DNA from: Micrococcus sp. 2A
GTDB taxonomy: Bacteria > Actinomycetota > Actinomycetes > Actinomycetales > Micrococcaceae
Length of the DNA stretch: 64,000 nucleotides
Reading direction: 5' to 3'
NCBI RefSeq assembly: GCF_039519235.1
Contig: NZ_CP154351.1
Coordinates: forward strand, 2,480,001 to 2,544,000
The notes under the pieces: generated by a model
Databases searched by the model: none
What the model was told of the DNA's origin: nothing
The model's input: only the letters and a program-made list of their open reading frames with translations
In this document: positions 1 to 64,000 of the stretch, piece after piece
Position numbering within the stretch: the first letter of the stretch is position 1
Layout: each line of letters begins with the position of its first letter
Made by a program: the position numbers and the translations under genes

Positions 1-74
1 GCGGGGGCGCCGAGGCCGGCGACGACGGCGGCGCCGAGGGTCAGGGCGGTAGCGGTGCGGCGGATGTCAGTCAT
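1..74 (-). CDS. Exported protein, N-terminal signal peptide only (cut by window edge)
   Basis: The reading frame begins at an ATG (72-74 on the complement) and runs off the left edge after 24 codons. It starts MTDIRRTATALTLGAAVVAG and continues with a Gly/Ala/Pro stretch. The RR followed by a hydrophobic stretch is a typical Sec signal peptide. A good ribosome binding site (GAGAGGAG) lies 7 nt upstream of the ATG. The mature protein lies outside the window, so no function can be given. It is on the same strand as the sensor kinase gene and about 140 bp downstream of it. Confidence 0.6.
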   Translation of the reverse strand, partial: MTDIRRTATALTLGAAVVAGLGAP

Positions 75-214
75 GTTCGTGCTCCTCTCACCGGCGGCCT
101 GCGCCGACCGGCGTCGGGGTGGATCGGCCGGAAGTCCCAGACGACCCTGTCGGTCATACACAAGCACCGTACGCACAGGGGGGTGGGGGTCCGTCCACGG
201 TTGCCGACCCGGGG

Positions 215-1886
215 TCAGGGCCGGCCAGCCCGGGCGGAACCGCGGCAGGAGCCCGCAGCCCCCGGCCCGGCGCGCCCCGGGACGCAGGGCACGACGACGT
301 CGAAGCGCGTCCACCCGCCCTCGGACGCCACGGTCACGTCCCCGCCATGGCTGCGCGCGATCGAGCGCACGATGGCCAGACCCAGACCCGTGGACGGCTC
401 CGTGCCCGGGGTGTCCGTCCGGCCCTTCCCGGGGCCGCGGACGAAGCGGTGGAAGAGGGTGGCGTGTCGGTCGGCCGGGATGCCGCCGCCGTCGTCGTGG
501 ACGCTGACGAGCATGAAGCCGGGCCGGGGCCGGTCCTGCCGCACGGAGGCCGTGACGGTGGTCCCGACGGGGGTGTGCTTGGCCGCGTTGGAGAGCAGGT
601 TGCCGACCACGCGGGCCAGCTGAGACCGGTCGCCGGTGACGGACCGCTGGGCGCCCGGCTCCGCCCCCTCGGGCAGGTCCACCACCCACGTGTAGTCCGG
701 CCACGCAGCGCGGGCGTCCATCACGCCCTCGAGGACCACCTCGGACAGGTCCACCTGTTCGGCCAGCGCCACCTCCCCGGAGGGCTCCAGGCCCATGGCC
801 CGGCCGCGCGAGACGGACTCGAGCCGTTCGAGCAGGAGCATGTCGTCCACGAGGGCCGCCATCCGGTCGGCCTGGAACAGCACCCGGCCGAGCGACCGTC
901 GGCCGGTCGCGGAGAGCTCCTCCGTCATCGCGATCATCTCGGCGTAGCCGCGCACCGAGGCGAGCGGCGTGCGCAGCTCGTGGGAGGCGTCCGCCATGAA
1001 CCGGCGCATCTGCTGCTCCTGCACGCGGCGCTGCTCCAGGGCCGCCTCGACCGAGCCGGTGAACCGGTCGAGCGCCTGGGCGACGACGGCCACCTCGTCC
1101 GGCCCCTGCAGGAGCCGAGGCGGCATGCGTGAGTCCTCCGGGTCGAGCCCGGCGCGGGCCATGTCCACCTGGGCGACCCGCTCGGCGACGGCGGCGACCT
1201 CGCTGAGCGGGGCCAGGCCCCGACGCAGCCACAGGTTCACCAGGATCGCGGTGGTGAGGACGGTGACGGACAGTCCGACGGCGACCGCGACCAGCGCCTG
1301 GCGCGCGATGTCGGACATGGCGCCCGTCGGCGCCCCCACCACGAGCACCTGGTCTGCGGCCACCCGGGGGCCCGGCGCGGTCAGGGTCTGGGCCTGGACG
1401 CGATAGGAGACGTCGCCGACGACGGCGTCCAGCATCGGCCCGCCCGGCCGGTCCCGGACGGCGTGCAGGAGGTCGTGGGCCTCCCGCGCCGTGAGCGGCA
1501 CGGACTGCCCGGCGTCACCGACCCGGTGCCCGGTGAGGGTGTCCTGCTGATGCGCCTCCAGACCGGAGAGCGGGACGAGCGCGACCACCGTGCCCTCGGG
1601 CTGGCCGAGGGTGCCCGGCGCGCGGAGGTACCCCTCCCCGGGGCCGGCGTCGCCCCCTCCGCCCGGCGAGGGGGCCGTCAGCTGCTCCGAGGCGCGGATC
1701 CATGCTTCGGAGGCGTCCCGGGAGGCGGATTCGGCCAGCAGGGCCTTCGTGATGCCGGCCGCGAAGAACGAGTAGGCCAGGATGGTGGCCACCAGGATCA
1801 GAAGGACGCCGGCGCCGATGCGTCGGGCCAGCGATGTGGGCCGCGTGCGGCGGGTGCTGCCGCGCCCCGACGGGACCGCGGCGGTC

Positions 1887-1906
<20 letters not shown>
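215..1906 (-). CDS. Two-component sensor histidine kinase
   Basis: A 563-aa membrane-bound histidine kinase. It has a first transmembrane helix (about 31-51), an extracytoplasmic sensor region of roughly 150 residues, a second helix (about 203-226), a HAMP linker, and a HisKA domain with phospho-acceptor His309 in ASHELRTPL. The HATPase_c domain shows an N box (NLLSNAAKHTP), a G1 box (DDGGGIP) and a G2 box (STGLGLAIV). It overlaps the end of the upstream response-regulator gene by 20 bp, so the pair is translationally coupled. The sensor region is Pro/Gly-rich (about 79-104) and gives no ligand clue. The stimulus is unknown. Overall architecture resembles actinobacterial MprB/TcrY-type kinases (family comparison, not proof of orthology). 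Confidence 0.93.
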
Positions 1907-2651
<745 letters not shown>

Positions 2652-2948
2652 AAGGTTCCTCTACGTTCGGGAGACGGTTCACGGTGCCCACGCGGACGTC
2701 GCGGGCTGCGGGGACGAGCGCCTCACGACGGAGGGGCGACGCCGTTCCGGGGGATGGCGGACGGGCGGCGACCGAGGGTCGGGGGGATGCGCGGGTCCCC
2801 CTCGAAGGAGCCCCATGCTACGCGGATCAGCTGGCTCGGCCGACAGTCTTCTCAGAAAGCGGACACCAGCGTGACTCATCACAGCCCTGACACATCTGGC
2901 GGTGCCACCGGGGCCGCCCTGCGCTGAGGCCGCGGCGCGTGGCGCGCG
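2652..2948. other. Intergenic stretch, no gene seen
   Basis: About 300 bp separate the response-regulator start from the end of the menaquinone methyltransferase gene. No frame here looks like a protein, and no clear hairpin or operator was found. The promoter of the two-component operon must lie in the part next to 2651. Confidence 0.5.
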
Positions 2949-3692
<744 letters not shown>

Positions 3693-3754
3693 CAGGCCAC
3701 CGTATCCCGCCCACCTCCCCCGACGACGCCCCTCACCGGGATTGCACAGCAGCG

Positions 3755-3773
3755 TTAGGTTGTCCTAACCTTC
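3755..3773 (+). promoter_or_regulatory. IdeR/DtxR-type iron box
   Basis: The 19 bases TTAGGTTGTCCTAACCTTC agree with the known IdeR/DtxR operator TTAGGTTAGGCTAACCTAA at 15 of 19 positions, and the inner TTAGG/CCTAA arms are perfect. It lies 122 bp before the siderophore-binding lipoprotein start. This predicts iron-dependent repression of the whole uptake operon. It is also 63 bp upstream of the menG start on the other strand, so an effect on menG cannot be excluded. Confidence 0.8.
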
Positions 3774-3894
3774 CGGAGTTACCTCACGTCGATGTTCGCT
3801 AATGCTGGCCCGGCAGGGCCGACGCATCCTCCGACCGCAGACCCGACCCCCTCCGCCCGGCGCCCGCGCGTCGCGACCGTGAAAGGCCACCACC

Positions 3895-4971
3895 ATGGCA
3901 TCGTCCCCCCTGTCCCGCCGCTCCCTCCTCGCCGGCGGGGGAGTCGGCCTCACCCTCCTGCTCGGCGCGTGCGCCACCGGCCCGGCGGGAGGCTCCGCCT
4001 CGTCCGCGTCGGCCGGTGCGTCGTCGTCGGACCCCGCGGGCGGGGACGCCGCGTTCCCGCGCAGCATCGAGCACGTCTACGGCACCACCGAGATCCCGCA
4101 GCGCCCGACCCGCGTGGCCACCGTGTCCTGGGTGAACCAGGACGTGGCCCTCGCCCTCGGGGTGGTGCCGGTGGGCATGGCCGCCGTGGAGTTCGGCGGG
4201 AACGCGGAGAAGTCCACCGACTGGTTCGACGCGAAGCTCGCCGAGACCGAGGGCGCCCAGAAGCCCGTGCAGTGGTCCGAGGCCTCCGGCATCGACGCCG
4301 AGGCGATCGCCGCCGTGAAGCCGGACGTCATCCTCGCCGTCTACTCCGGCATCACGCAGGAGGACTACGACCGCCTCTCAAAGATCGCCCCCACCGTGGC
4401 CTACCCGAAGGACGTCCCCGCCTACGGCACCTCGTGGCAGCAGTCCACGGAGGTCATCGGCCGCGTGCTCGGCAAGGAGCAGGAGGCGGAGGAGCTCATC
4501 GCGGACCTCGAGCAGCAGATCAAGGACGCCGGCGAGAAGCACGCGGACCTCCAGGGCGCCTCCTTCGTCTACGGCACCATCGACCCCGCCGCCGCGGACC
4601 AGATCAGCATCTACACGGACGTGGACAACCGCCCGAAGTTCCTCGAGCTGCTCGGCATGGAGCAGGCGCCGGTGGTGACGGAGAACTCCCCCAAGGACCA
4701 GGCGTTCTTCTTCACGTGGTCGCCCGAGCGCGCGGACGAGCTGGAGGCGGACGTCTTCGTCTCCTGGGCCGCCCAGGACTCGGTCCGCGAGGCCATCGAG
4801 TCCGACCCCCTGCTGGGCTCGATCCCCGCGGTGAAGGCCGGCGCCCTCGTCCTGCAGACGGACGAGCAGGAGGTCCTCTCCGTCTCCGCGATCTCCCCGC
4901 TGTCCATCCCGTTCGCGCTCGAGAAGGTCGTCCCGCCGATCGCCGAGGCCGCGAAGACCGCGCAGGGCTGA
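3895..4971 (+). CDS. Iron-siderophore ABC transporter, substrate-binding lipoprotein
   Basis: A 358-aa periplasmic-binding-protein-type lipoprotein of the FecB/FepB group that captures ferric siderophore outside the membrane. The N-terminus has a twin-arginine pair (SRRS, residues 7-10), a hydrophobic core and a lipobox LLGAC with lipidated Cys26. This suggests Tat export followed by lipidation. The body has class III binding-protein features (PQRPTRVATVSW, ILAVYSGI, ISIYTDVDNRPKFLELLG). AAAGG lies 9 nt before the ATG. It is the first gene of a five-gene operon under the IdeR-like box. The specific siderophore cannot be told from sequence. Confidence 0.92.
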   Translation: MASSPLSRRSLLAGGGVGLTLLLGACATGPAGGSASSASAGASSSDPAGGDAAFPRSIEHVYGTTEIPQRPTRVATVSWVNQDVALALGVVPVGMAAVEFGGNAEKSTDWFDAKLAETEGAQKPVQWSEASGIDAEAIAAVKPDVILAVYSGITQEDYDRLSKIAPTVAYPKDVPAYGTSWQQSTEVIGRVLGKEQEAEELIADLEQQIKDAGEKHADLQGASFVYGTIDPAAADQISIYTDVDNRPKFLELLGMEQAPVVTENSPKDQAFFFTWSPERADELEADVFVSWAAQDSVREAIESDPLLGSIPAVKAGALVLQTDEQEVLSVSAISPLSIPFALEKVVPPIAEAAKTAQG

Positions 4972-4980
4972 TCCCACCCC

Positions 4981-6036
4981 ATGCCGTCCACGGCCCTCTC
5001 CTCCCCGGCCCGCGCCCGCGCGGGCGTGCTGATGGGCGCCCTGCCCGCGGCGCTGCTGCTGGCGGCGCTCGTGGCCGGCGTCGCCCTCGGCGCGCGCACC
5101 GTGCCGGCGACGACGGCGCTCGACACCCTGGGCGCGGTCCTCACCGGGCACCCCGTGCCGGAGGGCATCGAGGCGGCGGCCGTGGCCTCCCGCGTGCCCC
5201 GCGTGGTGACGGGGGCGCTCGTGGGGGCGGCGCTGGCCGTGGCCGGCGCCGCCCTCCAGGGGGCCACCCGCAACCCGCTCGGCGACCCGGGGCTGCTCGG
5301 GCTCTCCGCCGGCGCGGGGCTGGCCGTGGCGGCGGGCATGGCGCTCGGCGTCGCCGGCTCCACGTTCGGGGTGCTGGCGCTGGCCGCCGTCGGGACGCTG
5401 GTCGCGGCGGCGCTCGGCTACGCGGTGGCCGCGGCCGCCACGCGGGGGGGCCGGACGCCCGGCGCCCCCTCCCCCATGGCGCTCGTGCTGGCCGGCGCCG
5501 CGCTCACCGCCGGCGCCACCGCCGGCACCACGGCGCTGCTCGTGCTCTCCCCCACGGTCCAGGACCGCCTGCGGTTCTGGGCCGTGGGCACGGTGGCCCG
5601 CGCCGACCTCGGCGAGGCGCTCGCCCTGGCGCCCGTGATCGCCGTCGGGCTGCTGGCCGCCGTCGTGGTGGCCCCCGGGCTCGACGCCCTCGCCCTCGGC
5701 GACGACCTCGCGCACGGCCTGGGCGGGCGCCCGGAGCGGGTGCGCGCGGTGCTGCTGGGCGCGGTCGTGCTGCTCACGGCCGCGGCGGTGGCGCTGGCCG
5801 GGCCGGTCGGGTTCGTGGGGCTGCTCGTGCCCCACGCGCTGCGCCGTCTGCGGCCGCCGAGCACGCGGGCCCTGATGGTCGGCTGCGCCCTGTGGGGCGC
5901 CGTCCTCGTGATCCTCGCGGACCTCGCCGGCCGGCTCGTGGTGGCGCCCGGGGAGATCCACCTCGGGGTGACCACCGTCCTGCTCGGCGTGCCCGTGCTG
6001 CTGGCGCTGCTGCGCCGCCCGGGGGTGGCCGCATGA
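4981..6036 (+). CDS. Iron-siderophore ABC transporter permease 1 (FecCD family)
   Basis: A 351-aa multi-spanning permease, mostly Ala/Leu/Val/Gly. The FecCD signature GAALQGATRNPLGDPGLLGLSAGAGL marks the coupling region (quoted in part: GATRNPLGDPGLLG). A second conserved stretch is GPVGFVGLLVPHALR near the C-terminus. It begins 9 bp after the binding-protein stop. Its TGA overlaps the ATG of the second permease in an ATGA junction, which indicates translational coupling. It should form a heterodimeric channel with the next gene product. Confidence 0.92.
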   Translation: MPSTALSSPARARAGVLMGALPAALLLAALVAGVALGARTVPATTALDTLGAVLTGHPVPEGIEAAAVASRVPRVVTGALVGAALAVAGAALQGATRNPLGDPGLLGLSAGAGLAVAAGMALGVAGSTFGVLALAAVGTLVAAALGYAVAAAATRGGRTPGAPSPMALVLAGAALTAGATAGTTALLVLSPTVQDRLRFWAVGTVARADLGEALALAPVIAVGLLAAVVVAPGLDALALGDDLAHGLGGRPERVRAVLLGAVVLLTAAAVALAGPVGFVGLLVPHALRRLRPPSTRALMVGCALWGAVLVILADLAGRLVVAPGEIHLGVTTVLLGVPVLLALLRRPGVAA

Positions 6037-7103
6037 GCCTCCAGCGCACCGCCTCGGACGACGTCGTCGCCCGCCTGCGCCGCTCCGACCGGCGCCGCCT
6101 CGGATGGGCCTGTGCGGGCCTCGCCGTGGCCGTGCTGGTCCTCGCCCTGCTGCGCGTGGTGTGGGGCACGTACCAGGTGACCGTCCCGGACCTCGTGCGG
6201 ATCCTGGCCGGGGAGACGATCCCGGGAGCGAGCTTCATCGTGCTGGAGGAGAAGCTGCCCCGCGCCGTGGCCGCGGTGCTCACCGGCGCCGCCCTGGGCG
6301 CGGCCGGCGCGCTCTACCGGCGCACCCTGCGCAACCCCCTGGCCTCGCCGGACATCCTGGGCGTCACCCAGGGCGCCGCGGCGGCGGTCGTGCTGGGGAT
6401 GCTGGCGACCGCCGGGCAGACCGGTGGCGGATCGGACCTGACGCGCGCCGCCACGGCACTGATCGGCGGCCTCGCGGCGGTGGTCGCCGTGTTCGCCACG
6501 GCCCGCTCGGTGGGTGGCGAACGGTTCGTGGTGGCCGGCATCGCGGTGGCGGCGGCGGGCCAGGCCGTGGTGGCCGGGGCCATGCTCTCGCTGGCCCAGC
6601 ACGACCTGCAGTCGGCCACCGTCTGGATCGCCGGCTCGCTCAACGGGGTCACGTGGGGCCGCATCGCGCTGCTCGCGGGCGTGCTCGTGGCCGCCCTGCC
6701 GCTGGCGGGGGTGCTCCACGCGCGGCTGGCCCCCGCCGACGTCGGCCCGGACCTCGCGCACGCCCTCGGCGCCCGACCGCGCCCCACCTCGGCCGCGGCG
6801 CTGGGGCTCGGCGCGGTGCTGGCCGCCGTGGCGACCGCCGTCGTGGGGCCGCTGGCGTTCGTGGCGCTGCTGGCCACCCCGGTGGCGCGCGGGCTCACCC
6901 GCGGCCTGCCCTCCCTGCCCGCGGCGGCGCTCACGGGCGCCGCGCTCGTGCTGCTCGCGGACCTCGTGGCCGGCGAGGCCGTCCCCCTGCTCACCGGCGC
7001 CGCCCTGCCCACCGGTGTGCTCACCGGCGCCGCCGGCGCCCCGCTCATGCTCTGGCTGCTGCTGCGCCAGGGCCGGACCCCAGGAGGCGTGCGCCCCGCA
7101 TGA
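6033..7103 (+). CDS. Iron-siderophore ABC transporter permease 2 (FecCD family)
   Basis: A 356-aa FecCD permease partnering the preceding one. The start is the ATG in the ATGA overlap at 6033, giving MSLQRTASDD. The same reading frame is open far upstream of this point, but that part lies over the other genes and has no transport features. Conserved parts: RRTLRNPLASPDILGVTQGA and VVGPLAFVALLATPVARGL. The gene ends in a second ATGA overlap with the ATPase gene (7100-7103). Confidence 0.92.
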   Translation: MSLQRTASDDVVARLRRSDRRRLGWACAGLAVAVLVLALLRVVWGTYQVTVPDLVRILAGETIPGASFIVLEEKLPRAVAAVLTGAALGAAGALYRRTLRNPLASPDILGVTQGAAAAVVLGMLATAGQTGGGSDLTRAATALIGGLAAVVAVFATARSVGGERFVVAGIAVAAAGQAVVAGAMLSLAQHDLQSATVWIAGSLNGVTWGRIALLAGVLVAALPLAGVLHARLAPADVGPDLAHALGARPRPTSAAALGLGAVLAAVATAVVGPLAFVALLATPVARGLTRGLPSLPAAALTGAALVLLADLVAGEAVPLLTGAALPTGVLTGAAGAPLMLWLLLRQGRTPGGVRPA

Positions 7104-7969
7104 CCGCTCCCCCGCTCACCGTCCCGTCCCCCGCCGCACCGCGCGCCGGGGCCGCTAACGACGTCGCGATCCGCCTGCGCGGCCTGACGCTCGGCTACGG
7201 CCCGGCTTCGGCGCCGCCGATCGTCGAGGACCTCGACCTGGACGTGCCCGCCGGGCGCGTCACCGCGATCATCGGCGCCAACGGCTGCGGCAAGTCCACG
7301 CTGCTGCGCGGCCTGACCCGCCAGCTCGCCCCGCGCGCCGGGAGCATCGAGGTGCTCGGCCGGGACGCCGCCCGCGTGTCCGCGCGCGACTACGCCCGCA
7401 CCGTGGCGCTGCTGCCCCAGCATCCCGTGGCGCCCGAGGGCATGACGGTGGCGCAGCTCGTGGCGCGCGGCCGTCACCCGCACCGCGGGCTCCTGGGCGG
7501 CCGGGCCGCCGGCGACGACGCCGCGATCGCCTCGGCGCTCGAGCGCACCGACCTCGTGGAGCTCGCCGAGCGCGAGGCCGGCACGCTCTCCGGCGGGCAG
7601 CGGCAGCGGGCGTGGCTCGCCCTCGTGCTCGCCCAGCAGACCCCGGTGGTGCTCCTCGACGAGCCCACGAGCTACCTCGACCTCAGCCATCAGGTGGAGG
7701 TGCTGGACCTGGTGCGCGCGCTCCCGGACCCGCGCGGCGGGGGCCGAGCGACCGTCGTCGCGGTGCTGCACGAGCTGAACCTGGCGGCGCGCAGTGCGGA
7801 CCACATCGTGGCGATGGCCGCGGGCCGGGTGGTGGCGCAGGGCACGCCGGGCGAGGTGATCGTGCCGGAGGTGCTGGCCGAGGTGTTCGGCCTGGACGCG
7901 GACGTGGTGGCCGACCCGCTGCTGGGCCACCCCGTGGTGCTGCCGCGCGGGGACGGGGACCGCCGATGA
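7100..7969 (+). CDS. Iron-siderophore ABC transporter ATP-binding protein
   Basis: A 289-aa cytoplasmic ATPase of the FecE/FepC type. It has Walker A (GANGCGKST), the LSGGQRQRAWLALVLAQ signature, Walker B (VVLLDEPTSYLD) and the switch His (VLHELNLAAR). The start ATG is the one overlapping the permease stop. Its own stop overlaps the next start as ATGA (7966-7969). It energises the two permeases. All core residues are intact. Confidence 0.94.
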   Translation: MTAPPLTVPSPAAPRAGAANDVAIRLRGLTLGYGPASAPPIVEDLDLDVPAGRVTAIIGANGCGKSTLLRGLTRQLAPRAGSIEVLGRDAARVSARDYARTVALLPQHPVAPEGMTVAQLVARGRHPHRGLLGGRAAGDDAAIASALERTDLVELAEREAGTLSGGQRQRAWLALVLAQQTPVVLLDEPTSYLDLSHQVEVLDLVRALPDPRGGGRATVVAVLHELNLAARSADHIVAMAAGRVVAQGTPGEVIVPEVLAEVFGLDADVVADPLLGHPVVLPRGDGDRR

Positions 7970-9021
7970 GCGCCGACGGCATGATCGTGGCGCACACGCG
8001 CGTGGTGTCCGTGGAGCAGCCGTGCCGCGGGTTCCGGCGGATCGTGCTGGCGGGCCCGGACCTGGAGGCCGCCAGCGGGGACCTGCTGGGACTGCTGCCG
8101 CCCGGCGTCGCCGACCTGCACGCCCTGTACCGGGGCGCGCGGCCGCGCCGGGACGCCTATGTGAAGCTGCTGATCCCCCCGCCGGGCGGGACGTCGGCGG
8201 ACCCGGACCTGTCCGCCGGGTTCCGCGCCGGGTTCCTGGCCATCCCGGAGGAGGGGCGCGGCTGGATGCGCACGTACACGGTGCGCTCGGCCGGGCTCGT
8301 GCGGCTCGACGGGCGGCAGGTGCCCTCGCTGACCGTGGACGTGGTGCTGCACGGCGACCCGGACGACTCCGCCGACCCGCATCAGGGGCCGGGCCTGCGC
8401 TGGGCGCGCGCCGTCCAGGCGGGGGACGCGGTGAACGTGCTGGTGCCCTCGGCGGAGGCGCCGGCGTGGTCCGGCTGGCGGCAGACGGGGGCGCACCGTG
8501 TGCTGGCCGTGGGCGACGAGACCGCCGTCCCCGCCCTGGTGTCCGTGGCGGAGGAGCTCGCGGACCCGTTCGGCGGGTTCGACGGCGAGGCGGACCTCGT
8601 GCTCGAGCTGCCCCATGACGGGCAGGCCGCCGACCTCATCGCCGAGCGCCTGGCCGTCCCCGAACCGTGGGACTGGCGGGCCGTGACGGAGCTGGCGGAC
8701 CGGGGCCGCGTGCGCCTGCACGTGGGCCGCCGGGCGCCGGGGGCGCCGTCGGGGTCCTGGGCGCACGCCCGCCTCGCCGCCCTGCTGGGCGTGGACCCCG
8801 ACGACGCCGGCGGGCCGGTCGCGCCGCCCGCGGCCTCCCCCGAGCGCGAGTGGACCGTCGCCGCCCTCGAGGCCGACGAACGGCCCGAGGCCTACGTGTT
8901 CCTCGCCGGGGAGTCCGCGATGGTGCGCGCCCTGCGCCGGCTCAGCGTGGGCCCCGGCGGCGTGCCGAAGAAGCACGTCTCCTTCATGGGCTACTGGCGG
9001 GAGGGCCAGGCGGAGAGCTGA
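7966..9021 (+). CDS. Siderophore-interacting protein (ViuB/SIP-type ferric-siderophore reductase)
   Basis: A 351-aa cytoplasmic flavoprotein expected to reduce Fe(III)-siderophore after uptake and release the iron. The FAD-binding signature RTYTVRS, a central segment DVVLHGDPDD, and the family-typical C-terminus VSFMGYWREG support the SIP family. It is the last gene of the operon, coupled to the ATPase by a 4-bp overlap. The order binding protein, two permeases, ATPase and reductase makes a complete Fe-siderophore import and reduction unit. No siderophore synthesis genes are in the window, so a xenosiderophore is possible (inference). Confidence 0.9.
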   Translation: MSADGMIVAHTRVVSVEQPCRGFRRIVLAGPDLEAASGDLLGLLPPGVADLHALYRGARPRRDAYVKLLIPPPGGTSADPDLSAGFRAGFLAIPEEGRGWMRTYTVRSAGLVRLDGRQVPSLTVDVVLHGDPDDSADPHQGPGLRWARAVQAGDAVNVLVPSAEAPAWSGWRQTGAHRVLAVGDETAVPALVSVAEELADPFGGFDGEADLVLELPHDGQAADLIAERLAVPEPWDWRAVTELADRGRVRLHVGRRAPGAPSGSWAHARLAALLGVDPDDAGGPVAPPAASPEREWTVAALEADERPEAYVFLAGESAMVRALRRLSVGPGGVPKKHVSFMGYWREGQAES

Positions 9022-9097
9022 ATCCTTGCCGCGGGCGCACCCGCCAGGCCTAGCGTGGGCTCCAGACCCATCCGATGCAGGAACGAAGGAGAACCTC

Positions 9098-9763
9098 ATG
9101 TCGAACGTGCTCATCCTCGGCGGCCACGGCAAGGTGGCCCTGCTGGCCGCCCCGCTGGTCGCCGCCGCCGGCCACACCGTCACCTCAGCCATCCGCGACG
9201 CCGCCCAGAGCGCCGACGTCAAGCAGGCCGGGGCCACCCCCCTCGTGCTGGACATCGAGCACGCGGGCGTGGACGAGCTCACCGAGGCCTTCCGGGGGCA
9301 GGACGCGATCGTCTTCTCCGCCGGCGCCGGCGGCGGCTCCCCCGAGCGCACCCGCGCCGTGGACCACGACGCCGCCGTCGCGAGCATGCGCGCCGCCGAG
9401 GCCGCGGGCGTGCGGCGCTACGTGATGGTCTCCTACCTCGGCGCCTCGCTGGAGCACGGCCTGCCCGAGGACGACGACTTCTTCCCCTACGCCCAGGCGA
9501 AGGCCGAGGCGGACGCCGCGCTGCAGGCGACCGACCTGGACTGGACCATCCTGGGCCCCGCCGCGCTCACCCTCGTGGAGCCCACCGGCCGCATCACGGT
9601 GGACCCGGACCTCGACGCCCCGGACGCCCCGAGGGGCGAGGTCTCCCGCGGGAACGTGGCCCGCGTGATCGCGGCCGTGCTCGAGGACCCGTCCACGGTG
9701 CGCACGCGGATCGAGTTCGTGGACGGCGACACCCCGATCACCGAGGCGGTCGAGGCGGCCTGA
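9098..9763 (+). CDS. NAD(P)-binding atypical SDR / NmrA-like protein
   Basis: A 221-aa one-domain Rossmann protein. The glycine motif VLILGGHGKVALL at the N-terminus and the YVMVSYLGA / PYAQAKAEADAAL region match atypical short-chain dehydrogenases of the YwnB/YtfG kind. It lacks an obvious substrate domain. The ATG at 9098 follows AAGGAGAACCTC, a strong ribosome binding site. It follows the iron operon on the same strand after a 76-bp gap but has its own signals. A redox or sensing role is likely; the substrate is unknown. Confidence 0.82.
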   Translation: MSNVLILGGHGKVALLAAPLVAAAGHTVTSAIRDAAQSADVKQAGATPLVLDIEHAGVDELTEAFRGQDAIVFSAGAGGGSPERTRAVDHDAAVASMRAAEAAGVRRYVMVSYLGASLEHGLPEDDDFFPYAQAKAEADAALQATDLDWTILGPAALTLVEPTGRITVDPDLDAPDAPRGEVSRGNVARVIAAVLEDPSTVRTRIEFVDGDTPITEAVEAA

Positions 9764-9803
9764 GGCCCTTGACGCGCCCCGCCCCGTATGCCCGAATGGG
9801 CGC

Positions 9804-10187
9804 ATGAGCCTGTACCTGATCACCGTGTGGCACGCGCCGGGCGTCCACGCCACCGGCGCCGCGTACCAGTCCCCCGAGGAGATGCAGATCGCGCACGAGC
9901 GCGTCAGCGCCTACAACGCCATGCTCCAGAACGCCGGCGCCTTCGTGGGCGCGGGCGGCCTGATGCCCCCGGAGGAGGCGCTCGTGGTCGACGCCACCGC
10001 CGCGGAGGGGCCGGAGAAGGCGAGCACCGCGGCCGAGGTGCGCGGCGGCATCCTCGCCCGGGGAGACCTGCAGATGGGCGGGTTCTGGATCGTCGAGGCC
10101 CCGGACGACGCCGGTGCCCGCACCTACGCCGCCGAGGCCTCCTTCGCGTGCGGGCAGCCCGTGGAGCTGCGCCGCCTCCAGGGCTGA
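9804..10187 (+). CDS. YCII-related domain protein
   Basis: A 127-aa small protein. The start MSLYLITVWHAPG and the internal EEMQIAHERVSAYNAML and GGFWIVEAPDDA segments fit the YCII (ferredoxin-like dimer) family, often seen with ECF sigma factors and bacterial stress proteins. No catalytic assignment is possible. The gene ends 5 bp before the probable GTG start of the acetyltransferase, so they are probably co-transcribed. Confidence 0.78.
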   Translation: MSLYLITVWHAPGVHATGAAYQSPEEMQIAHERVSAYNAMLQNAGAFVGAGGLMPPEEALVVDATAAEGPEKASTAAEVRGGILARGDLQMGGFWIVEAPDDAGARTYAAEASFACGQPVELRRLQG

Positions 10188-10192
10188 CGCCG

Positions 10193-10810
10193 GTGCGCGA
10201 GGGCGCTCCGGAGGGAGGGCCCTCGCTCTGCGAGGTCCCCGAGCTGGCCGATGGCGAACTCGCCCTCCGCGCCGCCGACGGCCGCCACGCGCGCAGCCTC
10301 GGCGCGCTCATGCGGGACGTCGAGGTGCAGGTGCTCACCGGCTCCGTCTCCTCCACGGCCGAGGCCGAGGCGCTGGCCCGCGGCGAGGCCGAGCCGGATC
10401 TGAGCCCCGCCCAGCTGAGGGCGGTCTATGACCGCTGGGCGGGGGCTGAGGACCGCGCGGTCTGGGCCATCGAGGTGGACGGCGCGGTGGTGGGCGAGGT
10501 CCTCCTGCTGGACCTGGACGCGGAGAACCGGGTGGGCGGGATGCGCCTGTGGCTCGCCCGGGAGCGGGACCGCGGGATCGGGACGCGGGCGCTGCGCCTC
10601 GTCCTGGACCACGCGTTCGGCACCGTGGGACTGCACCGGGTGGGCCTCGAGGTGTACGCCCACAACCCACGCGCGGTCCACGTCTACAGGAAGCTGGGCT
10701 TCGTGCTCGAGGGGACGCTCCGCGAGGCCCTGCTGCTGGACGGGCGCTGGGTGGACTGCCACGTCATGGGGCTCCTGCACCACGAGTGGGCGGCGGCACG
10801 GAGGGCGTGA
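10193..10810 (+). CDS. GNAT-family N-acetyltransferase (RimJ/RimL-like)
   Basis: A 205-aa acetyltransferase. Acetyl-CoA loop: RDRGIGTRALRLVLDHAF; C-terminal motif: HRVGLEVYAHNPRAVHVYRK followed by LGFVLEGTLREALL, typical of the RimJ/RimL branch. The start is taken as the GTG at 10193, just after the YCII stop, because no ATG lies in a suitable place and coupling is plausible. Open frame continues upstream through the YCII gene but is a shadow there. The substrate could be a protein N-terminus or a small molecule. Confidence 0.82.
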   Translation: MREGAPEGGPSLCEVPELADGELALRAADGRHARSLGALMRDVEVQVLTGSVSSTAEAEALARGEAEPDLSPAQLRAVYDRWAGAEDRAVWAIEVDGAVVGEVLLLDLDAENRVGGMRLWLARERDRGIGTRALRLVLDHAFGTVGLHRVGLEVYAHNPRAVHVYRKLGFVLEGTLREALLLDGRWVDCHVMGLLHHEWAAARRA

Positions 10811-10818
10811 CGCACCGC

Positions 10819-11553
10819 TCAGGCCGGCGTGAGGCGCCGGTCGAGGTCGCCGAGCATCCCCATGAAGCCGGTGAAGCCGGTGAGGATCCCCACCAGCACG
10901 AGCCCGACGGTGCGGGAGCCGAGGCGCGGCACGTCCAGGAACGGATAGGGGTACCAGTCGATCCGCCGCCCGCGCGTCATGGTCATGGCGGCCCACAGCA
11001 GGGGGATCACGGAGGCGAGGCCGGCCCGGCGGTGCGTGATCTGCCCACGGGGGTCGAAGAGCGCCCACACGGCGGGGGCGAGCACGGGGTTCACCACGTG
11101 CTGCAGCGTGTCGTTGACGCGGTAGAGCGCGGTGTCCTCCTCGTGGCCGCGCAGCACGGCGTTGTACACGATGCCCGTGACCATCACGGAGCCCAGCCCC
11201 GCGGTGCGCAGGGCCCAGAACGCGTCCGACGTCGGCGCCGTGTCCCGCGCCGCGAGCGTCAGGGAGGTGCCGGCCACGAGCGCGTTGGACAGCCACGTGA
11301 AGTAGGCCGGCTGGTTCAGGGCGTGCGCCCACCCGGCGGAGAAGCCGCCCTGGTAGCCCACGCCCGGGATGACCACGGTCGCCTTCCTGGCCCCGATGGA
11401 GAACGAGGTGAGGCACCCGACGGCGGGCAGCACGCCGGCGCTCCACCACGCCAGACGCGCGACCGGGCGCGGCGCGACGGCCGCCGTGCGGCGATGACGA
11501 CGCAGGCGGTGCAGGGAGGAGGGCAGGCTGACGCGGGGGGTGGGAAGGGGCAT
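10819..11553 (-). CDS. Pr6Pr-family integral membrane protein
   Basis: A 244-aa protein with about six hydrophobic segments. It carries the motif NQPAYFTWLSNALVAGTSL and the later NDTLQHVVNPVLAPAVWALF, which are characteristic of the Pr6Pr (FAR-17a/AIG1-related) family of unknown function. A paralogue sharing these two motifs begins at 63536. It converges with the acetyltransferase gene, leaving only 8 bp between stops. No role can be assigned. Confidence 0.8.
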   Translation of the reverse strand: MPLPTPRVSLPSSLHRLRRHRRTAAVAPRPVARLAWWSAGVLPAVGCLTSFSIGARKATVVIPGVGYQGGFSAGWAHALNQPAYFTWLSNALVAGTSLTLAARDTAPTSDAFWALRTAGLGSVMVTGIVYNAVLRGHEEDTALYRVNDTLQHVVNPVLAPAVWALFDPRGQITHRRAGLASVIPLLWAAMTMTRGRRIDWYPYPFLDVPRLGSRTVGLVLVGILTGFTGFMGMLGDLDRRLTPA

Positions 11554-11650
11554 GGGGGACCTCGCACGAGAACGCGGTGGCGGGACGGAGGAATCCCCCA
11601 GTGTTGCATGAACGGAAGATGAACGGAAGTCGTCGAGAGGAAGAACGCAC

Positions 11651-11674
11651 GCGCGGGGGCGCCCGCCCCCGCGC
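11651..11674 (-). terminator. Hairpin terminator after glutaminase gene
   Basis: A perfect 10-bp stem GCGCGGGGGC / GCCCCCGCGC with a 4-nt loop sits 12 bp beyond the glutaminase stop. On the minus strand it is followed by GTGCGTTCTTCC, a moderately T-rich run. It is the likely end of the acetyltransferase-glutaminase transcript. Confidence 0.65.
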
Positions 11675-11685
11675 GCACCCCGCCC

Positions 11686-13011
11686 TCAGACCTCGGCGAG
11701 GACCCCGTCCGGATCGTCGATCCGCACGCGGACGCCGTCGGCCTCGAGGCGGTGCACGCCCTCCGCCATGAGCCGCCGCCCCACCTCGGTCACCCGGTCC
11801 ACCCGCTCGAGGTTCAGCACGACCTCCTCGATGGCCCCGTCCTCCTCGCCGGCCGCCACCGCGTCCTCCAGGGCGCCCCGGCCGACGGCGGTGCACGCCG
11901 CCACATCCGGGTGCTCATCCCCGTCCCAGGACCAGCCCCGCTGCCGGCGCTCGCCCGTGCCGAGGTCCGCGAGCGCCGAGACCACGGCGTCCGCGCCGCC
12001 GAAGCGGATGACGCCCTGCAGGTGCAGGCGCACGGTGGCGCCCTCGCGGCTGACGTGGCGCACCACGGTGCCGCCCAGGGCGTCGGCCTCCATGATGTGC
12101 AGGTTCAGGTCCTCGGACATGCGGCGGCACACCCGCACGCCGCGCAGCGAGCTGCCGTGGGCGTCCAGGCGGGGGGAGAACACGCCGATCCCCACCTGTC
12201 CGGGCAGGGCGCCGAGCACGCCCCCGGCCACGCCGGACTTCGCCGGGATCCCCACGTCCACGAGCCACTGCCCGGCGTCGTCGTACATCCCGGAGGAGCT
12301 CATGACGGAGAGCACCTGGCGGGCCACGCGCGCCGCGATGACCCGCTCGCCGGTGAGCGGGTGGAGGCCGCCCGCGGCGAGGCACGCGCCCATGAGGGCG
12401 AGGTCGCGGGCGGTCACGAGGACGGAGCACTGCGCGATGTACCCGGCGACGACGTCCTCGGCACGGTCCTGGATGATGCCGTGGCTGCGCATCATGTGGC
12501 CGAGGGAGAGGTTGCGGTCCGCGGTGGCCAGCTCGGCCTCGTAGGACTCCTGGTCCACCCGCAGTGGCCGGCCGGCGAGCGCGGAGAGCAGGGAGACGAG
12601 CCGGTCGATCCGCTCCTGCGGGCGCGCGTCCGGCCCCACGAGGAGCTGGTGCACGGCGATGGCGCCGGCGTTGATCATGGCATTGTCCGGGCGGTGGGAC
12701 TCCGCCTCGAGGGAGAGCTCGTTGAACGCCTCCCCGGAGGGGTTCAGGGCCACGCGGGCGTCCACCTCGGCGCGGCCGCGGTCCATGAGGGCGGCCGCGT
12801 ACCCGAACGGCTTGGAGACGGACTGGATGGTGAACTCCGTCTCGTCGTCGCCGGCGGCGTAGAGGTGCCCCGTGACGGTGGCGAGGGCGATGCCCAGCCG
12901 GTCCGGGTCCGCGGTGGCCAGCGTGGGGATGTACTGCGCGAGCTCGCCCTCGTTGGAGTCCCGGAGGGAGTCGTGGAGGGAGCGCAGGTAGTCCTGGATC
13001 GGGTGACGCAT
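11686..13011 (-). CDS. glsA: Glutaminase A with C-terminal STAS domain
   Basis: A 441-aa protein. Residues about 1-310 form a serine-dependent beta-lactamase-like glutaminase (L-glutamine to glutamate plus ammonia). The catalytic S-x-x-K pair is S64/K67 in IQSVSKPFG, with further family marks NPSGEAFNEL, NAMINAGAI and GIPAKSGVAGG. The C-terminal 110 residues look like a STAS domain (EEVVLNLERVDRVTEVGRRL), as in other actinobacterial GlsA proteins. The ATG at 13011 overlaps the upstream stop by one base (TGATG), so it is translated with the acetyltransferase gene before it. Confidence 0.92.
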   Translation of the reverse strand: MRHPIQDYLRSLHDSLRDSNEGELAQYIPTLATADPDRLGIALATVTGHLYAAGDDETEFTIQSVSKPFGYAAALMDRGRAEVDARVALNPSGEAFNELSLEAESHRPDNAMINAGAIAVHQLLVGPDARPQERIDRLVSLLSALAGRPLRVDQESYEAELATADRNLSLGHMMRSHGIIQDRAEDVVAGYIAQCSVLVTARDLALMGACLAAGGLHPLTGERVIAARVARQVLSVMSSSGMYDDAGQWLVDVGIPAKSGVAGGVLGALPGQVGIGVFSPRLDAHGSSLRGVRVCRRMSEDLNLHIMEADALGGTVVRHVSREGATVRLHLQGVIRFGGADAVVSALADLGTGERRQRGWSWDGDEHPDVAACTAVGRGALEDAVAAGEEDGAIEEVVLNLERVDRVTEVGRRLMAEGVHRLEADGVRVRIDDPDGVLAEV

Positions 13012-13682
13012 CAGCGGGCCTCCCACCACATGCCGGTGAGGTCCTCGGTGCCGAACGCCCGCACGGGCTCGATCTCGGCGAACCCGAGGCGCGCGTAGAA
13101 CGGCACGTTGGCCCGGGTGGAGGACTCGAGGTAGATCCCGGTGCCGTCCGCGCGCCGCTGCCGGTGGCGCACGAGGGCGCTCGCCGCGCCCCGGCCGCGG
13201 GCCGCGGGAAGGGTCCCGAGGTCCGCGAGGTACCAGTGCGGGACCGTCGGGCGGGCGCGCTCGCACGCGGCCACGGTGAGCGCCATGTCCAGCGCGTGGG
13301 CGCCGTGCACGCGCAGCAGGCCGGGCACGGAGGCGACGGCGGCCGGCACGGTGGTGCCGCGCGGCGCGTCCGGCGCCCCCCACAGGGCGGCGGCGAGGAC
13401 CGTGCCGTCCGCGGGGTCCACGGCGACGTCGACCGCGCCGGGCACCCGCCCGTCGGGCCCGGGAGACAGGGCGTCCCGCACCGCACCGGAGAACTTGCGG
13501 GTCAGCCGCTCGACCCTCCGGGCCGCGGGGAGGAAGGAGACCGTGTAGGGGTCGGTGAGGAAGGACTCGGCGAGGACGGACGCCACCCGGCGCACGGTGC
13601 TCCCGCGCAGCGCGTCCGGCCGCAGGGTCACCACCTGCACGCGGGCGCGGTCGAGGGCCGGGGAGGGGTCCGGGGAGGTCAT
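13011..13682 (-). CDS. GNAT-family N-acetyltransferase
   Basis: A 223-aa acetyltransferase with the CoA-binding region LPAARGRGAASALVRHRQ and C-terminal VPFYARLGFAEIEPV. An exact TAGACT (13690-13695) stands 7 nt before the ATG and there is no Shine-Dalgarno, so leaderless expression is predicted. It is translationally linked to glsA. The substrate is unknown. Confidence 0.85.
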   Translation of the reverse strand: MTSPDPSPALDRARVQVVTLRPDALRGSTVRRVASVLAESFLTDPYTVSFLPAARRVERLTRKFSGAVRDALSPGPDGRVPGAVDVAVDPADGTVLAAALWGAPDAPRGTTVPAAVASVPGLLRVHGAHALDMALTVAACERARPTVPHWYLADLGTLPAARGRGAASALVRHRQRRADGTGIYLESSTRANVPFYARLGFAEIEPVRAFGTEDLTGMWWEAR

Positions 13683-13767
13683 GGCCGCCAGTCTAGGGAC
13701 CGCGGCGCCGTCGCGGCCCGGCGTCACCGGCGCGCGGGGGCCGACGTGATCGGGGACACTGGGGGCC

Positions 13768-15183
13768 ATGACGACGACCCCCGACGTGCTCGCCCTGCTC
13801 GAGCGGGAGCTGCCCGGCCGCGTGGACACCGCGGCGGAGGCCCTCGAGGCCGCCCGCACCGACCGATCCGGCCACCGCTCCCCCGCCGCTCCGCTGGCCG
13901 TGGTGCGCGCCGGCCGCGTGGAGGACGTGCAGGCCGCGTGCCGGATCGCCCACGCCACGCGGACCCCGCTCGTGACCCGGGGGGCAGGCACGGGGCTGGC
14001 CGGGGGCGCCGTCGCCGGGGCGGGCGAGATCGTGCTGGACGTCAGGGCGATGGACCGGATCCTCGAGGTCTCCCCCGCGGACCGCGTCGCCGTCGTCGAG
14101 CCCGGGATCCTCAACGGCGCGCTCAACGCGCGCCTGGCCGAGCACGGGCTGTGGTGGGCGCCCGACCCGGCCTCGAAGGACATCTCCACCGTGGGCGGCA
14201 ACATCGCGATGAACGCGGGCGGGCTGCTGTGCGCCAAGTACGGCGTCACGCGTGAGGCGGTGCTGGGGCTGGACGTGGTGCTCGCCGACGGCACGCTCCT
14301 GCGCCTCGGCCACCGCACGGTCAAGGGCGTCACGGGCTACGACCTCACCGCCCTGCTGATCGGCTCGGAGGGCACCCTCGGCGTGATCGTGGGCGCCACG
14401 CTCGCGCTGCGCCCGCTCGTCCGGGGCGCCCAGGTGACCCTGGGCGGGTTCTTCTCCGACGTCGTCGCCGCCGCGGCCGCCGCCCAGTCCGTCACGGGCG
14501 CGGGCCACGTGCCGGCCCTGATGGAGCTCATGGACGAGGCCACGCTCGCGGCGGTGCGCGCGTACGTCGGCCCGGAGCTGGGCGCGGCGCTGCCCGAGCG
14601 CGGCGCGTTCCTGCTGGTGCAGGCCGACGGCGCGGGGGCGGCCGAGGACGGCGCCGCGATGGCGGCCCTGATGGAGACGGCCGGCGGCGCGGTGACCGCC
14701 ACCGCGGACCCCAGGGAGGCGGAGGCGCTCATGGCCCTGCGCCGCAGCGCGTTCCCCGCCCTCGAGGCGCTCGGCACCCCGCTCGTGGAGGACGTCGCGG
14801 TGCCGCGCAGCCGCATGGCGGAGATGTTCGCGCGGATCCGGGAGATCGAGGCGCGCACGGGCGTCGCCATCCCGACGTCGGCCCACGCCGGGGACGGAAA
14901 CCTGCACCCGGTGCTGGTGTTCGGCTCGGCGGGCGAGGTGGGCGGCGAGGCCGGCACCGCGATCCCGGAGGCCGTGTGGGAGGCGGCGGGCGAGCTGTTC
15001 GCCGCCGGACTGGAGCTGGGCGGCACCCTGACCGGAGAGCACGGCGTGGGCCTGCTCAAGCGGGCGTTCCTGAAGGACGAGCTCGGGGAGGCCCAGCACG
15101 CGCTGCAGGAGCGGATCAAGGCCGTCTTCGACCCGCACGGGATCCTCAACCCGGGCAAGATGTTCACGCCGGACGCGGCCTGA
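13768..15183 (+). CDS. FAD-linked oxidase, GlcD/D-lactate dehydrogenase family
   Basis: A 471-aa flavoprotein with the PCMH FAD-binding fold. Phosphate loop GAGTGLAGGAVAG and GGNIAMNAGGLLCAKYGV bind FAD. The C-terminal cap contains HAGDGNLHP and LTGEHGVGLLKR, both diagnostic for glycolate oxidase subunit D and D-lactate or D-2-hydroxyacid dehydrogenases. It probably oxidises a 2-hydroxyacid and passes electrons to the quinone pool. No GlcE/GlcF partners are adjacent. A hexamer GACACT lies 7 nt before the ATG (close to TANNNT), so it may be leaderless. Confidence 0.87.
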   Translation: MTTTPDVLALLERELPGRVDTAAEALEAARTDRSGHRSPAAPLAVVRAGRVEDVQAACRIAHATRTPLVTRGAGTGLAGGAVAGAGEIVLDVRAMDRILEVSPADRVAVVEPGILNGALNARLAEHGLWWAPDPASKDISTVGGNIAMNAGGLLCAKYGVTREAVLGLDVVLADGTLLRLGHRTVKGVTGYDLTALLIGSEGTLGVIVGATLALRPLVRGAQVTLGGFFSDVVAAAAAAQSVTGAGHVPALMELMDEATLAAVRAYVGPELGAALPERGAFLLVQADGAGAAEDGAAMAALMETAGGAVTATADPREAEALMALRRSAFPALEALGTPLVEDVAVPRSRMAEMFARIREIEARTGVAIPTSAHAGDGNLHPVLVFGSAGEVGGEAGTAIPEAVWEAAGELFAAGLELGGTLTGEHGVGLLKRAFLKDELGEAQHALQERIKAVFDPHGILNPGKMFTPDAA

Positions 15184-15249
15184 CGGGGCCCGGGCGGCGG
15201 CTGTGGAGATCCCAGGGCCCTCCAAGGCGACGGCTCTACGCTCGGGGGC

Positions 15250-16062
15250 ATGCCCGAGGAGCAGCCCCGCACGCCTCCGCCGTCGCCGGAGCGCCCGCCG
15301 TCGCCGTCCGAGCGCGCGCCCTCAGCGGCGACGGCCCTGGAGACCCTGCGCCGCACCCCCGTCGCGCAGCTGACGCAGATGCCGCCGGCCATGACGCGGG
15401 CCCTCGGCGCCCTGCGGGAGGACTTCGAGCGGTTCGACCTCGAGTACCGCTCCGCCCTGGTGCAGGTGGAGACGCGCCTGGAGACCCTGCAGGACGAGTT
15501 CGCCCTGGCGCACGACCACAACCCGATCGAGCACATCGTCACCCGGGTCAAGTCGCCCGAGTCCATCCTGCGCAAGGCCGCCGACCGCGGGCTCTCCCTG
15601 GACCTGGACGCCATGCGCCGCACGGTCACGGACATCGCGGGGGCGCGCGTGATCCTCAGCTTCACCGAGGACGTCTACCGCGTGTTCCGCCACTTCACCT
15701 CGCAGCCGGACATCCGCCTCGTGGAGGTGGAGGACTACATCGCCTCCCCCAAGCCCAGCGGCTACCGCAGCCTGCACTGCCTCGTGGAGGTGCCGGTGCA
15801 CTTCTCCACGGGCACGCGCCACGTCACCGTGGAGATGCAGTTCCGCACGATCGCCATGGACTTCTGGGCGTCGCTCGAGCACAAGATCAACTACAAGTTC
15901 CAGGGGGACGTGCCCGCCGACATCGCCACGGAGCTCGTGGCCGCCGCCCGCGTGGCGGCGGACCTGGACTGCCGGATGGAGCACCTGCACCGGCAGGTCG
16001 CCGAGGGCCCCGGCGACGCGGGTCAGCCCGCCGGCGGCACCGCGTCCGGGGCGAGCGCGTAG
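15250..16062 (+). CDS. Small alarmone synthetase, RelA/SpoT (p)ppGpp synthetase domain
   Basis: A 270-aa single-domain GTP pyrophosphokinase of the RelQ/YjbM class. Synthetase motifs seen: RVKSPESILRKAADRG (ATP site), DIAGARVILSF, PKPSGYRSLHCLVEVPV (G-loop), VEMQFRTIAMDFWASLEHKI. There is no HD hydrolase, TGS or ACT domain. The N-terminal 35 residues are Pro/Ser-rich. TACGCT at 15237-15242 with a 7-nt gap to the ATG predicts a leaderless mRNA. It should make alarmone in response to cell-envelope or other stress independently of ribosome-bound Rel. Confidence 0.9.
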   Translation: MPEEQPRTPPPSPERPPSPSERAPSAATALETLRRTPVAQLTQMPPAMTRALGALREDFERFDLEYRSALVQVETRLETLQDEFALAHDHNPIEHIVTRVKSPESILRKAADRGLSLDLDAMRRTVTDIAGARVILSFTEDVYRVFRHFTSQPDIRLVEVEDYIASPKPSGYRSLHCLVEVPVHFSTGTRHVTVEMQFRTIAMDFWASLEHKINYKFQGDVPADIATELVAAARVAADLDCRMEHLHRQVAEGPGDAGQPAGGTASGASA

Positions 16063-16166
16063 ATCCAGGCCCGCACCGCCCGGCCGTCCTCGAGGAGGAC
16101 GTGCGCGTTCGAGCGGCCCGGCGCGAGGGTGCCGCAGACCGCGCGGCGGTGGTCCGAGGACGTCAC
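16023..16166 (-). pseudogene. Remnant of a gamma-glutamylcyclotransferase-like protein
   Basis: Directly after the arsR stop, on the same strand, a 47-codon frame starts with GTG and reads VTSSDHRRAVCGTLAPGR, then SNAHVLLEDGRAVRAWIYAL. The first part matches the YGTLAPGR-NAHVL beginning of GGCT/AIG2-like proteins. The second matches the DG-x-AVxAxIYAL strand near their C-terminus. About 80 residues normally lying between them are missing. It overlaps the 3' end of the alarmone synthetase gene by 40 bp. The reading is by eye from family knowledge. Confidence 0.4.
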
Positions 16167-16167
16167 C

Positions 16168-16542
16168 TCAGTCAAGGCCGAGCACCCCCCGGAGCTGCTC
16201 GAAGGCCTCCGGGACCACGGTGTAGTGCGCCCAGCGACCGCGCTGCTCGCGCGTGAGCAGCCCCGCGTCCACGAGGCGCTTCATGTGATGGCTCACCGTG
16301 GACTGCGCGATCCCGAGCTCCGCCGTGAGGTCGCACGCGCACACGTTCTCGCAGCCCTGCGCCGCCACGTGGGAGAGCAGGCGCAGGCGCATGGGGTCCG
16401 CGAGGGCCTTGAACACGACGGCGGTCCGTGACGCCGCGTCGGCCGAGAGGGGCGCCGTGGTGAGGGAGCAGCAGTCGGCGGGCAGGGCGCCCGCGTCGGG
16501 CCCAGACCCCGGGGGTTCACGCGTGGACAGGGGGGTGCTCAT
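16168..16542 (-). CDS. arsR: ArsR-family arsenic-responsive repressor
   Basis: A 124-aa winged-helix repressor. The HTH is LGIAQSTVSHHMKRLVDAGLL. Cys24, Cys25 and Cys64 have the same spacing as the As(III)-binding triad C15/C16/C55 known from Corynebacterium ArsR1. Cys68 and Cys70 (CENVCACDL) recall the E. coli-type site as well. TAGCAT at 16549-16554 lies 6 nt before the ATG, so it should be leaderless. It is divergent from the ACR3 pump gene, which it presumably represses until arsenite binds. Confidence 0.9.
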   Translation of the reverse strand: MSTPLSTREPPGSGPDAGALPADCCSLTTAPLSADAASRTAVVFKALADPMRLRLLSHVAAQGCENVCACDLTAELGIAQSTVSHHMKRLVDAGLLTREQRGRWAHYTVVPEAFEQLRGVLGLD

Positions 16543-16670
16543 GCGAGCATGCTACTCACATTGACGTCCATCGATCTGTGATCGTCGCGTCCACATGCCC
16601 TGCGTCGACGCGACCCCTCGCGTCGCGTCACCGCTCCCCTCCCCCGCCGGACCGACCCGAACAGGCTGAC
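16543..16670. promoter_or_regulatory. Divergent arsR / acr3 promoter region
   Basis: The 128-bp spacer holds the arsR -10 TAGCAT (16549-16554, minus strand). Beside it is an imperfect palindrome around 16561-16574 (TTGACGTCCATCGA), a candidate ArsR operator. In the acr3 leader a perfect 8-bp hairpin CGACGCGA / TCGCGTCG (16606-16625) has a CCCC loop. The operator call is tentative. Confidence 0.4.
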
Positions 16671-17837
16671 ATGACCCCTCCCGTCGTCGCCCCCGCCGCC
16701 CGCACCCCTTCCGCCGACCACCATCCCGTCCTCAAGGAGATGTCCTTCCTGGACCGCTGGCTCCCCCTGTGGATCCTGCTGGCCATGGGCCTGGGCCTGC
16801 TGCTGGGCAACCTCATCCCCGGCCTCGACCACGCCCTCGAGTCGGTCACGATCGCCAACGTCTCCGTGCCGATCGCCGTCGGCCTGCTCGTGATGATGTA
16901 CCCCGTGCTGGCCAAGGTCCGCTACGACGAGACGCGGCGCATCACCGCGGACCGCCGGCTCATGGCCACCTCGCTGCTCCTCAACTGGATCGTGGGCCCC
17001 GCGCTCATGTTCGGCCTCGCATGGCTCTTCCTGGCGGACCTGCCCGAGTACCGCACGGGCCTGATCATCGTGGGCCTGGCCCGGTGCATCGCCATGGTGC
17101 TCATCTGGAACGACCTCGCGTGCGGCGACCGCGAGGCCGCCGCCGTCCTCGTGGCGATCAACTCGGTCTTCCAGGTGCTCGCCTTCGGCGTCCTCGGCTG
17201 GTTCTACCTCCAGGTCCTCCCCGCCTGGCTCGGGCTCCCGACGACGTCGGCCGAGTTCTCCGTCGGGGCGATCGTCCTCTCCGTGCTCGTCTTCCTCGGC
17301 ATCCCGCTGCTCGCCGGCTTCCTGACCCGCACGGTGGGCGAGCGGGCCAAGGGGCGCGACTGGTACGAGAACCGGTTCCTGCCGAAGCTCGGCCCGTGGG
17401 CGCTCTACGGCCTGCTCTTCACGATCGTGCTGCTCTTCGCCCTCCAGGGCCAGGCCATCGTCGAGAGCCCCCTCGACGTCGCGCGAATCGCGCTGCCGCT
17501 GCTGGCCTACTTCGTGATCATGTTCCTGGGCTCCCTGCTGCTGGCCCGCGCCGTGGGCCTCGACTACGCCCGCGCCACCACGGTGGCCTTCACGGCCTCC
17601 GGCAACAACTTCGAGCTGGCCATCGCCGTGGCGATCGGCACGTTCGGCGTCACCTCCGGACAGGCCCTCGCCGGCGTCGTCGGGCCGCTGATCGAGGTGC
17701 CCGTGCTCGTGGCCCTCGTCTACGTCTCGATGTGGCTCGGCCGCCGCCTGTTCCCGAACGATCCCACTGTGCCCGGCCCCGTCGTGTCCGGCAGTGCCTC
17801 CGAGCCGACCGAGCGCGACGCCGCCGCCCGCCCCTGA
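16671..17837 (+). CDS. acr3: ACR3-family arsenite efflux permease
   Basis: A 388-aa, roughly ten-helix permease exporting As(III). Typical ACR3 features: LARCIAMVLIWNDLACGD with the essential Cys, and TTVAFTASGNNFELAIAVAI. The start is placed at ATG 16671, 28 residues before FLDRWLPLW. The frame is open further upstream but reads low-complexity sequence. The Shine-Dalgarno before 16671 is weak. It is followed after 36 bp by the double arsenate reductase, making an efflux-plus-reduction operon opposite arsR. Confidence 0.92.
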   Translation: MTPPVVAPAARTPSADHHPVLKEMSFLDRWLPLWILLAMGLGLLLGNLIPGLDHALESVTIANVSVPIAVGLLVMMYPVLAKVRYDETRRITADRRLMATSLLLNWIVGPALMFGLAWLFLADLPEYRTGLIIVGLARCIAMVLIWNDLACGDREAAAVLVAINSVFQVLAFGVLGWFYLQVLPAWLGLPTTSAEFSVGAIVLSVLVFLGIPLLAGFLTRTVGERAKGRDWYENRFLPKLGPWALYGLLFTIVLLFALQGQAIVESPLDVARIALPLLAYFVIMFLGSLLLARAVGLDYARATTVAFTASGNNFELAIAVAIGTFGVTSGQALAGVVGPLIEVPVLVALVYVSMWLGRRLFPNDPTVPGPVVSGSASEPTERDAAARP

Positions 17838-17873
17838 CGCCCACCTCCCTCCCACCCTCTCCAGGAGAACCCC

Positions 17874-18743
17874 GTGAACGATCAGCAGACCGCCGCCGCC
17901 CGCCCCTCCGTCCTGTTCGTCTGCAGGAAGAACGGCGGCAAGTCCCAGATGGCCGCCGCCCTCATGGAGCGCCTCGCCGGCGACGCCGTGGAGGTGCACT
18001 CCGCCGGCACCCACCCCGGTGAGGAGGTCAACGCCCTCGCCGCCGAGTCGGTGGCCGAGGTCGGCGCGGACATGTCCCACGGCACGCCCAAGCCCGTCGA
18101 CCCCGCGCTCGTGGCCCGCGTGGACCGTGTGGTGGTGCTGGGCGACGAGGCGAAGGTCGAGCCGGCGGAGGGCATGGCCGGGAGCATCGAGACGTGGCGC
18201 ACCGACGAGCCCTCCGAGCGAGGCGTCGAGGGCGCCGAGCGCATGCGCCTCGTGCGCGACGACATCGACGCGCGCGTGCACGCCCTGTTCGCGGAGCTGA
18301 CCGGGCAGGCGACGCCGACGGATGACGACGAGGACGCCGAGGACCGTCCCTCCGTGCTCTTCGTGTGCGTGCACAACGCGGGCCGCTCGCAGATGGCTGC
18401 CGGCTGGCTCGAGCACCTGGCCGAGGGCCGGGTCGAGGTGCGCTCCGCGGGCTCCGCCCCGAAGGAGGAGGTCAACCCGGCCGCGGTCGCCGCCATGGCG
18501 GAGGTGGGGATCGACATCGCCGCGAACACCCCGAAGGTCCTCACCACGGACGCCGTGAAGGACTCCGACGTGGTGATCACCATGGGCTGCGGGGACACCT
18601 GCCCCGTCTTCCCCGGCAAGCGCTACGAGGACTGGGCGGTCGAGGACCCGGCCGGCCAGGGCGTCGAGGCCGTGCGCCCGATCCGCGACGAGATCCGCGC
18701 GCGCGTGGAGACGCTCGTCAGAGAGCTGCTCCCGCGCCTGTGA
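17874..18743 (+). CDS. Tandem fusion of two LMW-phosphatase-type arsenate reductase domains
   Basis: A 289-aa protein with two ArsC domains joined by an acidic linker (about 145-158, DDDEDAED). Domain 1 (12-142) has Cys17 in [13 protein letters not shown], where the usual CX5R arginine is Lys23, and it lacks the second cysteine pair. Domain 2 (160-289) has the canonical loop [13 protein letters not shown] (C165, R171), the [10 protein letters not shown] pair C239/C243, and the DP loop (D258). Domain 2 should be an active arsenate reductase, in this lineage likely mycothiol/mycoredoxin-coupled. Domain 1 resembles the divergent ArsC1'-type and may be weak or non-catalytic. The GTG start follows AGGAGAACCCC. 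Confidence 0.85.
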
Positions 18744-18849
18744 CCTGCACCATCGCGGACGGGCGATCCCGCAGACCTTGGCACACCTGTGGCCAGATCG
18801 TGACCGAAAGACCGCAGGAGCGACGCGGTCTCAGGCTTAGCCTGGACCG

Positions 18850-20559
18850 GTGCTCTCGTCCCGCCCCGCCCGCCGTCTCCGTCCGCTCGCCGCCGCCGCG
18901 CTCGTCGCGGCGATGGCACTGACCGGCTGCTCGAGCGGGTCCCCGGACGGCCCGGCCGCGTCCTCCGCGCCGTCGTCCGGCGCATCGTCGGCGCCGGCCT
19001 CCTCCGCTCCTGCCTCCTCGCCCTCGGCGGCAGAGGCCGGCGCGACCGCGACGGAGGGCTCCCCGGAGTGGCCCCGCACCCCCACCCTGGACCGCATGCC
19101 GTTCGCCGGCCTCGACGTGAGCACGATCTCGGACTACCACCGCGCCACCCACCTCGTGGTCCCGCAGCTCGCGGGTGCCGAGCCCCTGAACTCGCGCCTG
19201 CGCGATCAGGCGCAGCGGCGCGCCGAGCAGTTCTGGTCCGACTCGGAGGGCAGCGAGGTCTCCGTGGCGCCCCCCTCGCTCTCCGGCTCGTGGCAGGCGG
19301 TGGGCGTGTCCCGGGACATCGTGGGCGTGCTGACGTCGGTGACGGAGTTCGCGGGTGCGGGCCACTCCATCGAGGAGCGGACCACGTGGTTCGACGCCGC
19401 CGCCGGCACGGTGGTCGAGCCCCTGGACCTGGTGTCCTCGGACAGCCGCGGCCTCCTGGAGCAGCGCGTGCGCGCGGCCGTGGACGCCCTCCCCGGCGCC
19501 GAGCGGGAGATGAGCCCCTCCAGCGCGGACACCGCGTGGGAGCAGCTCCGCGACGGGGACGTCCGCACGTGGTTCACGCCGGAGGGCGACCTCGCGATCG
19601 GCTTCTCGGAGCACACGGTCCTGGCCGGCAGCGCGGGCACGCCCGCGATCACGCTCCCGGCGTCCGACGTCGAGCCGTGGCTCTCCGACGCCGGGCGGGC
19701 GGTCCGCACGGCCGTGACCCGGCCCGACGTGGAGGCGTGGAACGCGGCGCATGCCCCCGTCACGGCCGGGCCGACGTCGTCCGCCCCGGCTCTGACACCC
19801 CCCGTCACCCCCGCACCGGCGTCCAGCTCCGAGGCCGCGCCCCGTGCGACGCCCACGGCACCCTCCACCCCCAGCGCGACGAAGAAGTCCTCCTCCACCC
19901 CCAGCGCGACGAAGAAGCCCTCCTCCGCCCCCAGCGCGACGAAGAAGCCCTCCTCCACCCCGGCCGCGGGCAGGGGCAGGACGGACTGCTCGGTCAAGCG
20001 CTGCATCGCCCTGACGTTCGACGACGGCCCCAAGCCCGCGACCGACGCCCGGCTGCTGGAGATCCTGGCCCGTCACGACGTCCGGGCGTCCTTCTTCATG
20101 ATCGGCTCCTCCGTCGATGCGTTCCCGGGCACCGCGAAGAAGATCAGCGCCGCGGGCCACGAGGTGGGCAACCACACGTACACGCACGCCCTCCTGAAGC
20201 CGCTGGGCCGGGCAGCCCTGGACGCCGAGCTCTCGAAGGCCAGCACGGCCATCGAGCACGCGACCGGGGTGCGGCCGGCGGTCATGCGTCCGCCCTACGG
20301 CGCCTACAACGCCACGGTCACCACGGCGATCGAGGCCCACGGCATGCGCAAGGCCATGTGGACGGTCGACACGCTCGACTGGAAGCACCGCGACCCCGCC
20401 AAGACGCTCGCGATCGTGAAGAAGGAGGCCGCCCCCGGCGGGATCATCCTGATGCACGACATCCACGCCACGACCATCGAGGCCGTGGACCCCGTGGTGA
20501 CCTGGCTCCAGTCCCAGGGCTACACCCTCGTGACCGTCTCCGACCTGCAGGACGGCTGA
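18850..20559 (+). CDS. Lipoprotein with C-terminal polysaccharide deacetylase (NodB) domain
   Basis: A 569-aa exported protein. The signal peptide ends in a lipobox LTGC (Cys at about 27). A Ser/Ala/Pro linker follows, then a 200-residue domain reminiscent of the DUF3298/RsiV-type extracellular domain seen with such deacetylases. A 10-residue repeat region comes next, then a carbohydrate esterase 4 domain from about 380. Catalytic motifs are all present: TFDDGP, NHTYTH, RPPYGAYN, and IILMHDIH near the end. It probably deacetylates peptidoglycan or another wall glycan. TAGCCT (18838-18843) stands 6 nt before the GTG start, so it is predicted leaderless. It separates the two ArsC genes. Confidence 0.85.
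   Translation: MLSSRPARRLRPLAAAALVAAMALTGCSSGSPDGPAASSAPSSGASSAPASSAPASSPSAAEAGATATEGSPEWPRTPTLDRMPFAGLDVSTISDYHRATHLVVPQLAGAEPLNSRLRDQAQRRAEQFWSDSEGSEVSVAPPSLSGSWQAVGVSRDIVGVLTSVTEFAGAGHSIEERTTWFDAAAGTVVEPLDLVSSDSRGLLEQRVRAAVDALPGAEREMSPSSADTAWEQLRDGDVRTWFTPEGDLAIGFSEHTVLAGSAGTPAITLPASDVEPWLSDAGRAVRTAVTRPDVEAWNAAHAPVTAGPTSSAPALTPPVTPAPASSSEAAPRATPTAPSTPSATKKSSSTPSATKKPSSAPSATKKPSSTPAAGRGRTDCSVKRCIALTFDDGPKPATDARLLEILARHDVRASFFMIGSSVDAFPGTAKKISAAGHEVGNHTYTHALLKPLGRAALDAELSKASTAIEHATGVRPAVMRPPYGAYNATVTTAIEAHGMRKAMWTVDTLDWKHRDPAKTLAIVKKEAAPGGIILMHDIHATTIEAVDPVVTWLQSQGYTLVTVSDLQDG
19864..19953 (+). repeat. Three 30-bp in-frame repeats in the deacetylase linker
   Basis: Three consecutive 30-bp copies encode the decapeptide unit TPSATKKSSS and its variants with P or A substitutions (unit SATKKPSS). 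They form a positively charged, Ser/Pro-rich spacer between the N-terminal domain and the NodB domain. Copy number may vary between strains. Confidence 0.8.
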
Positions 20560-20637
20560 TGGCCCCGCAGGTCAGACGCGATACCCTGGCCGGGAACGCA
20601 CCTTCTCCCGGCCCCCAGGACACGAGGAGGCCACCCC

Positions 20638-21321
20638 ATGCGGATCGCTGATCCCGGCCCTGCCGCCCCCGACCCCGGACGCGGCACCCCCAGCGGCCCG
20701 GATGCCGTCGACCCGCTCACCGCGGGCCTCGGCGAGCTGCGCCGCCGCTATGCGGAGGCGCTCGGCGCCGAGACGGTGGAGCGCCACGTGCAGGACGCCC
20801 TGGCCGACCTGGCGCGTGCCGGCACCACGGGGCCGCACCTGGAGAAGATGGCCGTGCGCTTCGCGGCCTCCCGGCTGGACGCCCTGGCCGAGGCGGAGGG
20901 GCTCGTGGACCCACAGGCCCCGCGCGTGCTCTTCGTGTGCGTGCAGAACGCCGGCCGCTCCCAGCTGGCCGCCGCCCTGCTGGCCGAGCACGCCGGCGAC
21001 GCCGTTCGGGTGCTCTCCGCGGGGTCCCGCCCCGCCGCGCACGTCCACGGCACCGTGGCCCCGCTGCTGGCCGAGCACGGCGCGGACCCGGAGGAGACGT
21101 TCCCCAAGCCCATCACCGAGGAGATCCTCCGGACGGCCGACTACGTCATCACCATGGGCTGCGGCGACGAGTGCGAGGTCCACCCGCACACCGTGCACCG
21201 GGACTGGCCGGTGGGCGACCCCGCCGAGACCGACTGGGACCGCCTCCAGGAGATCGTGGCGGACATCGAGCGGCGCGTGGCCGAGCTCTGGGCCGAGATC
21301 CAGGCGACCCTGCCGCGCTGA
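20638..21321 (+). CDS. arsC: Arsenate reductase (LMW phosphatase type) with N-terminal helical bundle
   Basis: A 227-aa protein. Residues about 25-88 form a predicted helical region (LGELRRRYAEALGAETVERH onwards) like the three-helix bundle found in front of some actinobacterial ArsC proteins. Residues 96-227 are the reductase domain with CVQNAGRSQLAAA (C101, R107), ITMGCGDECE (C175, C179) and the DWPVGDP acid loop. All catalytic residues are intact. The start has GAGGAGG six bases upstream. It is the third ArsC-type domain in the locus and is separated from the arsR-acr3 cluster by the deacetylase gene. Confidence 0.87.
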   Translation: MRIADPGPAAPDPGRGTPSGPDAVDPLTAGLGELRRRYAEALGAETVERHVQDALADLARAGTTGPHLEKMAVRFAASRLDALAEAEGLVDPQAPRVLFVCVQNAGRSQLAAALLAEHAGDAVRVLSAGSRPAAHVHGTVAPLLAEHGADPEETFPKPITEEILRTADYVITMGCGDECEVHPHTVHRDWPVGDPAETDWDRLQEIVADIERRVAELWAEIQATLPR

Positions 21322-21351
21322 ACCGCCGGCTCCCGCGTCCCCCGCGCGGCC

Positions 21352-21900
21352 TCAGGCCCGGCGGCCGAGGCGGGCGAGCAGGCGCTCCTGGCGCGGGGCG
21401 CCGTCGGCCACGGGGATCGCGGCCCCGAGGATCCCCGGGGTGTAGGCCCGCTCGCCGAAGCTCTCGAGGGCGGCCTCCACGTGGTCCATCTCCGCGTCCG
21501 TGAACTGCTCGTCCACGCCCTGCGAGCGGGCGAGGTCCCAGCGGTGCACGATCAGGTCGAACACGTGGAAGTGCAGCAGCGCCTCGCCCACGGTCATGGC
21601 GCCCACCGCGGTGTCCATGGCCCGCTGCGTGAACTCCGGATCGCCCGCGAGGGCGGACATGGCGACCTCGTGCTTGATCCACTGGAGGTGCCTCGGGGAG
21701 CGCGAGCCGTCGAACACGGGGACCTCGCGCCCCTGACGGGCGGCGAAGTCGCGCTCCGCGGTGACGACGTGGTCCAGGAGGTCCGCGGCAGTCCAGCCGT
21801 CACAGGGGGTGGGCGCGTCCCAGTCGGCCACGGCCTGCACGAGGGCGGTGAACGGGGCGGCGGCGGCGTCCCAGCGGGCTTCGGTCTCGGTGGTGGCCAT
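21352..21900 (-). CDS. TIGR03086-type DinB-fold metal-binding protein
   Basis: A 182-aa protein of the DinB/mycothiol-dependent maleylpyruvate isomerase N-terminal superfamily. The TPCDGWTAADLLDHVVTAER segment and LLHFHVFDLIVHRWDLARS supply the conserved His ligands of the family. The ATG follows AGGAGACCCC. In Actinobacteria such proteins are often mycothiol S-transferase relatives; no substrate can be named here. Confidence 0.8.
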   Translation of the reverse strand: MATTETEARWDAAAAPFTALVQAVADWDAPTPCDGWTAADLLDHVVTAERDFAARQGREVPVFDGSRSPRHLQWIKHEVAMSALAGDPEFTQRAMDTAVGAMTVGEALLHFHVFDLIVHRWDLARSQGVDEQFTDAEMDHVEAALESFGERAYTPGILGAAIPVADGAPRQERLLARLGRRA

Positions 21901-22028
21901 GGGGTCTCCTGAGGGTCGGTGCGACGCGGACGGCGTGTCCGCGCCGGGAACATGATCCCCCATTCCGGCGCGCGCCGCGCAGCGCCGCCACCGTGGAGGG
22001 GGCAAGCGCCTGGGCTGAGGGGCCGCCC

Positions 22029-22637
22029 TCAGGGCAGCAGGGCCTCGATGACGGTCTCGATGCTCGTGAGCACCGTCTCGCGGTCCACCTCGTCCGGGCG
22101 GAGGTGGCGTTCCACCGCGACGGTGTGGACGAGCATCAGCAGGAGCGCGGCCATCCGCGTCAGCTCCGCGTGGTCCGCGCTCGCGAACCACTCGTGGTTC
22201 TCGAGCAGCTCCACGAGGAAGGCGCGCCGGCGCTCGCTGAAGGCCGCGTACTCGGCGCCCACCACGTCGTCGCGCAGGGCCACGGCCTGGAACTCGTGGA
22301 CCAGCACCGGCCACTGGCCCGAGGCGTTCAGGACCGTGGACCCCAGGGCCTCGGCGAGCCGGCGCGTCAGCTCCTCCCGGCCCACCCCCTCCTCGACCAG
22401 CGCCGCCGCCACGCCGCGCATCGCCTCCGTGGTGATCCGCTCGAACTCGGTGGCGCACACCTCCGCGAACAGCTGCGGCTTGCCGCCGAAGCCCGAGTAC
22501 ACCGCGCCCTTGGTGTAGCCGGCGTCGGCCGCGATCCGGGCGAGCGACGCCTTCACGTACCCCTCGTGCTCGAACGCCCGGGCGGCGTGGTGCAGGAGGT
22601 CGGCGCGCACGTCGGCGCTGCGGGGTCGAACGGCCAT
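22029..22637 (-). CDS. TetR-family transcriptional regulator
   Basis: A 202-aa repressor with an N-terminal HTH (ASLARIAADAGYTKGAVYSGFGGKPQLFAEV) and a C-terminal ligand domain. It is divergent from the ABC ATPase/YhgE operon. Two near-identical palindromes in the 35-bp spacer and the start of the operon are its probable operators. AAAGGG lies before the ATG. The inducer is unknown; membrane-active compounds are common for regulators beside YhgE genes (inference). Confidence 0.88.
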   Translation of the reverse strand: MAVRPRSADVRADLLHHAARAFEHEGYVKASLARIAADAGYTKGAVYSGFGGKPQLFAEVCATEFERITTEAMRGVAAALVEEGVGREELTRRLAEALGSTVLNASGQWPVLVHEFQAVALRDDVVGAEYAAFSERRRAFLVELLENHEWFASADHAELTRMAALLLMLVHTVAVERHLRPDEVDRETVLTSIETVIEALLP

Positions 22638-22648
22638 GTTGCCCTTTC

Positions 22649-22695
22649 GGTACCGATGGTATTGAATACTGCATGAATCCAGTACCGATGGTACT
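22649..22695. promoter_or_regulatory. Twin TetR operators
   Basis: Site 1 (22649-22663) is GGTACCGATGGTATT and site 2 (22681-22695) is AGTACCGATGGTACT. Site 2 is a perfect AGTACC-GAT-GGTACT palindrome. Site 1 differs at two positions. They are spaced 32 bp centre to centre, three helical turns, so two dimers would bind on the same face. Site 2 overlaps the first possible start codons of the ATPase gene. Confidence 0.75.
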
Positions 22696-23446
22696 GATGC
22701 CCGCGCAGCACGGCAAAGCACCCTCGAAGGAGCCCGCCCTGATCCCCGCGACCCCCACCCCCCTCGACCCGCCGGCACGGCGGGTCGCCGCCCGCGCCGC
22801 CCAGCACCACCTCGTGGCCCGCGGCCTGACCCTGCGCACCCGGAACGGGACCGTCTTCGCGCCCGTGGACCTGGACCTCCCCGCCCACACGCCGCTCGCC
22901 GTCCTGGGCACCCAGGGCTCGGGCCGCTCGGCCCTGCTCCTCGCCCTCACGGGCCGGCTCCAGGGCGTGGACGGGGAGCTGACCCTGGGCCGCATCGACG
23001 GCGTCCGCCACGCGCACCGCCTGCGCGAGGCCACGGCCGTGGCCCATGTCGGCGACCTCGTCGAGCTCGAGTCCACCCTCACCGTCCGCGAGTCGCTCGA
23101 GGAGCGGATCCTCACGGACGGCATCCGCCGCCGGGACGGCCGCGCGCGGTTCGCCCGGCTCAGCGAGGCCGTCGGCTTCGAGGCCGACCCCGGCACCCCC
23201 GTCGGGCACCTCCCGGCACCGGAGCGCACGGTCCTCACCGCGCTGCTCGCGTGCCTGCGCCCCGCCCGGCTCGTGGCCTACGACGACGTCGACGCCACGC
23301 TCACGGACGCGCAGCTCGCCCGCGTCTACACCGCCCTCGAGACCCTCGGGGACTTCGGACACCCCTTCGCCGTCAGCGCCCTCACCTCCTCCGCGGTCCC
23401 CCGCGGCGCCGTGGTGCTCCCCCTGACCCCCTCCCTGGAGGACTGA
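22673..23446 (+). CDS. Degenerate ABC-type ATP-binding protein paired with YhgE
   Basis: Up to 257 aa. The nucleotide-binding core is recognisable, but Walker A reads GTQGSGRS, with Arg in place of the catalytic Lys (Arg85 counted from 22673). The LSGGQ signature is replaced by VGHLPAPE, and Walker B is LVAYDDVD. The fold is kept but hydrolysis is doubtful. The start is unclear: ATGs at 22673, 22688 and 22697 lie inside or beside operator 2. A good AAGGAG (22727-22732) stands 6 nt before an in-frame CTG at 22739. The stop is directly followed by the YhgE ATG, so the two are coupled. Confidence 0.75.
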   Translation: MNPVPMVLMPAQHGKAPSKEPALIPATPTPLDPPARRVAARAAQHHLVARGLTLRTRNGTVFAPVDLDLPAHTPLAVLGTQGSGRSALLLALTGRLQGVDGELTLGRIDGVRHAHRLREATAVAHVGDLVELESTLTVRESLEERILTDGIRRRDGRARFARLSEAVGFEADPGTPVGHLPAPERTVLTALLACLRPARLVAYDDVDATLTDAQLARVYTALETLGDFGHPFAVSALTSSAVPRGAVVLPLTPSLED

Positions 23447-26203
23447 ATGCTGTTCCGCTATGAGCTGCGCCGGTTCCGCGCCGGGCTGCCCCTGCTCGCC
23501 CTGATCTTCGTGCTCCTGGTGCCCGCGATCTACGGTGCCCTCTACCTCTCCGCCAACTGGGACCCCTACGGCCGGATGGACCGCCTCCCCGTGGCGATCG
23601 TGAACGAGGACCAGCCCGTGGAGTACGACGGCCGCACCCTCACCACGGGCGCCGACGTCACCCGCGAGCTCGTGGAGGACCGCGCGTTCGACTGGCACGA
23701 GACCACGCGCGCAGAGGCCGAGGAGGGCCTGCGGGAGGGCCGCTACTACCTCGTGCTCGAGATCCCGGAGGACCTCAGCGCCGACCTCGTGAGCCCCAGC
23801 GACGACGTCGGATCGCCGGAGCAGGCGCAGATCACCCTGCGCCGGGACGACTCCAACGGCTTCGTGATCGGGTCCGTGACCGCCTCGAGCCAGTCCAAGA
23901 TCGAGAACTCGGTGGACCAGGCCGCCGTCGAGGCCTACTTCAAGGCCGTCTTCTCCAACATCGCCACCCTGCGCGACGGGATGGTGCAGGCCGCCGACGG
24001 AGCCGCCCAGCTGGCGGACGGCGCCCGGCAGGCCCGCGACGGGGCCACGTCCATCGACGACGGGCTCGCCCAGGCCAAGGACGGCTCGGGCCGGCTCGTG
24101 GAGGGCGTCGCCCAGGCCAAGGAGGGCTCGGCCCAACTCGCCGACGGCGCCCGGAGCGCGAAGGACGGCGCCGACCGCGTCGCCAGCGGGGCCGCCTCCG
24201 CCGAGGAGGGCTCCGCGCGGCTCGCCGAGGGCGTGGCCCAGGCCAAGGACGGCTCGGCCGCCCTCGCCGACGGCGCCGGCCAGCTCAACGCCAACGTTCC
24301 CGCCCTGCGCGAGGGCGCCCAGAGCCTGGCCGGCGGGCTGGCGCAGCTCGACGACGGCTCGAGCCGGCTCGTGGACGGCCTCGCCTCCGCGCGCGAGGGC
24401 TCCGCGGCGCTCGCGGACGGCGCGGACCAGCTGAACGCCAACGTGCCCACCCTCCGGGAGGGCGCGCAGAGTCTGGCCGGCGGGCTCGACGAGCTGGGCG
24501 CCGGCTCGGCCGAGCTCACGGACGGCGCGCGGCAGGTGGCCGGGGGCACCCAGGAGCTCTACGACACCGTGGCGCCCCGCCTCGACACCGTGATCGAGAA
24601 CCAGGACGCGGTGGCGGCCGACGTGGCCGCCGTGAACCAGGACGTGCAAGGGCTGAACGAGATTGCCGGGGCCGCGGAGACCCGCGTCTCGGGCGCCGTC
24701 GGCACGGCCCAGGAGCAGCTGGCCGCCCTCGCCGAGGAGAACCCGGAGATCGCCGACCAGCCCGGCTACACCGCGCTGGCCGAGACCCTGGCCGCGGCCG
24801 CCGAGCGCTCCGCGCGCATCGAGGCCCGGTCCGCCGAGATCGCCGAGACGTCGGCGGCGGCGAACGATCGGGTGCAGTCCGCCGTGCAGGAGGACGTGGC
24901 CGGCGACGCGAAGGACAAGATCACCCGGCTCAACGACGGCGCCCACGCCGTCGCCGACGGTGCCGGCTCCCTGCAGGAGGGGATCGGGCAGGCCGGCGAG
25001 GGCGCGAACACCCTCGCCGACGGCGTCGGGAGGTTCTCCGACGGCCTCACCCAGCTCTCCGACGGCGCCACCGCCCTCGACGGCGGCATCGGACAGCTGC
25101 AGGACGGCGCGGGCACGCTCAGCGACGGACTCGGCACGGCCCATGATGGCGCGAACAGCCTCGCCGACGGCGTCGGGAAGTTCTCCGACGGGCTCACCCA
25201 GCTCTCCGACGGCGCCACCGCGCTCGACGACGGGCTCGGCCAGGCGCAGGACGGCGCCACCGCGCTGCACGACGGCCTGGCGCAGCTGAGCCCGGGTGCC
25301 GCGAGTCTCGCGGACGGCGTCGGCCAGCTGGCCGACGGGGCCGGCAGCCTCGACGACGGACTGGGCCAGCTCGGAACCGGAGCCAGCGACCTGGACGCCG
25401 GCCTGGGCCAGCTCAAGGACGGCTCGAGCCAGCTGCGGGACGGCCTGGGATCCCTCGACGACGGCGCGCACACGCTCGCCACGGAGCTCCAGGACGGCGC
25501 CGACCGGGTCCCGGCGCTCTCCGAGGACGAGGGCGAGGACGCCGCCCTGGTCATGTCCCGCCCCGTGGACGTGACGATGGACGTGCAGAACCCGGCCGAC
25601 GTCTACGGCCGCGGCATGGCGCCGATGTTCTTCTCGATCGCCCTCTGGGTCTTCGGCATCGCGGCCTTCAACATCATGCGCCCCATCAGCGGACGCATGC
25701 TCGCGGGCCGCCGCAATCCCCTCGCCCTCGCCCTCTCGGCCTGGCTGCCGGTGGGGCTGGTGGCCACCGCGGGCGGGATGATCATGCTGCTGGCGACTCT
25801 GCCGATGGGCATGGCGCCGGTGCATCCGTGGCGGCTGGTCCTGCTGGTCACGGCGGTGGCGGTGGTGTTCTCGCTGTTCGCCCACCTCGTGCAGACCGCC
25901 CTCGGCACGCCCGGTTCCGCGGTCCTGCTGGTCCTGCTGATCCTGCAGCTGGCCTCCACGGGCGGCACGTACCCGGCCCAGGTGCTGCCCGGGTTCTTCC
26001 GCTGGCTGCACCCGTTCATGCCGATGAGCTACTCGATCGAGGCGTTCCGGCACGCGATCTCCGGCGGCCTGGACTCCCGCTACTGGGGCCCGATGGCCGT
26101 GCTCCTGGCCCTCGGCGCGGTGCTGGTCGTGCTGGACGTGCTCGCGATCCGGAGACGCCAGCGGTTCCGCATGAAGGACCTGCACCCCGCGCTCGAGAAG
26201 TGA
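23447..26203 (+). CDS. YhgE/Pip-type membrane protein with long DG-repeat domain
   Basis: A 918-aa protein with one N-terminal transmembrane helix (about 14-36), a large extracytoplasmic domain and five C-terminal helices (from about 725, ending in a basic tail). The region about 180-690 is built of some forty short units of the form xxLADGaxxLxdG (for example AQLADGARQA, TALDDGLGQA), predicted to be a long helical rod. It is broken at about 355-490 by a non-repeat coiled segment. The family includes the phage-infection protein Pip and type VII-associated YhgE. It likely forms an ABC-2-like exporter with the preceding ATPase. It ends in a strong terminator. Confidence 0.88.
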   Translation: MLFRYELRRFRAGLPLLALIFVLLVPAIYGALYLSANWDPYGRMDRLPVAIVNEDQPVEYDGRTLTTGADVTRELVEDRAFDWHETTRAEAEEGLREGRYYLVLEIPEDLSADLVSPSDDVGSPEQAQITLRRDDSNGFVIGSVTASSQSKIENSVDQAAVEAYFKAVFSNIATLRDGMVQAADGAAQLADGARQARDGATSIDDGLAQAKDGSGRLVEGVAQAKEGSAQLADGARSAKDGADRVASGAASAEEGSARLAEGVAQAKDGSAALADGAGQLNANVPALREGAQSLAGGLAQLDDGSSRLVDGLASAREGSAALADGADQLNANVPTLREGAQSLAGGLDELGAGSAELTDGARQVAGGTQELYDTVAPRLDTVIENQDAVAADVAAVNQDVQGLNEIAGAAETRVSGAVGTAQEQLAALAEENPEIADQPGYTALAETLAAAAERSARIEARSAEIAETSAAANDRVQSAVQEDVAGDAKDKITRLNDGAHAVADGAGSLQEGIGQAGEGANTLADGVGRFSDGLTQLSDGATALDGGIGQLQDGAGTLSDGLGTAHDGANSLADGVGKFSDGLTQLSDGATALDDGLGQAQDGATALHDGLAQLSPGAASLADGVGQLADGAGSLDDGLGQLGTGASDLDAGLGQLKDGSSQLRDGLGSLDDGAHTLATELQDGADRVPALSEDEGEDAALVMSRPVDVTMDVQNPADVYGRGMAPMFFSIALWVFGIAAFNIMRPISGRMLAGRRNPLALALSAWLPVGLVATAGGMIMLLATLPMGMAPVHPWRLVLLVTAVAVVFSLFAHLVQTALGTPGSAVLLVLLILQLASTGGTYPAQVLPGFFRWLHPFMPMSYSIEAFRHAISGGLDSRYWGPMAVLLALGAVLVVLDVLAIRRRQRFRMKDLHPALEK
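23985..25515 (+). repeat. Coding repeat array (DG units) in the YhgE-type gene
   Basis: Degenerate 21- and 33-bp units encoding AxxLADG-like blocks recur along the gene. Some larger blocks are duplicated: the QLNANVP-LREGAQSLAGGL segment appears twice (near 24280 and 24430). A FSDGLTQLSDGATALD block also appears twice (near 25035 and 25180). The array grew by internal duplication. Confidence 0.8.
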
Positions 26204-26207
26204 GCGG

Positions 26208-26233
26208 CGCGCGCCCGGGACCCCGGGCGCGCG
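26208..26233 (+). terminator. Hairpin terminator of the ATPase-YhgE operon
   Basis: Perfect 12-bp arms CGCGCGCCCGGG / CCCGGGCGCGCG with a 2-nt gap (in practice a shorter stem with a small loop) begin 5 bp after the YhgE stop. There is no T-tract, as is usual in high-GC actinobacteria. Confidence 0.7.
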
Positions 26234-26299
26234 TCCCGGCGCGGGCGACGGGGACGGGACGTCGTGGGTCGACGTCGGGGAGGCGGCGTCGGGAGCGGG

Positions 26300-26884
26300 T
26301 CAGAGCGCGATGAGCCGGGTGAAGTCCGTCTCGGCGTGGCCGGCCACGCGGAAGGTGCGCTCCCCCACGATCCGGAAGCCGATCCGTTCGTAGAACGCGT
26401 TGGCCCGGTGGTTGTGCACGTTCGTGCCGAGCCAGCCGTAGGCCAGGCCGCGGGCCCGCATCGCGTCCAGCCCGGCGGCCATGAGGGCGCCCGCCGCGCC
26501 CGTGCCGCGTGCCTCCGCGAGCACGTACAGCTTGGAGAGGCAGCCGACGGGCGCGTCCCCGACGACGGCGGCCACGGCCGGCTCGGCGGCCGGGGCGAGC
26601 TCCGTCATCACGTAGCCCACGACGCGGCCGGCCGTGTCCTCGGCCACGGCCACCGCGTGGTCGGCCGAGGCGATCCAGCCACCGATCACGTCCGCGTTCA
26701 GCTGCGCGGCGATGTGCTCGTCCATCGCCTCCCGCGTGGTGGTCGGCGGGCACGCGTCCGGGAACGTCGCGGCGGCCACGCGCGCGACGGCCGCGGCGTC
26801 GCCGGGGACGGCCGGGCGGACGGTCACGGGAGCGGGCGACGCGCGGACGGTCGGCTCGGGCGTCGGATCGGGGTCGGCGGTCAT
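26300..26884 (-). CDS. GNAT-family N-acetyltransferase
   Basis: A 194-aa acetyltransferase. It has LYVLAEARGTGAAGALMAAG (acetyl-CoA loop) and WLGTNVHNHRANAFYERIGF with the C-terminal RIVGERTFRVAGHAETDF. TACCGT at 26892-26897 is 7 nt from the ATG and no Shine-Dalgarno is seen, so it is predicted leaderless. It converges with the YhgE operon. The substrate is unknown. Confidence 0.85.
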   Translation of the reverse strand: MTADPDPTPEPTVRASPAPVTVRPAVPGDAAAVARVAAATFPDACPPTTTREAMDEHIAAQLNADVIGGWIASADHAVAVAEDTAGRVVGYVMTELAPAAEPAVAAVVGDAPVGCLSKLYVLAEARGTGAAGALMAAGLDAMRARGLAYGWLGTNVHNHRANAFYERIGFRIVGERTFRVAGHAETDFTRLIAL

Positions 26885-27043
26885 GCGGGGGACGGTACCC
26901 GGCGCGCCGGGACGCGCCGCCAGCGTGACGGCCCGCGCCCGTCGCAGGCCCCGGTCCGGTGCTGATGCTCACCTCGGACGCCCACCCGCCACGGGGCCAT
27001 GCCGGCCGAGGCGCTGGGCTGAGGCCCTGGCGAGACGCCGGGC

Positions 27044-27526
27044 TCATTCCTCGAGGCAGCGGTCCTCGGGGTCGATCGCGCCCATGATGCGACGCCCGAT
27101 CACGGCGAGCTGACGCACCTGCGCACGGGTGAGCGGGTCCAGCACGGTGCGGCGGACCTCCGCCACGTGGCCGGGCGCCGCGCCGACCACCACCTCGCGC
27201 CCCTCGGCGGTGAGGGTCGCCAGCGTGACGCGCCCGTCCCGAGGGTCGGGGCTGCGGCGCACGAGGCCGCGCTTCTCGAGACGCGTCACCACCTGGGAGA
27301 GCCGTGGGAGGGAGCCGGCGGAGAGGTGCGCCAGCTCCCCCATGCGCCGTGTCCCCTTGGGCGCCTCGGAGAGGTGGGAGAGCACCGAGTACTCGAAGTG
27401 GCTGAGGCCGGCGTCGCGGCGCAGCTGCGCGTCCAGCGTGGGGTCCAGGCGCAGCACCACGCTCATCAGGGCGAGGAACGCGCGCCGTTCCTCGTCGTCC
27501 AGCCAGGGTGTCGTGTCATCCGCCAT
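27044..27526 (-). CDS. MarR-family transcriptional regulator
   Basis: A 160-aa winged-helix protein. The DNA-binding part is LAHLSAGSLPRLSQVVTRLE followed by KRGLVRRSPDPRDGRV. The start is set at MADDTT (27526) because TACGAT (27534-27539) lies exactly 7 nt upstream, the leaderless pattern. Longer starts would run into the divergent promoter. It is divergent from the dioxygenase gene and a CACTT-AAGTG inverted repeat between them is its likely site. It probably senses a phenolic or quinone compound (inference from the neighbours). Confidence 0.87.
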   Translation of the reverse strand: MADDTTPWLDDEERRAFLALMSVVLRLDPTLDAQLRRDAGLSHFEYSVLSHLSEAPKGTRRMGELAHLSAGSLPRLSQVVTRLEKRGLVRRSPDPRDGRVTLATLTAEGREVVVGAAPGHVAEVRRTVLDPLTRAQVRQLAVIGRRIMGAIDPEDRCLEE

Positions 27527-27559
27527 GCAGCCCATCGTACCCGCGGCCGACGGACCAAT

Positions 27560-27592
27560 CACTTGCACTATGAAGTGTCTGCGGCCTACAGT
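27560..27592 (+). promoter_or_regulatory. Promoter and MarR-like operator before the dioxygenase gene
   Basis: A -35 TTGCAC (27563-27568) and a -10 TACAGT (27587-27592) are separated by 18 bp. The inverted repeat CACTT(8 nt)AAGTG at 27560-27577 covers the -35, well placed for repression by the divergent MarR. A 43-bp leader remains before the ATG. Confidence 0.65.
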
Positions 27593-27640
27593 TCATTAAC
27601 GGATGAAGCACCACGCCCCGTCGTCGTCCAGGAGGACACC

Positions 27641-28519
27641 ATGACCGCCACCATCCAGGACCCCTGGGCCCAGCCCACCCCCGCCGGCGCCTACGACGAC
27701 CTGCTCGCCCGCGCCCTGCCGATGACCCGCGCCCAGCGGCGTTGGGAGCCCAGCGACGGGCGCATGCCCACGCTGTTCGTCAGCCACGGTGCGCCGCCCA
27801 CCCTCGACGAGCCGCAGTGGCTCGCCGACCTGTTCGACTGGGCACAGTCCATGCCCAAGCCGCGGGCCGTGGTGATCGTCTCCGCCCACTGGGAGGACGC
27901 ACCCGTGGCGATCTCCTCGGCGACGGCAGGCACCCCGCTGGTCTACGACTTCGGCGGCTTCCACCCGCGCTACTACGAGCTGCGGTACGCCACCCCGGAC
28001 GCCACGGATGTGGCCGCCCGCGTGGCCGGCGTGCTCGGCCAGGGCCGCCCCGGCTCCGTGCACCAGACCGGCCGCGGCCTGGACCACGGCGCGTACATCC
28101 CGCTCATGGCCATGTACCCGGCCGCGGACGTGCCCGTGGTGCAGGTGTCCATGCCCTCGCAGGACCCGAAGGCCCTGCTGGAGCTCGGCGAGAGGCTCAG
28201 GGGGCTGCGCGAGGAGGGCGTGCTCGTGATCGGCTCGGGCTTCATGACGCACTCGTTCGCCGCCATGCGCGACCCGCGCCTCTTCGGCCACGTGGACGCC
28301 TTCGACACGTGGGCCGCCGAGATGACCCACGCCGGCGACGTCGACGCGCTCATGGGCTACCTGGACGAGGCGCCCGGCGCCCGCATCGCCCACCCGACGG
28401 CGGACCACTACGTGCCGCTGCTGCTCACCATGGGCGCCGCGAACGACCCCTCGAGCGCCCGGACCGTGTTCGACCGGTTCGTGTTCAGCAACCACATCCG
28501 CTCGTTCCAGGTCGACTGA
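27641..28519 (+). CDS. DODA-type class III extradiol dioxygenase-like protein
   Basis: A 292-aa protein of the LigB/DODA (YgiD) superfamily, metal-dependent enzymes opening or oxidising catechol-like rings. Conserved His positions appear in LFVSHGAPP, VSAHWED, GLDHGAYIPL and TADHYVPLLL. The ATG follows AGGAGGACACC. It forms a small operon with the following oxidoreductase under the divergent MarR. A role in dealing with catechols or quinones is plausible. The true substrate is unknown. Confidence 0.86.
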   Translation: MTATIQDPWAQPTPAGAYDDLLARALPMTRAQRRWEPSDGRMPTLFVSHGAPPTLDEPQWLADLFDWAQSMPKPRAVVIVSAHWEDAPVAISSATAGTPLVYDFGGFHPRYYELRYATPDATDVAARVAGVLGQGRPGSVHQTGRGLDHGAYIPLMAMYPAADVPVVQVSMPSQDPKALLELGERLRGLREEGVLVIGSGFMTHSFAAMRDPRLFGHVDAFDTWAAEMTHAGDVDALMGYLDEAPGARIAHPTADHYVPLLLTMGAANDPSSARTVFDRFVFSNHIRSFQVD

Positions 28520-28560
28520 CCCGGAGCGCTTCACCCCCCGAAAGGAAGAGGTACCCCCTC

Positions 28561-29136
28561 ATGACCACCCTGAGCATCATCGGCGACGGCACCATGGGCA
28601 CCGCGATCGCGGAGGTCGCCCGCCGCGGCGGTCACGACGTCACCCTCATCGGCCGCGACGGCACCGCCGCGGACATCACCGGCGAGATCGTCGTGCTGGC
28701 CCTGCCCTACCCGGCCCTCTCCGACGTCATCACGACGTACGCCCCCGCCCTCGAGGGCAAGGTCGTCGTGGACATCACCAACCCGCTGGACTTCGACACC
28801 TTCGACTCCCTGCAGGTGCCCGCGGACTCCTCCGCCGCCGCCGAGGTGGCCGACGCCCTGCCGAACGCGCGCGTCCTCAAGGCCTTCAACACCACCTTCG
28901 CCGCCGTCCTCTCCTCCGGGAGGATCGGCGACCAGACCACCACCGTGCTGATCGCCGGTGACGACGCGGACGCCAAGTCCGCGCTGGCCGACGTCGTGAC
29001 CTCGGGCGGCCTGAACGCGATCGACGCGGGCGCCCTGAAGCGCGCCCGCGAGCTCGAGGCCGTCGGCTTCCTGCAGCTCACGCTCGCCGCCGCCGAGAGG
29101 ATCGGCTGGACCGGCGGCTTCGCCACCGTGCGCTGA
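28561..29136 (+). CDS. NADPH-dependent F420 reductase-like oxidoreductase
   Basis: A 191-aa Rossmann protein of the Fno/NADP-oxidoreductase (coenzyme F420-dependent) family. It has GDGTMGTAIAEVARRGGHDV at the N-terminus, VVDITNPLDFDTFD, and KAFNTTFAAVL with a C-terminal ELEAVGFLQL. AAAGGAAGAGG precedes the ATG. It lies 41 bp after the dioxygenase. Similar small proteins appear next to MarR and quinone-stress genes, where they probably use NADPH with a substrate other than F420. Confidence 0.82.
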   Translation: MTTLSIIGDGTMGTAIAEVARRGGHDVTLIGRDGTAADITGEIVVLALPYPALSDVITTYAPALEGKVVVDITNPLDFDTFDSLQVPADSSAAAEVADALPNARVLKAFNTTFAAVLSSGRIGDQTTTVLIAGDDADAKSALADVVTSGGLNAIDAGALKRARELEAVGFLQLTLAAAERIGWTGGFATVR

Positions 29137-29180
29137 CCCTGCACGTCCCCGGACCGAGGGGCTCATGCCACACTGACGGT

Positions 29181-29357
29181 GTGAGCCCCTCGTCCGTGCG
29201 CCGGCCCTCCCCGGCGGCCGCTGCACTGGCCGCCCTCGGCGCCATGCTCGCGCTCGTGGTCCTGGTCAGCGCGCTCCTCGCGTTCGGCCCCGGCGGCGCC
29301 GCCGCCCCCGGGGAGGGCCCGACGTCGGCCGCACCGTCGTCGACCGCTTCGCCCTGA
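29181..29357 (+). CDS. Small single-pass membrane protein
   Basis: A 58-codon frame starting with GTG. Residues about 12-37 (ALAALGAMLALVVLVSALLA) form one hydrophobic helix, followed by a Gly/Ala/Pro/Ser tail. A CACACT hexamer sits 6 nt upstream of the start, close to the TANNNT leaderless pattern found elsewhere. No family was recognised. The helix and the promoter-like element are the only evidence. Confidence 0.45.
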   Translation: MSPSSVRRPSPAAAALAALGAMLALVVLVSALLAFGPGGAAAPGEGPTSAAPSSTASP

Positions 29358-29420
29358 CGCGCGGAGCAGGCCCTGGAACGAGCCGGAGGTGGGAGCGGCG
29401 GCGACCGTCGGCGCCGCCGA

Positions 29421-30185
29421 TCAGATCCCTGACAGGCCCCGCACCAGAGCCACCGTGCCCCCGACGCCGGCCAGGCAGACGGCCAGGGTCCGCGCCTTCG
29501 AGGCGTCCACGCTCCGCGCGACGCGGGAGCCGAGGAGGATCCCCACGGGACCGGCGACGACGGCGACCGCCCAGACGAGTCCGGGCACGTCGACGTCGGG
29601 GGGCACCGCCGTGCCGAACAGCGACTTCGTGGCGAGGGAGGTGAGGTTGGCCAGCAGGAAGATCGGCTGCAGGGTGGCCGCCCAGGACTTCTGATCCCAC
29701 TTGGCCGCCACCGCGTAGACCGCGAGCGCGGGACCGGCGACGCCCGCCGTCGTGTTCATGAAGCCGGCCACCGCCCCCGACGCGAAGACCGCGCCGTTGC
29801 CGGTGAGGGTGAAACGCTTCTGGAGGCCGAGGGCGGCGGCGATCGCGACCAGCACGGACGCGCCGAGCAGGATCTCCAGGGCGTGCGGCTCGAGGGAGCG
29901 CACCGCCCAGGCACCGAGGAACGAGCCGCAGACCAGCAGGGGGGCCAGGCGGACGAAGCGCGCCCAGTCCACGTGCCTGTGGAGGAGTGCGAAGAGGATG
30001 GCCGCGGACATCACGGCCGCCACGTTGGAGATCGTCACGCCGGCCACGGGGCCGAGCAGGATCGAGAGGGTCGGCGCGGCGATCATGCCCACGCCCATGC
30101 CGCTGATCCGCTGCAGCGCGCCGCCGACCGTGATGGCCAGCAGCACGACGAGGGCCATGGTGAGCGTGCCGGCGTCGAGTCCCAT
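29421..30185 (-). CDS. TSUP (TauE/SafE) family permease
   Basis: A 254-aa membrane protein with about eight helices. Two repeated halves show the TSUP pattern: GGALQRISGMGVGMIAAPTL in the first and GAVAGFMNTTAGVAGPALAV in the second. Family members export sulfite, sulfonates or small organic acids. The start is the ATG at 30185; upstream open frame is repeat sequence. A 30-bp repeat copy begins 15 bp upstream of the start and probably lies in its leader. Confidence 0.85.
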   Translation of the reverse strand: MGLDAGTLTMALVVLLAITVGGALQRISGMGVGMIAAPTLSILLGPVAGVTISNVAAVMSAAILFALLHRHVDWARFVRLAPLLVCGSFLGAWAVRSLEPHALEILLGASVLVAIAAALGLQKRFTLTGNGAVFASGAVAGFMNTTAGVAGPALAVYAVAAKWDQKSWAATLQPIFLLANLTSLATKSLFGTAVPPDVDVPGLVWAVAVVAGPVGILLGSRVARSVDASKARTLAVCLAGVGGTVALVRGLSGI

Positions 30186-30200
30186 GGGCAGAAGTCTCCT

Positions 30201-30230
30201 CCGGATTCTGGGCGAGTCTCGACGAGCGAC
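30201..30230 (+). repeat. 30-bp direct repeat, copy 1
   Basis: The 30 bases here recur at 32001-32030 with one difference (T/C at the seventh base), exactly 1800 bp apart. This copy runs into a hairpin: GGGCGAGTC (30210-30218) pairs with GACTCGCCC (30228-30236). A partial inverted copy (CGCCCAGAACCCG) follows near 30260. Confidence 0.85.
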
Positions 30231-30366
30231 TCGCCCACCACCGTGTGACCGATGAGCACGTCGCCCAGAACCCGAGAGCGAACGGGGCCCTGGCGGCGTA
30301 CACGGCCGCTTCCCCGGGCGTCTGGCGGGCCTCGAGGCGTTCCTCACCCGCTGACCCCCGCCCCCG

Positions 30367-30406
30367 CCCAGCCCAGCCCAGCCCAGCCCAGCCCAGCCCA
30401 GCCCAG
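30367..30406 (+). repeat. Pentanucleotide tandem repeat (CCCAG)x8
   Basis: Eight perfect copies of CCCAG lie just before the decayed phosphoesterase frame. A simple-sequence tract of this kind can change length by slippage. Confidence 0.95.
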
Positions 30407-30414
30407 CCCTCAGG

Positions 30415-30465
30415 GTGGTCACGACACGCCGCATCCCGTTCCCGCAGATGGCGTGTCGTGACCAC
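30415..30465. repeat. Perfect 16-bp inverted repeat
   Basis: GTGGTCACGACACGCC at 30415-30430 is matched by its exact complement at 30450-30465 across a 19-nt loop. It lies between the CCCAG tract and the phosphoesterase homology. Confidence 0.9.
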
Positions 30466-32000
30466 TCGGGACGCGTCGACGCGCCCGCCACGACCGACTC
30501 CTCGCTGGCGGCGCCCGCCGATCGCATCTCGTTCAGCGTCCTCCCCGACACGCAGTTCTACTCGCGCTATGCCACCGCCGGGACCGGAGACCCGTACATG
30601 ACCCACTACGGCTCGGAGCCCTTCCTGGCCCGGACGCAGTGGATCGCGGACAACGACCAGGCCTACGGCGTCGCCTTCACGATGCACCTCGGTGACGTGG
30701 TGGACCGCGCGAACCCGCCCGAGGAGTGGGCGGTGGCGGACGAGGCCATGTCCGTGCTGGAGCAGGCCGGCGCCCCGTACTCGGTGCTGGCCGGCAATCA
30801 CGACGTCGGCGCCGGCGCCTCGGACACTGACGCCGTCTCCTACGAGACCTACGTCTCGCACTTCTCCGCCGAGCCCGCGGCGCAGCATGCCACCTTCCTG
30901 GAGCGCGACCCCTCAGGCGCCTCGGAGGCTCACCTGGTGGCGCAGGGCGGGACGACCTTCCTGGTGCTGGCCATCTCGTGGCAGTCCCAGCAGGAGACTC
31001 TGGACTGGGCGAACCGCGTGATCGCCGCCCACCCGGGCGTCCCCACGATCCTGACGAGCCACCAGATCCTCAACGTGGACGAGGCCACCGGCGAGCAGCT
31101 GTCCTCGGCGTACGGCGAGCGCCTGTGGAACGACGTCATCGCGCCCAACGACCAGGTGTTCCTGACCCTCAACGGCCATCACCACGGTGCCACCGAGCAG
31201 GTGTGCTTCGACGACGCCGGCCGCACCGGCATCACGGCCAGCTACTTCACCACCGCCGACGGCGCGGACGTGGACGACGAGACCTTCCCGAACGGCTTCA
31301 CCCTCGAGGCGTTCATCAAGATCGACCCGGACTTCACGCCCGAGGAGAACGCCTGGATGCAGTGGCTGACACGCGACGGGCAGCGGGAGAACCTCCCCGG
31401 CTATGTGGACACCGAGGGCGATGAGCCCCCCTTCGCCTGGGCCTTCTCGAACCTCCGCGATGTCCAGCTCTCCGTGGTGGACTCCCAGGCCCCGGTCGCC
31501 ACGGAGACGTCCGCCTGGTCCGGCGAGATCGTGGGCAGCGGGCAGTGGCACCACCTGGCCGCCGTGAACGACCCGACCACGAAGACCACCACCATGTACG
31601 TGGACGGTGTGCCGGTGCAGCGCAACGCCACGGAGACCGTGGGCATCGCCCACGACGAGGCGCAGCGCTGGGTGTTCGGCGCCGGCTCCTACGACGGCCA
31701 GCGTCAGTCCGGCTTCCTCGGCTGCCTCGGCGAGACCCGCATGGTGGACCGCCCGCTCGCCCAGAACCAGTGGCTCACCTCCCGCGCGGAGACCACGACG
31801 CCCGTGGATCCGGCCCCCGTCGAGCCGACCCCCGTGGCGCACCCGGAGCGCATGCTGACCCGTGGCGACGCCGTCGCCCTCGTCCGAGACCGCACCGGCG
31901 TGGACCTGACCGGCATCCTCGCCGACCAGCGGGGAGGCCGCCGAGGCGCTCGCACACCTGCGTTGACCGTGACCCCGCCGGGGCGGCCCGCGGAGGGTCC

Positions 32001-32030
32001 CCGGATCCTGGGCGAGTCTCGACGAGCGAC
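32001..32030 (+). repeat. 30-bp direct repeat, copy 2
   Basis: Identical to 30201-30230 at 29 of 30 positions. It joins the end of the phosphoesterase remnant to the acetyltransferase fragment, so it marks a junction. Confidence 0.85.
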
Positions 32031-32240
32031 CTGACCTGGCAGGAGGTCGACGGGAGACAGCGGCTCGAGGTCGGCTCTCACGTGCGGGCCGACCTCCAGG
32101 GGCGCGGCTGCGCGGCCGAGGCCGCGGCAGCCCGCCGGGACCCCGCGCGGAACGCGCAGCGCAGTGCCGAGCTCGTCGCGGACATCCACCCGGAGAACAC
32201 GGCGTCCCGGCGGGTGACGGAGAAGATCGGCGGGGACGGC
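32028..32240 (+). pseudogene. C-terminal fragment of a GNAT acetyltransferase
   Basis: Directly after repeat copy 2 the frame reads DLTWQEVDGRQRLEVGSHVR, then ADLQGRGCAAEAAAARRD and IHPENTASRRVTEKIG. This matches motifs A and B of RimJ-like acetyltransferases (H-V-R-x-D-L-Q-G-R-G and N-x-x-S-x-R-V-x-E-K-x-G). No N-terminal half or start codon is present. Confidence 0.6.
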
Positions 32241-32252
32241 CCTCGGAAGGAC

Positions 32253-32293
32253 ATGGGTGAGCCCCCACCTCAACGGCGGGGGCTCACCCATGG
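32253..32293. terminator. Perfect 15-bp hairpin terminator
   Basis: CATGGGTGAGCCCCC (32253-32267) and its exact complement (32279-32293) enclose an 11-nt loop. It stands 7 bp past the stop of the small protein on the minus strand, whose transcript it should end. Confidence 0.7.
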
Positions 32294-32300
32294 AGTCAGC

Positions 32301-32504
32301 TCACTTGGCGTGGCGCTGGAGCAGCTCCTTGGCCTTCTCCAGGCCGGCGGCCTCGATGTCATAGGAGCCGGTCGCCTTGTAGTGGTCCTCGACCGCGTCC
32401 GTGACGCTGTACTCCTCCGGGTTGCCGGGGGGCGTGGACGTCTCCAGGACGTGGAGCAGGTAGGTCTCTCCGGCGGCCAGGGCCTCGGGGGTCTCATGTG
32501 CCAT
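32301..32504 (-). CDS. Small conserved-looking protein of unknown function
   Basis: A 67-aa acidic protein (starts MAHETPEALAAGETYLLHVL) with no signal peptide or membrane helix. It has a good ribosome binding site (AAGGAGAG) and a strong terminator, so it is a real gene. No family was recognised. The composition suggests a soluble, mostly helical protein. Confidence 0.7.
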   Translation of the reverse strand: MAHETPEALAAGETYLLHVLETSTPPGNPEEYSVTDAVEDHYKATGSYDIEAAGLEKAKELLQRHAK

Positions 32505-32561
32505 GCCAGTCTCTCCTTGCAGTGCTGACGGTGGAGGAAGAGAGCGTATGACACCGCGGCG

Positions 32562-33116
32562 TCAGGACGCCAGCATCCGCACCGTCGCCAGGTTCCGGGC
32601 CGTGCCCACGACGCCGAGGGTCCGCTCGATCCGAGTCAGCGTGAGCGGCGAGTCTCGCACGGTCGTGGCGTGGCGGATCCAGAGGAACCGGCCCACGAGC
32701 ACCGCGCGGTCCTCCCCCGGGTCCAAGGCCGCGAAGGCCACCGCCCGGCTCGGGTCCGGGACCGCGTTCAGCAGGGTGAGCTGCACCGCCTTCGGCTCCT
32801 GCTCCGGCCAGCCCTGCGCCTCGAGCACGGCGAGGGCCTCCCGGAGCTCGGCCGGCGACGTCGCCATCACCGGCACGTCGATGTCCCGCTCAGCCCGCGC
32901 CGCGGCGGCCACGGAGGCGGCGACGGCGGCCGGGTCCGCGCCGGCGGGCAGCGTCAGGATCACGTTGCCGCTGGCCTGGACCGTGCGGACGTCCGTGCCG
33001 CCGGCCTGCTCGGCCCAGCGGATGAGGTCCACCTTGGGGATGCGGCGGTGGGCGCCCACGTTGATGCCCCGCCAGAGGAGCACGTGGACGTCGCCCAGCG
33101 TCGTCGGGGCAGCCAT
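32562..33116 (-). CDS. DUF1697 family protein
   Basis: A 184-aa protein. The N-terminal HVLLWRGINVGAHRRIPKVD, the GTDVRTVQASGNVILTL segment and the C-terminal TVRDSPLTLTRIERTLG are hallmarks of DUF1697. The function is unknown. The ATG lies 2 bp after the sortase stop, so it is co-translated with it; a longer start inside the sortase gene is possible but unlikely. Confidence 0.87.
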   Translation of the reverse strand: MAAPTTLGDVHVLLWRGINVGAHRRIPKVDLIRWAEQAGGTDVRTVQASGNVILTLPAGADPAAVAASVAAAARAERDIDVPVMATSPAELREALAVLEAQGWPEQEPKAVQLTLLNAVPDPSRAVAFAALDPGEDRAVLVGRFLWIRHATTVRDSPLTLTRIERTLGVVGTARNLATVRMLAS

Positions 33117-33118
33117 GG

Positions 33119-33937
33119 TCAGCGCGCCTCGACCAGGTGGGCATAGACCACGCGGTTGTCCTCGAACGTCCGTGTCCACGGGTTGTAGCCGTCGCACGTG
33201 ATCATGCGCAGCTCCGGGCGCTCGGTGTTCCCGTAGACCTCGTCCGTGGGGAAGTCATCCTTGCCGTACTCCTCGACGCGGTCCACCTCGAAGACGGCCG
33301 TGGTGCCGTCCTCGCGCTCCACCGAGACGACGCCCCCCGGCTCGAGCTCCGAGAGGCGGCGGAACACGCCGTCGCTGTTGCCGTACGCGCTCACGTGGCC
33401 GAGCAGCACGGCCGGACCGCGCTCTCCGGGCGTGGGCGAATGGATGTACCACGCGGCGGGCGTCCCCGGGTCGCCGGAGGGGACCTCGAGGGCGCCGTCG
33501 TCGCGCAGGCCGAGATGCAGCAGCTCTGAGTCCAGGCCGATTTCGGGGGCGGAGACGGAGACGGGCTCGGACGCGGGCAGCACGTCGGGTGCGCCCTCCT
33601 CCGCGGCGGCCGTCGACGGCGGCGCGGAGCCAGTCGAGGCGGACGCGCTGGGTGCCGACGCGGGGGTGCTCGCCGAGGCCGAGGCAGGCGGGGTGGACAC
33701 GGGCGTCGCGCTCGGGGACGGCGCGTCGCCGGAGGACGAGAGGGAACGGCGATACGCGCTCTCACGGACGTCGGCGAAGTGCGGGGAGGACGACGAGGTG
33801 GACGGGCTGGGTGCGCTCGTCGCCGGCACGGGCTGGGTCGGCGAGGCCGACGGCGTCGAGCAGCCCGTGACGAGGAGAGACACGGCCGCCGCGGACGCCC
33901 ACAGGCGCCCGCGGCGGCGGTCAGGGGATCCGGTCAT
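33119..33937 (-). CDS. Class F sortase, predicted lipoprotein
   Basis: A 272-aa exported transpeptidase. The signal peptide ends at lipobox LVTGC (Cys26). A Ser/Pro/Ala linker of about 100 residues leads to a sortase domain with catalytic His181 (LLGHVSA), Cys248 (MITCDG) and Arg262 (DNRVVYAH). Class F enzymes are typical of Actinobacteria and often act as housekeeping or side-chain-attaching sortases. TACGCT at 33944-33949, 6 nt before the ATG, predicts a leaderless mRNA. The gene lies 39 bp downstream of an Excalibur protein with a wall-sorting-like C-terminus. A lipidated sortase is unusual. Confidence 0.88.
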   Translation of the reverse strand: MTGSPDRRRGRLWASAAAVSLLVTGCSTPSASPTQPVPATSAPSPSTSSSSPHFADVRESAYRRSLSSSGDAPSPSATPVSTPPASASASTPASAPSASASTGSAPPSTAAAEEGAPDVLPASEPVSVSAPEIGLDSELLHLGLRDDGALEVPSGDPGTPAAWYIHSPTPGERGPAVLLGHVSAYGNSDGVFRRLSELEPGGVVSVEREDGTTAVFEVDRVEEYGKDDFPTDEVYGNTERPELRMITCDGYNPWTRTFEDNRVVYAHLVEAR

Positions 33938-33976
33938 GCGCGAAGCGTAGGGGATCCGCCGGGAGGGGTGCCGGTG

Positions 33977-34687
33977 TCAGGCCTGCGCACGACGGCGGGT
34001 CGCCACACCGGCGCCGACGACGGCGGCCAGGCCCAGCGCGCCCACGGCCAGGGCGGCGGCGGGATCGGACTCCGGGGCGATGCCGGTGTCCGCGGCGCCG
34101 ACGGGCACCTTGGTGACCTGCTTCTCCTCGGCCTCCTTCGTGGGCTCGGCCTCCTTCGTGGGCTCGGCCTCCTTGGCGGCGGACGCCTTGATCGCGGCGA
34201 TCTCCTCGGCGGCGGCCCTCTCGCGGCCCTCGACCTTGATGCCGGTCGCCACGTCGATCTCGCAGCCGATGCCGTCCTGATCGGAGTCCAGGTCGTCGTG
34301 GTAGAGGTCCGAGGACTCCTTGATGTTGCCCTTGCCGGCGGCCCACGCGTCCTCGCAGTCGGCGTGGGTGTACGCGGCGTCCGGCTTCGCCTGGTCGCGC
34401 GGGTCGTGCGAGGCGGTGGGGGCAGGAGCGGGCTTGGCGGACGGCTTCGTCGCAGGGGTCCACTTGTGGGTGCTGGATCCCTTGGGAGGGTTCACGCACG
34501 CGACCTTGTCCCCGTCGCCGTCAAGGCCCTTGCGGAAGCCGGGGGTGTCCGGAGTGATGTGGGAGAGGTTCGCGGCGTAGACCTCCTGGCAGTTCGCATA
34601 GGACGGCGCAGCTGTGGCCGGGGTGGCGGCGAACAGGGACACACCGAGGGCGGCGGTCAGGGTGACGCCGGTGGCGAGCTTCTTCAT
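33977..34687 (-). CDS. Excalibur-domain surface protein with C-terminal membrane anchor
   Basis: A 236-aa exported protein. The signal peptide is MKKLATGVTLTAALGVSLFA, cleaved near ATA-AP. Two Excalibur calcium-binding modules follow: NCQEVYAAN to DGDKVACVNP (about 32-67) and DCEDAWAAG to DSDQDGIGCE (about 108-142). A Glu/Lys helical stretch with the repeat KEAEPT then leads to a final hydrophobic helix and RRRAQA tail. GAADTG just before the helix resembles a degenerate sortase motif. GGAGGAA precedes the ATG. It may be a substrate of the adjacent class F sortase (inference). Confidence 0.85.
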   Translation of the reverse strand: MKKLATGVTLTAALGVSLFAATPATAAPSYANCQEVYAANLSHITPDTPGFRKGLDGDGDKVACVNPPKGSSTHKWTPATKPSAKPAPAPTASHDPRDQAKPDAAYTHADCEDAWAAGKGNIKESSDLYHDDLDSDQDGIGCEIDVATGIKVEGRERAAAEEIAAIKASAAKEAEPTKEAEPTKEAEEKQVTKVPVGAADTGIAPESDPAAALAVGALGLAAVVGAGVATRRRAQA

Positions 34688-34934
34688 CGGGATTCCTCCG
34701 AGATCGTGGCGGGTGCCGTCCCTCATGCCGTCGTGTGGCGGGGGCGACATCTCGCATTCAAGCCGATCCCTCCAGGGATATCCATTCGACAGCCGGGGTG
34801 CCGCACAGGCTCCGATCAGCTGCCTCGCGCACAGCACCGCTTCCTGTGCTTGTCATCACATCCACCGTCTGACATGGGAAGCTCCCGGCCGCGTCAGGGC
34901 CTTAACGTGTCCGGCCCGTCAGTAGCCTGCCTGG

Positions 34935-37900
34935 ATGGACATGGACACGCGCGACCCCCACGCCCCGGCGGACCGGGAGCTGCTGCAGCGCGCCGCGGAC
35001 GAGTGGCGTGACGCGCTGATCGACGTCGGCGGCACCAACCGCCTGCTGCACTTCCGCAGCACGGCCGCCACGGTGGACCTGGCCCAGGCCGCGCCGGACG
35101 CCTACACGGCCCTGCTCGCGGGCGGCGCCGTCCGCCTCTCCCAGCTCTTCCCGGAAGCGGACGCCCACGCCGCCGCGCACCGTGCCTGCACCCAGCTGCA
35201 CCGCCGGCAGCGCGAGGCCGTGGAGGAGTACGGCGTCCCGGTCACGCACCTCGCGGTCGGCTTCGCCACCTGGCTCGGCGAGTCCGACGCCGCCCCCCGG
35301 CCCCACGCGCCCGTGCTGCTGCGCCCGCTGCAGATCGAGCGCACTCGCGGCGCCGGGGAGGGCTGGACGCTCACCCTCACGGACGACGTGCAGGTCAACA
35401 CCGTGCTGCTGCACGTGCTCGCGCACGCGGGCGCCGAGATCGCCGAGGAGGACCTCCTCGCCCCGCTCGAGGACCTCGGCCCCGAGCAGGGGATGCGCGT
35501 GAGCCTCGCCCGGCTGGACGCGCTGGCCGCGGACGTCGAGGGCTTCGCCGTGATGCAGGAGGCCGTCCTCGCCGCCTTCTCGTACCAGAAGCAGCCCATG
35601 GTCGCGGACGTCACGGACCTGGACGCCCTGGCCGGCTCCGAGCTGGTCCGGGCCCTCGCCGGCGAGCCGGACGCCATGCGTGGCGCCCGCACGGCCGCCA
35701 CGGGCGTGCCCGTGGAGCCCTCGTCCCCGGACTACGCGCCCGCGGACTCCGAGTACCTCGTGCTGGACGCGGACGCCAGCCAGTCGTACGTGGTCAACGC
35801 GGCACTCGCCGGGCGGAACCTGGTGGTGCAGGGCCCTCCCGGCACGGGCAAGAGCCAGACGATCGCCAACCTGATCGCCGCCCTGATCGCCTCGGGGAAG
35901 CACGTGCTGTTCGTGGCGCAGAAGCGCGCCGCCATCACCGCCGTCCTGGACCGCCTGGACCACGTGGGGCTCTCCCACCTGCTGCTGGACCTGTTCGCCG
36001 CGGACGGCTCGCGGCGTCTGGTGGCCGAGCAGCTGAAGGCCGCCCTCGATCGGCCGGAGGAGGACACGGGCCCGGAGGACGTCGCCCTCCACAGTCGGCT
36101 CGCCGCCGCCCGTGACCGCCTCGTGGCGCACAAGGACGCCCTCACCGAGCCGCGCCACGGCTGGGGGATCAGCGTGAGCGCCCTGCGCACCGGCACCGCC
36201 GGCATCCCGACGGCGGCCCGCACCTCCTTCCGCCTCCCCGCCTCCGCGTTCGGCGACTGGGCGCCCGGCGACCTCGACCGCCACGCCGCGGCACTGGACG
36301 AGCTGCATGAGCTCGGCGCCCTGAGCCCGGCCTGGCGCACCGCCCCCGGCTGGCGCCCGGACGCCCTGCGGACGCGCGAGGACGCCCAGCGGCTGCGCGG
36401 CCGCGTGCTCGAGCTGCAGCAGCGCCTCGTCGGCCTGACGGACCTGCTGCCGCCGCTGGCCCGCGCCGCCGGCTATCCGGCCCCGGCCACGCTCGAGCAG
36501 GTCGCGTGGGTCGTCGGGCTGCACGCGGGCGCCGCGCGGCTCGAGCGGCGGGTGCCGGGTCTCGTGCACGCCCCGGACGTGGAGGAGCTCGCCGCCGCCG
36601 TCGGGGGCGGCGAGGACGTCGGGTTCTGGCGGCGCCGCGGCCTCAAGCGCCGCGCGCGGGACGTCCTCGAGGGCGTGCCCCGAGAGGAGCACGCCGCCCT
36701 CCTGGCCGAGGCGGGGCACCTGCGTTCCCAGTGGCGCGGCAGCGGAGCCCCCTCGGCCGCGCCCGCCACCGCCGAGGCCGAGGCCGCCCTCGCCGAGGTG
36801 CGCGCGCTGCTCGGCGAGCTCGCCCCCGCGGTGCAGGGCATGGACCTGGAGGGCCTGGGCCTGGAGGAGCTCCAGAAGCGCCTCGCCCGGCTCACCGACG
36901 GCGGCCGGGCCAGTGCGCTCGTCCGCTCGGCTGACGCGCGGGCCGCCCTGGCCGCGGCCGGCCTGGACCCGTTCATGCGGATGCTCGTGACCCGGCTGTC
37001 CTCGGGCGAGCCGCTCGACGCCGAGCCCGGGCTCCTGCTGCGCTGGGCCGTGCTGCGCTCCCTCCTCGAGGAGGCCGAGCTGAGCAGCCCAGGCCTCGCG
37101 GGCCTGCGGGGCGCGGACCTGGACCGCGCGGCGCGCGCGTACCGCACGGCCGACGTCGCGCACCTGGCCGCCAATGCCACGCGCGTGCGCCGGCGCGCGG
37201 CCGAGCACCTCGAGAGGGAGATCGACGCCCACGGGGAGGAGTACGCCCGCCTGGTCACGGAGATCACCCGCAAGCGCACCGTGCGGCCGGTGCGCCAGCT
37301 CTTCGAGGACTCCCCCCACGTGATGCGGGCCGCCACGCCCGTGTGGGCCATGAGCCCCCTCCAGGTCTCCCGGCTGCTGCCCGCCGAGCGGTGCTTCGAC
37401 GTGGTGGTCTTCGACGAGGCGAGCCAGATCAGGCCCGCCGACGCCGTCCCGGCCCTCCTGCGCGCCGGCCAGGCGGTCGTCGCGGGCGACAGCCGCCAGC
37501 TGCCGCCCACCGAGTTCTTCACCAAGGTCATGGAGGACGCGTCCGAGGACGAGGACGAGGACGTCGCCCTGGACGGGCGCGGCAGCGAGGGCCGTCGGGA
37601 CGCGCGGCCCCGCGCCGGGAGCCTGACGAAGGACGCCGAGTCCATCCTGGCGGCCATGGACCGGCTGCTGGCCGGCCAGAGCCGCGGCCTCCAGTGGCAC
37701 TACCGCTCGCGGGACGAGCGGCTCATCGCCGTCTCCAACGAGCACGTCTACCACCGCAGCCTCACCACCTTCCCGGCCGCGGACGCCCAGGACGCCGTGC
37801 GGCACGTGGAGGTGCCCGCGAGCCCCGGGATCAACGGCTCCGCCAACAGCCCCGAGGTGGAGGTGGCCGCCGTCGTCGAGCTGGTGCGCGAGCACGTGCG

Positions 37901-38687
37901 CCGCCATCCCGGGGAGAGCCTGGGCATCATCGCGTTCGGCGCGAAGCACGAGGCGCGGATCGAGGCGGCGCTGTTCCAGGCCATGGCCGAGGACCCGGCG
38001 TTCGAGCGCGCCCTGAACGCGCGCACGGACGAGCCGTGGTTCGTGAAGGCCATCGAGCGCGTGCAGGGCGATGAGAGGGACGCGGTCATCCTCAGCGTGG
38101 GCTACGGCAAGGGCGCGGACGGGCGGCTGCGCTACTTCTGGGGCCCGCTCCTGCGGGAGGGCGGCGAACGGCGCCTCAACGTGGCCATCAGCCGCGCCAA
38201 GCGCCGCATGACCCTGGTGACGAGCTTCAGCCCGGACGACGTCCCCGCGGACGGGCACTCCTCCGCGGGCTTCCAGCTGATGCACCGGTTCCTGCACTTC
38301 ATGGCCTCGGGGGGCACGCGGCTGACCGGCGGGCCGAGCGGCGGGATCGCGCTGAACCCGTTCGAACTGGACGTGCAGCGCCGGCTCGAGGAGGCCGGCC
38401 TGAGCCTGGACGCGCAGGTGGGCGTGGGCGGCTACCGGATCGACTTCGCCGCGCGGCATCCGGAGAAGCCGGGGCGGCACGTGCTGGCCATCGAGGCCGA
38501 CGGTGCCTCGTACCACTCCGGCCACACCGCCCGGGAGCGCGACCGCCTGCGGCAGTCCATGCTCGAGGCCCGCGGCTGGCGCTTCCACCGCATCTGGAGC
38601 ACGGACTGGTTCGCGGACGCGGATGCGGAGGTGGCCAAGACGGTGGCGGCGTTCGAGGCGGCGGTGGCGGCCGACGACGCGGGGTGA
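34935..38687 (+). CDS. DUF4011-type superfamily 1 helicase with C-terminal restriction-endonuclease-like domain
   Basis: A 1250-aa protein. The N-terminal 250 residues resemble DUF4011 (WRDALIDVGGTNRLLHF). The helicase core has Walker A GPPGTGKS (300-307), Walker B VVFDEAS (D827-S830), AGDSRQLPP, and C-terminal SF1 motifs including INVAISRAKRRMTLVTS-like text (NVAISRAKRRM). The last 100 residues form a Vsr/MTES_1575-type nuclease fold: YRIDFAA (D1170), AIEADGASYHS (E1187, D1189) and FHRIWSTDWF. TAGCCT at 34923-34928 lies 6 nt before the ATG, so it is probably leaderless. It is a single gene with no methyltransferase or partner nearby. Such proteins are candidates for anti-phage defence or nucleic-acid repair. 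Confidence 0.85.
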   Translation: MDMDTRDPHAPADRELLQRAADEWRDALIDVGGTNRLLHFRSTAATVDLAQAAPDAYTALLAGGAVRLSQLFPEADAHAAAHRACTQLHRRQREAVEEYGVPVTHLAVGFATWLGESDAAPRPHAPVLLRPLQIERTRGAGEGWTLTLTDDVQVNTVLLHVLAHAGAEIAEEDLLAPLEDLGPEQGMRVSLARLDALAADVEGFAVMQEAVLAAFSYQKQPMVADVTDLDALAGSELVRALAGEPDAMRGARTAATGVPVEPSSPDYAPADSEYLVLDADASQSYVVNAALAGRNLVVQGPPGTGKSQTIANLIAALIASGKHVLFVAQKRAAITAVLDRLDHVGLSHLLLDLFAADGSRRLVAEQLKAALDRPEEDTGPEDVALHSRLAAARDRLVAHKDALTEPRHGWGISVSALRTGTAGIPTAARTSFRLPASAFGDWAPGDLDRHAAALDELHELGALSPAWRTAPGWRPDALRTREDAQRLRGRVLELQQRLVGLTDLLPPLARAAGYPAPATLEQVAWVVGLHAGAARLERRVPGLVHAPDVEELAAAVGGGEDVGFWRRRGLKRRARDVLEGVPREEHAALLAEAGHLRSQWRGSGAPSAAPATAEAEAALAEVRALLGELAPAVQGMDLEGLGLEELQKRLARLTDGGRASALVRSADARAALAAAGLDPFMRMLVTRLSSGEPLDAEPGLLLRWAVLRSLLEEAELSSPGLAGLRGADLDRAARAYRTADVAHLAANATRVRRRAAEHLEREIDAHGEEYARLVTEITRKRTVRPVRQLFEDSPHVMRAATPVWAMSPLQVSRLLPAERCFDVVVFDEASQIRPADAVPALLRAGQAVVAGDSRQLPPTEFFTKVMEDASEDEDEDVALDGRGSEGRRDARPRAGSLTKDAESILAAMDRLLAGQSRGLQWHYRSRDERLIAVSNEHVYHRSLTTFPAADAQDAVRHVEVPASPGINGSANSPEVEVAAVVELVREHVRRHPGESLGIIAFGAKHEARIEAALFQAMAEDPAFERALNARTDEPWFVKAIERVQGDERDAVILSVGYGKGADGRLRYFWGPLLREGGERRLNVAISRAKRRMTLVTSFSPDDVPADGHSSAGFQLMHRFLHFMASGGTRLTGGPSGGIALNPFELDVQRRLEEAGLSLDAQVGVGGYRIDFAARHPEKPGRHVLAIEADGASYHSGHTARERDRLRQSMLEARGWRFHRIWSTDWFADADAEVAKTVAAFEAAVAADDAG

Positions 38688-38813
38688 CGGCGCGTGTCCC
38701 CGCAGGCTCAGATGCCGTCGGCCCCGGCCGGGGCTCCGGCTCAGCGGTTCCCGGGGAAGCGCGGGTCGACCGCCTCGCCGCCGGGCGCGTGCACCGTGGC
38801 GGGGGCGCCCGTC

Positions 38814-40046
38814 TCATCGGCGCCGCGCGCGCAGCACGAGCTCGAGGTCGAACCGGGCGTCCGGGTCGTCCAGCGCGTCCCCGAAGAGCTCCCGCAGGCG
38901 TCCCACCCGGTAGCCCACTGTCTGCGGATGCACGCCCAGCTCCGCGGCGATCGGCGCGCGCTGACCCCAATGCGTGAGCCAGGAGAGCAGGGTGGCCTCG
39001 AGGATCTCGCGCTTGGCCGCGGTCACGCCCTCGAGCGGCGCCAGCACCCGGCCGGCCAGCTGCGCCACCACGCGGGGCTCGGCTCCCAGCACGACGCGGG
39101 CGAGGTGGTGCTCGGCCAGCACGGGATCCCCCGTGCCGCCGCGGCCCTGCACCGCGAGCGTGCGCGCCACCCGGTACGAGTGCGGCGCCAGGCCCCACTC
39201 CACCGCCGGACCGACGACGGCCGCCGTGCCCGCGAGGAGACGCAGCATCTGCTCGCGCCGGACGCGGGGCGGCAGGGCGTCCACCACCGCGACCACCTCG
39301 GACTCCCGCTCGACCACCAGGCCGGTGCGGCCGAGGCGGTGGCGGACGTCCGCGCCGGCCGCGGCCGGGAGGACCACGACGGCCAGACGGCGCGGCAGGC
39401 GCCAGTCGGCGAGCGCGGCGAGGCGCTGCACCTCCTTCTCCTCCGCGCCGCCGCGGATGAGCGCGGAGGCGAGGTCGGAGCGGTAGAGCTCGAGCAGACC
39501 CGCCTGGGCCGACTGGGCTTGGGCATAGGCCTGCGCACTCACGGAGGAGAGCTCGTCGATGTACGCCCAGATGGACTCGCCGAGGTCGATCACCACGGAC
39601 ATGTCCATCCCCTGCCGCGCGCACTCGGCCGAGAGGTCACGGAACACGATCCGCGCAGACGTGCGGTACGCCCCGAGGAGGGCGTCCATGCTGCGGCCCT
39701 CCCGGAACTCCCCCGCGCCGAGGGTGGCCATGAGGGCGCGGGAGTCGTCGTTGAGGGCGGGCAGGTCCGTGCCGGGCAGGCGCATGAGCTGCTCGAATGC
39801 GGTCCGCACCCCGTGGGAGAGGTTGCGGCCGTACTTGCCGTCCCGGGCTTCGGCGTAGGCCGGGATCTGATCCGGGACGTCCTGGATCATGCGCGCCATG
39901 ACGGCCGGCAGGGCCGGCGCGAGCTTCTCGGGCAGGTCGGCGGGCAGCGACTGCCACGGGGGGCTCCACTCGCCGTCGTCGCTGGTCAGGCCAGGGTGGA
40001 CGACGGCGGGGGACGAATCCGGGAAGGGGGCGGGGGGCTGGCTCAT
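38814..40046 (-). CDS. PucR-family transcriptional regulator
   Basis: A 410-aa regulator. Its C-terminal PucR-type HTH is typical: LLSWLTHWGQRAPIAAELGV then HPQTVGYRVGRLRELFGDALDD. The N-terminal part (DVPDQIPAYAEARDGKYGRN onwards) is the sensor domain often found in this family. GAGGAGACAACG precedes the ATG. It is divergent from the ferredoxin reductase/desaturase operon across 84 bp and probably controls it. This arrangement is conserved in several actinobacteria, where the regulator tunes membrane lipid unsaturation (known of the family). Confidence 0.87.
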   Translation of the reverse strand: MSQPPAPFPDSSPAVVHPGLTSDDGEWSPPWQSLPADLPEKLAPALPAVMARMIQDVPDQIPAYAEARDGKYGRNLSHGVRTAFEQLMRLPGTDLPALNDDSRALMATLGAGEFREGRSMDALLGAYRTSARIVFRDLSAECARQGMDMSVVIDLGESIWAYIDELSSVSAQAYAQAQSAQAGLLELYRSDLASALIRGGAEEKEVQRLAALADWRLPRRLAVVVLPAAAGADVRHRLGRTGLVVERESEVVAVVDALPPRVRREQMLRLLAGTAAVVGPAVEWGLAPHSYRVARTLAVQGRGGTGDPVLAEHHLARVVLGAEPRVVAQLAGRVLAPLEGVTAAKREILEATLLSWLTHWGQRAPIAAELGVHPQTVGYRVGRLRELFGDALDDPDARFDLELVLRARRR

Positions 40047-40130
40047 CGTTGTCTCCTCATGATGAAGAACGTCCCTCGATCGTACGTCCAGCGAGAAGAA
40101 ACACAGCGTGTCCCGCCATACGCTTGGGCC

Positions 40131-41183
40131 ATGGCCGGACCGACCCTGCTGACCCGCATCGCCTCGGTGCTGCTGCATCCCCTGACCCCCGAGGACGTGC
40201 TCGGACTGCTGGACCCCGTGCGCTCGTCGCGCCAGCTGCGCGGCGTGGTCACAGCCGTCACGCGCGAGACCGCCGGCACCGCCACGATCGCCTTCCGCCC
40301 CGGACCGGGCTGGACGGCGCACGACGCCGGCCAGTGGGCCCGCATCGGCGTGGACGTGGACGGCGTGCGCCAGTGGCGCTCCTACTCGCTCTCCGCCCCG
40401 GCCGGCGCCGACCCGGAGATCACGGTCTCGGACATCGGGGTGGTCTCGGGCACCCTGGTGCGCGGCACCAAGCCCGGGGACGTCCTCTTCCTGGACCTGC
40501 CCGAGGGCGACTTCACGCTTCCAGAGGAGCCGCGCCCCCTGCTCATGCTCACGGCCGGCTCGGGCCTCACGCCCGTGATGTCCATGATCCGCACGCTCGT
40601 GCCACGCCGGGCCGACGCCGACGTCGTGCTGATCCACTCCTCCCGCACCCCGGAGGACGCGCTCTTCCGCGAGGAGCTGGCCGAGCTCGCAGACCAGTTC
40701 CCCGGCCTGACGGTGCACCACCGCTACACCGCCACGGACGGGCGCCTGGACCTCACCACCCCCGCCGATCTCGAGGCCCTGTGCCCGGACTGGCGCGAGC
40801 GGGCCGCGTACGCGTGCGGACCGGCCGGCCTCCTGGACGCCGCGGAGGCACTGTGGTGCGCGCACGCCGGCGAGGACCTGCGCATCGAGCGCTTCCGCGC
40901 GGACCTGACCGCCGGCGTCGCGGGGGCGGGCGGGCGCGTGACCTTCGAGCACTCGGACGTGGAGGCGGACGCCCCGGGCGACGTGCCCCTGCTCGAGGTG
41001 GCGGAGGACGCCGGCGTGGCCGCGCCCAGCGGCTGCCGCATGGGCATCTGCCACGCCTGCCTCACTCCGCTGCGCTCCGGCCAGGTCACGGACCTGCGCA
41101 CGGGCGAGGTCCACGGCGACCCCGGCGAGCTCATCCAGACCTGCGTGAGCGCGGCCGCCGGGCCCGTGAGTCTGGCCGTGTGA
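40131..41183 (+). CDS. Ferredoxin reductase with C-terminal 2Fe-2S domain (desaturase electron donor)
   Basis: A 350-aa flavoprotein. The FAD-binding part has RSYSLSAPAG, the NAD(P)H part LLMLTAGSGLTPVMSM and the AYACGPAGLLDA loop. The C-terminus is a plant-type ferredoxin with cysteines in SGCRMGICHACLTPL (C-x4-C-x2-C) and a fourth in IQTCVS. The same arrangement is known from mycobacterial Rv3230c, which feeds electrons to DesA3. TACGCT at 40119-40124 is 6 nt before the ATG (leaderless). It is followed after 68 bp by the desaturase. Confidence 0.9.
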   Translation: MAGPTLLTRIASVLLHPLTPEDVLGLLDPVRSSRQLRGVVTAVTRETAGTATIAFRPGPGWTAHDAGQWARIGVDVDGVRQWRSYSLSAPAGADPEITVSDIGVVSGTLVRGTKPGDVLFLDLPEGDFTLPEEPRPLLMLTAGSGLTPVMSMIRTLVPRRADADVVLIHSSRTPEDALFREELAELADQFPGLTVHHRYTATDGRLDLTTPADLEALCPDWRERAAYACGPAGLLDAAEALWCAHAGEDLRIERFRADLTAGVAGAGGRVTFEHSDVEADAPGDVPLLEVAEDAGVAAPSGCRMGICHACLTPLRSGQVTDLRTGEVHGDPGELIQTCVSAAAGPVSLAV

Positions 41184-41251
41184 GCCCGGCCGGCCCCCTC
41201 CCGGCCCCTTCGACATCCATCCATCGCCTCCCGAACCGTCAGGAGACCACC

Positions 41252-42538
41252 GTGACCCAGACACTCCCCCGCCCCGCCGGCGCCACCGCCCCCGCAGACC
41301 CCGCCCTCGCGATCCCGGGCACCACCGTCCGCGGGCGGCAGGCCCGCGTCCTCCCCGACGACCGCCCGGACACCACGAGCTGGGCCCCGCGCGGCGACGA
41401 GGCCGACGCCGCGACGAGGGCCGCGCCGAAGGCCCGCCCCGGGATGCTGGCCACCGAGGGCGGCCCCACCGTGCGCCCGCCGGCCGCCGCGCACCTGAGC
41501 GACGAGCAGGTGGCCGAGCTGGGCCGCGAGCTCGACGCGATCCGCGACGACGTGCTCGCCCGCCGCGGCGCCTCCGACGCGGCCTACATCCGCCGCGTCA
41601 TCCGCCTGCAGCGCTGGCTCGAGGTGGGCGGACGCACGCTGCTGCTGAACGCGAAGAACCGCGCCGCGTTCGTCGCCGGCATCGCCATGCTGACCACCGG
41701 CAAGATCATCGAGAACATGGAGATCGGCCACAACGTCCTCCACGGCCAGTGGGACTGGATGCGCGATCCGGACATCCACTCCACCACGTGGGAGTGGGAC
41801 TTCGTCACGCCGTCGTCGGCCTGGCAGAACACCCACAACGACGCGCACCACCGCTGGACCAACGTCATCGGCAAGGACACGGACGTGGGCTACAACCTGC
41901 TCCGGATGGACGAGTCCGAGCCGTGGCAGCCCCGCCACCTCCTCAACCCCGTCCTCAACGCGGCCCTCGCCCCGATCTTCGAGTGGGGCATCGCCCTGTA
42001 CGACCTGGAGCTGTCCAAGTTCCAGGCCGGAGAGAAGTCCTGGGCGGAGATGCGCCGGGACCTGACGTCGGTGGCCGTGAAGGCCTCGCGCCAGGCCGCG
42101 AAGGACTACCTGGCCACGCCGATCGTGGCCGAGGCCCTCACCGGCTCCGGCAGGGCCGCGGTCAAGGCCACCCTCATCTCCGGCGTGCTGCGCAACATCT
42201 GGGCGCACTCGGTGATCTTCTGCGGACACTTCCCCGACGGCGTGGAGACCTTCACGGAGGAGATGGTGGAGGGCGAGACGCGCGGCGACTGGTACGTGCG
42301 CCAGATGATCGGCTCCGCCAACATCTCCGGCTCGAAGCTCATGCACTTCATGACCGGCAACCTCTCCCTGCAGGTGGAGCACCACCTGTTCCCGGACCTG
42401 CCCTCGAACCGGTACGCCGAGGTGGCACCCAAGGTCCAGGACATCTGCCGGCGCTACGGCCTGCCCTACACCACGGGGCCGTTGCACAAGCAGGTCGGCT
42501 CGGCGTGGGCCAAGGTGTTCCGGCTGGCGCTGCCGTGA
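41252..42538 (+). CDS. Acyl-CoA/fatty acid desaturase (DesA3-like)
   Basis: A 428-aa membrane di-iron desaturase. Histidine boxes: GHNVLHGQ, HNDAHHRW and QVEHHLFPDLPSNRY. The GTG start follows AGGAGACCACC. It introduces a double bond into acyl chains, most likely delta-9, using electrons from the upstream ferredoxin reductase. The N-terminal 90 residues are hydrophilic and variable. It ends at a double hairpin. Confidence 0.9.
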   Translation: MTQTLPRPAGATAPADPALAIPGTTVRGRQARVLPDDRPDTTSWAPRGDEADAATRAAPKARPGMLATEGGPTVRPPAAAHLSDEQVAELGRELDAIRDDVLARRGASDAAYIRRVIRLQRWLEVGGRTLLLNAKNRAAFVAGIAMLTTGKIIENMEIGHNVLHGQWDWMRDPDIHSTTWEWDFVTPSSAWQNTHNDAHHRWTNVIGKDTDVGYNLLRMDESEPWQPRHLLNPVLNAALAPIFEWGIALYDLELSKFQAGEKSWAEMRRDLTSVAVKASRQAAKDYLATPIVAEALTGSGRAAVKATLISGVLRNIWAHSVIFCGHFPDGVETFTEEMVEGETRGDWYVRQMIGSANISGSKLMHFMTGNLSLQVEHHLFPDLPSNRYAEVAPKVQDICRRYGLPYTTGPLHKQVGSAWAKVFRLALP

Positions 42539-42564
42539 TCGGCTGACTCCCCCGACGGCCGGGC

Positions 42565-42584
42565 GGGCGGGGACCTCCCCGCCC
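42565..42584. terminator. Hairpin terminator 1 between desaturase and SRPBCC genes
   Basis: Perfect 8-bp stem GGGCGGGG / CCCCGCCC with an ACCT loop, 26 bp after the desaturase stop. Confidence 0.65.
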
Positions 42585-42595
42585 GGTCTGAACAC

Positions 42596-42634
42596 GGGGA
42601 CCGGATCTGAGTCCTGGACGCAGATCCGGTCCCC
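42596..42634. terminator. Hairpin terminator 2, perfect 14-bp arms
   Basis: GGGGACCGGATCTG and CAGATCCGGTCCCC enclose an 11-nt loop. It lies between converging genes and can serve both strands. Confidence 0.7.
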
Positions 42635-42654
42635 TTCGTGCGATCCGGCCCCGC

Positions 42655-43134
42655 TCAGCCCTGACGCTCGGCCAGCTCCGCGAGCCGGTCGATCGACGCG
42701 CGGAGCTGCTCTTCGCCGGTCCGCAGCGCCTTCTGGAGGCGCTTCGGGTCGGTGAGGGCGGTCCAGTCATAGGTGTGGGTGACGCGGCAGCCGCCCTCGT
42801 CGTCGTCCTCGACCTCCCACCGCCACAGCTGGCCGAACGGCTCCCCGCCGACCTCGGAGGGCTTCCAGGCGATGCGGCGGCCCTCCTCGAACTCGACCAC
42901 GTGGTTCGCGCGGTCCACCCCCTTCTGCAGGGTCATGACGAACACGTCCCCGACAGCGGTCACCCGCTGCCCGGGGGCGGCCTCAGCCAGGTTGTCGTTG
43001 CCGTCCCACTCGGGCTGGCGGGAGGGGTCCGCGATCAGCTCGAAGACGACGCAGGCCGGCGCGTCGACGTGGCGGGTCGCGGACACGACGCGGTCCTCGG
43101 GGGCGGGCAGGGCGGTCTCGTCGATGTGCTCCAT
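42655..43134 (-). CDS. SRPBCC-family protein
   Basis: A 159-aa START/Bet v1-fold protein. It has RHVDAPACVVFELIADPSRQ at the N-terminus and WRWEVEDDDEGGCRVTHTYD later, as in polyketide-cyclase/dehydrase-like proteins that hold a hydrophobic ligand. The start is the ATG at 43134 because TACCCT (43141-43146) is exactly 6 nt upstream. The ligand is unknown. Confidence 0.82.
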   Translation of the reverse strand: MEHIDETALPAPEDRVVSATRHVDAPACVVFELIADPSRQPEWDGNDNLAEAAPGQRVTAVGDVFVMTLQKGVDRANHVVEFEEGRRIAWKPSEVGGEPFGQLWRWEVEDDDEGGCRVTHTYDWTALTDPKRLQKALRTGEEQLRASIDRLAELAERQG

Positions 43135-43236
43135 GGCGTCAGGGTAGGGGTGCACCGCCGCCGTGGGCCATGCCCTACGCACGCGGGCGAGGAGCGCTCG
43201 CACGACCCCGGCTCCTCACCCCCTACCCTCGTGAGC

Positions 43237-44109
43237 ATGACGTCCCGGCTGCGCCTCCTCCTGACCACCGCGATCGTCCCGGTGTTCTGGGGCTCCACCT
43301 ACGTGGTGACGCGGCAGTGGCTGCCCGCGGACCTGCCCCTCACCGGCGCCGCGATCCGGGCCCTGCCGGCCGGGCTGATCCTGCTCGCCCTGACCCGGCG
43401 CCTCCCCCGCGGGGCGTGGTGGTGGAAGTCCGCACTGATCTCCTTCCTGACCATGGGCGGGTTCTTCGTGCTCGTGTACGTCTCCGGCTCCCGCCTGCCC
43501 AGCGGCGTGGCCGCCACGCTCATGGCCTCCGGGCCGCTGGTGATGGTGGTGCTGGGCCGCCTGCTGCTCCGCGAGCGAGCGCCGCTGATGGCGTACGTCG
43601 GCGCCGTCGTCGGGATCCTCGGCGTGGCCCTGCTGGCCGGCAGCGCGATCGCCACCCTGGATCCCATGGGCGTGGCGGCCGCGCTGACCGGCGTGCTGAC
43701 GTCGTCGCTGGGGTACGTGCTGACGAAGCGGTGGAGGCCGCCCGTGGACTCGCTGACGTTCAGCGCGTGGCAGCTGACCCTGGCCGGCGTGATGCTGGCA
43801 CCGGTGGCGCTGGCCGTGGAGGGCCCGCCACCGCCCCTGGGCCTGCCCGCCGTCCTGGGGTTCGCGTACATGGGCCTGATCGCGACCGGGCTGGCCTACG
43901 TGCTGTGGTTCCGGGGCCTCGCGGCGCTGCCCGCCCGGACGGTCGGGATCCTGGGGCTGCTCAACCCCCTGACGGGCGTCCTGCTCGGCGCCGCCGTGGC
44001 CGGGGAGATGCTCAGCCCCCTGCAGGCACTCGGGGCGGCGGTCATCCTGCTCGGCGTGGGTCTCGGGCTCATGACGACGCCGCGGGTGCTGCGACGGCGG
44101 CCTGCCTGA
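43237..44109 (+). CDS. EamA/DMT-family transporter
   Basis: A 290-aa, ten-helix protein with two EamA halves (GSTYVVTRQWLPADLPLTGA and GLIATGLAYVLWFRGLAALP). The PARTVGILGLLNPLTGVLLG segment is typical of the RhaT/YdcZ-like drug/metabolite group. TACCCT at 43224-43229 is 7 nt before the ATG (leaderless). It probably exports an amino acid or metabolite. It stands alone between the SRPBCC gene and the P-type ATPase. Confidence 0.86.
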   Translation: MTSRLRLLLTTAIVPVFWGSTYVVTRQWLPADLPLTGAAIRALPAGLILLALTRRLPRGAWWWKSALISFLTMGGFFVLVYVSGSRLPSGVAATLMASGPLVMVVLGRLLLRERAPLMAYVGAVVGILGVALLAGSAIATLDPMGVAAALTGVLTSSLGYVLTKRWRPPVDSLTFSAWQLTLAGVMLAPVALAVEGPPPPLGLPAVLGFAYMGLIATGLAYVLWFRGLAALPARTVGILGLLNPLTGVLLGAAVAGEMLSPLQALGAAVILLGVGLGLMTTPRVLRRRPA

Positions 44110-44194
44110 CCGGGCCCGCCGCCGTAGACTCGAGACATCCGCCGTCATCGGCGCGGCCCGCCGGTGACCTGGTCCTTCCGAGGGAGCCCGCGCC

Positions 44195-47056
44195 GTGACC
44201 GACCACCCAGGCACGCCGACCGCCACCGCCCATCCCGTCCCGTGGACGCGGACCACCGCAGCCGAGGCCCTCGCGCACTTCGGCGTGGACGGCCAGGTGG
44301 GGCTGAGCTCCGCCGAGGTCCTCCGCCGCCGCGCGGAGCACGGCGCCAACGAGCTCGAGGCCTCGGCCGCCGAGTCGTCCTGGCGCCGATTCCTGAGGCA
44401 GTTCGCCGATCCGCTGATCCACCTGCTGGCCGCCGCCGTCGTGATCTCCGTGGTGGCCTGGTTCTTCGAGGGCGCGCACGGCGCCCCCGTGGACGCGATC
44501 GTGATCGCCGTGATCATCGTGTTCAACGCGGTCCTGGGCTACGTGCAGGAGGCGCGCGCCGCGGACGCGGTGGCCGCGCTGCAGGGGATGGCGGCGGTGA
44601 TGGCCACGGTGGTCCGTGACGGCCGCACCGTGCAGGTGCCGGCCGTCGACGTCGTCCCCGGGGACGTGCTCGCGCTCGCCGAGGGCGACTCCGTGGCCGC
44701 CGACGCCCGCCTGATCGCCTCCTCCTCCCTGCACATCGCCGAGGCCGCGCTGACGGGCGAGTCCGCCCCGGTCGGCAAGGGCCCGGCCCCGATCCCGGGC
44801 GAGGTCAGCCTCGGCGACCGGGCGAACATGGTCCACAAGGGCACGGCTGTGACGCAGGGCGTGGGCACCGCGGTGGTCACCGCCACGGGCATGGAGACCG
44901 AGATGGGGCACATCGCGCGGCTGCTCAGCTCCACCGAGAAGAAGGCCACTCCGCTCACGCGGGAGATCGACGCCCTCGGCCGCACGCTGGGGATCGCCGT
45001 CATCGGGATCGCGGTGGTGGTGATGGCGGCGATCGCGATGACGAGCGGCATCCACTCCGTGCGCGAGGCGGTGGACGTGCTGATCGTGGGCGTCTCGCTC
45101 GCCGTCGCCGCGGTGCCGGAGGGGCTGCCCGCCATCCTGTCCGTGGTCCTCTCCCTCGGCGTGACGGCCATGAGCCGGCGCAACGCGATCGTGAAGAACC
45201 TCTCCTCCGTGGAGACGCTGGGCTCCGCCTCCGTGATCTGCTCCGACAAGACCGGCACCCTCACCCGCAACGAGATGACCCTGCAGGCCGTCCGCGCCCC
45301 CTCCGGGCAGGCCCGCCTCAGCGGCGTGGGCTACGCGCCGGAGGGCCGCGTGCTCCTGGACGACGGCGTCGACCTGCTCGCCGCCGACGCCGCGCACCCC
45401 CTGCGCGAGGAGGGCGTCGCGCTGCTGTGCGGCGGCTCGCTCGCCTCCAATGCCGAGGTGCGCCGGGACGACGACGGCGCCTGGTCCGTGCTGGGCGACC
45501 CCACGGAGGCCGCGTTCGTGGTGGCCGAGCGCAAGGCCGGCCTCGAGGAGGCCCGCGCCGCGCGCTTCACCCGGGTGGCCGAGGCGCCGTTCACGTCCGA
45601 GCGCAAGATGATGTCGGTCGTCGTGACGGACGGAGAGCGGGACGGCGCCCCCCTGCTCGTCGCGAAGGGCGCGCCGGACGTGCTGCTCCAGCACTGCACC
45701 CGCGTGCGCAGGGGTGACGAGGTGCTCGCGCTCGGGGAGCCCGACCGCGCCTCGGCGGCGCGCGACGTGCAGGAGCTCTCCGACCAGGCGCTGCGCACCC
45801 TCGCGGTGGCGTACCGCGGCCTCGAGCCCGCCGAGCTCGAGGCCGCCCGGGCGGCGGACGGGACCCTCGACGGCGAGGCCCTGCGCGGCCTCGAGAAGGA
45901 GCTCGTGTTCGTGGGCACCGCCGGGATCATCGACCCGGCCCGCGCCGAGGCCGCCGACGCCGTCGCCACCGCCCGCGGCGCCGGGATCCGGGTGGTCATG
46001 ATCACGGGCGACCACCCGGCCACCGCGCTGCGGATCGCCCAGGAGCTGGGCATCGCCGAGCCCGGCCACCGCGCCCTCTCCGGGCCGGAGCTCGAGGCGA
46101 TGGACGCCGAGCAGCTGCGCGCCGCCGTGCGGGGCGTGGCCGTCTACGCGCGCGTCTCCCCCGAGCACAAGCTGCGGATCATCGGTGCGCTGCAGGCCGA
46201 CGGGGCCATCGTCTCCATGACCGGCGACGGCGTGAACGACGCGCCGGCCCTCAAGAAGGCGGACATCGGCGTGGCCATGGGCATCACGGGCACCGAGGTG
46301 TCCAAGGAGGCCGCGGACATGATCCTGGCCGACGACGACTTCGCCACGATCGTTGCCGCCGTGCGGCAGGGCCGGGTGATCTTCGAGAACATCAAGAAGT
46401 TCCTGCGCTACCTGCTCTCGTCCAACACGGGCGAGGTGCTCACCATGTTCTTCGGCGTGATGCTCGCGGGGTTCCTCGGCCTGACCGGGCACGGGTCCGG
46501 CGTGGTGGTGCCGCTGCTGGCCACGCAGATCCTGTGGGTCAACCTCGTGACGGACTCCGCGCCCGCCCTCGCCATGGGGATCGACGCGGAGGGCGACGAC
46601 GTGATGGCCCGCCCGCCGCGCCGGGCGACCGACCGCGTGATCGACCGCCGCATGTGGGGCGGGATCCTCACGATCGGCGCCGTGATGGCCGCGGTCACCC
46701 TCCTGGCCCTGGACAGCCAGCTCCCGGGCGGCCTGCTGGCCGGCTCCGGCACCGTGGTGGACGCCCAGACCTGCGCGTTCACCACGCTCGTGCTCGCGCA
46801 GCTCTTCAACGCCCTGAACTCCCGCTCCGAGACCACCTCCGCCTTCCACCGCATGTTCCACAACCGCTGGCTGTGGGCGGCGATCGCCTTCGGCGTGCTC
46901 TCCCAGGTGCTCGTGGTGCACGTGCCGTTCCTGCAGACCGCGTTCGGCACCACGGCGCTGGATGCCGGCCAGTGGCTGATGTGCCTCGGCCTGGCCTCCG
47001 TGGTGCTGTGGTTCGACGAGCTGCGGAAGCTGGTGCTGCGGGCCCGCGGGGCGTGA
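44195..47056 (+). CDS. Cation-transporting P-type ATPase (P2 type)
   Basis: A 953-aa P-type ATPase with the P2-type layout: N-terminal cation ATPase domain, actuator (LTGESAPVGK), M4 motif PEGLPAIL, phosphorylation site CSDKTGTLTRN (Asp351), nucleotide domain, hinge MTGDGVNDAPALKKADIGVAMG and a six-helix C-terminal bundle. PEGLPAIL is shared by Ca2+ and Na+/K+ pumps of groups P2A and P2D. No heavy-metal-binding N-terminal domain is present. Ca2+ or Na+ export is likely. The GTG start has GAGGGAG upstream. Confidence 0.9.
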   Translation: MTDHPGTPTATAHPVPWTRTTAAEALAHFGVDGQVGLSSAEVLRRRAEHGANELEASAAESSWRRFLRQFADPLIHLLAAAVVISVVAWFFEGAHGAPVDAIVIAVIIVFNAVLGYVQEARAADAVAALQGMAAVMATVVRDGRTVQVPAVDVVPGDVLALAEGDSVAADARLIASSSLHIAEAALTGESAPVGKGPAPIPGEVSLGDRANMVHKGTAVTQGVGTAVVTATGMETEMGHIARLLSSTEKKATPLTREIDALGRTLGIAVIGIAVVVMAAIAMTSGIHSVREAVDVLIVGVSLAVAAVPEGLPAILSVVLSLGVTAMSRRNAIVKNLSSVETLGSASVICSDKTGTLTRNEMTLQAVRAPSGQARLSGVGYAPEGRVLLDDGVDLLAADAAHPLREEGVALLCGGSLASNAEVRRDDDGAWSVLGDPTEAAFVVAERKAGLEEARAARFTRVAEAPFTSERKMMSVVVTDGERDGAPLLVAKGAPDVLLQHCTRVRRGDEVLALGEPDRASAARDVQELSDQALRTLAVAYRGLEPAELEAARAADGTLDGEALRGLEKELVFVGTAGIIDPARAEAADAVATARGAGIRVVMITGDHPATALRIAQELGIAEPGHRALSGPELEAMDAEQLRAAVRGVAVYARVSPEHKLRIIGALQADGAIVSMTGDGVNDAPALKKADIGVAMGITGTEVSKEAADMILADDDFATIVAAVRQGRVIFENIKKFLRYLLSSNTGEVLTMFFGVMLAGFLGLTGHGSGVVVPLLATQILWVNLVTDSAPALAMGIDAEGDDVMARPPRRATDRVIDRRMWGGILTIGAVMAAVTLLALDSQLPGGLLAGSGTVVDAQTCAFTTLVLAQLFNALNSRSETTSAFHRMFHNRWLWAAIAFGVLSQVLVVHVPFLQTAFGTTALDAGQWLMCLGLASVVLWFDELRKLVLRARGA

Positions 47057-47063
47057 GGACGGG

Positions 47064-47081
47064 GCGGCCCCGACGGGCCGC
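47064..47081. terminator. Hairpin between converging ATPase and epimerase genes
   Basis: A 7-bp stem GCGGCCC / GGGCCGC with a 4-nt loop, 8 bp after the ATPase stop. Confidence 0.45.
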
Positions 47082-47106
47082 TGAGGCCGGGCGCAGGCGG
47101 CGGCCG

Positions 47107-48267
47107 TCACATCGTGGGCGGGTCGTCCTCTGCGCACAGCCGCTCCAGCCCCAGGCCGGGCCCGCCCGTGAGGCGCAGCGTGCCGTCGTCGGTGAAGCCG
47201 CCGGCCGGCAGCGGCGAGGCGAACCACGCGGGCGGATCCAGGTCCACCATGGCGATCGCCGGGTGGGCGAACGCGAGGTGCGCCCCGGCGGCGATCCCGA
47301 TGCGCGGCTCCATCATTGCGCCGACCATGCAGGTCAGCCCGGCCTCGGCGGCCAGGTCCGCCACGGCCAGGGCCTCCCCCAGCCCGCCGGTCTTGGCGAG
47401 CTTGATGTTGAGCATGTCCGCAGCGCCGGCGTCGATGATCCGGCGCGCGTCGTCGGGGCCCCAGACGGCCTCGTCCGCCATGACCGGGAACGGGCTCTCG
47501 GCCCGCACGCGGGCCAGGCCGGCGAGGTCGTCGCGCGCCACGGGCTGCTCGACGAGGTCGATCGGCAGGCCGTCCGCGGCGAACCGGGCGAGCACGCGCA
47601 CAGCCTCGTCCGGGGTCCAGCCCTGGTTGGCGTCGATCCGCAGGCGCGCGCCGGGCGCGGCCTCGACGACGGCAGCCAGACGCTCCCGGTCCTGCTCGGC
47701 GTCCCGGCCGAGCTTGATCTTGAGGATCCCATAGCCGTCCGCCGCCGCCTCGCGGGCGTGGCCCGCCATGACCGCGGGCTCCTCGAGAGAGACGGTCATG
47801 TCCGAGGCGATTCCGGCGGCCGGGTCCAGGCGCACGCCGCACGGCGCCCCCAGCAGCTCCACGAGCGGGACGCCGAGGGCGCGCGCAAGGGCGTCGTGCA
47901 CCGCGACGTCGACGGCGGCCCGCGCGCTCGAGGCGCCCGGGACGACCCCGCGTGCCAGGGCGGCGAGCTCGTCCGGGGTGCCGGACACCCCCTCGAGGGC
48001 GGCCCGGATCGGCCCGTTGACGGCCGCGAGGATGGTCTCGGCGCTCTCGCCCGTGACCGCCACGGTCTCGGCCGCGGAGCCCTGCCCGACGACGCCGGCC
48101 ACCTCCCCCGGACCGCCCGCGAGGGTCACGTCCACGGCCACGTAGGCCACGGCCTCCGTGCGGCGCTGCGCCGTCACGAACGGGCGCAGCAGACGGCTGG
48201 CGTGGAGGTGCGCCCGCACCGAGGCGACGGTGACGGGAGAGGTGCGCGCGGCGTCGTCATGCGCCAT
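47107..48267 (-). CDS. Dipeptide epimerase-like enolase superfamily enzyme
   Basis: A 386-aa enzyme of the muconate-lactonizing subgroup. It has the KxK catalytic pair in GILKIKLG, metal ligands in LRIDANQGW, LVEQP and MADEAVWG, and the second-face lysine in NIKLAKTGG. The MVDLDPP segment resembles the D-x-D substrate motif of dipeptide epimerases such as L-Ala-D/L-Glu epimerase. It would epimerise dipeptides freed from peptidoglycan. Its start overlaps the stop of the DUF819 permease by one base, so a linked uptake-and-processing role is plausible (inference). Confidence 0.85.
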   Translation of the reverse strand: MAHDDAARTSPVTVASVRAHLHASRLLRPFVTAQRRTEAVAYVAVDVTLAGGPGEVAGVVGQGSAAETVAVTGESAETILAAVNGPIRAALEGVSGTPDELAALARGVVPGASSARAAVDVAVHDALARALGVPLVELLGAPCGVRLDPAAGIASDMTVSLEEPAVMAGHAREAAADGYGILKIKLGRDAEQDRERLAAVVEAAPGARLRIDANQGWTPDEAVRVLARFAADGLPIDLVEQPVARDDLAGLARVRAESPFPVMADEAVWGPDDARRIIDAGAADMLNIKLAKTGGLGEALAVADLAAEAGLTCMVGAMMEPRIGIAAGAHLAFAHPAIAMVDLDPPAWFASPLPAGGFTDDGTLRLTGGPGLGLERLCAEDDPPTM

Positions 48268-49418
48268 CAGAGGCCCTGCATGATCTGAGCGCCGAGCAGG
48301 CCGACCCAGGTGCCCATGAGCGTGCCGATCAGGGCGAACAGGATGCCGACGGGCACGAGCTGGCGGCTGAAGGTGCCGGCCACAACGGGAGCGGAGGCAA
48401 TGCCGCCCACGTTGGCCACGGAGGCCACCACGATGGAGAAAAGCTCGGTGCGGGTGAGCTTCGCGTAGACCACCATGATGATCGCGTGGATCAGCAGCGT
48501 CACCACGCCGACCCCGAGGTACACCGGGGCCTGCGAGATGCCCGCGAAGTCGGAGCCGGTGGCGATCTGGCCTATCACGATGAACAGCATCAGGGTGCCG
48601 AGCTCCGCGGAGCCGGCCGCGCGCGCGAGCGGGGTCTGCGCGAAGATCAGACCGAGCACCGAGACGATGATGATGGTCCACGCGGTGGAGTTGATGAACG
48701 TGCCGACGGCGGGCAGGAGGCCGCCGATCCAGATGGCGAGGGTGGCGATGAGGATCGAGCCGAAGCCGAGGCCGGCCAGCGAGGTCACGGAGATCGGGCG
48801 CTTCTCCTCCTCGACCGCGGCGATGTGGCCGTCCAGGTAGCTCGCGTCCGCCTTGGTGAAGCGGTTGAACCGGTCCGAGAGCAGGACGGCGGAGAACATC
48901 AGCATGAGCCACACGGAGTAGACGACCGTGTCCGTGATGAGTGCGTAGCCGAAGATGTTCTCCGGCGCCTTCACGATGTCCTGCACGGCCACCATGTTGG
49001 CGCTGCCGCCCGTCCAGGAGCCCAAGAGCGCGCCGAGTGCCTTGCCCGACTCGGGGTCGAGGGCGCCGCGGAAGAGCAGGAACGCCAGGATCATGCCGAC
49101 CATGATGGACGCGGCGGTCACGAAGAAGGTCAGCAGCAGCTTGGGGCCGAGCGCCATGATCCGGCGCAGGTCGCAGCCGAGCAGCAGCAGGAAGATCATG
49201 GCGGGCAGCGCCACGTCCTTGAGCGCCTTGAGGGGCGCGCGGACGTCCTTGGCGTCGCCGAACACCCCGAGCGTGTTGAGCCCGGCGCAGATCAGGTACA
49301 TGAGCACCATGGCGGGGACGTACTTGAAGAACTTCCAGCCGGTCGTCTTCTCCAGCACGATCAGCAGGCCGGCGAGTCCGAGGACCACGCCGATCATGAG
49401 CAGGCCGTCGGTGATCAC
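48267..49418 (-). CDS. DUF819-family membrane protein
   Basis: A 383-aa protein with about ten to twelve hydrophobic helices. DUF819 features: LGALLGSWTGGSANMVAVQ and ASVANVGGIASAPVVAG, a duplicated GG-x-A pattern like that of carboxylate or peptide carriers. The GTG at 49418 has AAGGAGGGCCC directly upstream and was preferred to the farther ATG. It is coupled to the dipeptide epimerase. The transport substrate is not established for the family. Confidence 0.84.
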   Translation of the reverse strand: MITDGLLMIGVVLGLAGLLIVLEKTTGWKFFKYVPAMVLMYLICAGLNTLGVFGDAKDVRAPLKALKDVALPAMIFLLLLGCDLRRIMALGPKLLLTFFVTAASIMVGMILAFLLFRGALDPESGKALGALLGSWTGGSANMVAVQDIVKAPENIFGYALITDTVVYSVWLMLMFSAVLLSDRFNRFTKADASYLDGHIAAVEEEKRPISVTSLAGLGFGSILIATLAIWIGGLLPAVGTFINSTAWTIIIVSVLGLIFAQTPLARAAGSAELGTLMLFIVIGQIATGSDFAGISQAPVYLGVGVVTLLIHAIIMVVYAKLTRTELFSIVVASVANVGGIASAPVVAGTFSRQLVPVGILFALIGTLMGTWVGLLGAQIMQGL

Positions 49419-49561
49419 GGGCCCTCCTTGGGTGGGTGCGAGCGCACAGCGGCGCGGGGGGCAGTCGAGTGTGAGCCACGCGATGACGAGCATGGCTCAG
49501 GTCACAGTACCGGAGCCGGGCCCCGCGTCGGCGCGGCGGCGCGGCCCGCATACTGGGGGCC

Positions 49562-50392
49562 ATGCCCGTTCAGCGTCCTGCCGGCTCCCCCGCGCCCCGC
49601 ACCGTCCACCTCGGCACGTCCGGGGAGCTCGCCCGGATCCTGCCCGACGAGCACGACGACGGCTGGGTCCTCGAGATCGGCGGGGCCGTGCAGTCCCACG
49701 TGGACCTCGAGCACCCGGGGCGCATCCGGTACGAGTACCTGCGCCGGATGGCGAACGTGCTCGACGCCGCCTTCCCGGCGGGCGAGCCGGTCCGCGTGCT
49801 GCACCTGGGCGCCGGCGCGTTGACGCTGCCCCGGTACGTGCAGGCCACCCGGTCCGGCTCGGAGCAGACCGCGGTGGACCTGGACCGGGAGCTCGTGTCC
49901 TTCGTGCTCGCCGAGCTGCCCCTGCCGGCGGGCACGGACCTCGTCTCCGTGGTCGCGGACGCGCGGCTGGCCGCCGTCGACCTCGCGATGGACGGGGAGC
50001 GGTTCGACGCCGTCGTGCTGGACATCGGCACCGGTGAGGACGGTGCCGAGCACCTGCGCGGGGCCGTGTTCTACGGGGAGCTGCTCGAGCTGCTGACGGC
50101 GGGCGGGGTGCTGCTGGTGAACATCGGCGACGACGCCGGCCTGGGCTTCCTGGGCGCCGAGCTGGGCGCCCTCGAGGAGGCTGCCGCCGAGGCCGGGGTG
50201 CCCGGCCCGTGGACGCTCGCGGACCAGGGGATGCTGGAGCGCCTGGACTGGGGCAACGTCGTGCTGGCCGCGGGGGCGCCGCTGGGAGAGGCCGGCTGCA
50301 CGGAGCGCCTCGCCGCGGCGGGGCCGCATCCGGCGGCCGTGCTGGACCCGGCGGAGTCGGCCGCGCTGGCCTCCCGCATCCGTCGCGCCTGA
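49562..50392 (+). CDS. Spermidine synthase-like SAM-binding protein
   Basis: A 276-aa protein of the SpeE/polyamine aminopropyltransferase-like methyltransferase family. It has RVLHLGAGALTLPRYVQ (nucleotide loop), AVDLDRELVSF and FDAVVLDIGTGEDGAEHL. No polyamine-specific GGGDG motif is present, so it may be a methyltransferase with other function. CATACT lies 7 nt before the ATG, one base off TANNNT. Confidence 0.8.
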   Translation: MPVQRPAGSPAPRTVHLGTSGELARILPDEHDDGWVLEIGGAVQSHVDLEHPGRIRYEYLRRMANVLDAAFPAGEPVRVLHLGAGALTLPRYVQATRSGSEQTAVDLDRELVSFVLAELPLPAGTDLVSVVADARLAAVDLAMDGERFDAVVLDIGTGEDGAEHLRGAVFYGELLELLTAGGVLLVNIGDDAGLGFLGAELGALEEAAAEAGVPGPWTLADQGMLERLDWGNVVLAAGAPLGEAGCTERLAAAGPHPAAVLDPAESAALASRIRRA

Positions 50393-50407
50393 GGGCGGGC
50401 GCGGTGC

Positions 50408-50917
50408 TCAGGGCCGGGGGTCCTCCGCACCGGGGCCCGCCTGCGGCCGGGGCCACGGGTGACCCCGGCGCTCCTCCGCCCCCTCGTTGAAACGACGCAG
50501 GAGCCTGCTGAACTCGACGACGTCCTCGGCGGGCCAGGAGGAGACGATCTGCGCCACGTTGTCCGCGCGGGAGCTCAGCTCCGCGGCGAGGCGGGCGCGT
50601 CCCTCCTCCGTGGGACGGTGCAGCCGGGCGGAGCCGCCGTCGGGGTCCGCCACCCGCTCGACGAGGCCGGCCTTCATGGCGGCGGCCACCTGCCGGTGGA
50701 CGGTGGAGACGTCGAGGTCGAAGGCCTCGGCCAGCTCGGCGACGCTCATGGCCCCGCCCGCCTCCAGGCGGGCCAGCAGCACGGTGGCGCTGCGCTCCAG
50801 CGCGCTCGACCGGCCGTAGGGGGCCACCCCCTGCGTGGCCACCCGCAGCAGGAGCATGTGCTCGTACATGATCCCGCGGACCGGGTCGGCCCACGCCCCC
50901 TCAGATGATTGCATCAT
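50408..50917 (-). CDS. MarR-family repressor
   Basis: A 169-aa winged-helix regulator with MSVAELAEAFDLDVSTVHRQ as recognition region and DPDGGSARLHRPTEEG as the wing. The first of two adjacent ATGs (50917) has TAGCAT at 50925-50930 precisely 7 nt upstream. It is divergent from an MFS efflux gene with only 24 bp between the two start codons. Two perfect palindromes cover both starts. It should repress itself and the pump. Confidence 0.88.
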   Translation of the reverse strand: MMQSSEGAWADPVRGIMYEHMLLLRVATQGVAPYGRSSALERSATVLLARLEAGGAMSVAELAEAFDLDVSTVHRQVAAAMKAGLVERVADPDGGSARLHRPTEEGRARLAAELSSRADNVAQIVSSWPAEDVVEFSRLLRRFNEGAEERRGHPWPRPQAGPGAEDPRP

Positions 50918-50947
50918 GCAAACGATGCTACCTTTTGCATCATGCAA
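50909..50947. promoter_or_regulatory. Twin 13-bp palindromic operators over divergent leaderless promoters
   Basis: TTGCATCATGCAA occurs at 50909-50921 and again at 50935-50947, each a perfect palindrome about the central C, 26 bp apart. The -10 boxes TAGCAT (minus, 50925-50930) and TACCTT (plus, 50929-50934) lie back to back between them and share the TA at 50929-50930. Both start codons lie inside the palindromes. Confidence 0.8.
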
Positions 50948-52234
50948 ATCGCCGAGCAGGAACGCATCGCCTCCCCCACCTTCGTGCTCGCGTGGGTGGT
51001 CTCCTTCCTCCAGTTCGTCGTGTTCTACGCGCTCGTCACCACCATGGCCCTCTACGCCGTGCGCCAGTTCGCGGCATCCGAGGCCGGTGCGGGGCTCGCG
51101 TCGAGCTCCTTCGTCATCGGAGCCACGCTCGCCCGGATCGTCACCGGCCACGTGGTGGACCGGTTCGGCCGCCGTCGGGTCCTGCTGGTCGCGCTCGCCG
51201 TCGTCGTGGTCTCGTGCGCGCTGTACCTGCCGGCCTCGTCCCTGCCGGCACTCATCGTCGTGCGCATGCTGCACGGTGCGGCCTACGCGTTCGCCAGCAC
51301 GGCCGTGATGGCCGCGGCGCAGTCCGCCATCCCGGCCTCCCGACGCGCGGAGGGCACGGGCATCCTGGCCCTGGGCACCACGCTCGCCACCGCGATCGGC
51401 CCCGCCCTGGGCCTCTTCCTCGTCGGCTCGGCCGGCTACGGATGGCTGTTCTGGACCACGCTCGGCGTGACCGCGGCCAGCCTGCTCCTCGCCCTCGCCC
51501 TGGGCGAGCACCCCGCGGCCGCCCCGGCACCGGTCCCGGCACCGGACCCGGCCCCGGCCGGCGTGGACCACGGCGAGGCCCTCACCCCGGGCGAGAAGGG
51601 CGCGAGCGAGGTGCCCGTCGAGCATCCGGCGCCCGCGGTCGGCTTCCGCCTGCGCTCCGTGCTGCACCCGGCGGTGGTGCCGATCGCCGGGTTCATGCTC
51701 ATCGTGGGCCTGGCCTACTCCGGGGTCATCACCTACCTCGACGCCTACTCCGTGGACCGCGGGCTCACGGCCGGAGCGGGGTTCTTCTTCCTCGCCTACG
51801 CGGCCGCCATGCTGCTGATGCGCCTGACCCTCGGCACGGTGCAGGACCGCCGCGGCGACGACGTCGTGGTGTACCCCGCGCTGGTCTGCTTCCTCGCCGC
51901 GCTGCTGCTGCTGGCGACTGCCACGCAGGACTGGCAGGTGGTGGTGGCCGGCGCTCTGAGCGGCCTGGGCTACGGCACGCTCATGCCGGCGGCGCAGGCG
52001 ATCGCCGTCAACGCCGTGCCGGCCCACCAGCTCGGCGCCGGCATCTCCACGCTCATGCTGTTCGCCGACGTCGGCCTGGGCCTGGGGCCGGTCGCCCTCG
52101 GCGGGCTCGTGGCCGCGGCCGGCTACGGGGCGATGTACGCCGTGCTCGCGGCGGCACTCGTGGTCGGCTGCGTGTACTACTTCGCGGTGCACGGCCGGAA
52201 GCACGGCCGGAACGGGACCGCCGCCGCCCGCTGA
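50942..52234 (+). CDS. MFS efflux transporter
   Basis: A 430-aa, twelve-helix major facilitator. Motif A-like loop GHVVDRFGRRRVLLV after helix 2; the middle loop is Pro/Ala-rich (PAPVPAPDPAPAG). The second half has ITYLDAYSVDRGL and MRLTLGTVQDRRGDD. TACCTT stands 7 nt before the ATG, so the mRNA should be leaderless, and the ATG is inside an operator palindrome. It is probably a drug or metabolite exporter controlled by the divergent MarR. Confidence 0.88.
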   Translation: MQIAEQERIASPTFVLAWVVSFLQFVVFYALVTTMALYAVRQFAASEAGAGLASSSFVIGATLARIVTGHVVDRFGRRRVLLVALAVVVVSCALYLPASSLPALIVVRMLHGAAYAFASTAVMAAAQSAIPASRRAEGTGILALGTTLATAIGPALGLFLVGSAGYGWLFWTTLGVTAASLLLALALGEHPAAAPAPVPAPDPAPAGVDHGEALTPGEKGASEVPVEHPAPAVGFRLRSVLHPAVVPIAGFMLIVGLAYSGVITYLDAYSVDRGLTAGAGFFFLAYAAAMLLMRLTLGTVQDRRGDDVVVYPALVCFLAALLLLATATQDWQVVVAGALSGLGYGTLMPAAQAIAVNAVPAHQLGAGISTLMLFADVGLGLGPVALGGLVAAAGYGAMYAVLAAALVVGCVYYFAVHGRKHGRNGTAAAR

Positions 52235-52265
52235 GGCGGCTCGACGGCCCGGGCGCCAGGACGGC

Positions 52266-52976
52266 TCAGTGCTCGTGGTCGGGGCGCAGCGCGGTGCAGA
52301 CGCACGCCCGATTGCCGTCGGCGTCCTCGATCACCCAGAACGAGGGCGCGGAGGCGTCGCTGAGCAGAGTGGCCCCGGCGTCGAGGGCGGCCTGCAGGCG
52401 GGCCTCCGCCTCCTCCGGGGCCACCCACACGTCCAGGTGCCAGCGCTGCTCCACCTCGGGGGCGGGCAGGGCGTGCTCCCCGGTGGAAGCCTCGCCCTCC
52501 GGGCCCTGCCACCACATCGACGGCGTCTGCCCGCTCGGGTCGGCGAGGTCGCCGTCCCCCGTGACATCGGCGCCGAACAGCGCCGCGTAGATCCGCGCCT
52601 GGGCCGCCCCGCGCGCGGTGTCGAGGGCGAGCTCCAGCTGGGTCAGGCCGGCGACGTCGGCGCGCACGCCCAGCTCCCGGGCGATCCCGCTGATGCGCCG
52701 GGCCATGCGCAGGTCGCGGGAGGTGACCCCGCCGACGTCGTGGCTGGCGAGTGTGAGCACCACGTCCGTATAGGTGAGCGTGAGCTCGGGGTGGTGGTCG
52801 GCGTCCTGCGCCGCGGCGCCGATCCGGGCGGCGAGCTCGAGGCCGGTGGCGTAGTCCGCCGGGGTGAAGCGCGCCTTGAGGCGGCCGGCGAGCAGGCGCC
52901 AGTCCTCCAGGCCGGCGTCGGCCACCTCGGCGGTGCGCAGGAGGCGGCGGGGGTCCGTGACGGGGGTCTCACTCAT
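52266..52976 (-). CDS. Pterin-4a-carbinolamine dehydratase domain fused to a VOC domain
   Basis: A 236-aa two-domain protein. Residues about 10-105 match PCD/DCoH: DADHHPELTLTYTDVVLTLASHDVGGVTSRD contains the catalytic HHPE and the distal His (quoted key parts HHPEL and SHDVGG). Residues about 110-236 form a VOC (glyoxalase/bleomycin-resistance-like) domain ending FWVIEDADGNRACVCT. The fusion is known in actinobacteria. The reaction is not proven. A CACGAT hexamer sits 6 nt upstream of the ATG. Confidence 0.83.
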   Translation of the reverse strand: MSETPVTDPRRLLRTAEVADAGLEDWRLLAGRLKARFTPADYATGLELAARIGAAAQDADHHPELTLTYTDVVLTLASHDVGGVTSRDLRMARRISGIARELGVRADVAGLTQLELALDTARGAAQARIYAALFGADVTGDGDLADPSGQTPSMWWQGPEGEASTGEHALPAPEVEQRWHLDVWVAPEEAEARLQAALDAGATLLSDASAPSFWVIEDADGNRACVCTALRPDHEH

Positions 52977-53025
52977 GACGTCATCGTGCCACCGGGAGGT
53001 GGCCCCGGAGGAGACTGGGGGCACC

Positions 53026-53430
53026 ATGGATCGCGTGAGCACCCTTCCCCCGACCTCCGCACGACGTCGGGCCGCCCTGGCGTGCGCCGCGGCCCTCGTG
53101 CTGGTGCTGGGACTCGGCGTCCGCCTCCTGCTCCACGGCGCGTGGACCGGGCCCGCCGGCGACGCCCTCTATGCGGTGCTCGTGTACCTCGTGGTGGCGT
53201 TCGTGCTGCCGCGGCAGAGATCCCTCACGGTGGGCGGCGTCGCGTTCGCGGCCTGCGCGGCGATCGAGCTGTTCCAGCTCACGGGCCTGCCCGTGGCGTG
53301 GGCGCAGGCCTTCCCACTGGTGCGGCTGGTGCTGGGGACGACGTTCGTGGCGGGCGACCTGCTGCTCTACGCGCTCGGCTGCGCGGCGGCCGCCCTGGCT
53401 GACGCGGGGGTGCGGGCGCGTCGACGGTGA
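53026..53430 (+). CDS. DUF2809 membrane protein
   Basis: A 134-aa protein with about four hydrophobic helices. The GPAGDALYAVLVYLVVAFVL and AIELFQLTGL segments are typical of DUF2809. The ATG is not preceded by a Shine-Dalgarno. The 3' end (ADAGVRARRR) lies in the first unit of a 28-bp tandem repeat, so the C-terminus may vary with copy number. Function unknown. Confidence 0.78.
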   Translation: MDRVSTLPPTSARRRAALACAAALVLVLGLGVRLLLHGAWTGPAGDALYAVLVYLVVAFVLPRQRSLTVGGVAFAACAAIELFQLTGLPVAWAQAFPLVRLVLGTTFVAGDLLLYALGCAAAALADAGVRARRR

Positions 53431-53474
53431 GGCGGGGGTGCGGGCGCGTCGGCGGTGAGGCGGGGGGCGCAGGC
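53402..53474 (+). repeat. 28-bp tandem repeat, about 2.6 copies
   Basis: Units beginning GCGGGGGTGCGGGCGCGTCG follow one another (one A/G difference), with a degenerate third copy. The array straddles the DUF2809 stop codon. Confidence 0.8.
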
Positions 53475-53555
53475 GCCTCGCCTGTGCACCCGAGGGTCGA
53501 CGCGAGGCCGGGGTGAGACGACCCGGGCCGTTCCCCGGGGGGAGGGTGCTCCCTC

Positions 53556-53598
53556 GAGAATTGCCATGGGCTATCCGATCTAGCCCATGGCATTTCTC
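53556..53598. repeat. Hairpin element A (CCATGG type), 18-bp arms
   Basis: Arms at 53556-53573 and 53581-53598 pair with 17 of 18 matches around a 7-nt loop. The right arm contains TAGCCCATGGCATTT, also present in the element at 60203-60217. It lies at the 3' end of the EEP-phosphatase gene (stop 53597) and may end that transcript. Confidence 0.8.
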
Positions 53599-54688
53599 AA
53601 CCGACTCCCCCACCCCGGCCCACAGGGTCGCCCACCAGGCGGAGCGTCGCCGCGTAGGCGAGGTGGTCGGACGCACCGACCCGCAGCGTCGCGCAGTCGA
53701 CCACCTCGACGTCGGGGGTGACGAGCACGTGGTCGATCGGGGTGCGGAGCCAGGCGGGCCGCTCGGCCGGCCACGTCCCCTCCGGGCTCCCGGGGCACTG
53801 CGCCGCCGTGTCCACCAGTCGCGTCCGGGCCGCCAGCGGCCCGTGCCGGAGAGTGGCGTTGAGGTCGCCGGCGAGGATCAGTGGCCCGCCGTCCGCCACG
53901 GCATCGGCGTCTGCGACGGCCAGCCTCTCCAGGTCGGCGCGCCACGCATCCATCAACCGGGGCACGGGCGGGGCGGTGTGCACCCCGAGGATCGCGGGGA
54001 GGACGCCGTGGGGGCCGGGGTCCTCAGACGCCGGGCTGGCAGGGTCGAGGCGGACCGCGCCGAACGTCGTCGGGACCGGGCCCCCCGGGGCGACCGCCCC
54101 GAGGCGTGCGTGGACGGCGATCGTCGTCGGCGCGACCCCTGCGGGCCGGCCGGCACTGAATCCGGCCTCGGTCGCCGAGTGGACACCCCCGGCGAAGCCC
54201 GTCCCTGCCACGGCCCGGCGGACGCGGGCCGGTGAGGCCTCCGGCAGCACGAGGACGTCCGGGTCGAGGTGGGTCACGAGTCGGTCGACGTCCGCCGCGG
54301 TCAGGGTGTCGAGGCTGTTGAACACGGTGACCCGCAGCATCGGACCCGTGTTCCCGACGGCGCCGGCCGGGCCCACGGACCAGGGCGGCCCCACCGGGAA
54401 CGCGGTCAGCAGGACGCCCAGCAGCATCAGCGTCACGGCCGGTCCGGCGACGACGGCGCTGACCCGCGGGCTCACGCGCCGCGCCCGGGCCGCGGAGAGG
54501 AGGAGCGCCGCCAAGCCCAGGACGACGGCGGACGCGCCGAACACCCCCGGGAACGCGAGCGCCTGTGCCACGGGGATCCGCGTGCCCAGCCACTGCCCCG
54601 GCGCGCTGCCCGGGGCGAGGACGACGACGCTGGCCGCGAGGAGGACGGCCCAGAGGGTGGCGACGGCGATCCGGCCCAGGAGCGTCAT
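53597..54688 (-). CDS. Membrane-anchored endonuclease/exonuclease/phosphatase-family protein
   Basis: A 363-aa protein with three N-terminal helices (about 5-110) and an EEP domain outside the membrane. Motifs: VTVFNSLD, DVLVLPEAS, LILAGDLNAT (metal/catalytic DxN) and RTPIDHVLVTPD with SDHLAY at the end. This resembles actinobacterial phosphodiesterase-like proteins with a VanX/YafD-type layout. The substrate may be nucleic acid or phosphoinositide. The stop lies within hairpin element A. Confidence 0.85.
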   Translation of the reverse strand: MTLLGRIAVATLWAVLLAASVVVLAPGSAPGQWLGTRIPVAQALAFPGVFGASAVVLGLAALLLSAARARRVSPRVSAVVAGPAVTLMLLGVLLTAFPVGPPWSVGPAGAVGNTGPMLRVTVFNSLDTLTAADVDRLVTHLDPDVLVLPEASPARVRRAVAGTGFAGGVHSATEAGFSAGRPAGVAPTTIAVHARLGAVAPGGPVPTTFGAVRLDPASPASEDPGPHGVLPAILGVHTAPPVPRLMDAWRADLERLAVADADAVADGGPLILAGDLNATLRHGPLAARTRLVDTAAQCPGSPEGTWPAERPAWLRTPIDHVLVTPDVEVVDCATLRVGASDHLAYAATLRLVGDPVGRGGGVG

Positions 54689-54772
54689 GGGTCAGATCAA
54701 GCCGAGCCCGGTCAGCTTCGCGGCGGTGGTGTCCATGGGCCCAGGGTAGGCCGCGCCCCGCCGACCGCCCCG

Positions 54773-55828
<1,056 letters not shown>

Positions 55829-55955
55829 GGAGACAGAGTGAATCGCCGTTCACCGAGCGGGCGATCCCCATCCACGATGTGAGACGTTGTTTCGCATGGT
55901 GGTCATGTGTCGGCGTCATGGACGGGGGGCATGACCCTGCGCCTTCCCGGGGGCG

Positions 55956-55961
55956 TACCCT
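55956..55961 (+). promoter_or_regulatory. -10 element of the trp leader transcript
   Basis: TACCCT ends 7 nt before the ATG of the leader peptide, so transcription should start at or next to that ATG. Confidence 0.6.
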
Positions 55962-55968
55962 CACTGTC

Positions 55969-56001
55969 ATGCAGACGCGCGCGCAGTGGTGGACCGCCTG
56001 A
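55969..56001 (+). CDS. trpL: trp leader peptide
   Basis: A ten-residue peptide MQTRAQWWTA with two adjacent Trp codons (55987-55992), 101 bp before trpB. It has no Shine-Dalgarno and appears leaderless. Ribosome pausing at the Trp codons when charged tRNA-Trp is scarce would cover the segment 55994-55998 and change folding downstream. Confidence 0.8.
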   Translation: MQTRAQWWTA

Positions 56002-56057
56002 GGGCGGCCCCTGTCACGCGCACCTGACACACGAGCCGCCCGCCTGCCGGGCGGCTC
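55994..56057 (+). promoter_or_regulatory. Tryptophan attenuator
   Basis: Segment 1 CCGCC (55994-55998, ending in the leader stop region) pairs with GGCGG (56003-56007). Segment 2 GGGCGG (56002-56007) can instead pair with CCGCCC (56036-56041), the 5' half of the terminator. The terminator stem GAGCCGCCCG (56033-56042) / CGGGCGGCTC (56048-56057) is perfect with a 5-nt loop, followed by TTCGC. These mutually exclusive pairings are those of a classical transcription attenuator. Confidence 0.78.
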
Positions 56058-56102
56058 TTCGCATGAGCGGCTCCGGCGGGCACCACCCACCAGGAGGACC
56101 CC

Positions 56103-57449
56103 ATGACGCACCGCAATCCCGAGGACAACGCCCTGAGAACCGCCGCGGACATCGCCGGCGCCGACACCACCGCCGGTGTGCCGGACGCCGCCGAGCCCCG
56201 CACCCTCGCCGAGGCCACGGACCTCGTGCACACCCCGGACCTCGCGCCCTCCGAGGACGGCATGTTCGGCACCTACGGCGGCGCGATCCTGCCGCCCCCG
56301 CTGGCCGGCCCCATGCGCGAGGTCGCCGAGGCCTACGCGGAGGCACGCCATGACCCCGCGTTCTACGCCGAGTACGCCCGCCTGCTGCGCGACGTCGTCG
56401 GGCGCCCCTCCCCGCTGACCCCGCTCGAGCGCCTCTCCGACGAGCTCGGCGGAGCGCGGATCGTCCTCAAGCGCGAGGATCTGAACCACACCGGCGCGCA
56501 CAAGATCAACCACACCCTCGGCGAGGTCCTGCTGGCCAAGCGCATGGGCAAGCACAGCGTCATCGCAGAGACCGGCGCGGGCCAGCACGGCGTGGCCCTG
56601 GCGACGGCGGCCGCGCTCGTCGGCCTGGACTGCGAGATCCACATGGGCGCGATCGACGTGGCCAAGCAGCACCCGAACGTGGTGCGCATGCGCCTGCTCG
56701 GCGCCAAGGTCGTCTCCGTGGAGAAGGAGGGCCGCTCCCTCAAGGAGGCCGTGGACTCCGCGTTCGACGTCTACGCGCAGAACCCGGACAGGTACCTCTT
56801 CGCGATCGGCTCCGTGGTGGGCCCGCACCCCTTCCCCACGATGATCCGTGACTTCCAGGCCGTCGTCGGGCGTGAGGCCCGCGCGCAGTTCCAGGCGCGC
56901 TTCGGTGCGCTGCCGGACGCCGTCGTCGCGTGCGTGGGCGGCGGGTCCAACGCGATGGGCGCGTTCACCGCGTTCCTCGACGACGCCGACGTGCGGCTGG
57001 TGGGCGTGGAGCCCGGAGGCCGCTCCGGGGCCAAGGGCGAGCACGCGATGACGATGGGCAGGGGCGTGGACGGCATCATCCACGGCATGGCCACGAAGGT
57101 GCTCCAGGACGAGGCCGGCGTGCCGGACCCCGTGCACTCGATCGCCTCGGGGCTGGACTACCCGGGCGTGGGCCCGCAGCACGCCCGCTTCGCGCAGCTC
57201 GGCCGCGTGGAGTACGTGGCGGAGGACGACGCCGCGGTGCTGGACGCGTTCCAGCGGCTCGCGAGGCTCGAGGGCATCATCCCGGCGCTCGAGTCCTCCC
57301 ACGCGGTGGCGCGGGCGATCCGCATGGCCGCGGAGATGGGCACCGACCAGCGCATCCTGGTGAACCTCTCCGGCCGCGGGGACAAGGACGTCGACTACGT
57401 CGCCGAGAAGCTGGGCATCACGGGCGAGGCGGACGAGACGGTGCGCTGA
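56103..57449 (+). CDS. trpB: Tryptophan synthase beta chain
   Basis: A 448-aa PLP enzyme condensing indole with serine. PLP lysine K134 is in [12 protein letters not shown], catalytic E156 in AETGAGQHG, and GGGSNAMG binds the phosphate. The N-terminus is about 50 residues longer than the usual 397-aa TrpB1. AGGAGGACCCC precedes the ATG. No trpA, trpC or other trp gene is adjacent; downstream is a hydrolase fragment. The attenuator upstream makes tryptophan starvation the expected signal. It may be a second trpB or the only one, which the window cannot decide. Confidence 0.92.
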
Positions 57450-57640
57450 GCCGACCGTCGTGCCCGCCGCGCCCAGGAAGCTCGGAGACGGCGGCGAGCG
57501 CCGTGGGGGCGCCGGCGTCCGGCAGGGAGATCCTCTCGAGCCCCGGCACCTGGCCCGCAAGCCAGTCGAACCGGTGCGCGTGGACGTCCGAGTCGAAGCC
57601 GTGCACCAGGACGACGCGGTCGAAGACGCCGCCGCGCGGG
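57450..57640 (-). pseudogene. Fragment of an RBBP9/YdeN-like serine hydrolase
   Basis: On the minus strand the text RVVLVHGFDSDVHAHRFDWL, then AGQVPGLERISLPDAGAPT, matches the N-terminal part of small alpha/beta hydrolases of the RBBP9 group. The frame then degenerates next to the trpB stop, without the nucleophile region (GHSxG). The rest of 57641-57773 shows nothing coding. Confidence 0.5.
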
Positions 57641-57773
57641 AGGACGAAGGGGAGGAGACGTCGGAGCCCATGCGCCGGACGCTGGGGCAGCTCCCGCAGG
57701 CCAGGTCACCCGGGGTCATCCGGCACGCCGCGGGGCCTGTCGCCGCACGGGTGTCCTGTGGTCCGATGGCCCC

Positions 57774-58142
57774 ATGAGCCTCCGCCTCTCGCACACCACC
57801 TGGGACGCCCTGGACCCCTATGCGATCGCCGAGTTCTGGCGCGAGCTGATGGGCTGGGAGATCACCGAGCCCGATGCCTACGAACCGGGATCGGACGAGT
57901 GCTACCTCGTCACGCCGCACGGGTACACGGTCCTCTTCTACCGCGTCCCGGACGCCAAGACGGTCAAGAACCGCGCCCACATGGACCTCGCCGTCGAGGG
58001 CGGCTCCACCCGCGACGCCGAGGTCGAGCGCGCCCGGGGCATGGGCGCCGCTATGGTCGACGACCGTCGCGCCGACCTCGGATGGGCCGTCATGGCCGAC
58101 CCGGAGGGCAACGAGTTCTGCATCCTCGACATCGGCGACTGA
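57774..58142 (+). CDS. VOC-family protein
   Basis: A 122-aa single-domain glyoxalase/bleomycin-resistance-fold protein. It starts MSLRLSHTTWDALDPYAIAE, and it contains KNRAHMDLAVEGGS with a metal-like His and AVMADPEGNEFCIL at the end. No Shine-Dalgarno is seen; TCCGAT lies 6 nt before the ATG. Substrate unknown. It converges with the SDR gene across a perfect 26-bp hairpin. Confidence 0.83.
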   Translation: MSLRLSHTTWDALDPYAIAEFWRELMGWEITEPDAYEPGSDECYLVTPHGYTVLFYRVPDAKTVKNRAHMDLAVEGGSTRDAEVERARGMGAAMVDDRRADLGWAVMADPEGNEFCILDIGD

Positions 58143-58170
58143 CCGTCCGTACCGACGGCCCGAACGTGAA

Positions 58171-58227
58171 CGAGTCGTCACGTTCTGTTGGTATCCCGCG
58201 CGGATACCAACAGAACGTGACGACTCG
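58171..58227. terminator. Perfect 26-bp inverted repeat between converging genes
   Basis: Arms 58171-58196 and 58202-58227 are exact complements around a CGCGC loop (the stem begins CGAGTCGTCACGTTCTGTTG). It lies 28 bp after the VOC stop and 23 bp before the SDR stop. It can end both transcripts, but the stem is far longer than needed. Confidence 0.8.
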
Positions 58228-58250
58228 ATCCGTGGGGGTGGTTCAGCCGA

Positions 58251-59171
58251 TCACGGCGTGGGCATGCCGCCGGTGACCGCGATGGTCGCGCCCACCACGT
58301 AGGAGGACTCGGGCGAGGCCAGGAACACGTAGGCCGGGGCGAGCTCGGTCGGCTGGCCGGCGCGGCCCAGCGGCGTGGACTGGCCGAACTCCGGCAGGTC
58401 CTCGGGCTGCTGGCCGCCCGAGGGCTGCAGCGGCGTCCAGATGGGGCCGGGCGCCACGGCGTTCACGCGGATGCCCTTCGGGGCGAGCTGCTGGGCGAGG
58501 CCCTTGGTGAAGGTGTTGATCGCGGCCTTCGTGGCCGCGTAGTCCACGAGCTTCTCCGGCGGCATGTAGGAGACCACGGAGGTCGTGTTGATGATCGTGG
58601 CGCCCGGCTTCAGGTGCGGCAGGGCGGCCTTGACCAGGCGGAACTGCGCCAGGATGTTGACGTCGAAGGTGGCCTCGAGCTGCTCGTCGGTGATGTCCTC
58701 GATCGACTCCTGGGCCACCTGCTTGCCGCCGTTGTTGACCAGGATGTCGAGGCCGTCGAGCTCCTCCACGGCCTTCGCCACGAGGTCCTTCGCGAACTGC
58801 TTGTCGCGCAGATCGCCCGGGATCGTCACGGCCTTGCGCCCGGCGGCCTCGATGACCTCCTTGACGTGCTGCGCGTCCTTCTCCTCCTCGGGGAGGTAGG
58901 AGATGACGACGTCGGCGCCCTCACGCGCGAAGGCGATCGCGGTGGCCGCGCCGATCCCGGAGTCGCCGCCCGTGATGAGCGCCTTGCGGCCCGTCAGGCG
59001 GCCGGTGCCGCGGTAGGACTCCTCGCCGAGGTCGGCCTTGGGCGTCATCTCGGCGTCCAGGCCGGTGCCGGGCAGGGACTGCTCGGGCGGGGTGATGGCC
59101 GGGTAGCGCTTGACCGGATCCTGCAGGGTCAGCTGGTCGGTGGTGATGGTGTTCGCGTCGTCGTTCGCCAC
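58251..59171 (-). CDS. SDR-family oxidoreductase (YhdF/GSP39-like)
   Basis: A 306-aa short-chain dehydrogenase of the stress-protein type with an N-terminal extension (PGTGLDAEMTPKADLGEESY). It has the cofactor motif ALITGGDSGIGAATAIAFAR, NNGGK, and the catalytic Ser/Tyr/Lys in TTSVVSYMPPEKLVDYAATKAA. It ends SYVVGATIAVTGGMPTP. The GTG start at 59171 has AAGGAG 6 nt upstream. Such enzymes are often induced by general stress; the substrate is not known. Confidence 0.88.
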   Translation of the reverse strand: MANDDANTITTDQLTLQDPVKRYPAITPPEQSLPGTGLDAEMTPKADLGEESYRGTGRLTGRKALITGGDSGIGAATAIAFAREGADVVISYLPEEEKDAQHVKEVIEAAGRKAVTIPGDLRDKQFAKDLVAKAVEELDGLDILVNNGGKQVAQESIEDITDEQLEATFDVNILAQFRLVKAALPHLKPGATIINTTSVVSYMPPEKLVDYAATKAAINTFTKGLAQQLAPKGIRVNAVAPGPIWTPLQPSGGQQPEDLPEFGQSTPLGRAGQPTELAPAYVFLASPESSYVVGATIAVTGGMPTP

Positions 59172-59491
59172 GATCTGCTCCTTCGTCTCGGGGGACGCGC
59201 AGTCCGCACGCCTCGTCCTCCCGACCCTACGGACGGGCGCGGGGGCTGGGCCACGCCTGCGATCCTGGGAGCACCCTGCGAGGCCGCGACGCCCGCCGCC
59301 GTCAGGGCCGTGATCGCCAGGAGCAGGACGGTGGTGCTCGCCGCCCCCTCGGCCCGCAGGTCCACGGCGAACTGCCCCACGGTCTCCAGCAGCCACGTGC
59401 CGCCGAGGGCCCAGTACAGGCTGGGGGCGGCGTGGAGGAGGCCGGCCACCATCGCGAGCGTGAAGAAGCCCCTCCCCCGGGTCCGCCGCAC
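59129..59491 (-). CDS. DUF3995-like membrane protein, probably truncated
   Basis: The frame starts with GTG 15 bp after the preceding gene. Residues 8-75 show AGLLHAAPSLYWALGGTWLL and a second helix, typical of DUF3995. The remaining 45 residues are Arg/Pro/Ser-rich and overlap the SDR start by 43 bp. The missing C-terminal helices suggest a frameshift or deletion. Confidence 0.5.
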   Translation of the reverse strand: MRRTRGRGFFTLAMVAGLLHAAPSLYWALGGTWLLETVGQFAVDLRAEGAASTTVLLLAITALTAAGVAASQGAPRIAGVAQPPRPSVGSGGRGVRTARPPRRRSRSWRTTTRTPSPPTS

Positions 59492-59505
59492 GGCGCTCCC
59501 CGCCG

Positions 59506-60027
59506 TCAGCGGTCCCGCAGCGCCGGCGTGCCGTGGACCGGCACCGCCAGCCCGGTCACGAGAGTGGCGGGGTCGACGCCAGGGCCCGGCTCCGTGTCAT
59601 AGGCCTCCCAGAAGACGTCACCGGGCTCGCCGCCGAGCTCCTGCACCTGCGTGATGAACGCGGGCCACGCCTGCGGCAGGCCCTCGTACGGGCCGGTGTG
59701 CTTGGCGGTGGCCAGGCGGCAGGCCGGTAGCGACGACGGCTCCACGCGCACCCCATCCATCTCCACGGGACCGGCCAGCGGCGCGGCCAGGGGGAAGCCG
59801 ACCTCGAGGTCCACGGTGTCCCCGAGCCCATGGCGGACGTCGCCGTCGTACCTGGAGAAGGCTGGTCCCACAGGCGTGACCTCGCCCCGCGCGATGGCCC
59901 CGCCGAGGGCGGTGAAGGCGGAGTCCATGAACGTGTGCATGTCGGCGGTGGGCTGGTCCACGCCGCGCACCACGGCGGTGGGGAAGCCGGGGAAGTCGAT
60001 GGCCTGGACGTCGGAGAGGGTGCTCAT
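59506..60027 (-). CDS. GyrI-like effector-binding domain protein
   Basis: A 173-aa stand-alone AraC-effector-binding (SOUL/GyrI-like) domain. It has FPTAVVRGVDQPTADMHTFM, VGPAFSRYDGD, and CRLATAKHTGPYEGLPQAW with the conserved HxGPY. CAGACT lies 6 nt before the ATG. The frame continues upstream through the GGGA and CCGAG tracts to an ATG in the hairpin element (60189), so a variable N-terminal extension is formally possible. It probably binds a small hydrophobic ligand. Confidence 0.82.
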   Translation of the reverse strand: MSTLSDVQAIDFPGFPTAVVRGVDQPTADMHTFMDSAFTALGGAIARGEVTPVGPAFSRYDGDVRHGLGDTVDLEVGFPLAAPLAGPVEMDGVRVEPSSLPACRLATAKHTGPYEGLPQAWPAFITQVQELGGEPGDVFWEAYDTEPGPGVDPATLVTGLAVPVHGTPALRDR

Positions 60028-60105
60028 GGGCTCAGTCTGCCCCGGGACGGACGATCCGGCACGTGTCGAGCCATGCTGGGCCGGGCGGAGCAGAGCCATG
60101 CCGGG

Positions 60106-60168
60106 CCGAGCCGAGCCGAGCCGAGCCGAGGGAGGGAGGGAGGGAGGGAGGGAGGGAGGGAGGGAGGG
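60106..60168 (+). repeat. Tandem repeats (CCGAG)x5 and (GGAG)x9
   Basis: Five copies of CCGAG (60106-60130) run directly into nine copies of a GGAG tetranucleotide plus a partial (60131-60168). They lie in the 5' region of the effector-binding gene. The 60028-60384 spacer holds only these tracts, a hairpin and a heptamer repeat; no gene was seen in it. Confidence 0.95.
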
Positions 60169-60180
60169 TACGCGATCCAG

Positions 60181-60217
60181 AAATGCCATGGGTCAACTGG
60201 CTTAGCCCATGGCATTT
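60181..60217. repeat. Hairpin element B (CCATGG type)
   Basis: AAATGCCATGGG (60181-60192) pairs perfectly with CCCATGGCATTT (60206-60217) across 13 nt. Its right side shares TAGCCCATGGCATTT with element A at 53581. Confidence 0.8.
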
Positions 60218-60310
60218 ACGGACCGACACCTCCCCGCGCCGCCCACAGCTTGCCGTCACCGGCCACCCCGCCCCCGGCTCACGGTTGGCTGCCCACGGAT
60301 CACAGCTCAG

Positions 60311-60335
60311 GGCTCACGGCTCACGGCTCACGGCT
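60311..60335 (+). repeat. Heptanucleotide tandem repeat (GGCTCAC)x3
   Basis: Three copies of GGCTCAC and a partial fourth lie 50 bp before the CGNR gene, with looser variants (GGATCACAGCTCAG) just upstream. Confidence 0.85.
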
Positions 60336-60384
60336 CCGCACGATCCTGTGGACAACGTCGCCTCCGCGCCTCGCGCAGGGTTCC

Positions 60385-61065
60385 ATGGATCGCATGCGTC
60401 TCTCGCCCGTCGCGCGCACCGGTGCCTTCCTCGCGGCCGAACTCGCGACGATCGAGCGCCACGGCAGCGGCGGCGCCGCGTACGCCGAGGCGTTGATGCG
60501 GCACGGTCTCCTCCCGGGCGCCCTCGACCCCGACGACGCCCTGACGTTCCCGCAGACCGTGCAGCTCGCCGGCTGGGCCCGGGCCCTGCGTCCGGTCTTC
60601 GGCACCACGAGCGCAACCGCCGCGCCGGACCGCGGCGCCGCCGTCGACGCCCTGCTCGAGCGCGCGGGGGTGCGACTACGCCTCGCATCCGGCCCCGACC
60701 CGCGGTGGCGATTCACGGTCGAGGGCGATGCGCCCCTGGCTGCCGTGCAGGCGTGCACGGCGGGCGGGCTGGCCCTGTTCGTCCTCGAGGCGGGCGCGGA
60801 CCGGCTCGGCGAGTGCGCGTCACCGCGCTGCCACGAGCTGTTCGTGGACCTCACGCGCAACGGCAGCCGGCGGCACTGCACGCCCAGCTGCGGCAATCAC
60901 CAGGCGGTGCGCCGCCGCCGGGACCGGCTGGCGATCGAGGCCCTCTACAGCCCGCCATGCACGAACTCCCCGCCCACGGCCGTGGCCACCACCTCGAGGT
61001 CCGCGATCTCCTCGCTCGGCACCTCCCGCGGATCCTCGGAGAGCACCGCGAAGTCCGCAAGCTGA
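60385..61065 (+). CDS. CGNR zinc-finger (ABATE-type) regulator
   Basis: A 226-aa protein. The N-terminal about 145 residues resemble the ABATE ligand/stress-sensing domain. The CGNR finger follows with GECASPRCHELFVDLTRNGS and RRHCTPSCGNHQAVRRRR, cysteines as expected, though the name-giving R is H (CGNH). Family members normally end shortly after this finger. Here 45 more residues (Ser/Thr-rich) run antisense over the last 121 bp of the amidohydrolase gene. The original stop seems lost. It is probably a DNA-binding regulator. Confidence 0.8.
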   Translation: MDRMRLSPVARTGAFLAAELATIERHGSGGAAYAEALMRHGLLPGALDPDDALTFPQTVQLAGWARALRPVFGTTSATAAPDRGAAVDALLERAGVRLRLASGPDPRWRFTVEGDAPLAAVQACTAGGLALFVLEAGADRLGECASPRCHELFVDLTRNGSRRHCTPSCGNHQAVRRRRDRLAIEALYSPPCTNSPPTAVATTSRSAISSLGTSRGSSESTAKSAS

Positions 61066-62573
61066 CCGGCCACGAGCCGGCCCTTGCGGCCGCCCCAGCC
61101 GGTGGCCTCGGCCGAGCCCACCGTGTAGGCGTGCAGGGCCTGCTCCACCGTGATCCTGTCCTCCCGGCCGTACACGCGCCCGGTCTCGGTGCGCCGCAGC
61201 ACGAAGTCCTGGACCACGTTCAACGGCCGGCCCCCGGCCACGGGACGGTCCGAGCTGCCCGGCAGCACCAGGCCCGCGCGCAGCAGCCGCCCGGCCGGGT
61301 AGGACAGCGGCACCCGCGCGGCGCCGATCCGCTCCTCCACCGAGTCGCCGAACGCGCTGATGAAGTTCGGCTGCGTGGCCATCACCACGCCCAGCGCCGC
61401 CATCCGCTCGATCTGGTCGTCGCGCACCACTCCGCCGTGCTCCACGCGGTGGGGCATGGCCGGCCGGCCGAAGCGCTCCCGGGCCTCCTCGATCACGTCG
61501 AGGGAGAAGTCGAGTGCCGCGTCCCCGATCGCGTGCATGGCCAGGCTCCAGCCCGCCCCCGCCGCGGCCAGGGAGGCCCGCCGCATCTCGCCCGGGTCGC
61601 CCTGGAGGTAGCCGCTGCCGTGGGGTCCGTGGCAGTAGTCCTGCGTCATCGCGGCGGTCGCGCCCAGCATGGCGCCGTCGGTGAACACCTTCGTGGGGCC
61701 GATCTGCAGCCACTCGTCGCCGACGCCGGTGCGCACGCCGGCGTCGAGCGTCACCTGGGCGCCGTCGTCGGTGTGGCCCTCCACGGGGTGCAGGGCGTCC
61801 AGGGTGACCATCGTCTGGAAGCGCGTCTTGAGCAGGCCCTGCGCACGCGCCCGCTGGTAGGCGCCGAACTCGAGGGTGCTGTGGCCGATCCAGCCACCCG
61901 CGATCCCGGCGTCCGTCACGGAGGTGATCCCCTCGGCCGCGTACTCCGCGGACGCCCGCTGAAGGCACTCGCCGATGTGCTCGTGCGACTCCGGGTGCAG
62001 CAGCCGCTGCACGAGCGACATCGCGGTCTCCTCGAGGAGACCGGTGGGGCGGTCATGCTCGTCCACGTGGATGTGCCCGCCCTCGGGCTGCTGCATGACC
62101 TGCTCGGAGATCCCGGCCATGTACAGCACCGCACCGGACACCGTGAACGCGTGCCCGGTGTTGTGGCGGATCAGCACGGGGCGCCCGTTCGCGGCCGCAT
62201 CGAGGCCGTCGCGGTCCGGCTCGGGCCCGGTGAGGTGGCCCGGGTCGTAGCCCGTGCACGTGACCCACGCGCCGGGGATCAGCTCGTCGGCGCGGGCCCG
62301 CACGAGCCGGTAGACCTCCTCGGTGCTCGTCGCATGCTCGAGGTCCACGTCGAGCATGCTCTGCCCGAACCACACGCTGTGCGCGTGGGCGTCGTTGAAG
62401 CCGGCCACGACCGTCCGCCCCCGCGCGTCGAGCCGCTCCCGGGCGGTGAGCCCGTCGAGCTCCTCGTCCACCCCGACGACGAGCCCGCGCCACACGCCCA
62501 GGCGCCGGGCGTGCGGTCGGGCGGGGTCGCCGGTGCGGATGCGGGCGTTGTCCACGATGAGGTCGAGCTGCAT
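60945..62573 (-). CDS. Amidohydrolase family 3 (YtcJ-like)
   Basis: A 542-aa metal-dependent hydrolase. The metal-binding HxH is in AGFNDAHAHSVWFG, with further ligands in VFTDGAMLG, AMHAIGDAAL and HRVEHGG, and the closing ASP in GSSDRPV. The C-terminal beta-sandwich ends ADFAVLSEDPREVPSEEIAD. GGAGACCC precedes the ATG. Substrates of this group are N-acyl or amide compounds, mostly undefined. The 3' end is overlapped by the CGNR frame. Confidence 0.88.
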   Translation of the reverse strand: MQLDLIVDNARIRTGDPARPHARRLGVWRGLVVGVDEELDGLTARERLDARGRTVVAGFNDAHAHSVWFGQSMLDVDLEHATSTEEVYRLVRARADELIPGAWVTCTGYDPGHLTGPEPDRDGLDAAANGRPVLIRHNTGHAFTVSGAVLYMAGISEQVMQQPEGGHIHVDEHDRPTGLLEETAMSLVQRLLHPESHEHIGECLQRASAEYAAEGITSVTDAGIAGGWIGHSTLEFGAYQRARAQGLLKTRFQTMVTLDALHPVEGHTDDGAQVTLDAGVRTGVGDEWLQIGPTKVFTDGAMLGATAAMTQDYCHGPHGSGYLQGDPGEMRRASLAAAGAGWSLAMHAIGDAALDFSLDVIEEARERFGRPAMPHRVEHGGVVRDDQIERMAALGVVMATQPNFISAFGDSVEERIGAARVPLSYPAGRLLRAGLVLPGSSDRPVAGGRPLNVVQDFVLRRTETGRVYGREDRITVEQALHAYTVGSAEATGWGGRKGRLVAGQLADFAVLSEDPREVPSEEIADLEVVATAVGGEFVHGGL

Positions 62574-62587
62574 GGGTCCGGGTCTCC

Positions 62588-62641
62588 TGGGCGGTCGGCG
62601 GATCGGGCGGTGGGCGGATCGGGCGGCGGGCGGCGGGCGGA
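62588..62641 (+). repeat. GGCGGATCGGGCGG-type short repeats
   Basis: The spacer between the amidohydrolase start and the hydrolase stop consists of close variants of GGCGGATCGGGCGG repeated three times and GGGCGGC repeats. It is within a co-directional pair. Confidence 0.7.
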
Positions 62642-63475
62642 TCAGGACGCGACGTTCCGGGCCACCAGCGCCGCCCATGCCCGGACGAGGGCGTGCACGG
62701 CCTCCGGCTGGTCCAGGTGCAGGTTGTGCCCGGCCGCGTCGAGGGCCGTGTACGTGGCGCGCGGATAGTGCGCCAGCAGCCCGAACTGGTCGCGGAATCC
62801 CACCAGGTGGTCCTCCCGGCCCGTGAGGATCAGCGCGGGCGCCTCGAAGGTCTCGGCGCTCTCCTCCGGCACCTCGGGGAGGACGTATCGTGCGGAGAGG
62901 CGCTCCACGGCGTCCTCGTCCACGAGGCGGATGCCGGGCAGCGCGTTCGCACGGAACCGCTCCCACGTGTCCGGGGTCAGGCGCGGGGACATCTCGAGGA
63001 ACGGCGCCGCGTCGTCGGGATCGAGGCCGTCCAGGAACGCGGCGTCGCGCTCGCGCACCACGAGCTCCTCGCGGTCACGCTCGTCCTCGTCCGGATCGAC
63101 GACGGGCGCCAGCAGCGCCAGCCCCACCACCTGCGCCGCGAACACGGCCGCCGCGTGGCGGGCGAGGAGCCCGCCGAGGGAGTTGCCCAGGAGGGCGAAC
63201 GGGCGCTCCCCGACCTCCTCGCGCAGCCAGGCGAGGAGCCAGTCGGCCAGCTCCGGGAGGCCGCCGTCGCCGTCGAGGGCGGCGGTGCGGCCGAAGCCGG
63301 GCAGGTCCACGTAGATCCGCTCGAACGCGCCGGCCTCGGCCAGGGCGTCGTCGAGGGGCAGCAGGAGGCGGTGGTCCACGCCGTTGCCGTGGACGAGCAC
63401 CAACGGGGTGCCCGTGCCGCGGCGGACGACGTGCGGATGCTCGGGAGTGCGGGTGGGCACGGTGCGATCGGTCAT
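62642..63475 (-). CDS. Alpha/beta hydrolase
   Basis: A 277-aa serine hydrolase. It has oxyanion loop VLVHGNGVDH, nucleophile elbow LLGNSLGGLLARHAAA (Ser), acid in ILTGREDHLVGF, and catalytic His in DAAGHNLHLDQP. TACGCT at 63482-63487 is 6 nt before the ATG, predicting a leaderless message. Ester or lactone substrates are likely; no specific pathway is indicated by the neighbours. Confidence 0.88.
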   Translation of the reverse strand: MTDRTVPTRTPEHPHVVRRGTGTPLVLVHGNGVDHRLLLPLDDALAEAGAFERIYVDLPGFGRTAALDGDGGLPELADWLLAWLREEVGERPFALLGNSLGGLLARHAAAVFAAQVVGLALLAPVVDPDEDERDREELVVRERDAAFLDGLDPDDAAPFLEMSPRLTPDTWERFRANALPGIRLVDEDAVERLSARYVLPEVPEESAETFEAPALILTGREDHLVGFRDQFGLLAHYPRATYTALDAAGHNLHLDQPEAVHALVRAWAALVARNVAS

Positions 63476-63535
63476 GGGGTGAGCGTACGAGGCCGTCGCT
63501 GGCGTCCGGTGCGTCCGCGGCCCCAGGATGGGCGC

Positions 63536-64000
63536 ATGATCGACCCCACCCCCACCGCCGTCACGGCGACGGCCCGGCTCGCCTTCGCCGTCGCCGCCGT
63601 GCTGTCTCTCGGCGGGAACCTGCTCTCGTTCTGGATCGGCTGGCACAAGGACTCGGACCTGGACGCGGGGGCGGGCTACTCGCACGTGTTCGCGCACGGG
63701 TGGGAGAACCTGCTGAACCAGCCGACGTACTTCACGTTCCTCTCCAACTTCCTCGTCGGGATCACGTCTCTGCTGCTGGCGCTGCGCCTGCACCGGCCCT
63801 CCACCCTCGTCCGGGTGCTGCGGCTGACGGGCGTGGCGTGCATCGTGATCACGGGCGTGGTGTTCAACCTGCTGCTGCGCGACGGCCCCTCGGCCACCCC
63901 GCTCGAGGGGTTCAACGACACGGTGCAGCACATCGTCACCCCGATCCTGACGCCGCTCCTGTGGGCCGTCGTCGGCCCGCGGCGGCAGGTGACGTGGCGC
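63536..64000 (+). CDS. Pr6Pr-family membrane protein (cut by right edge)
   Basis: 155 codons are visible from ATG 63536. Hydrophobic segments and the motifs NQPTYFTFLSNFLVGITSLL and NDTVQHIVTPILTPLLW mark a paralogue of the protein at 10819-11553. CAGGAT lies 6 nt before the ATG. The C-terminal part is outside the window. Confidence 0.78.
   Translation, partial: MIDPTPTAVTATARLAFAVAAVLSLGGNLLSFWIGWHKDSDLDAGAGYSHVFAHGWENLLNQPTYFTFLSNFLVGITSLLLALRLHRPSTLVRVLRLTGVACIVITGVVFNLLLRDGPSATPLEGFNDTVQHIVTPILTPLLWAVVGPRRQVTWR

Follow-up and report, generated by a model that had tools for sequence, protein, structure and literature searches.

Leaderless tryptophan attenuators that precede single genes are already known. 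In Streptomyces lividans the leaders trpL1 and trpL2 precede the monocistronic trpE and trpS respectively, with the sequences MFAHSTRNWWWTAHPAAH and MMTRTCTQLWRAA; mapping of transcription start sites (TSS) identified them as leaderless, and their TAnnnT boxes have a mean distance of 6.3 nt (4–9 nt) to the TSS (PMC8079986). In Sinorhizobium meliloti the start codon of a Trp leader peptide forms the 5′ end of the attenuator RNA trpL/rnTrpL, which controls trpE(G), and the leader also acts in trans (PMC7298713). In Corynebacterium diphtheriae attenuators lie directly before the two trpBs, in trpB1EDGC and trpB2A, where trpB heads an operon; no leader TSS was found (PMC1262725, PMC5784534). On the side of the enzyme, plTrpB of Pelodictyon luteolum and LBCA TrpB are TrpB1-type proteins, with a gene apart from trpA (PMC11917138), and TrpB2_o is encoded by an additional trpB, located away from the operon, in species that have an operon trpB1 (PMC1854888). 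The archaeal TrpB2 proteins counted in that last study are the richer in Trp (mean 3.7 in such species), whereas the clade described below has fewer.

The locus analysed here lies within a stretch of 64,000 nt of Micrococcus sp. 2A (the window), and its features are collected in Table 1. As in S. lividans the host is actinobacterial, a Trp leader peptide precedes a monocistronic target and the −10 box is of the TAnnnT form. In contrast to those leaders its leaderless start is presumed from sequence, the peptide ends as WW-x-x-stop directly before segment 2 of the attenuator, and the target is a stand-alone trpB. A position directly before trpB, in a genome with two trpBs, is shared with C. diphtheriae, although here the trpB does not head an operon, and an attenuator RNA beginning at the ATG of the leader peptide would be shared with S. 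meliloti. TrpB1 type and a gene apart from trpA recall plTrpB and LBCA TrpB, and a second trpB outside the operon recalls TrpB2_o. Since leaderless Trp attenuators on the single genes trpE and trpS are known from S. lividans, this is a known kind of switch on a new target, and the added interest is in the target, a member of a mostly Trp-free clade of stand-alone TrpBs. In the open-licence PMC literature we found neither this clade nor an orphan trpB under attenuation described before, though either may be in print elsewhere.

Table 1. Features of the leader, the putative attenuator and trpB (window coordinates).
Feature	Position	Strand	Remarks
Candidate −35, ATGACC, weak	55931..55936	+	read by eye; 19 nt before −10 box
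−10 box TACCCT (TAnnnT)	55956..55961	+	ends 7 nt 5′ of leader ATG
Leader peptide ORF MQTRAQWWTA, presumed leaderless	55969..56001	+	10 codons; Trp codons 55987–55992; stop 55999–56001
1:2 hairpin	55991..56010	+	55991–55998 with 56003–56010; A.C mismatch 55993/56008
2:3 antiterminator (putative)	56002..56041	+	56002–56008 with 56035–56041; 7 pairs; segment 2 from 56002
3:4 terminator stem	56033..56057	+	arms 56033–56042 and 56048–56057; 10 Watson–Crick pairs; loop 5; tail TTCGC
Shine–Dalgarno AGGAGG of trpB	56092..56097	+	read from sequence
Stand-alone second trpB	56103..57449	+	448 aa, 0 Trp; TIGR00263 515.8 bits against cut-off 392.45

The three helices of the leader were evaluated at −11.4 (1:2), −14.0 (2:3) and −22.4 kcal/mol (3:4), and 2:3 is incompatible with 1:2 as well as with 3:4. 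A preliminary description of this DNA had proposed the three-stem anatomy, the ten-codon leader with tandem Trp codons and the TACCCT box 7 nt before its ATG, and all three are borne out. The terminator that it called perfect is so in its stem but not in its U-tract, since the tail in the window is only UUCGC; the U-tract is very short in Micrococcus, and longer U runs occur in the Leucobacter group. The leader fold has z = −2.53, with 3 of 200 shuffles equally stable, and WW is present in just 3 of the 190 window ORFs that have an ATG start and at most 20 codons. Yet perfect 10-bp hairpins are not rare in the window (11 listings at 8 places), and a consensus scan for promoters and terminators found neither, so that conservation is the real test of the attenuator. 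No Rfam family reached its gathering score in the window or in 12 related loci, and with E values up to 10 there was nothing convincing: the best match, RcsR1, scored 18 bits where gathering requires 60. At position 56008 the window has C and a second genome of the same species (G440) has T, which makes an A–U pair of the A.C mismatch in 1:2.

Eighteen homologous leaders were gathered before orthologous trpBs in five genera. Four are from Micrococcus, seven from a genus (g38) that is probably Brachybacterium judging by named homologues, four from Leucobacter/g256, two from g262 and one from g313. The leader of G934 (g256) is the same as that of Leucobacter edaphi (L033) and was left out, and in G622 leader and trpB are on separate contigs, so that their linkage there is presumed. 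The stem layout and WW-x-x-stop are kept in all 18, while the peptide ranges from 10 to 15 residues and its N-terminal half varies in both length and sequence. In every one a TAnnnT box ends 6–7 nt before the leader ATG, a spacing found at 19 of the 812 ATGs in these loci, of which 18 are the leaders by construction. Five leaders (G622, G775, G779, G780 and G782) were recruited by R1, a covariance model whose alignment, of seven leaders, covers the −10 region; the box is equally present in all 13 leaders found via protein alone. An SD-like tetramer is absent from positions −20 to −4 in 15 of the 18, and in the other three there is AGGA beside or overlapping the −10 box. The spacing matches that between TAnnnT and TSS in S. 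lividans, which would place the start of transcription on the first letter of the leader ATG or beside it. The leaderless start that had been predicted in place of a Shine–Dalgarno sequence is well supported by this conserved arrangement.

Structure statistics were calculated on an alignment of the 18 leaders (A5) against 500 shuffles, with slid versions as control. For 1:2 and 3:4 taken together 94.8% of cells are paired, compared with 88.8% in shuffles and at most 58.3% when slid. Two-sided changes are found in 23 cells, a number that none of the 500 shuffles equalled, and fall at seven pairs, for which 36 of 500 shuffles were as high; six of the ten pairs of the terminator 3:4 have such changes and one of the eight in 1:2. 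Further pair types in these helices show no excess over shuffles (467 of 500 as high). For 2:3, 86.0% of cells are paired against 37–59% when slid, no pair has a two-sided change, and the shuffles are nearly equal (102 of 500 as high). Covariation backs the terminator and not the antiterminator, and 2:3 is a conserved complementarity. By eye, segment 2 (GGCGGUUC) and segment 3 (GAAUCGCC) are altered complementarily in g262, and 2:3 is weaker in the Leucobacter genomes G982 and G876.

We think it probable that this element is a ribosome-mediated attenuator, sensing charged tRNA-Trp on a leaderless transcript and driving a Trp-free stand-alone TrpB, most likely for the joining of indole to serine. 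Transcription would start at or next to A55969, and a ribosome would load on the 5′ end. With ample Trp it would get to the stop codon at 55999 and cover segment 2, and the 3:4 hairpin would end transcription near 56060. When Trp-tRNA is scarce it would stall on the tandem Trp codons, 10–15 nt upstream of segment 2, leaving most of that segment free to pair with segment 3, so that RNA polymerase would read into trpB. The Shine–Dalgarno sequence of trpB begins 35 nt past the end of the terminator stem, outside all three helices, which makes termination likelier than masking of that sequence. The enzyme would then most likely join free indole, from neighbours or from TrpA leakage, to serine; having no Trp residue, it could be synthesized even in cells short of Trp.

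The gene had been described as a lone trpB. This holds locally, since none of the five neighbouring genes scanned is a trp gene, but it does not hold for the genome. The genome search for a second trpB that had been suggested found one 1.3 Mb away (L003:9348-10670 of G000, a single contig of 2.62 Mb), encoding a protein 53% identical to the window TrpB. This adjoins trpC and trpA, with trpE upstream and lgt downstream (both identified by eye). The window trpB is therefore an accessory paralogue, and its being the sole trpB of the genome is ruled out. The trpE of the cluster starts within the stop of the preceding gene (L003:5951 and 5954) and has no WW leader near it, and a search of the genome with R1 at E ≤ 0.01 under stricter filters found only the window element. 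Both trpA and trpC are present in all 28 carrier genomes tested, ruling out a tie to loss of the pathway. The window TrpB has a match, over 94% of its length and at 90%, to a protein named as from M. luteus.

The window TrpB passes the TIGR00263 cut-off (Table 1) and is thus of TrpB1 type; TrpB2 identity was rejected, with scores far below the cut-offs (TIGR01415, 162.8 against 518.85 bits; NF009057, 171.3 against 366 bits). The AlphaFold2 model has a mean pLDDT of 86.0, and a fold search returns the TrpB fold, with P. furiosus TrpB nearest and LBCA TrpB, the best PDB match by sequence, among the others at 58% identity over the aligned core. The N-terminus, which had been thought unusually long, proves to be ordinary. 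Its first 28 residues have pLDDT below 50, and its length varies among relatives, with 52 residues before the GxFG motif in the window TrpB and that of G440 and 35–44 in five other relatives reported; PDB chain 5ocw, presumably the M. tuberculosis chain, aligns to it residue 35 to residue 35.

In a tree of 130 TrpBs, made by a quick method from the best 80 loci listed plus relatives, and so not a census and arbitrarily rooted, 42 rows group with SH-aLRT 100. They span Actinomycetota, Pseudomonadota, Bacteroidota, Campylobacterota, Bacillota and others. There is no trpA in the locus of 41 of the 42, or of five of the 88 rows outside (83 have it), an absence that is less sure in five orphan loci with under 900 nt on one side. 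On this tree orphan status has to change twice. This clade is also mostly free of Trp: zero Trp is found in 33 of its 42 members against 4 of the 88 outside, and those four are orphans. When the rows are sorted instead by trpA status, excluding L131, L133 and the duplicate L003, zero Trp is found in 36 of 46 TrpBs without trpA in the locus against 1 of 84 with it (L050), related rows not being independent. Among the 120 homologues of the window TrpB listed, 94 have zero Trp. Tryptophan is the most depleted residue, at 0.13-fold, followed by T at 0.69 and R at 0.71, while C and M are not depleted. The operon TrpB of the same genome has four Trp residues, the window TrpB none.

Four residues that we take to be catalytic, K134, E156, D352 and S423, are conserved in all 42 clade rows. 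An RDW motif lies outside the clade (R in 83, D in 80 and W in 84 of the 88 rows) in what is presumably the TrpA-facing helix; in the clade, where this W is one of the tryptophans lost, there is Y in 40 of the 42, and the window TrpB has D222 V223 Y224 in this place. Neither feature of a TrpA-coupled operon TrpB was found for the window protein, there being no trpA in its locus (L001) and no RDW in the presumed interface helix. Near the cofactor the clade has HKINH..E where HKINN..Q stands elsewhere. At position 279 of LBCA TrpB, an alpha–beta interface site (PMC11917138), 41 of the 42 have F or M, the numbering here taking an offset of 2 between paper and chain deduced from matching letters. 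The six-residue signature of plTrpB, LBCA-Res6 (E36, E42, T53, S187, A279 and M280; PMC11917138), was rejected as the reason for stand-alone activity, since the window TrpB has A, A, S, S, M and A and only S187 matches; S at this position is found in 40 of 42 clade rows compared with 15 of 88 others.

How widespread are the gene and its leader? The gene is present in five of 11 Micrococcus genomes at E ≤ 1e-145 (G000 and G440, of one species, G002, G005 and G007), and the leader in all but the last. The G007 ortholog (L006) has no WW leader; what precedes it is a gene that by eye resembles RNase J, and an inverted repeat rich in GC. There are matches in 12 of 396 genomes across the order at E ≤ 1e-143, G000 and G007 among them, in 10 of 349 of family f19 at E ≤ 1e-148, and in 11 of 394 of a class-wide sample at E ≤ 1e-136; nine of these last have an adjoining trpA and so are ordinary TrpBs, only G000 and G182 being orphans. 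In g38, R1 matches eight of 38 genomes at E ≤ 0.001. Seven have a leader of the orphan-trpB type (G459, G622, G746, G775, G779, G780 and G782), and in the eighth (G713) a WW leader of another kind precedes a TrpE-like gene. G780 has a second, weaker match (L168, E 8.4e-5), without the TGGTGG(G/A)CC core, about 30 kb from its orphan-trpB leader. Among 27 actinobacterial orphan trpBs examined via protein, excluding G622 and G934, a WW leader is present in 13. The other 14 have none in the 450 or 700–900 nt upstream that were covered (L006, L007, L051, L113, L127–L133, L175, L176 and L178), and the attenuator is thus confined to some sub-lineages and not general to the clade. In L133 a WW ORF lies farther out, about 760 nt before the match, and was excluded from the leader count. 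T-boxes sought in 11 loci of leader-less orphan trpBs from several phyla gave none at gathering.

Comparison of the upstream flanks by blastn between G000/G440, G002, G005 and G007 gave no mutual match, and the downstream flanks have in common only a stretch of 640 bp between G002 and G007, inverted in one relative to the other. In Leucobacter edaphi the gene and leader lie between fmt and priA (identified by eye). The non-matching flanks and this different site suggest a single-gene cassette that appears to change place. Searching plasmid records gave 80 matches at E ≤ 1e-100, four at 60–80% identity (the best 63.4%) and 76 under 60%; at such low identities nothing points to a recent transfer from plasmids into Micrococcus. 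One trpB, at 5994-7166 of a 44-kb Acinetobacter baumannii record (CM018764.1), encodes a protein 62.9% identical to the window TrpB and possibly belongs to the same stand-alone clade.

The switch is not restricted to orphan trpBs. Across the order R1 gave 41 matches in 39 of 396 genomes at E ≤ 0.01, from which 30 loci were taken; 28 of these and L136 were examined, with L161 left out. Besides those of orphan trpBs there are 13 loci with WW leaders, the rest of the 28 having none. Eight targets, in other families of the order, are divergent genes that are TrpE-like by tblastn (L138, L139, L141, L143–L146 and L153); of four that were scanned all have a chorismate-binding domain and none reaches a TrpE cut-off. 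Four encode a tryptophanyl-tRNA synthetase (L140 and L142 by HMM, L147 and L160 by likeness to L142), and one (L154, in G607, with the leader MTYMNRQWWWLA) is a trpX-type ABC binding protein, scoring 391.7 bits with NF041285 against a cut-off of 390. By eye, TAnnnT lies 6–7 nt before the start in most of these 13 leaders, but not in the trpS leaders L142, L147 and L160. To judge from these leaders and targets, the order uses a common scheme of Trp attenuation with several predicted targets, the orphan trpB being one of them. This agrees with the Trp attenuators predicted elsewhere (PMC1262725) and with trpL1 and trpL2 of S. lividans (PMC8079986).

What would the window TrpB do? Its likeliest and most economical job would be the rescue of indole under Trp starvation, and salvage of indole and serine fits the stand-alone clade, the Trp-free protein and the altered helix presumed to face TrpA. 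The same attenuator might drive not an indole scavenger but a starvation-proof beta subunit that takes the place of the Trp-containing operon TrpB in TrpAB. In its favour, trpA is present in every carrier tested, the active-site residues checked are conserved, and the operon TrpB has four Trp residues where the window TrpB has none; but the RDW of the presumed TrpA-facing helix is gone in the clade, the interface site at LBCA 279 is F or M in all but one row, and the gene rarely adjoins trpA, and we consider this unlikely. That the enzyme accepts some nucleophile in place of indole, or that its product is not Trp, could be argued from the clade-specific residues near the cofactor and the stand-alone habit of the clade. 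Control through Trp codons points, however, to Trp itself, and with the catalytic K, E, D and S conserved and the likeness of the core to LBCA TrpB this reading is improbable.

Other readings concern the leader. When Trp is plentiful the product would be a leaderless mini-mRNA some 90 nt long, and there is a precedent in the rnTrpL and peTrpL of S. meliloti (PMC7298713) for an attenuated leader RNA or peptide that also acts in trans. Yet what is kept across the 18 leaders is WW-x-x-stop and the stems, while the N-terminal half of the peptide varies, and we think it very improbable that such action is the main role. Nor do we give much credence to there being no attenuation at all, the Trp-rich ORF standing by chance before an ordinary hairpin, or the hairpin controlling translation of trpB. 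Hairpins are indeed common in GC-rich DNA, as the listings in the window attest, but 18 conserved copies with a covarying terminator, and a trpB Shine–Dalgarno sequence free of all three helices, argue against this.

If indole rescue under the control of the attenuator is correct, the pathway keeps a spare last enzyme that is translatable without its product amino acid and is induced by stalling at the codons of that same amino acid. The leader would be a compact leaderless attenuator, about 90 nt long, that uses the first ribosome to load as its sensor, and from the clade biochemists could draw natural candidates for stand-alone TrpBs. A more general picture, which we advance tentatively and with the chances slightly against it, is that a multi-phylum stand-alone clade of TrpB1 type gave up Trp and its coupling to TrpA, becoming a starvation-proof rescue enzyme that converts indole to Trp, and that several lineages added a Trp-sensing attenuator of their own, in Actinomycetales as a single-gene leaderless cassette at differing genomic places.

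Two minor observations may be recorded. The orphan trpBs of Mailhella (L064), a Deltaproteobacteria MAG (L070) and Ancylomarina (L045) have by eye an upstream WW or WWW ORF followed by a hairpin and T-run; L064 and L070 lie outside the orphan TrpB clade and L045 inside it, and such a leader in Bacteroidota would be unusual. Elsewhere in the window, at about 60080-60190, there is a short G-rich tandem repeat that appears as REGGREGGREGG in translated ORFs.
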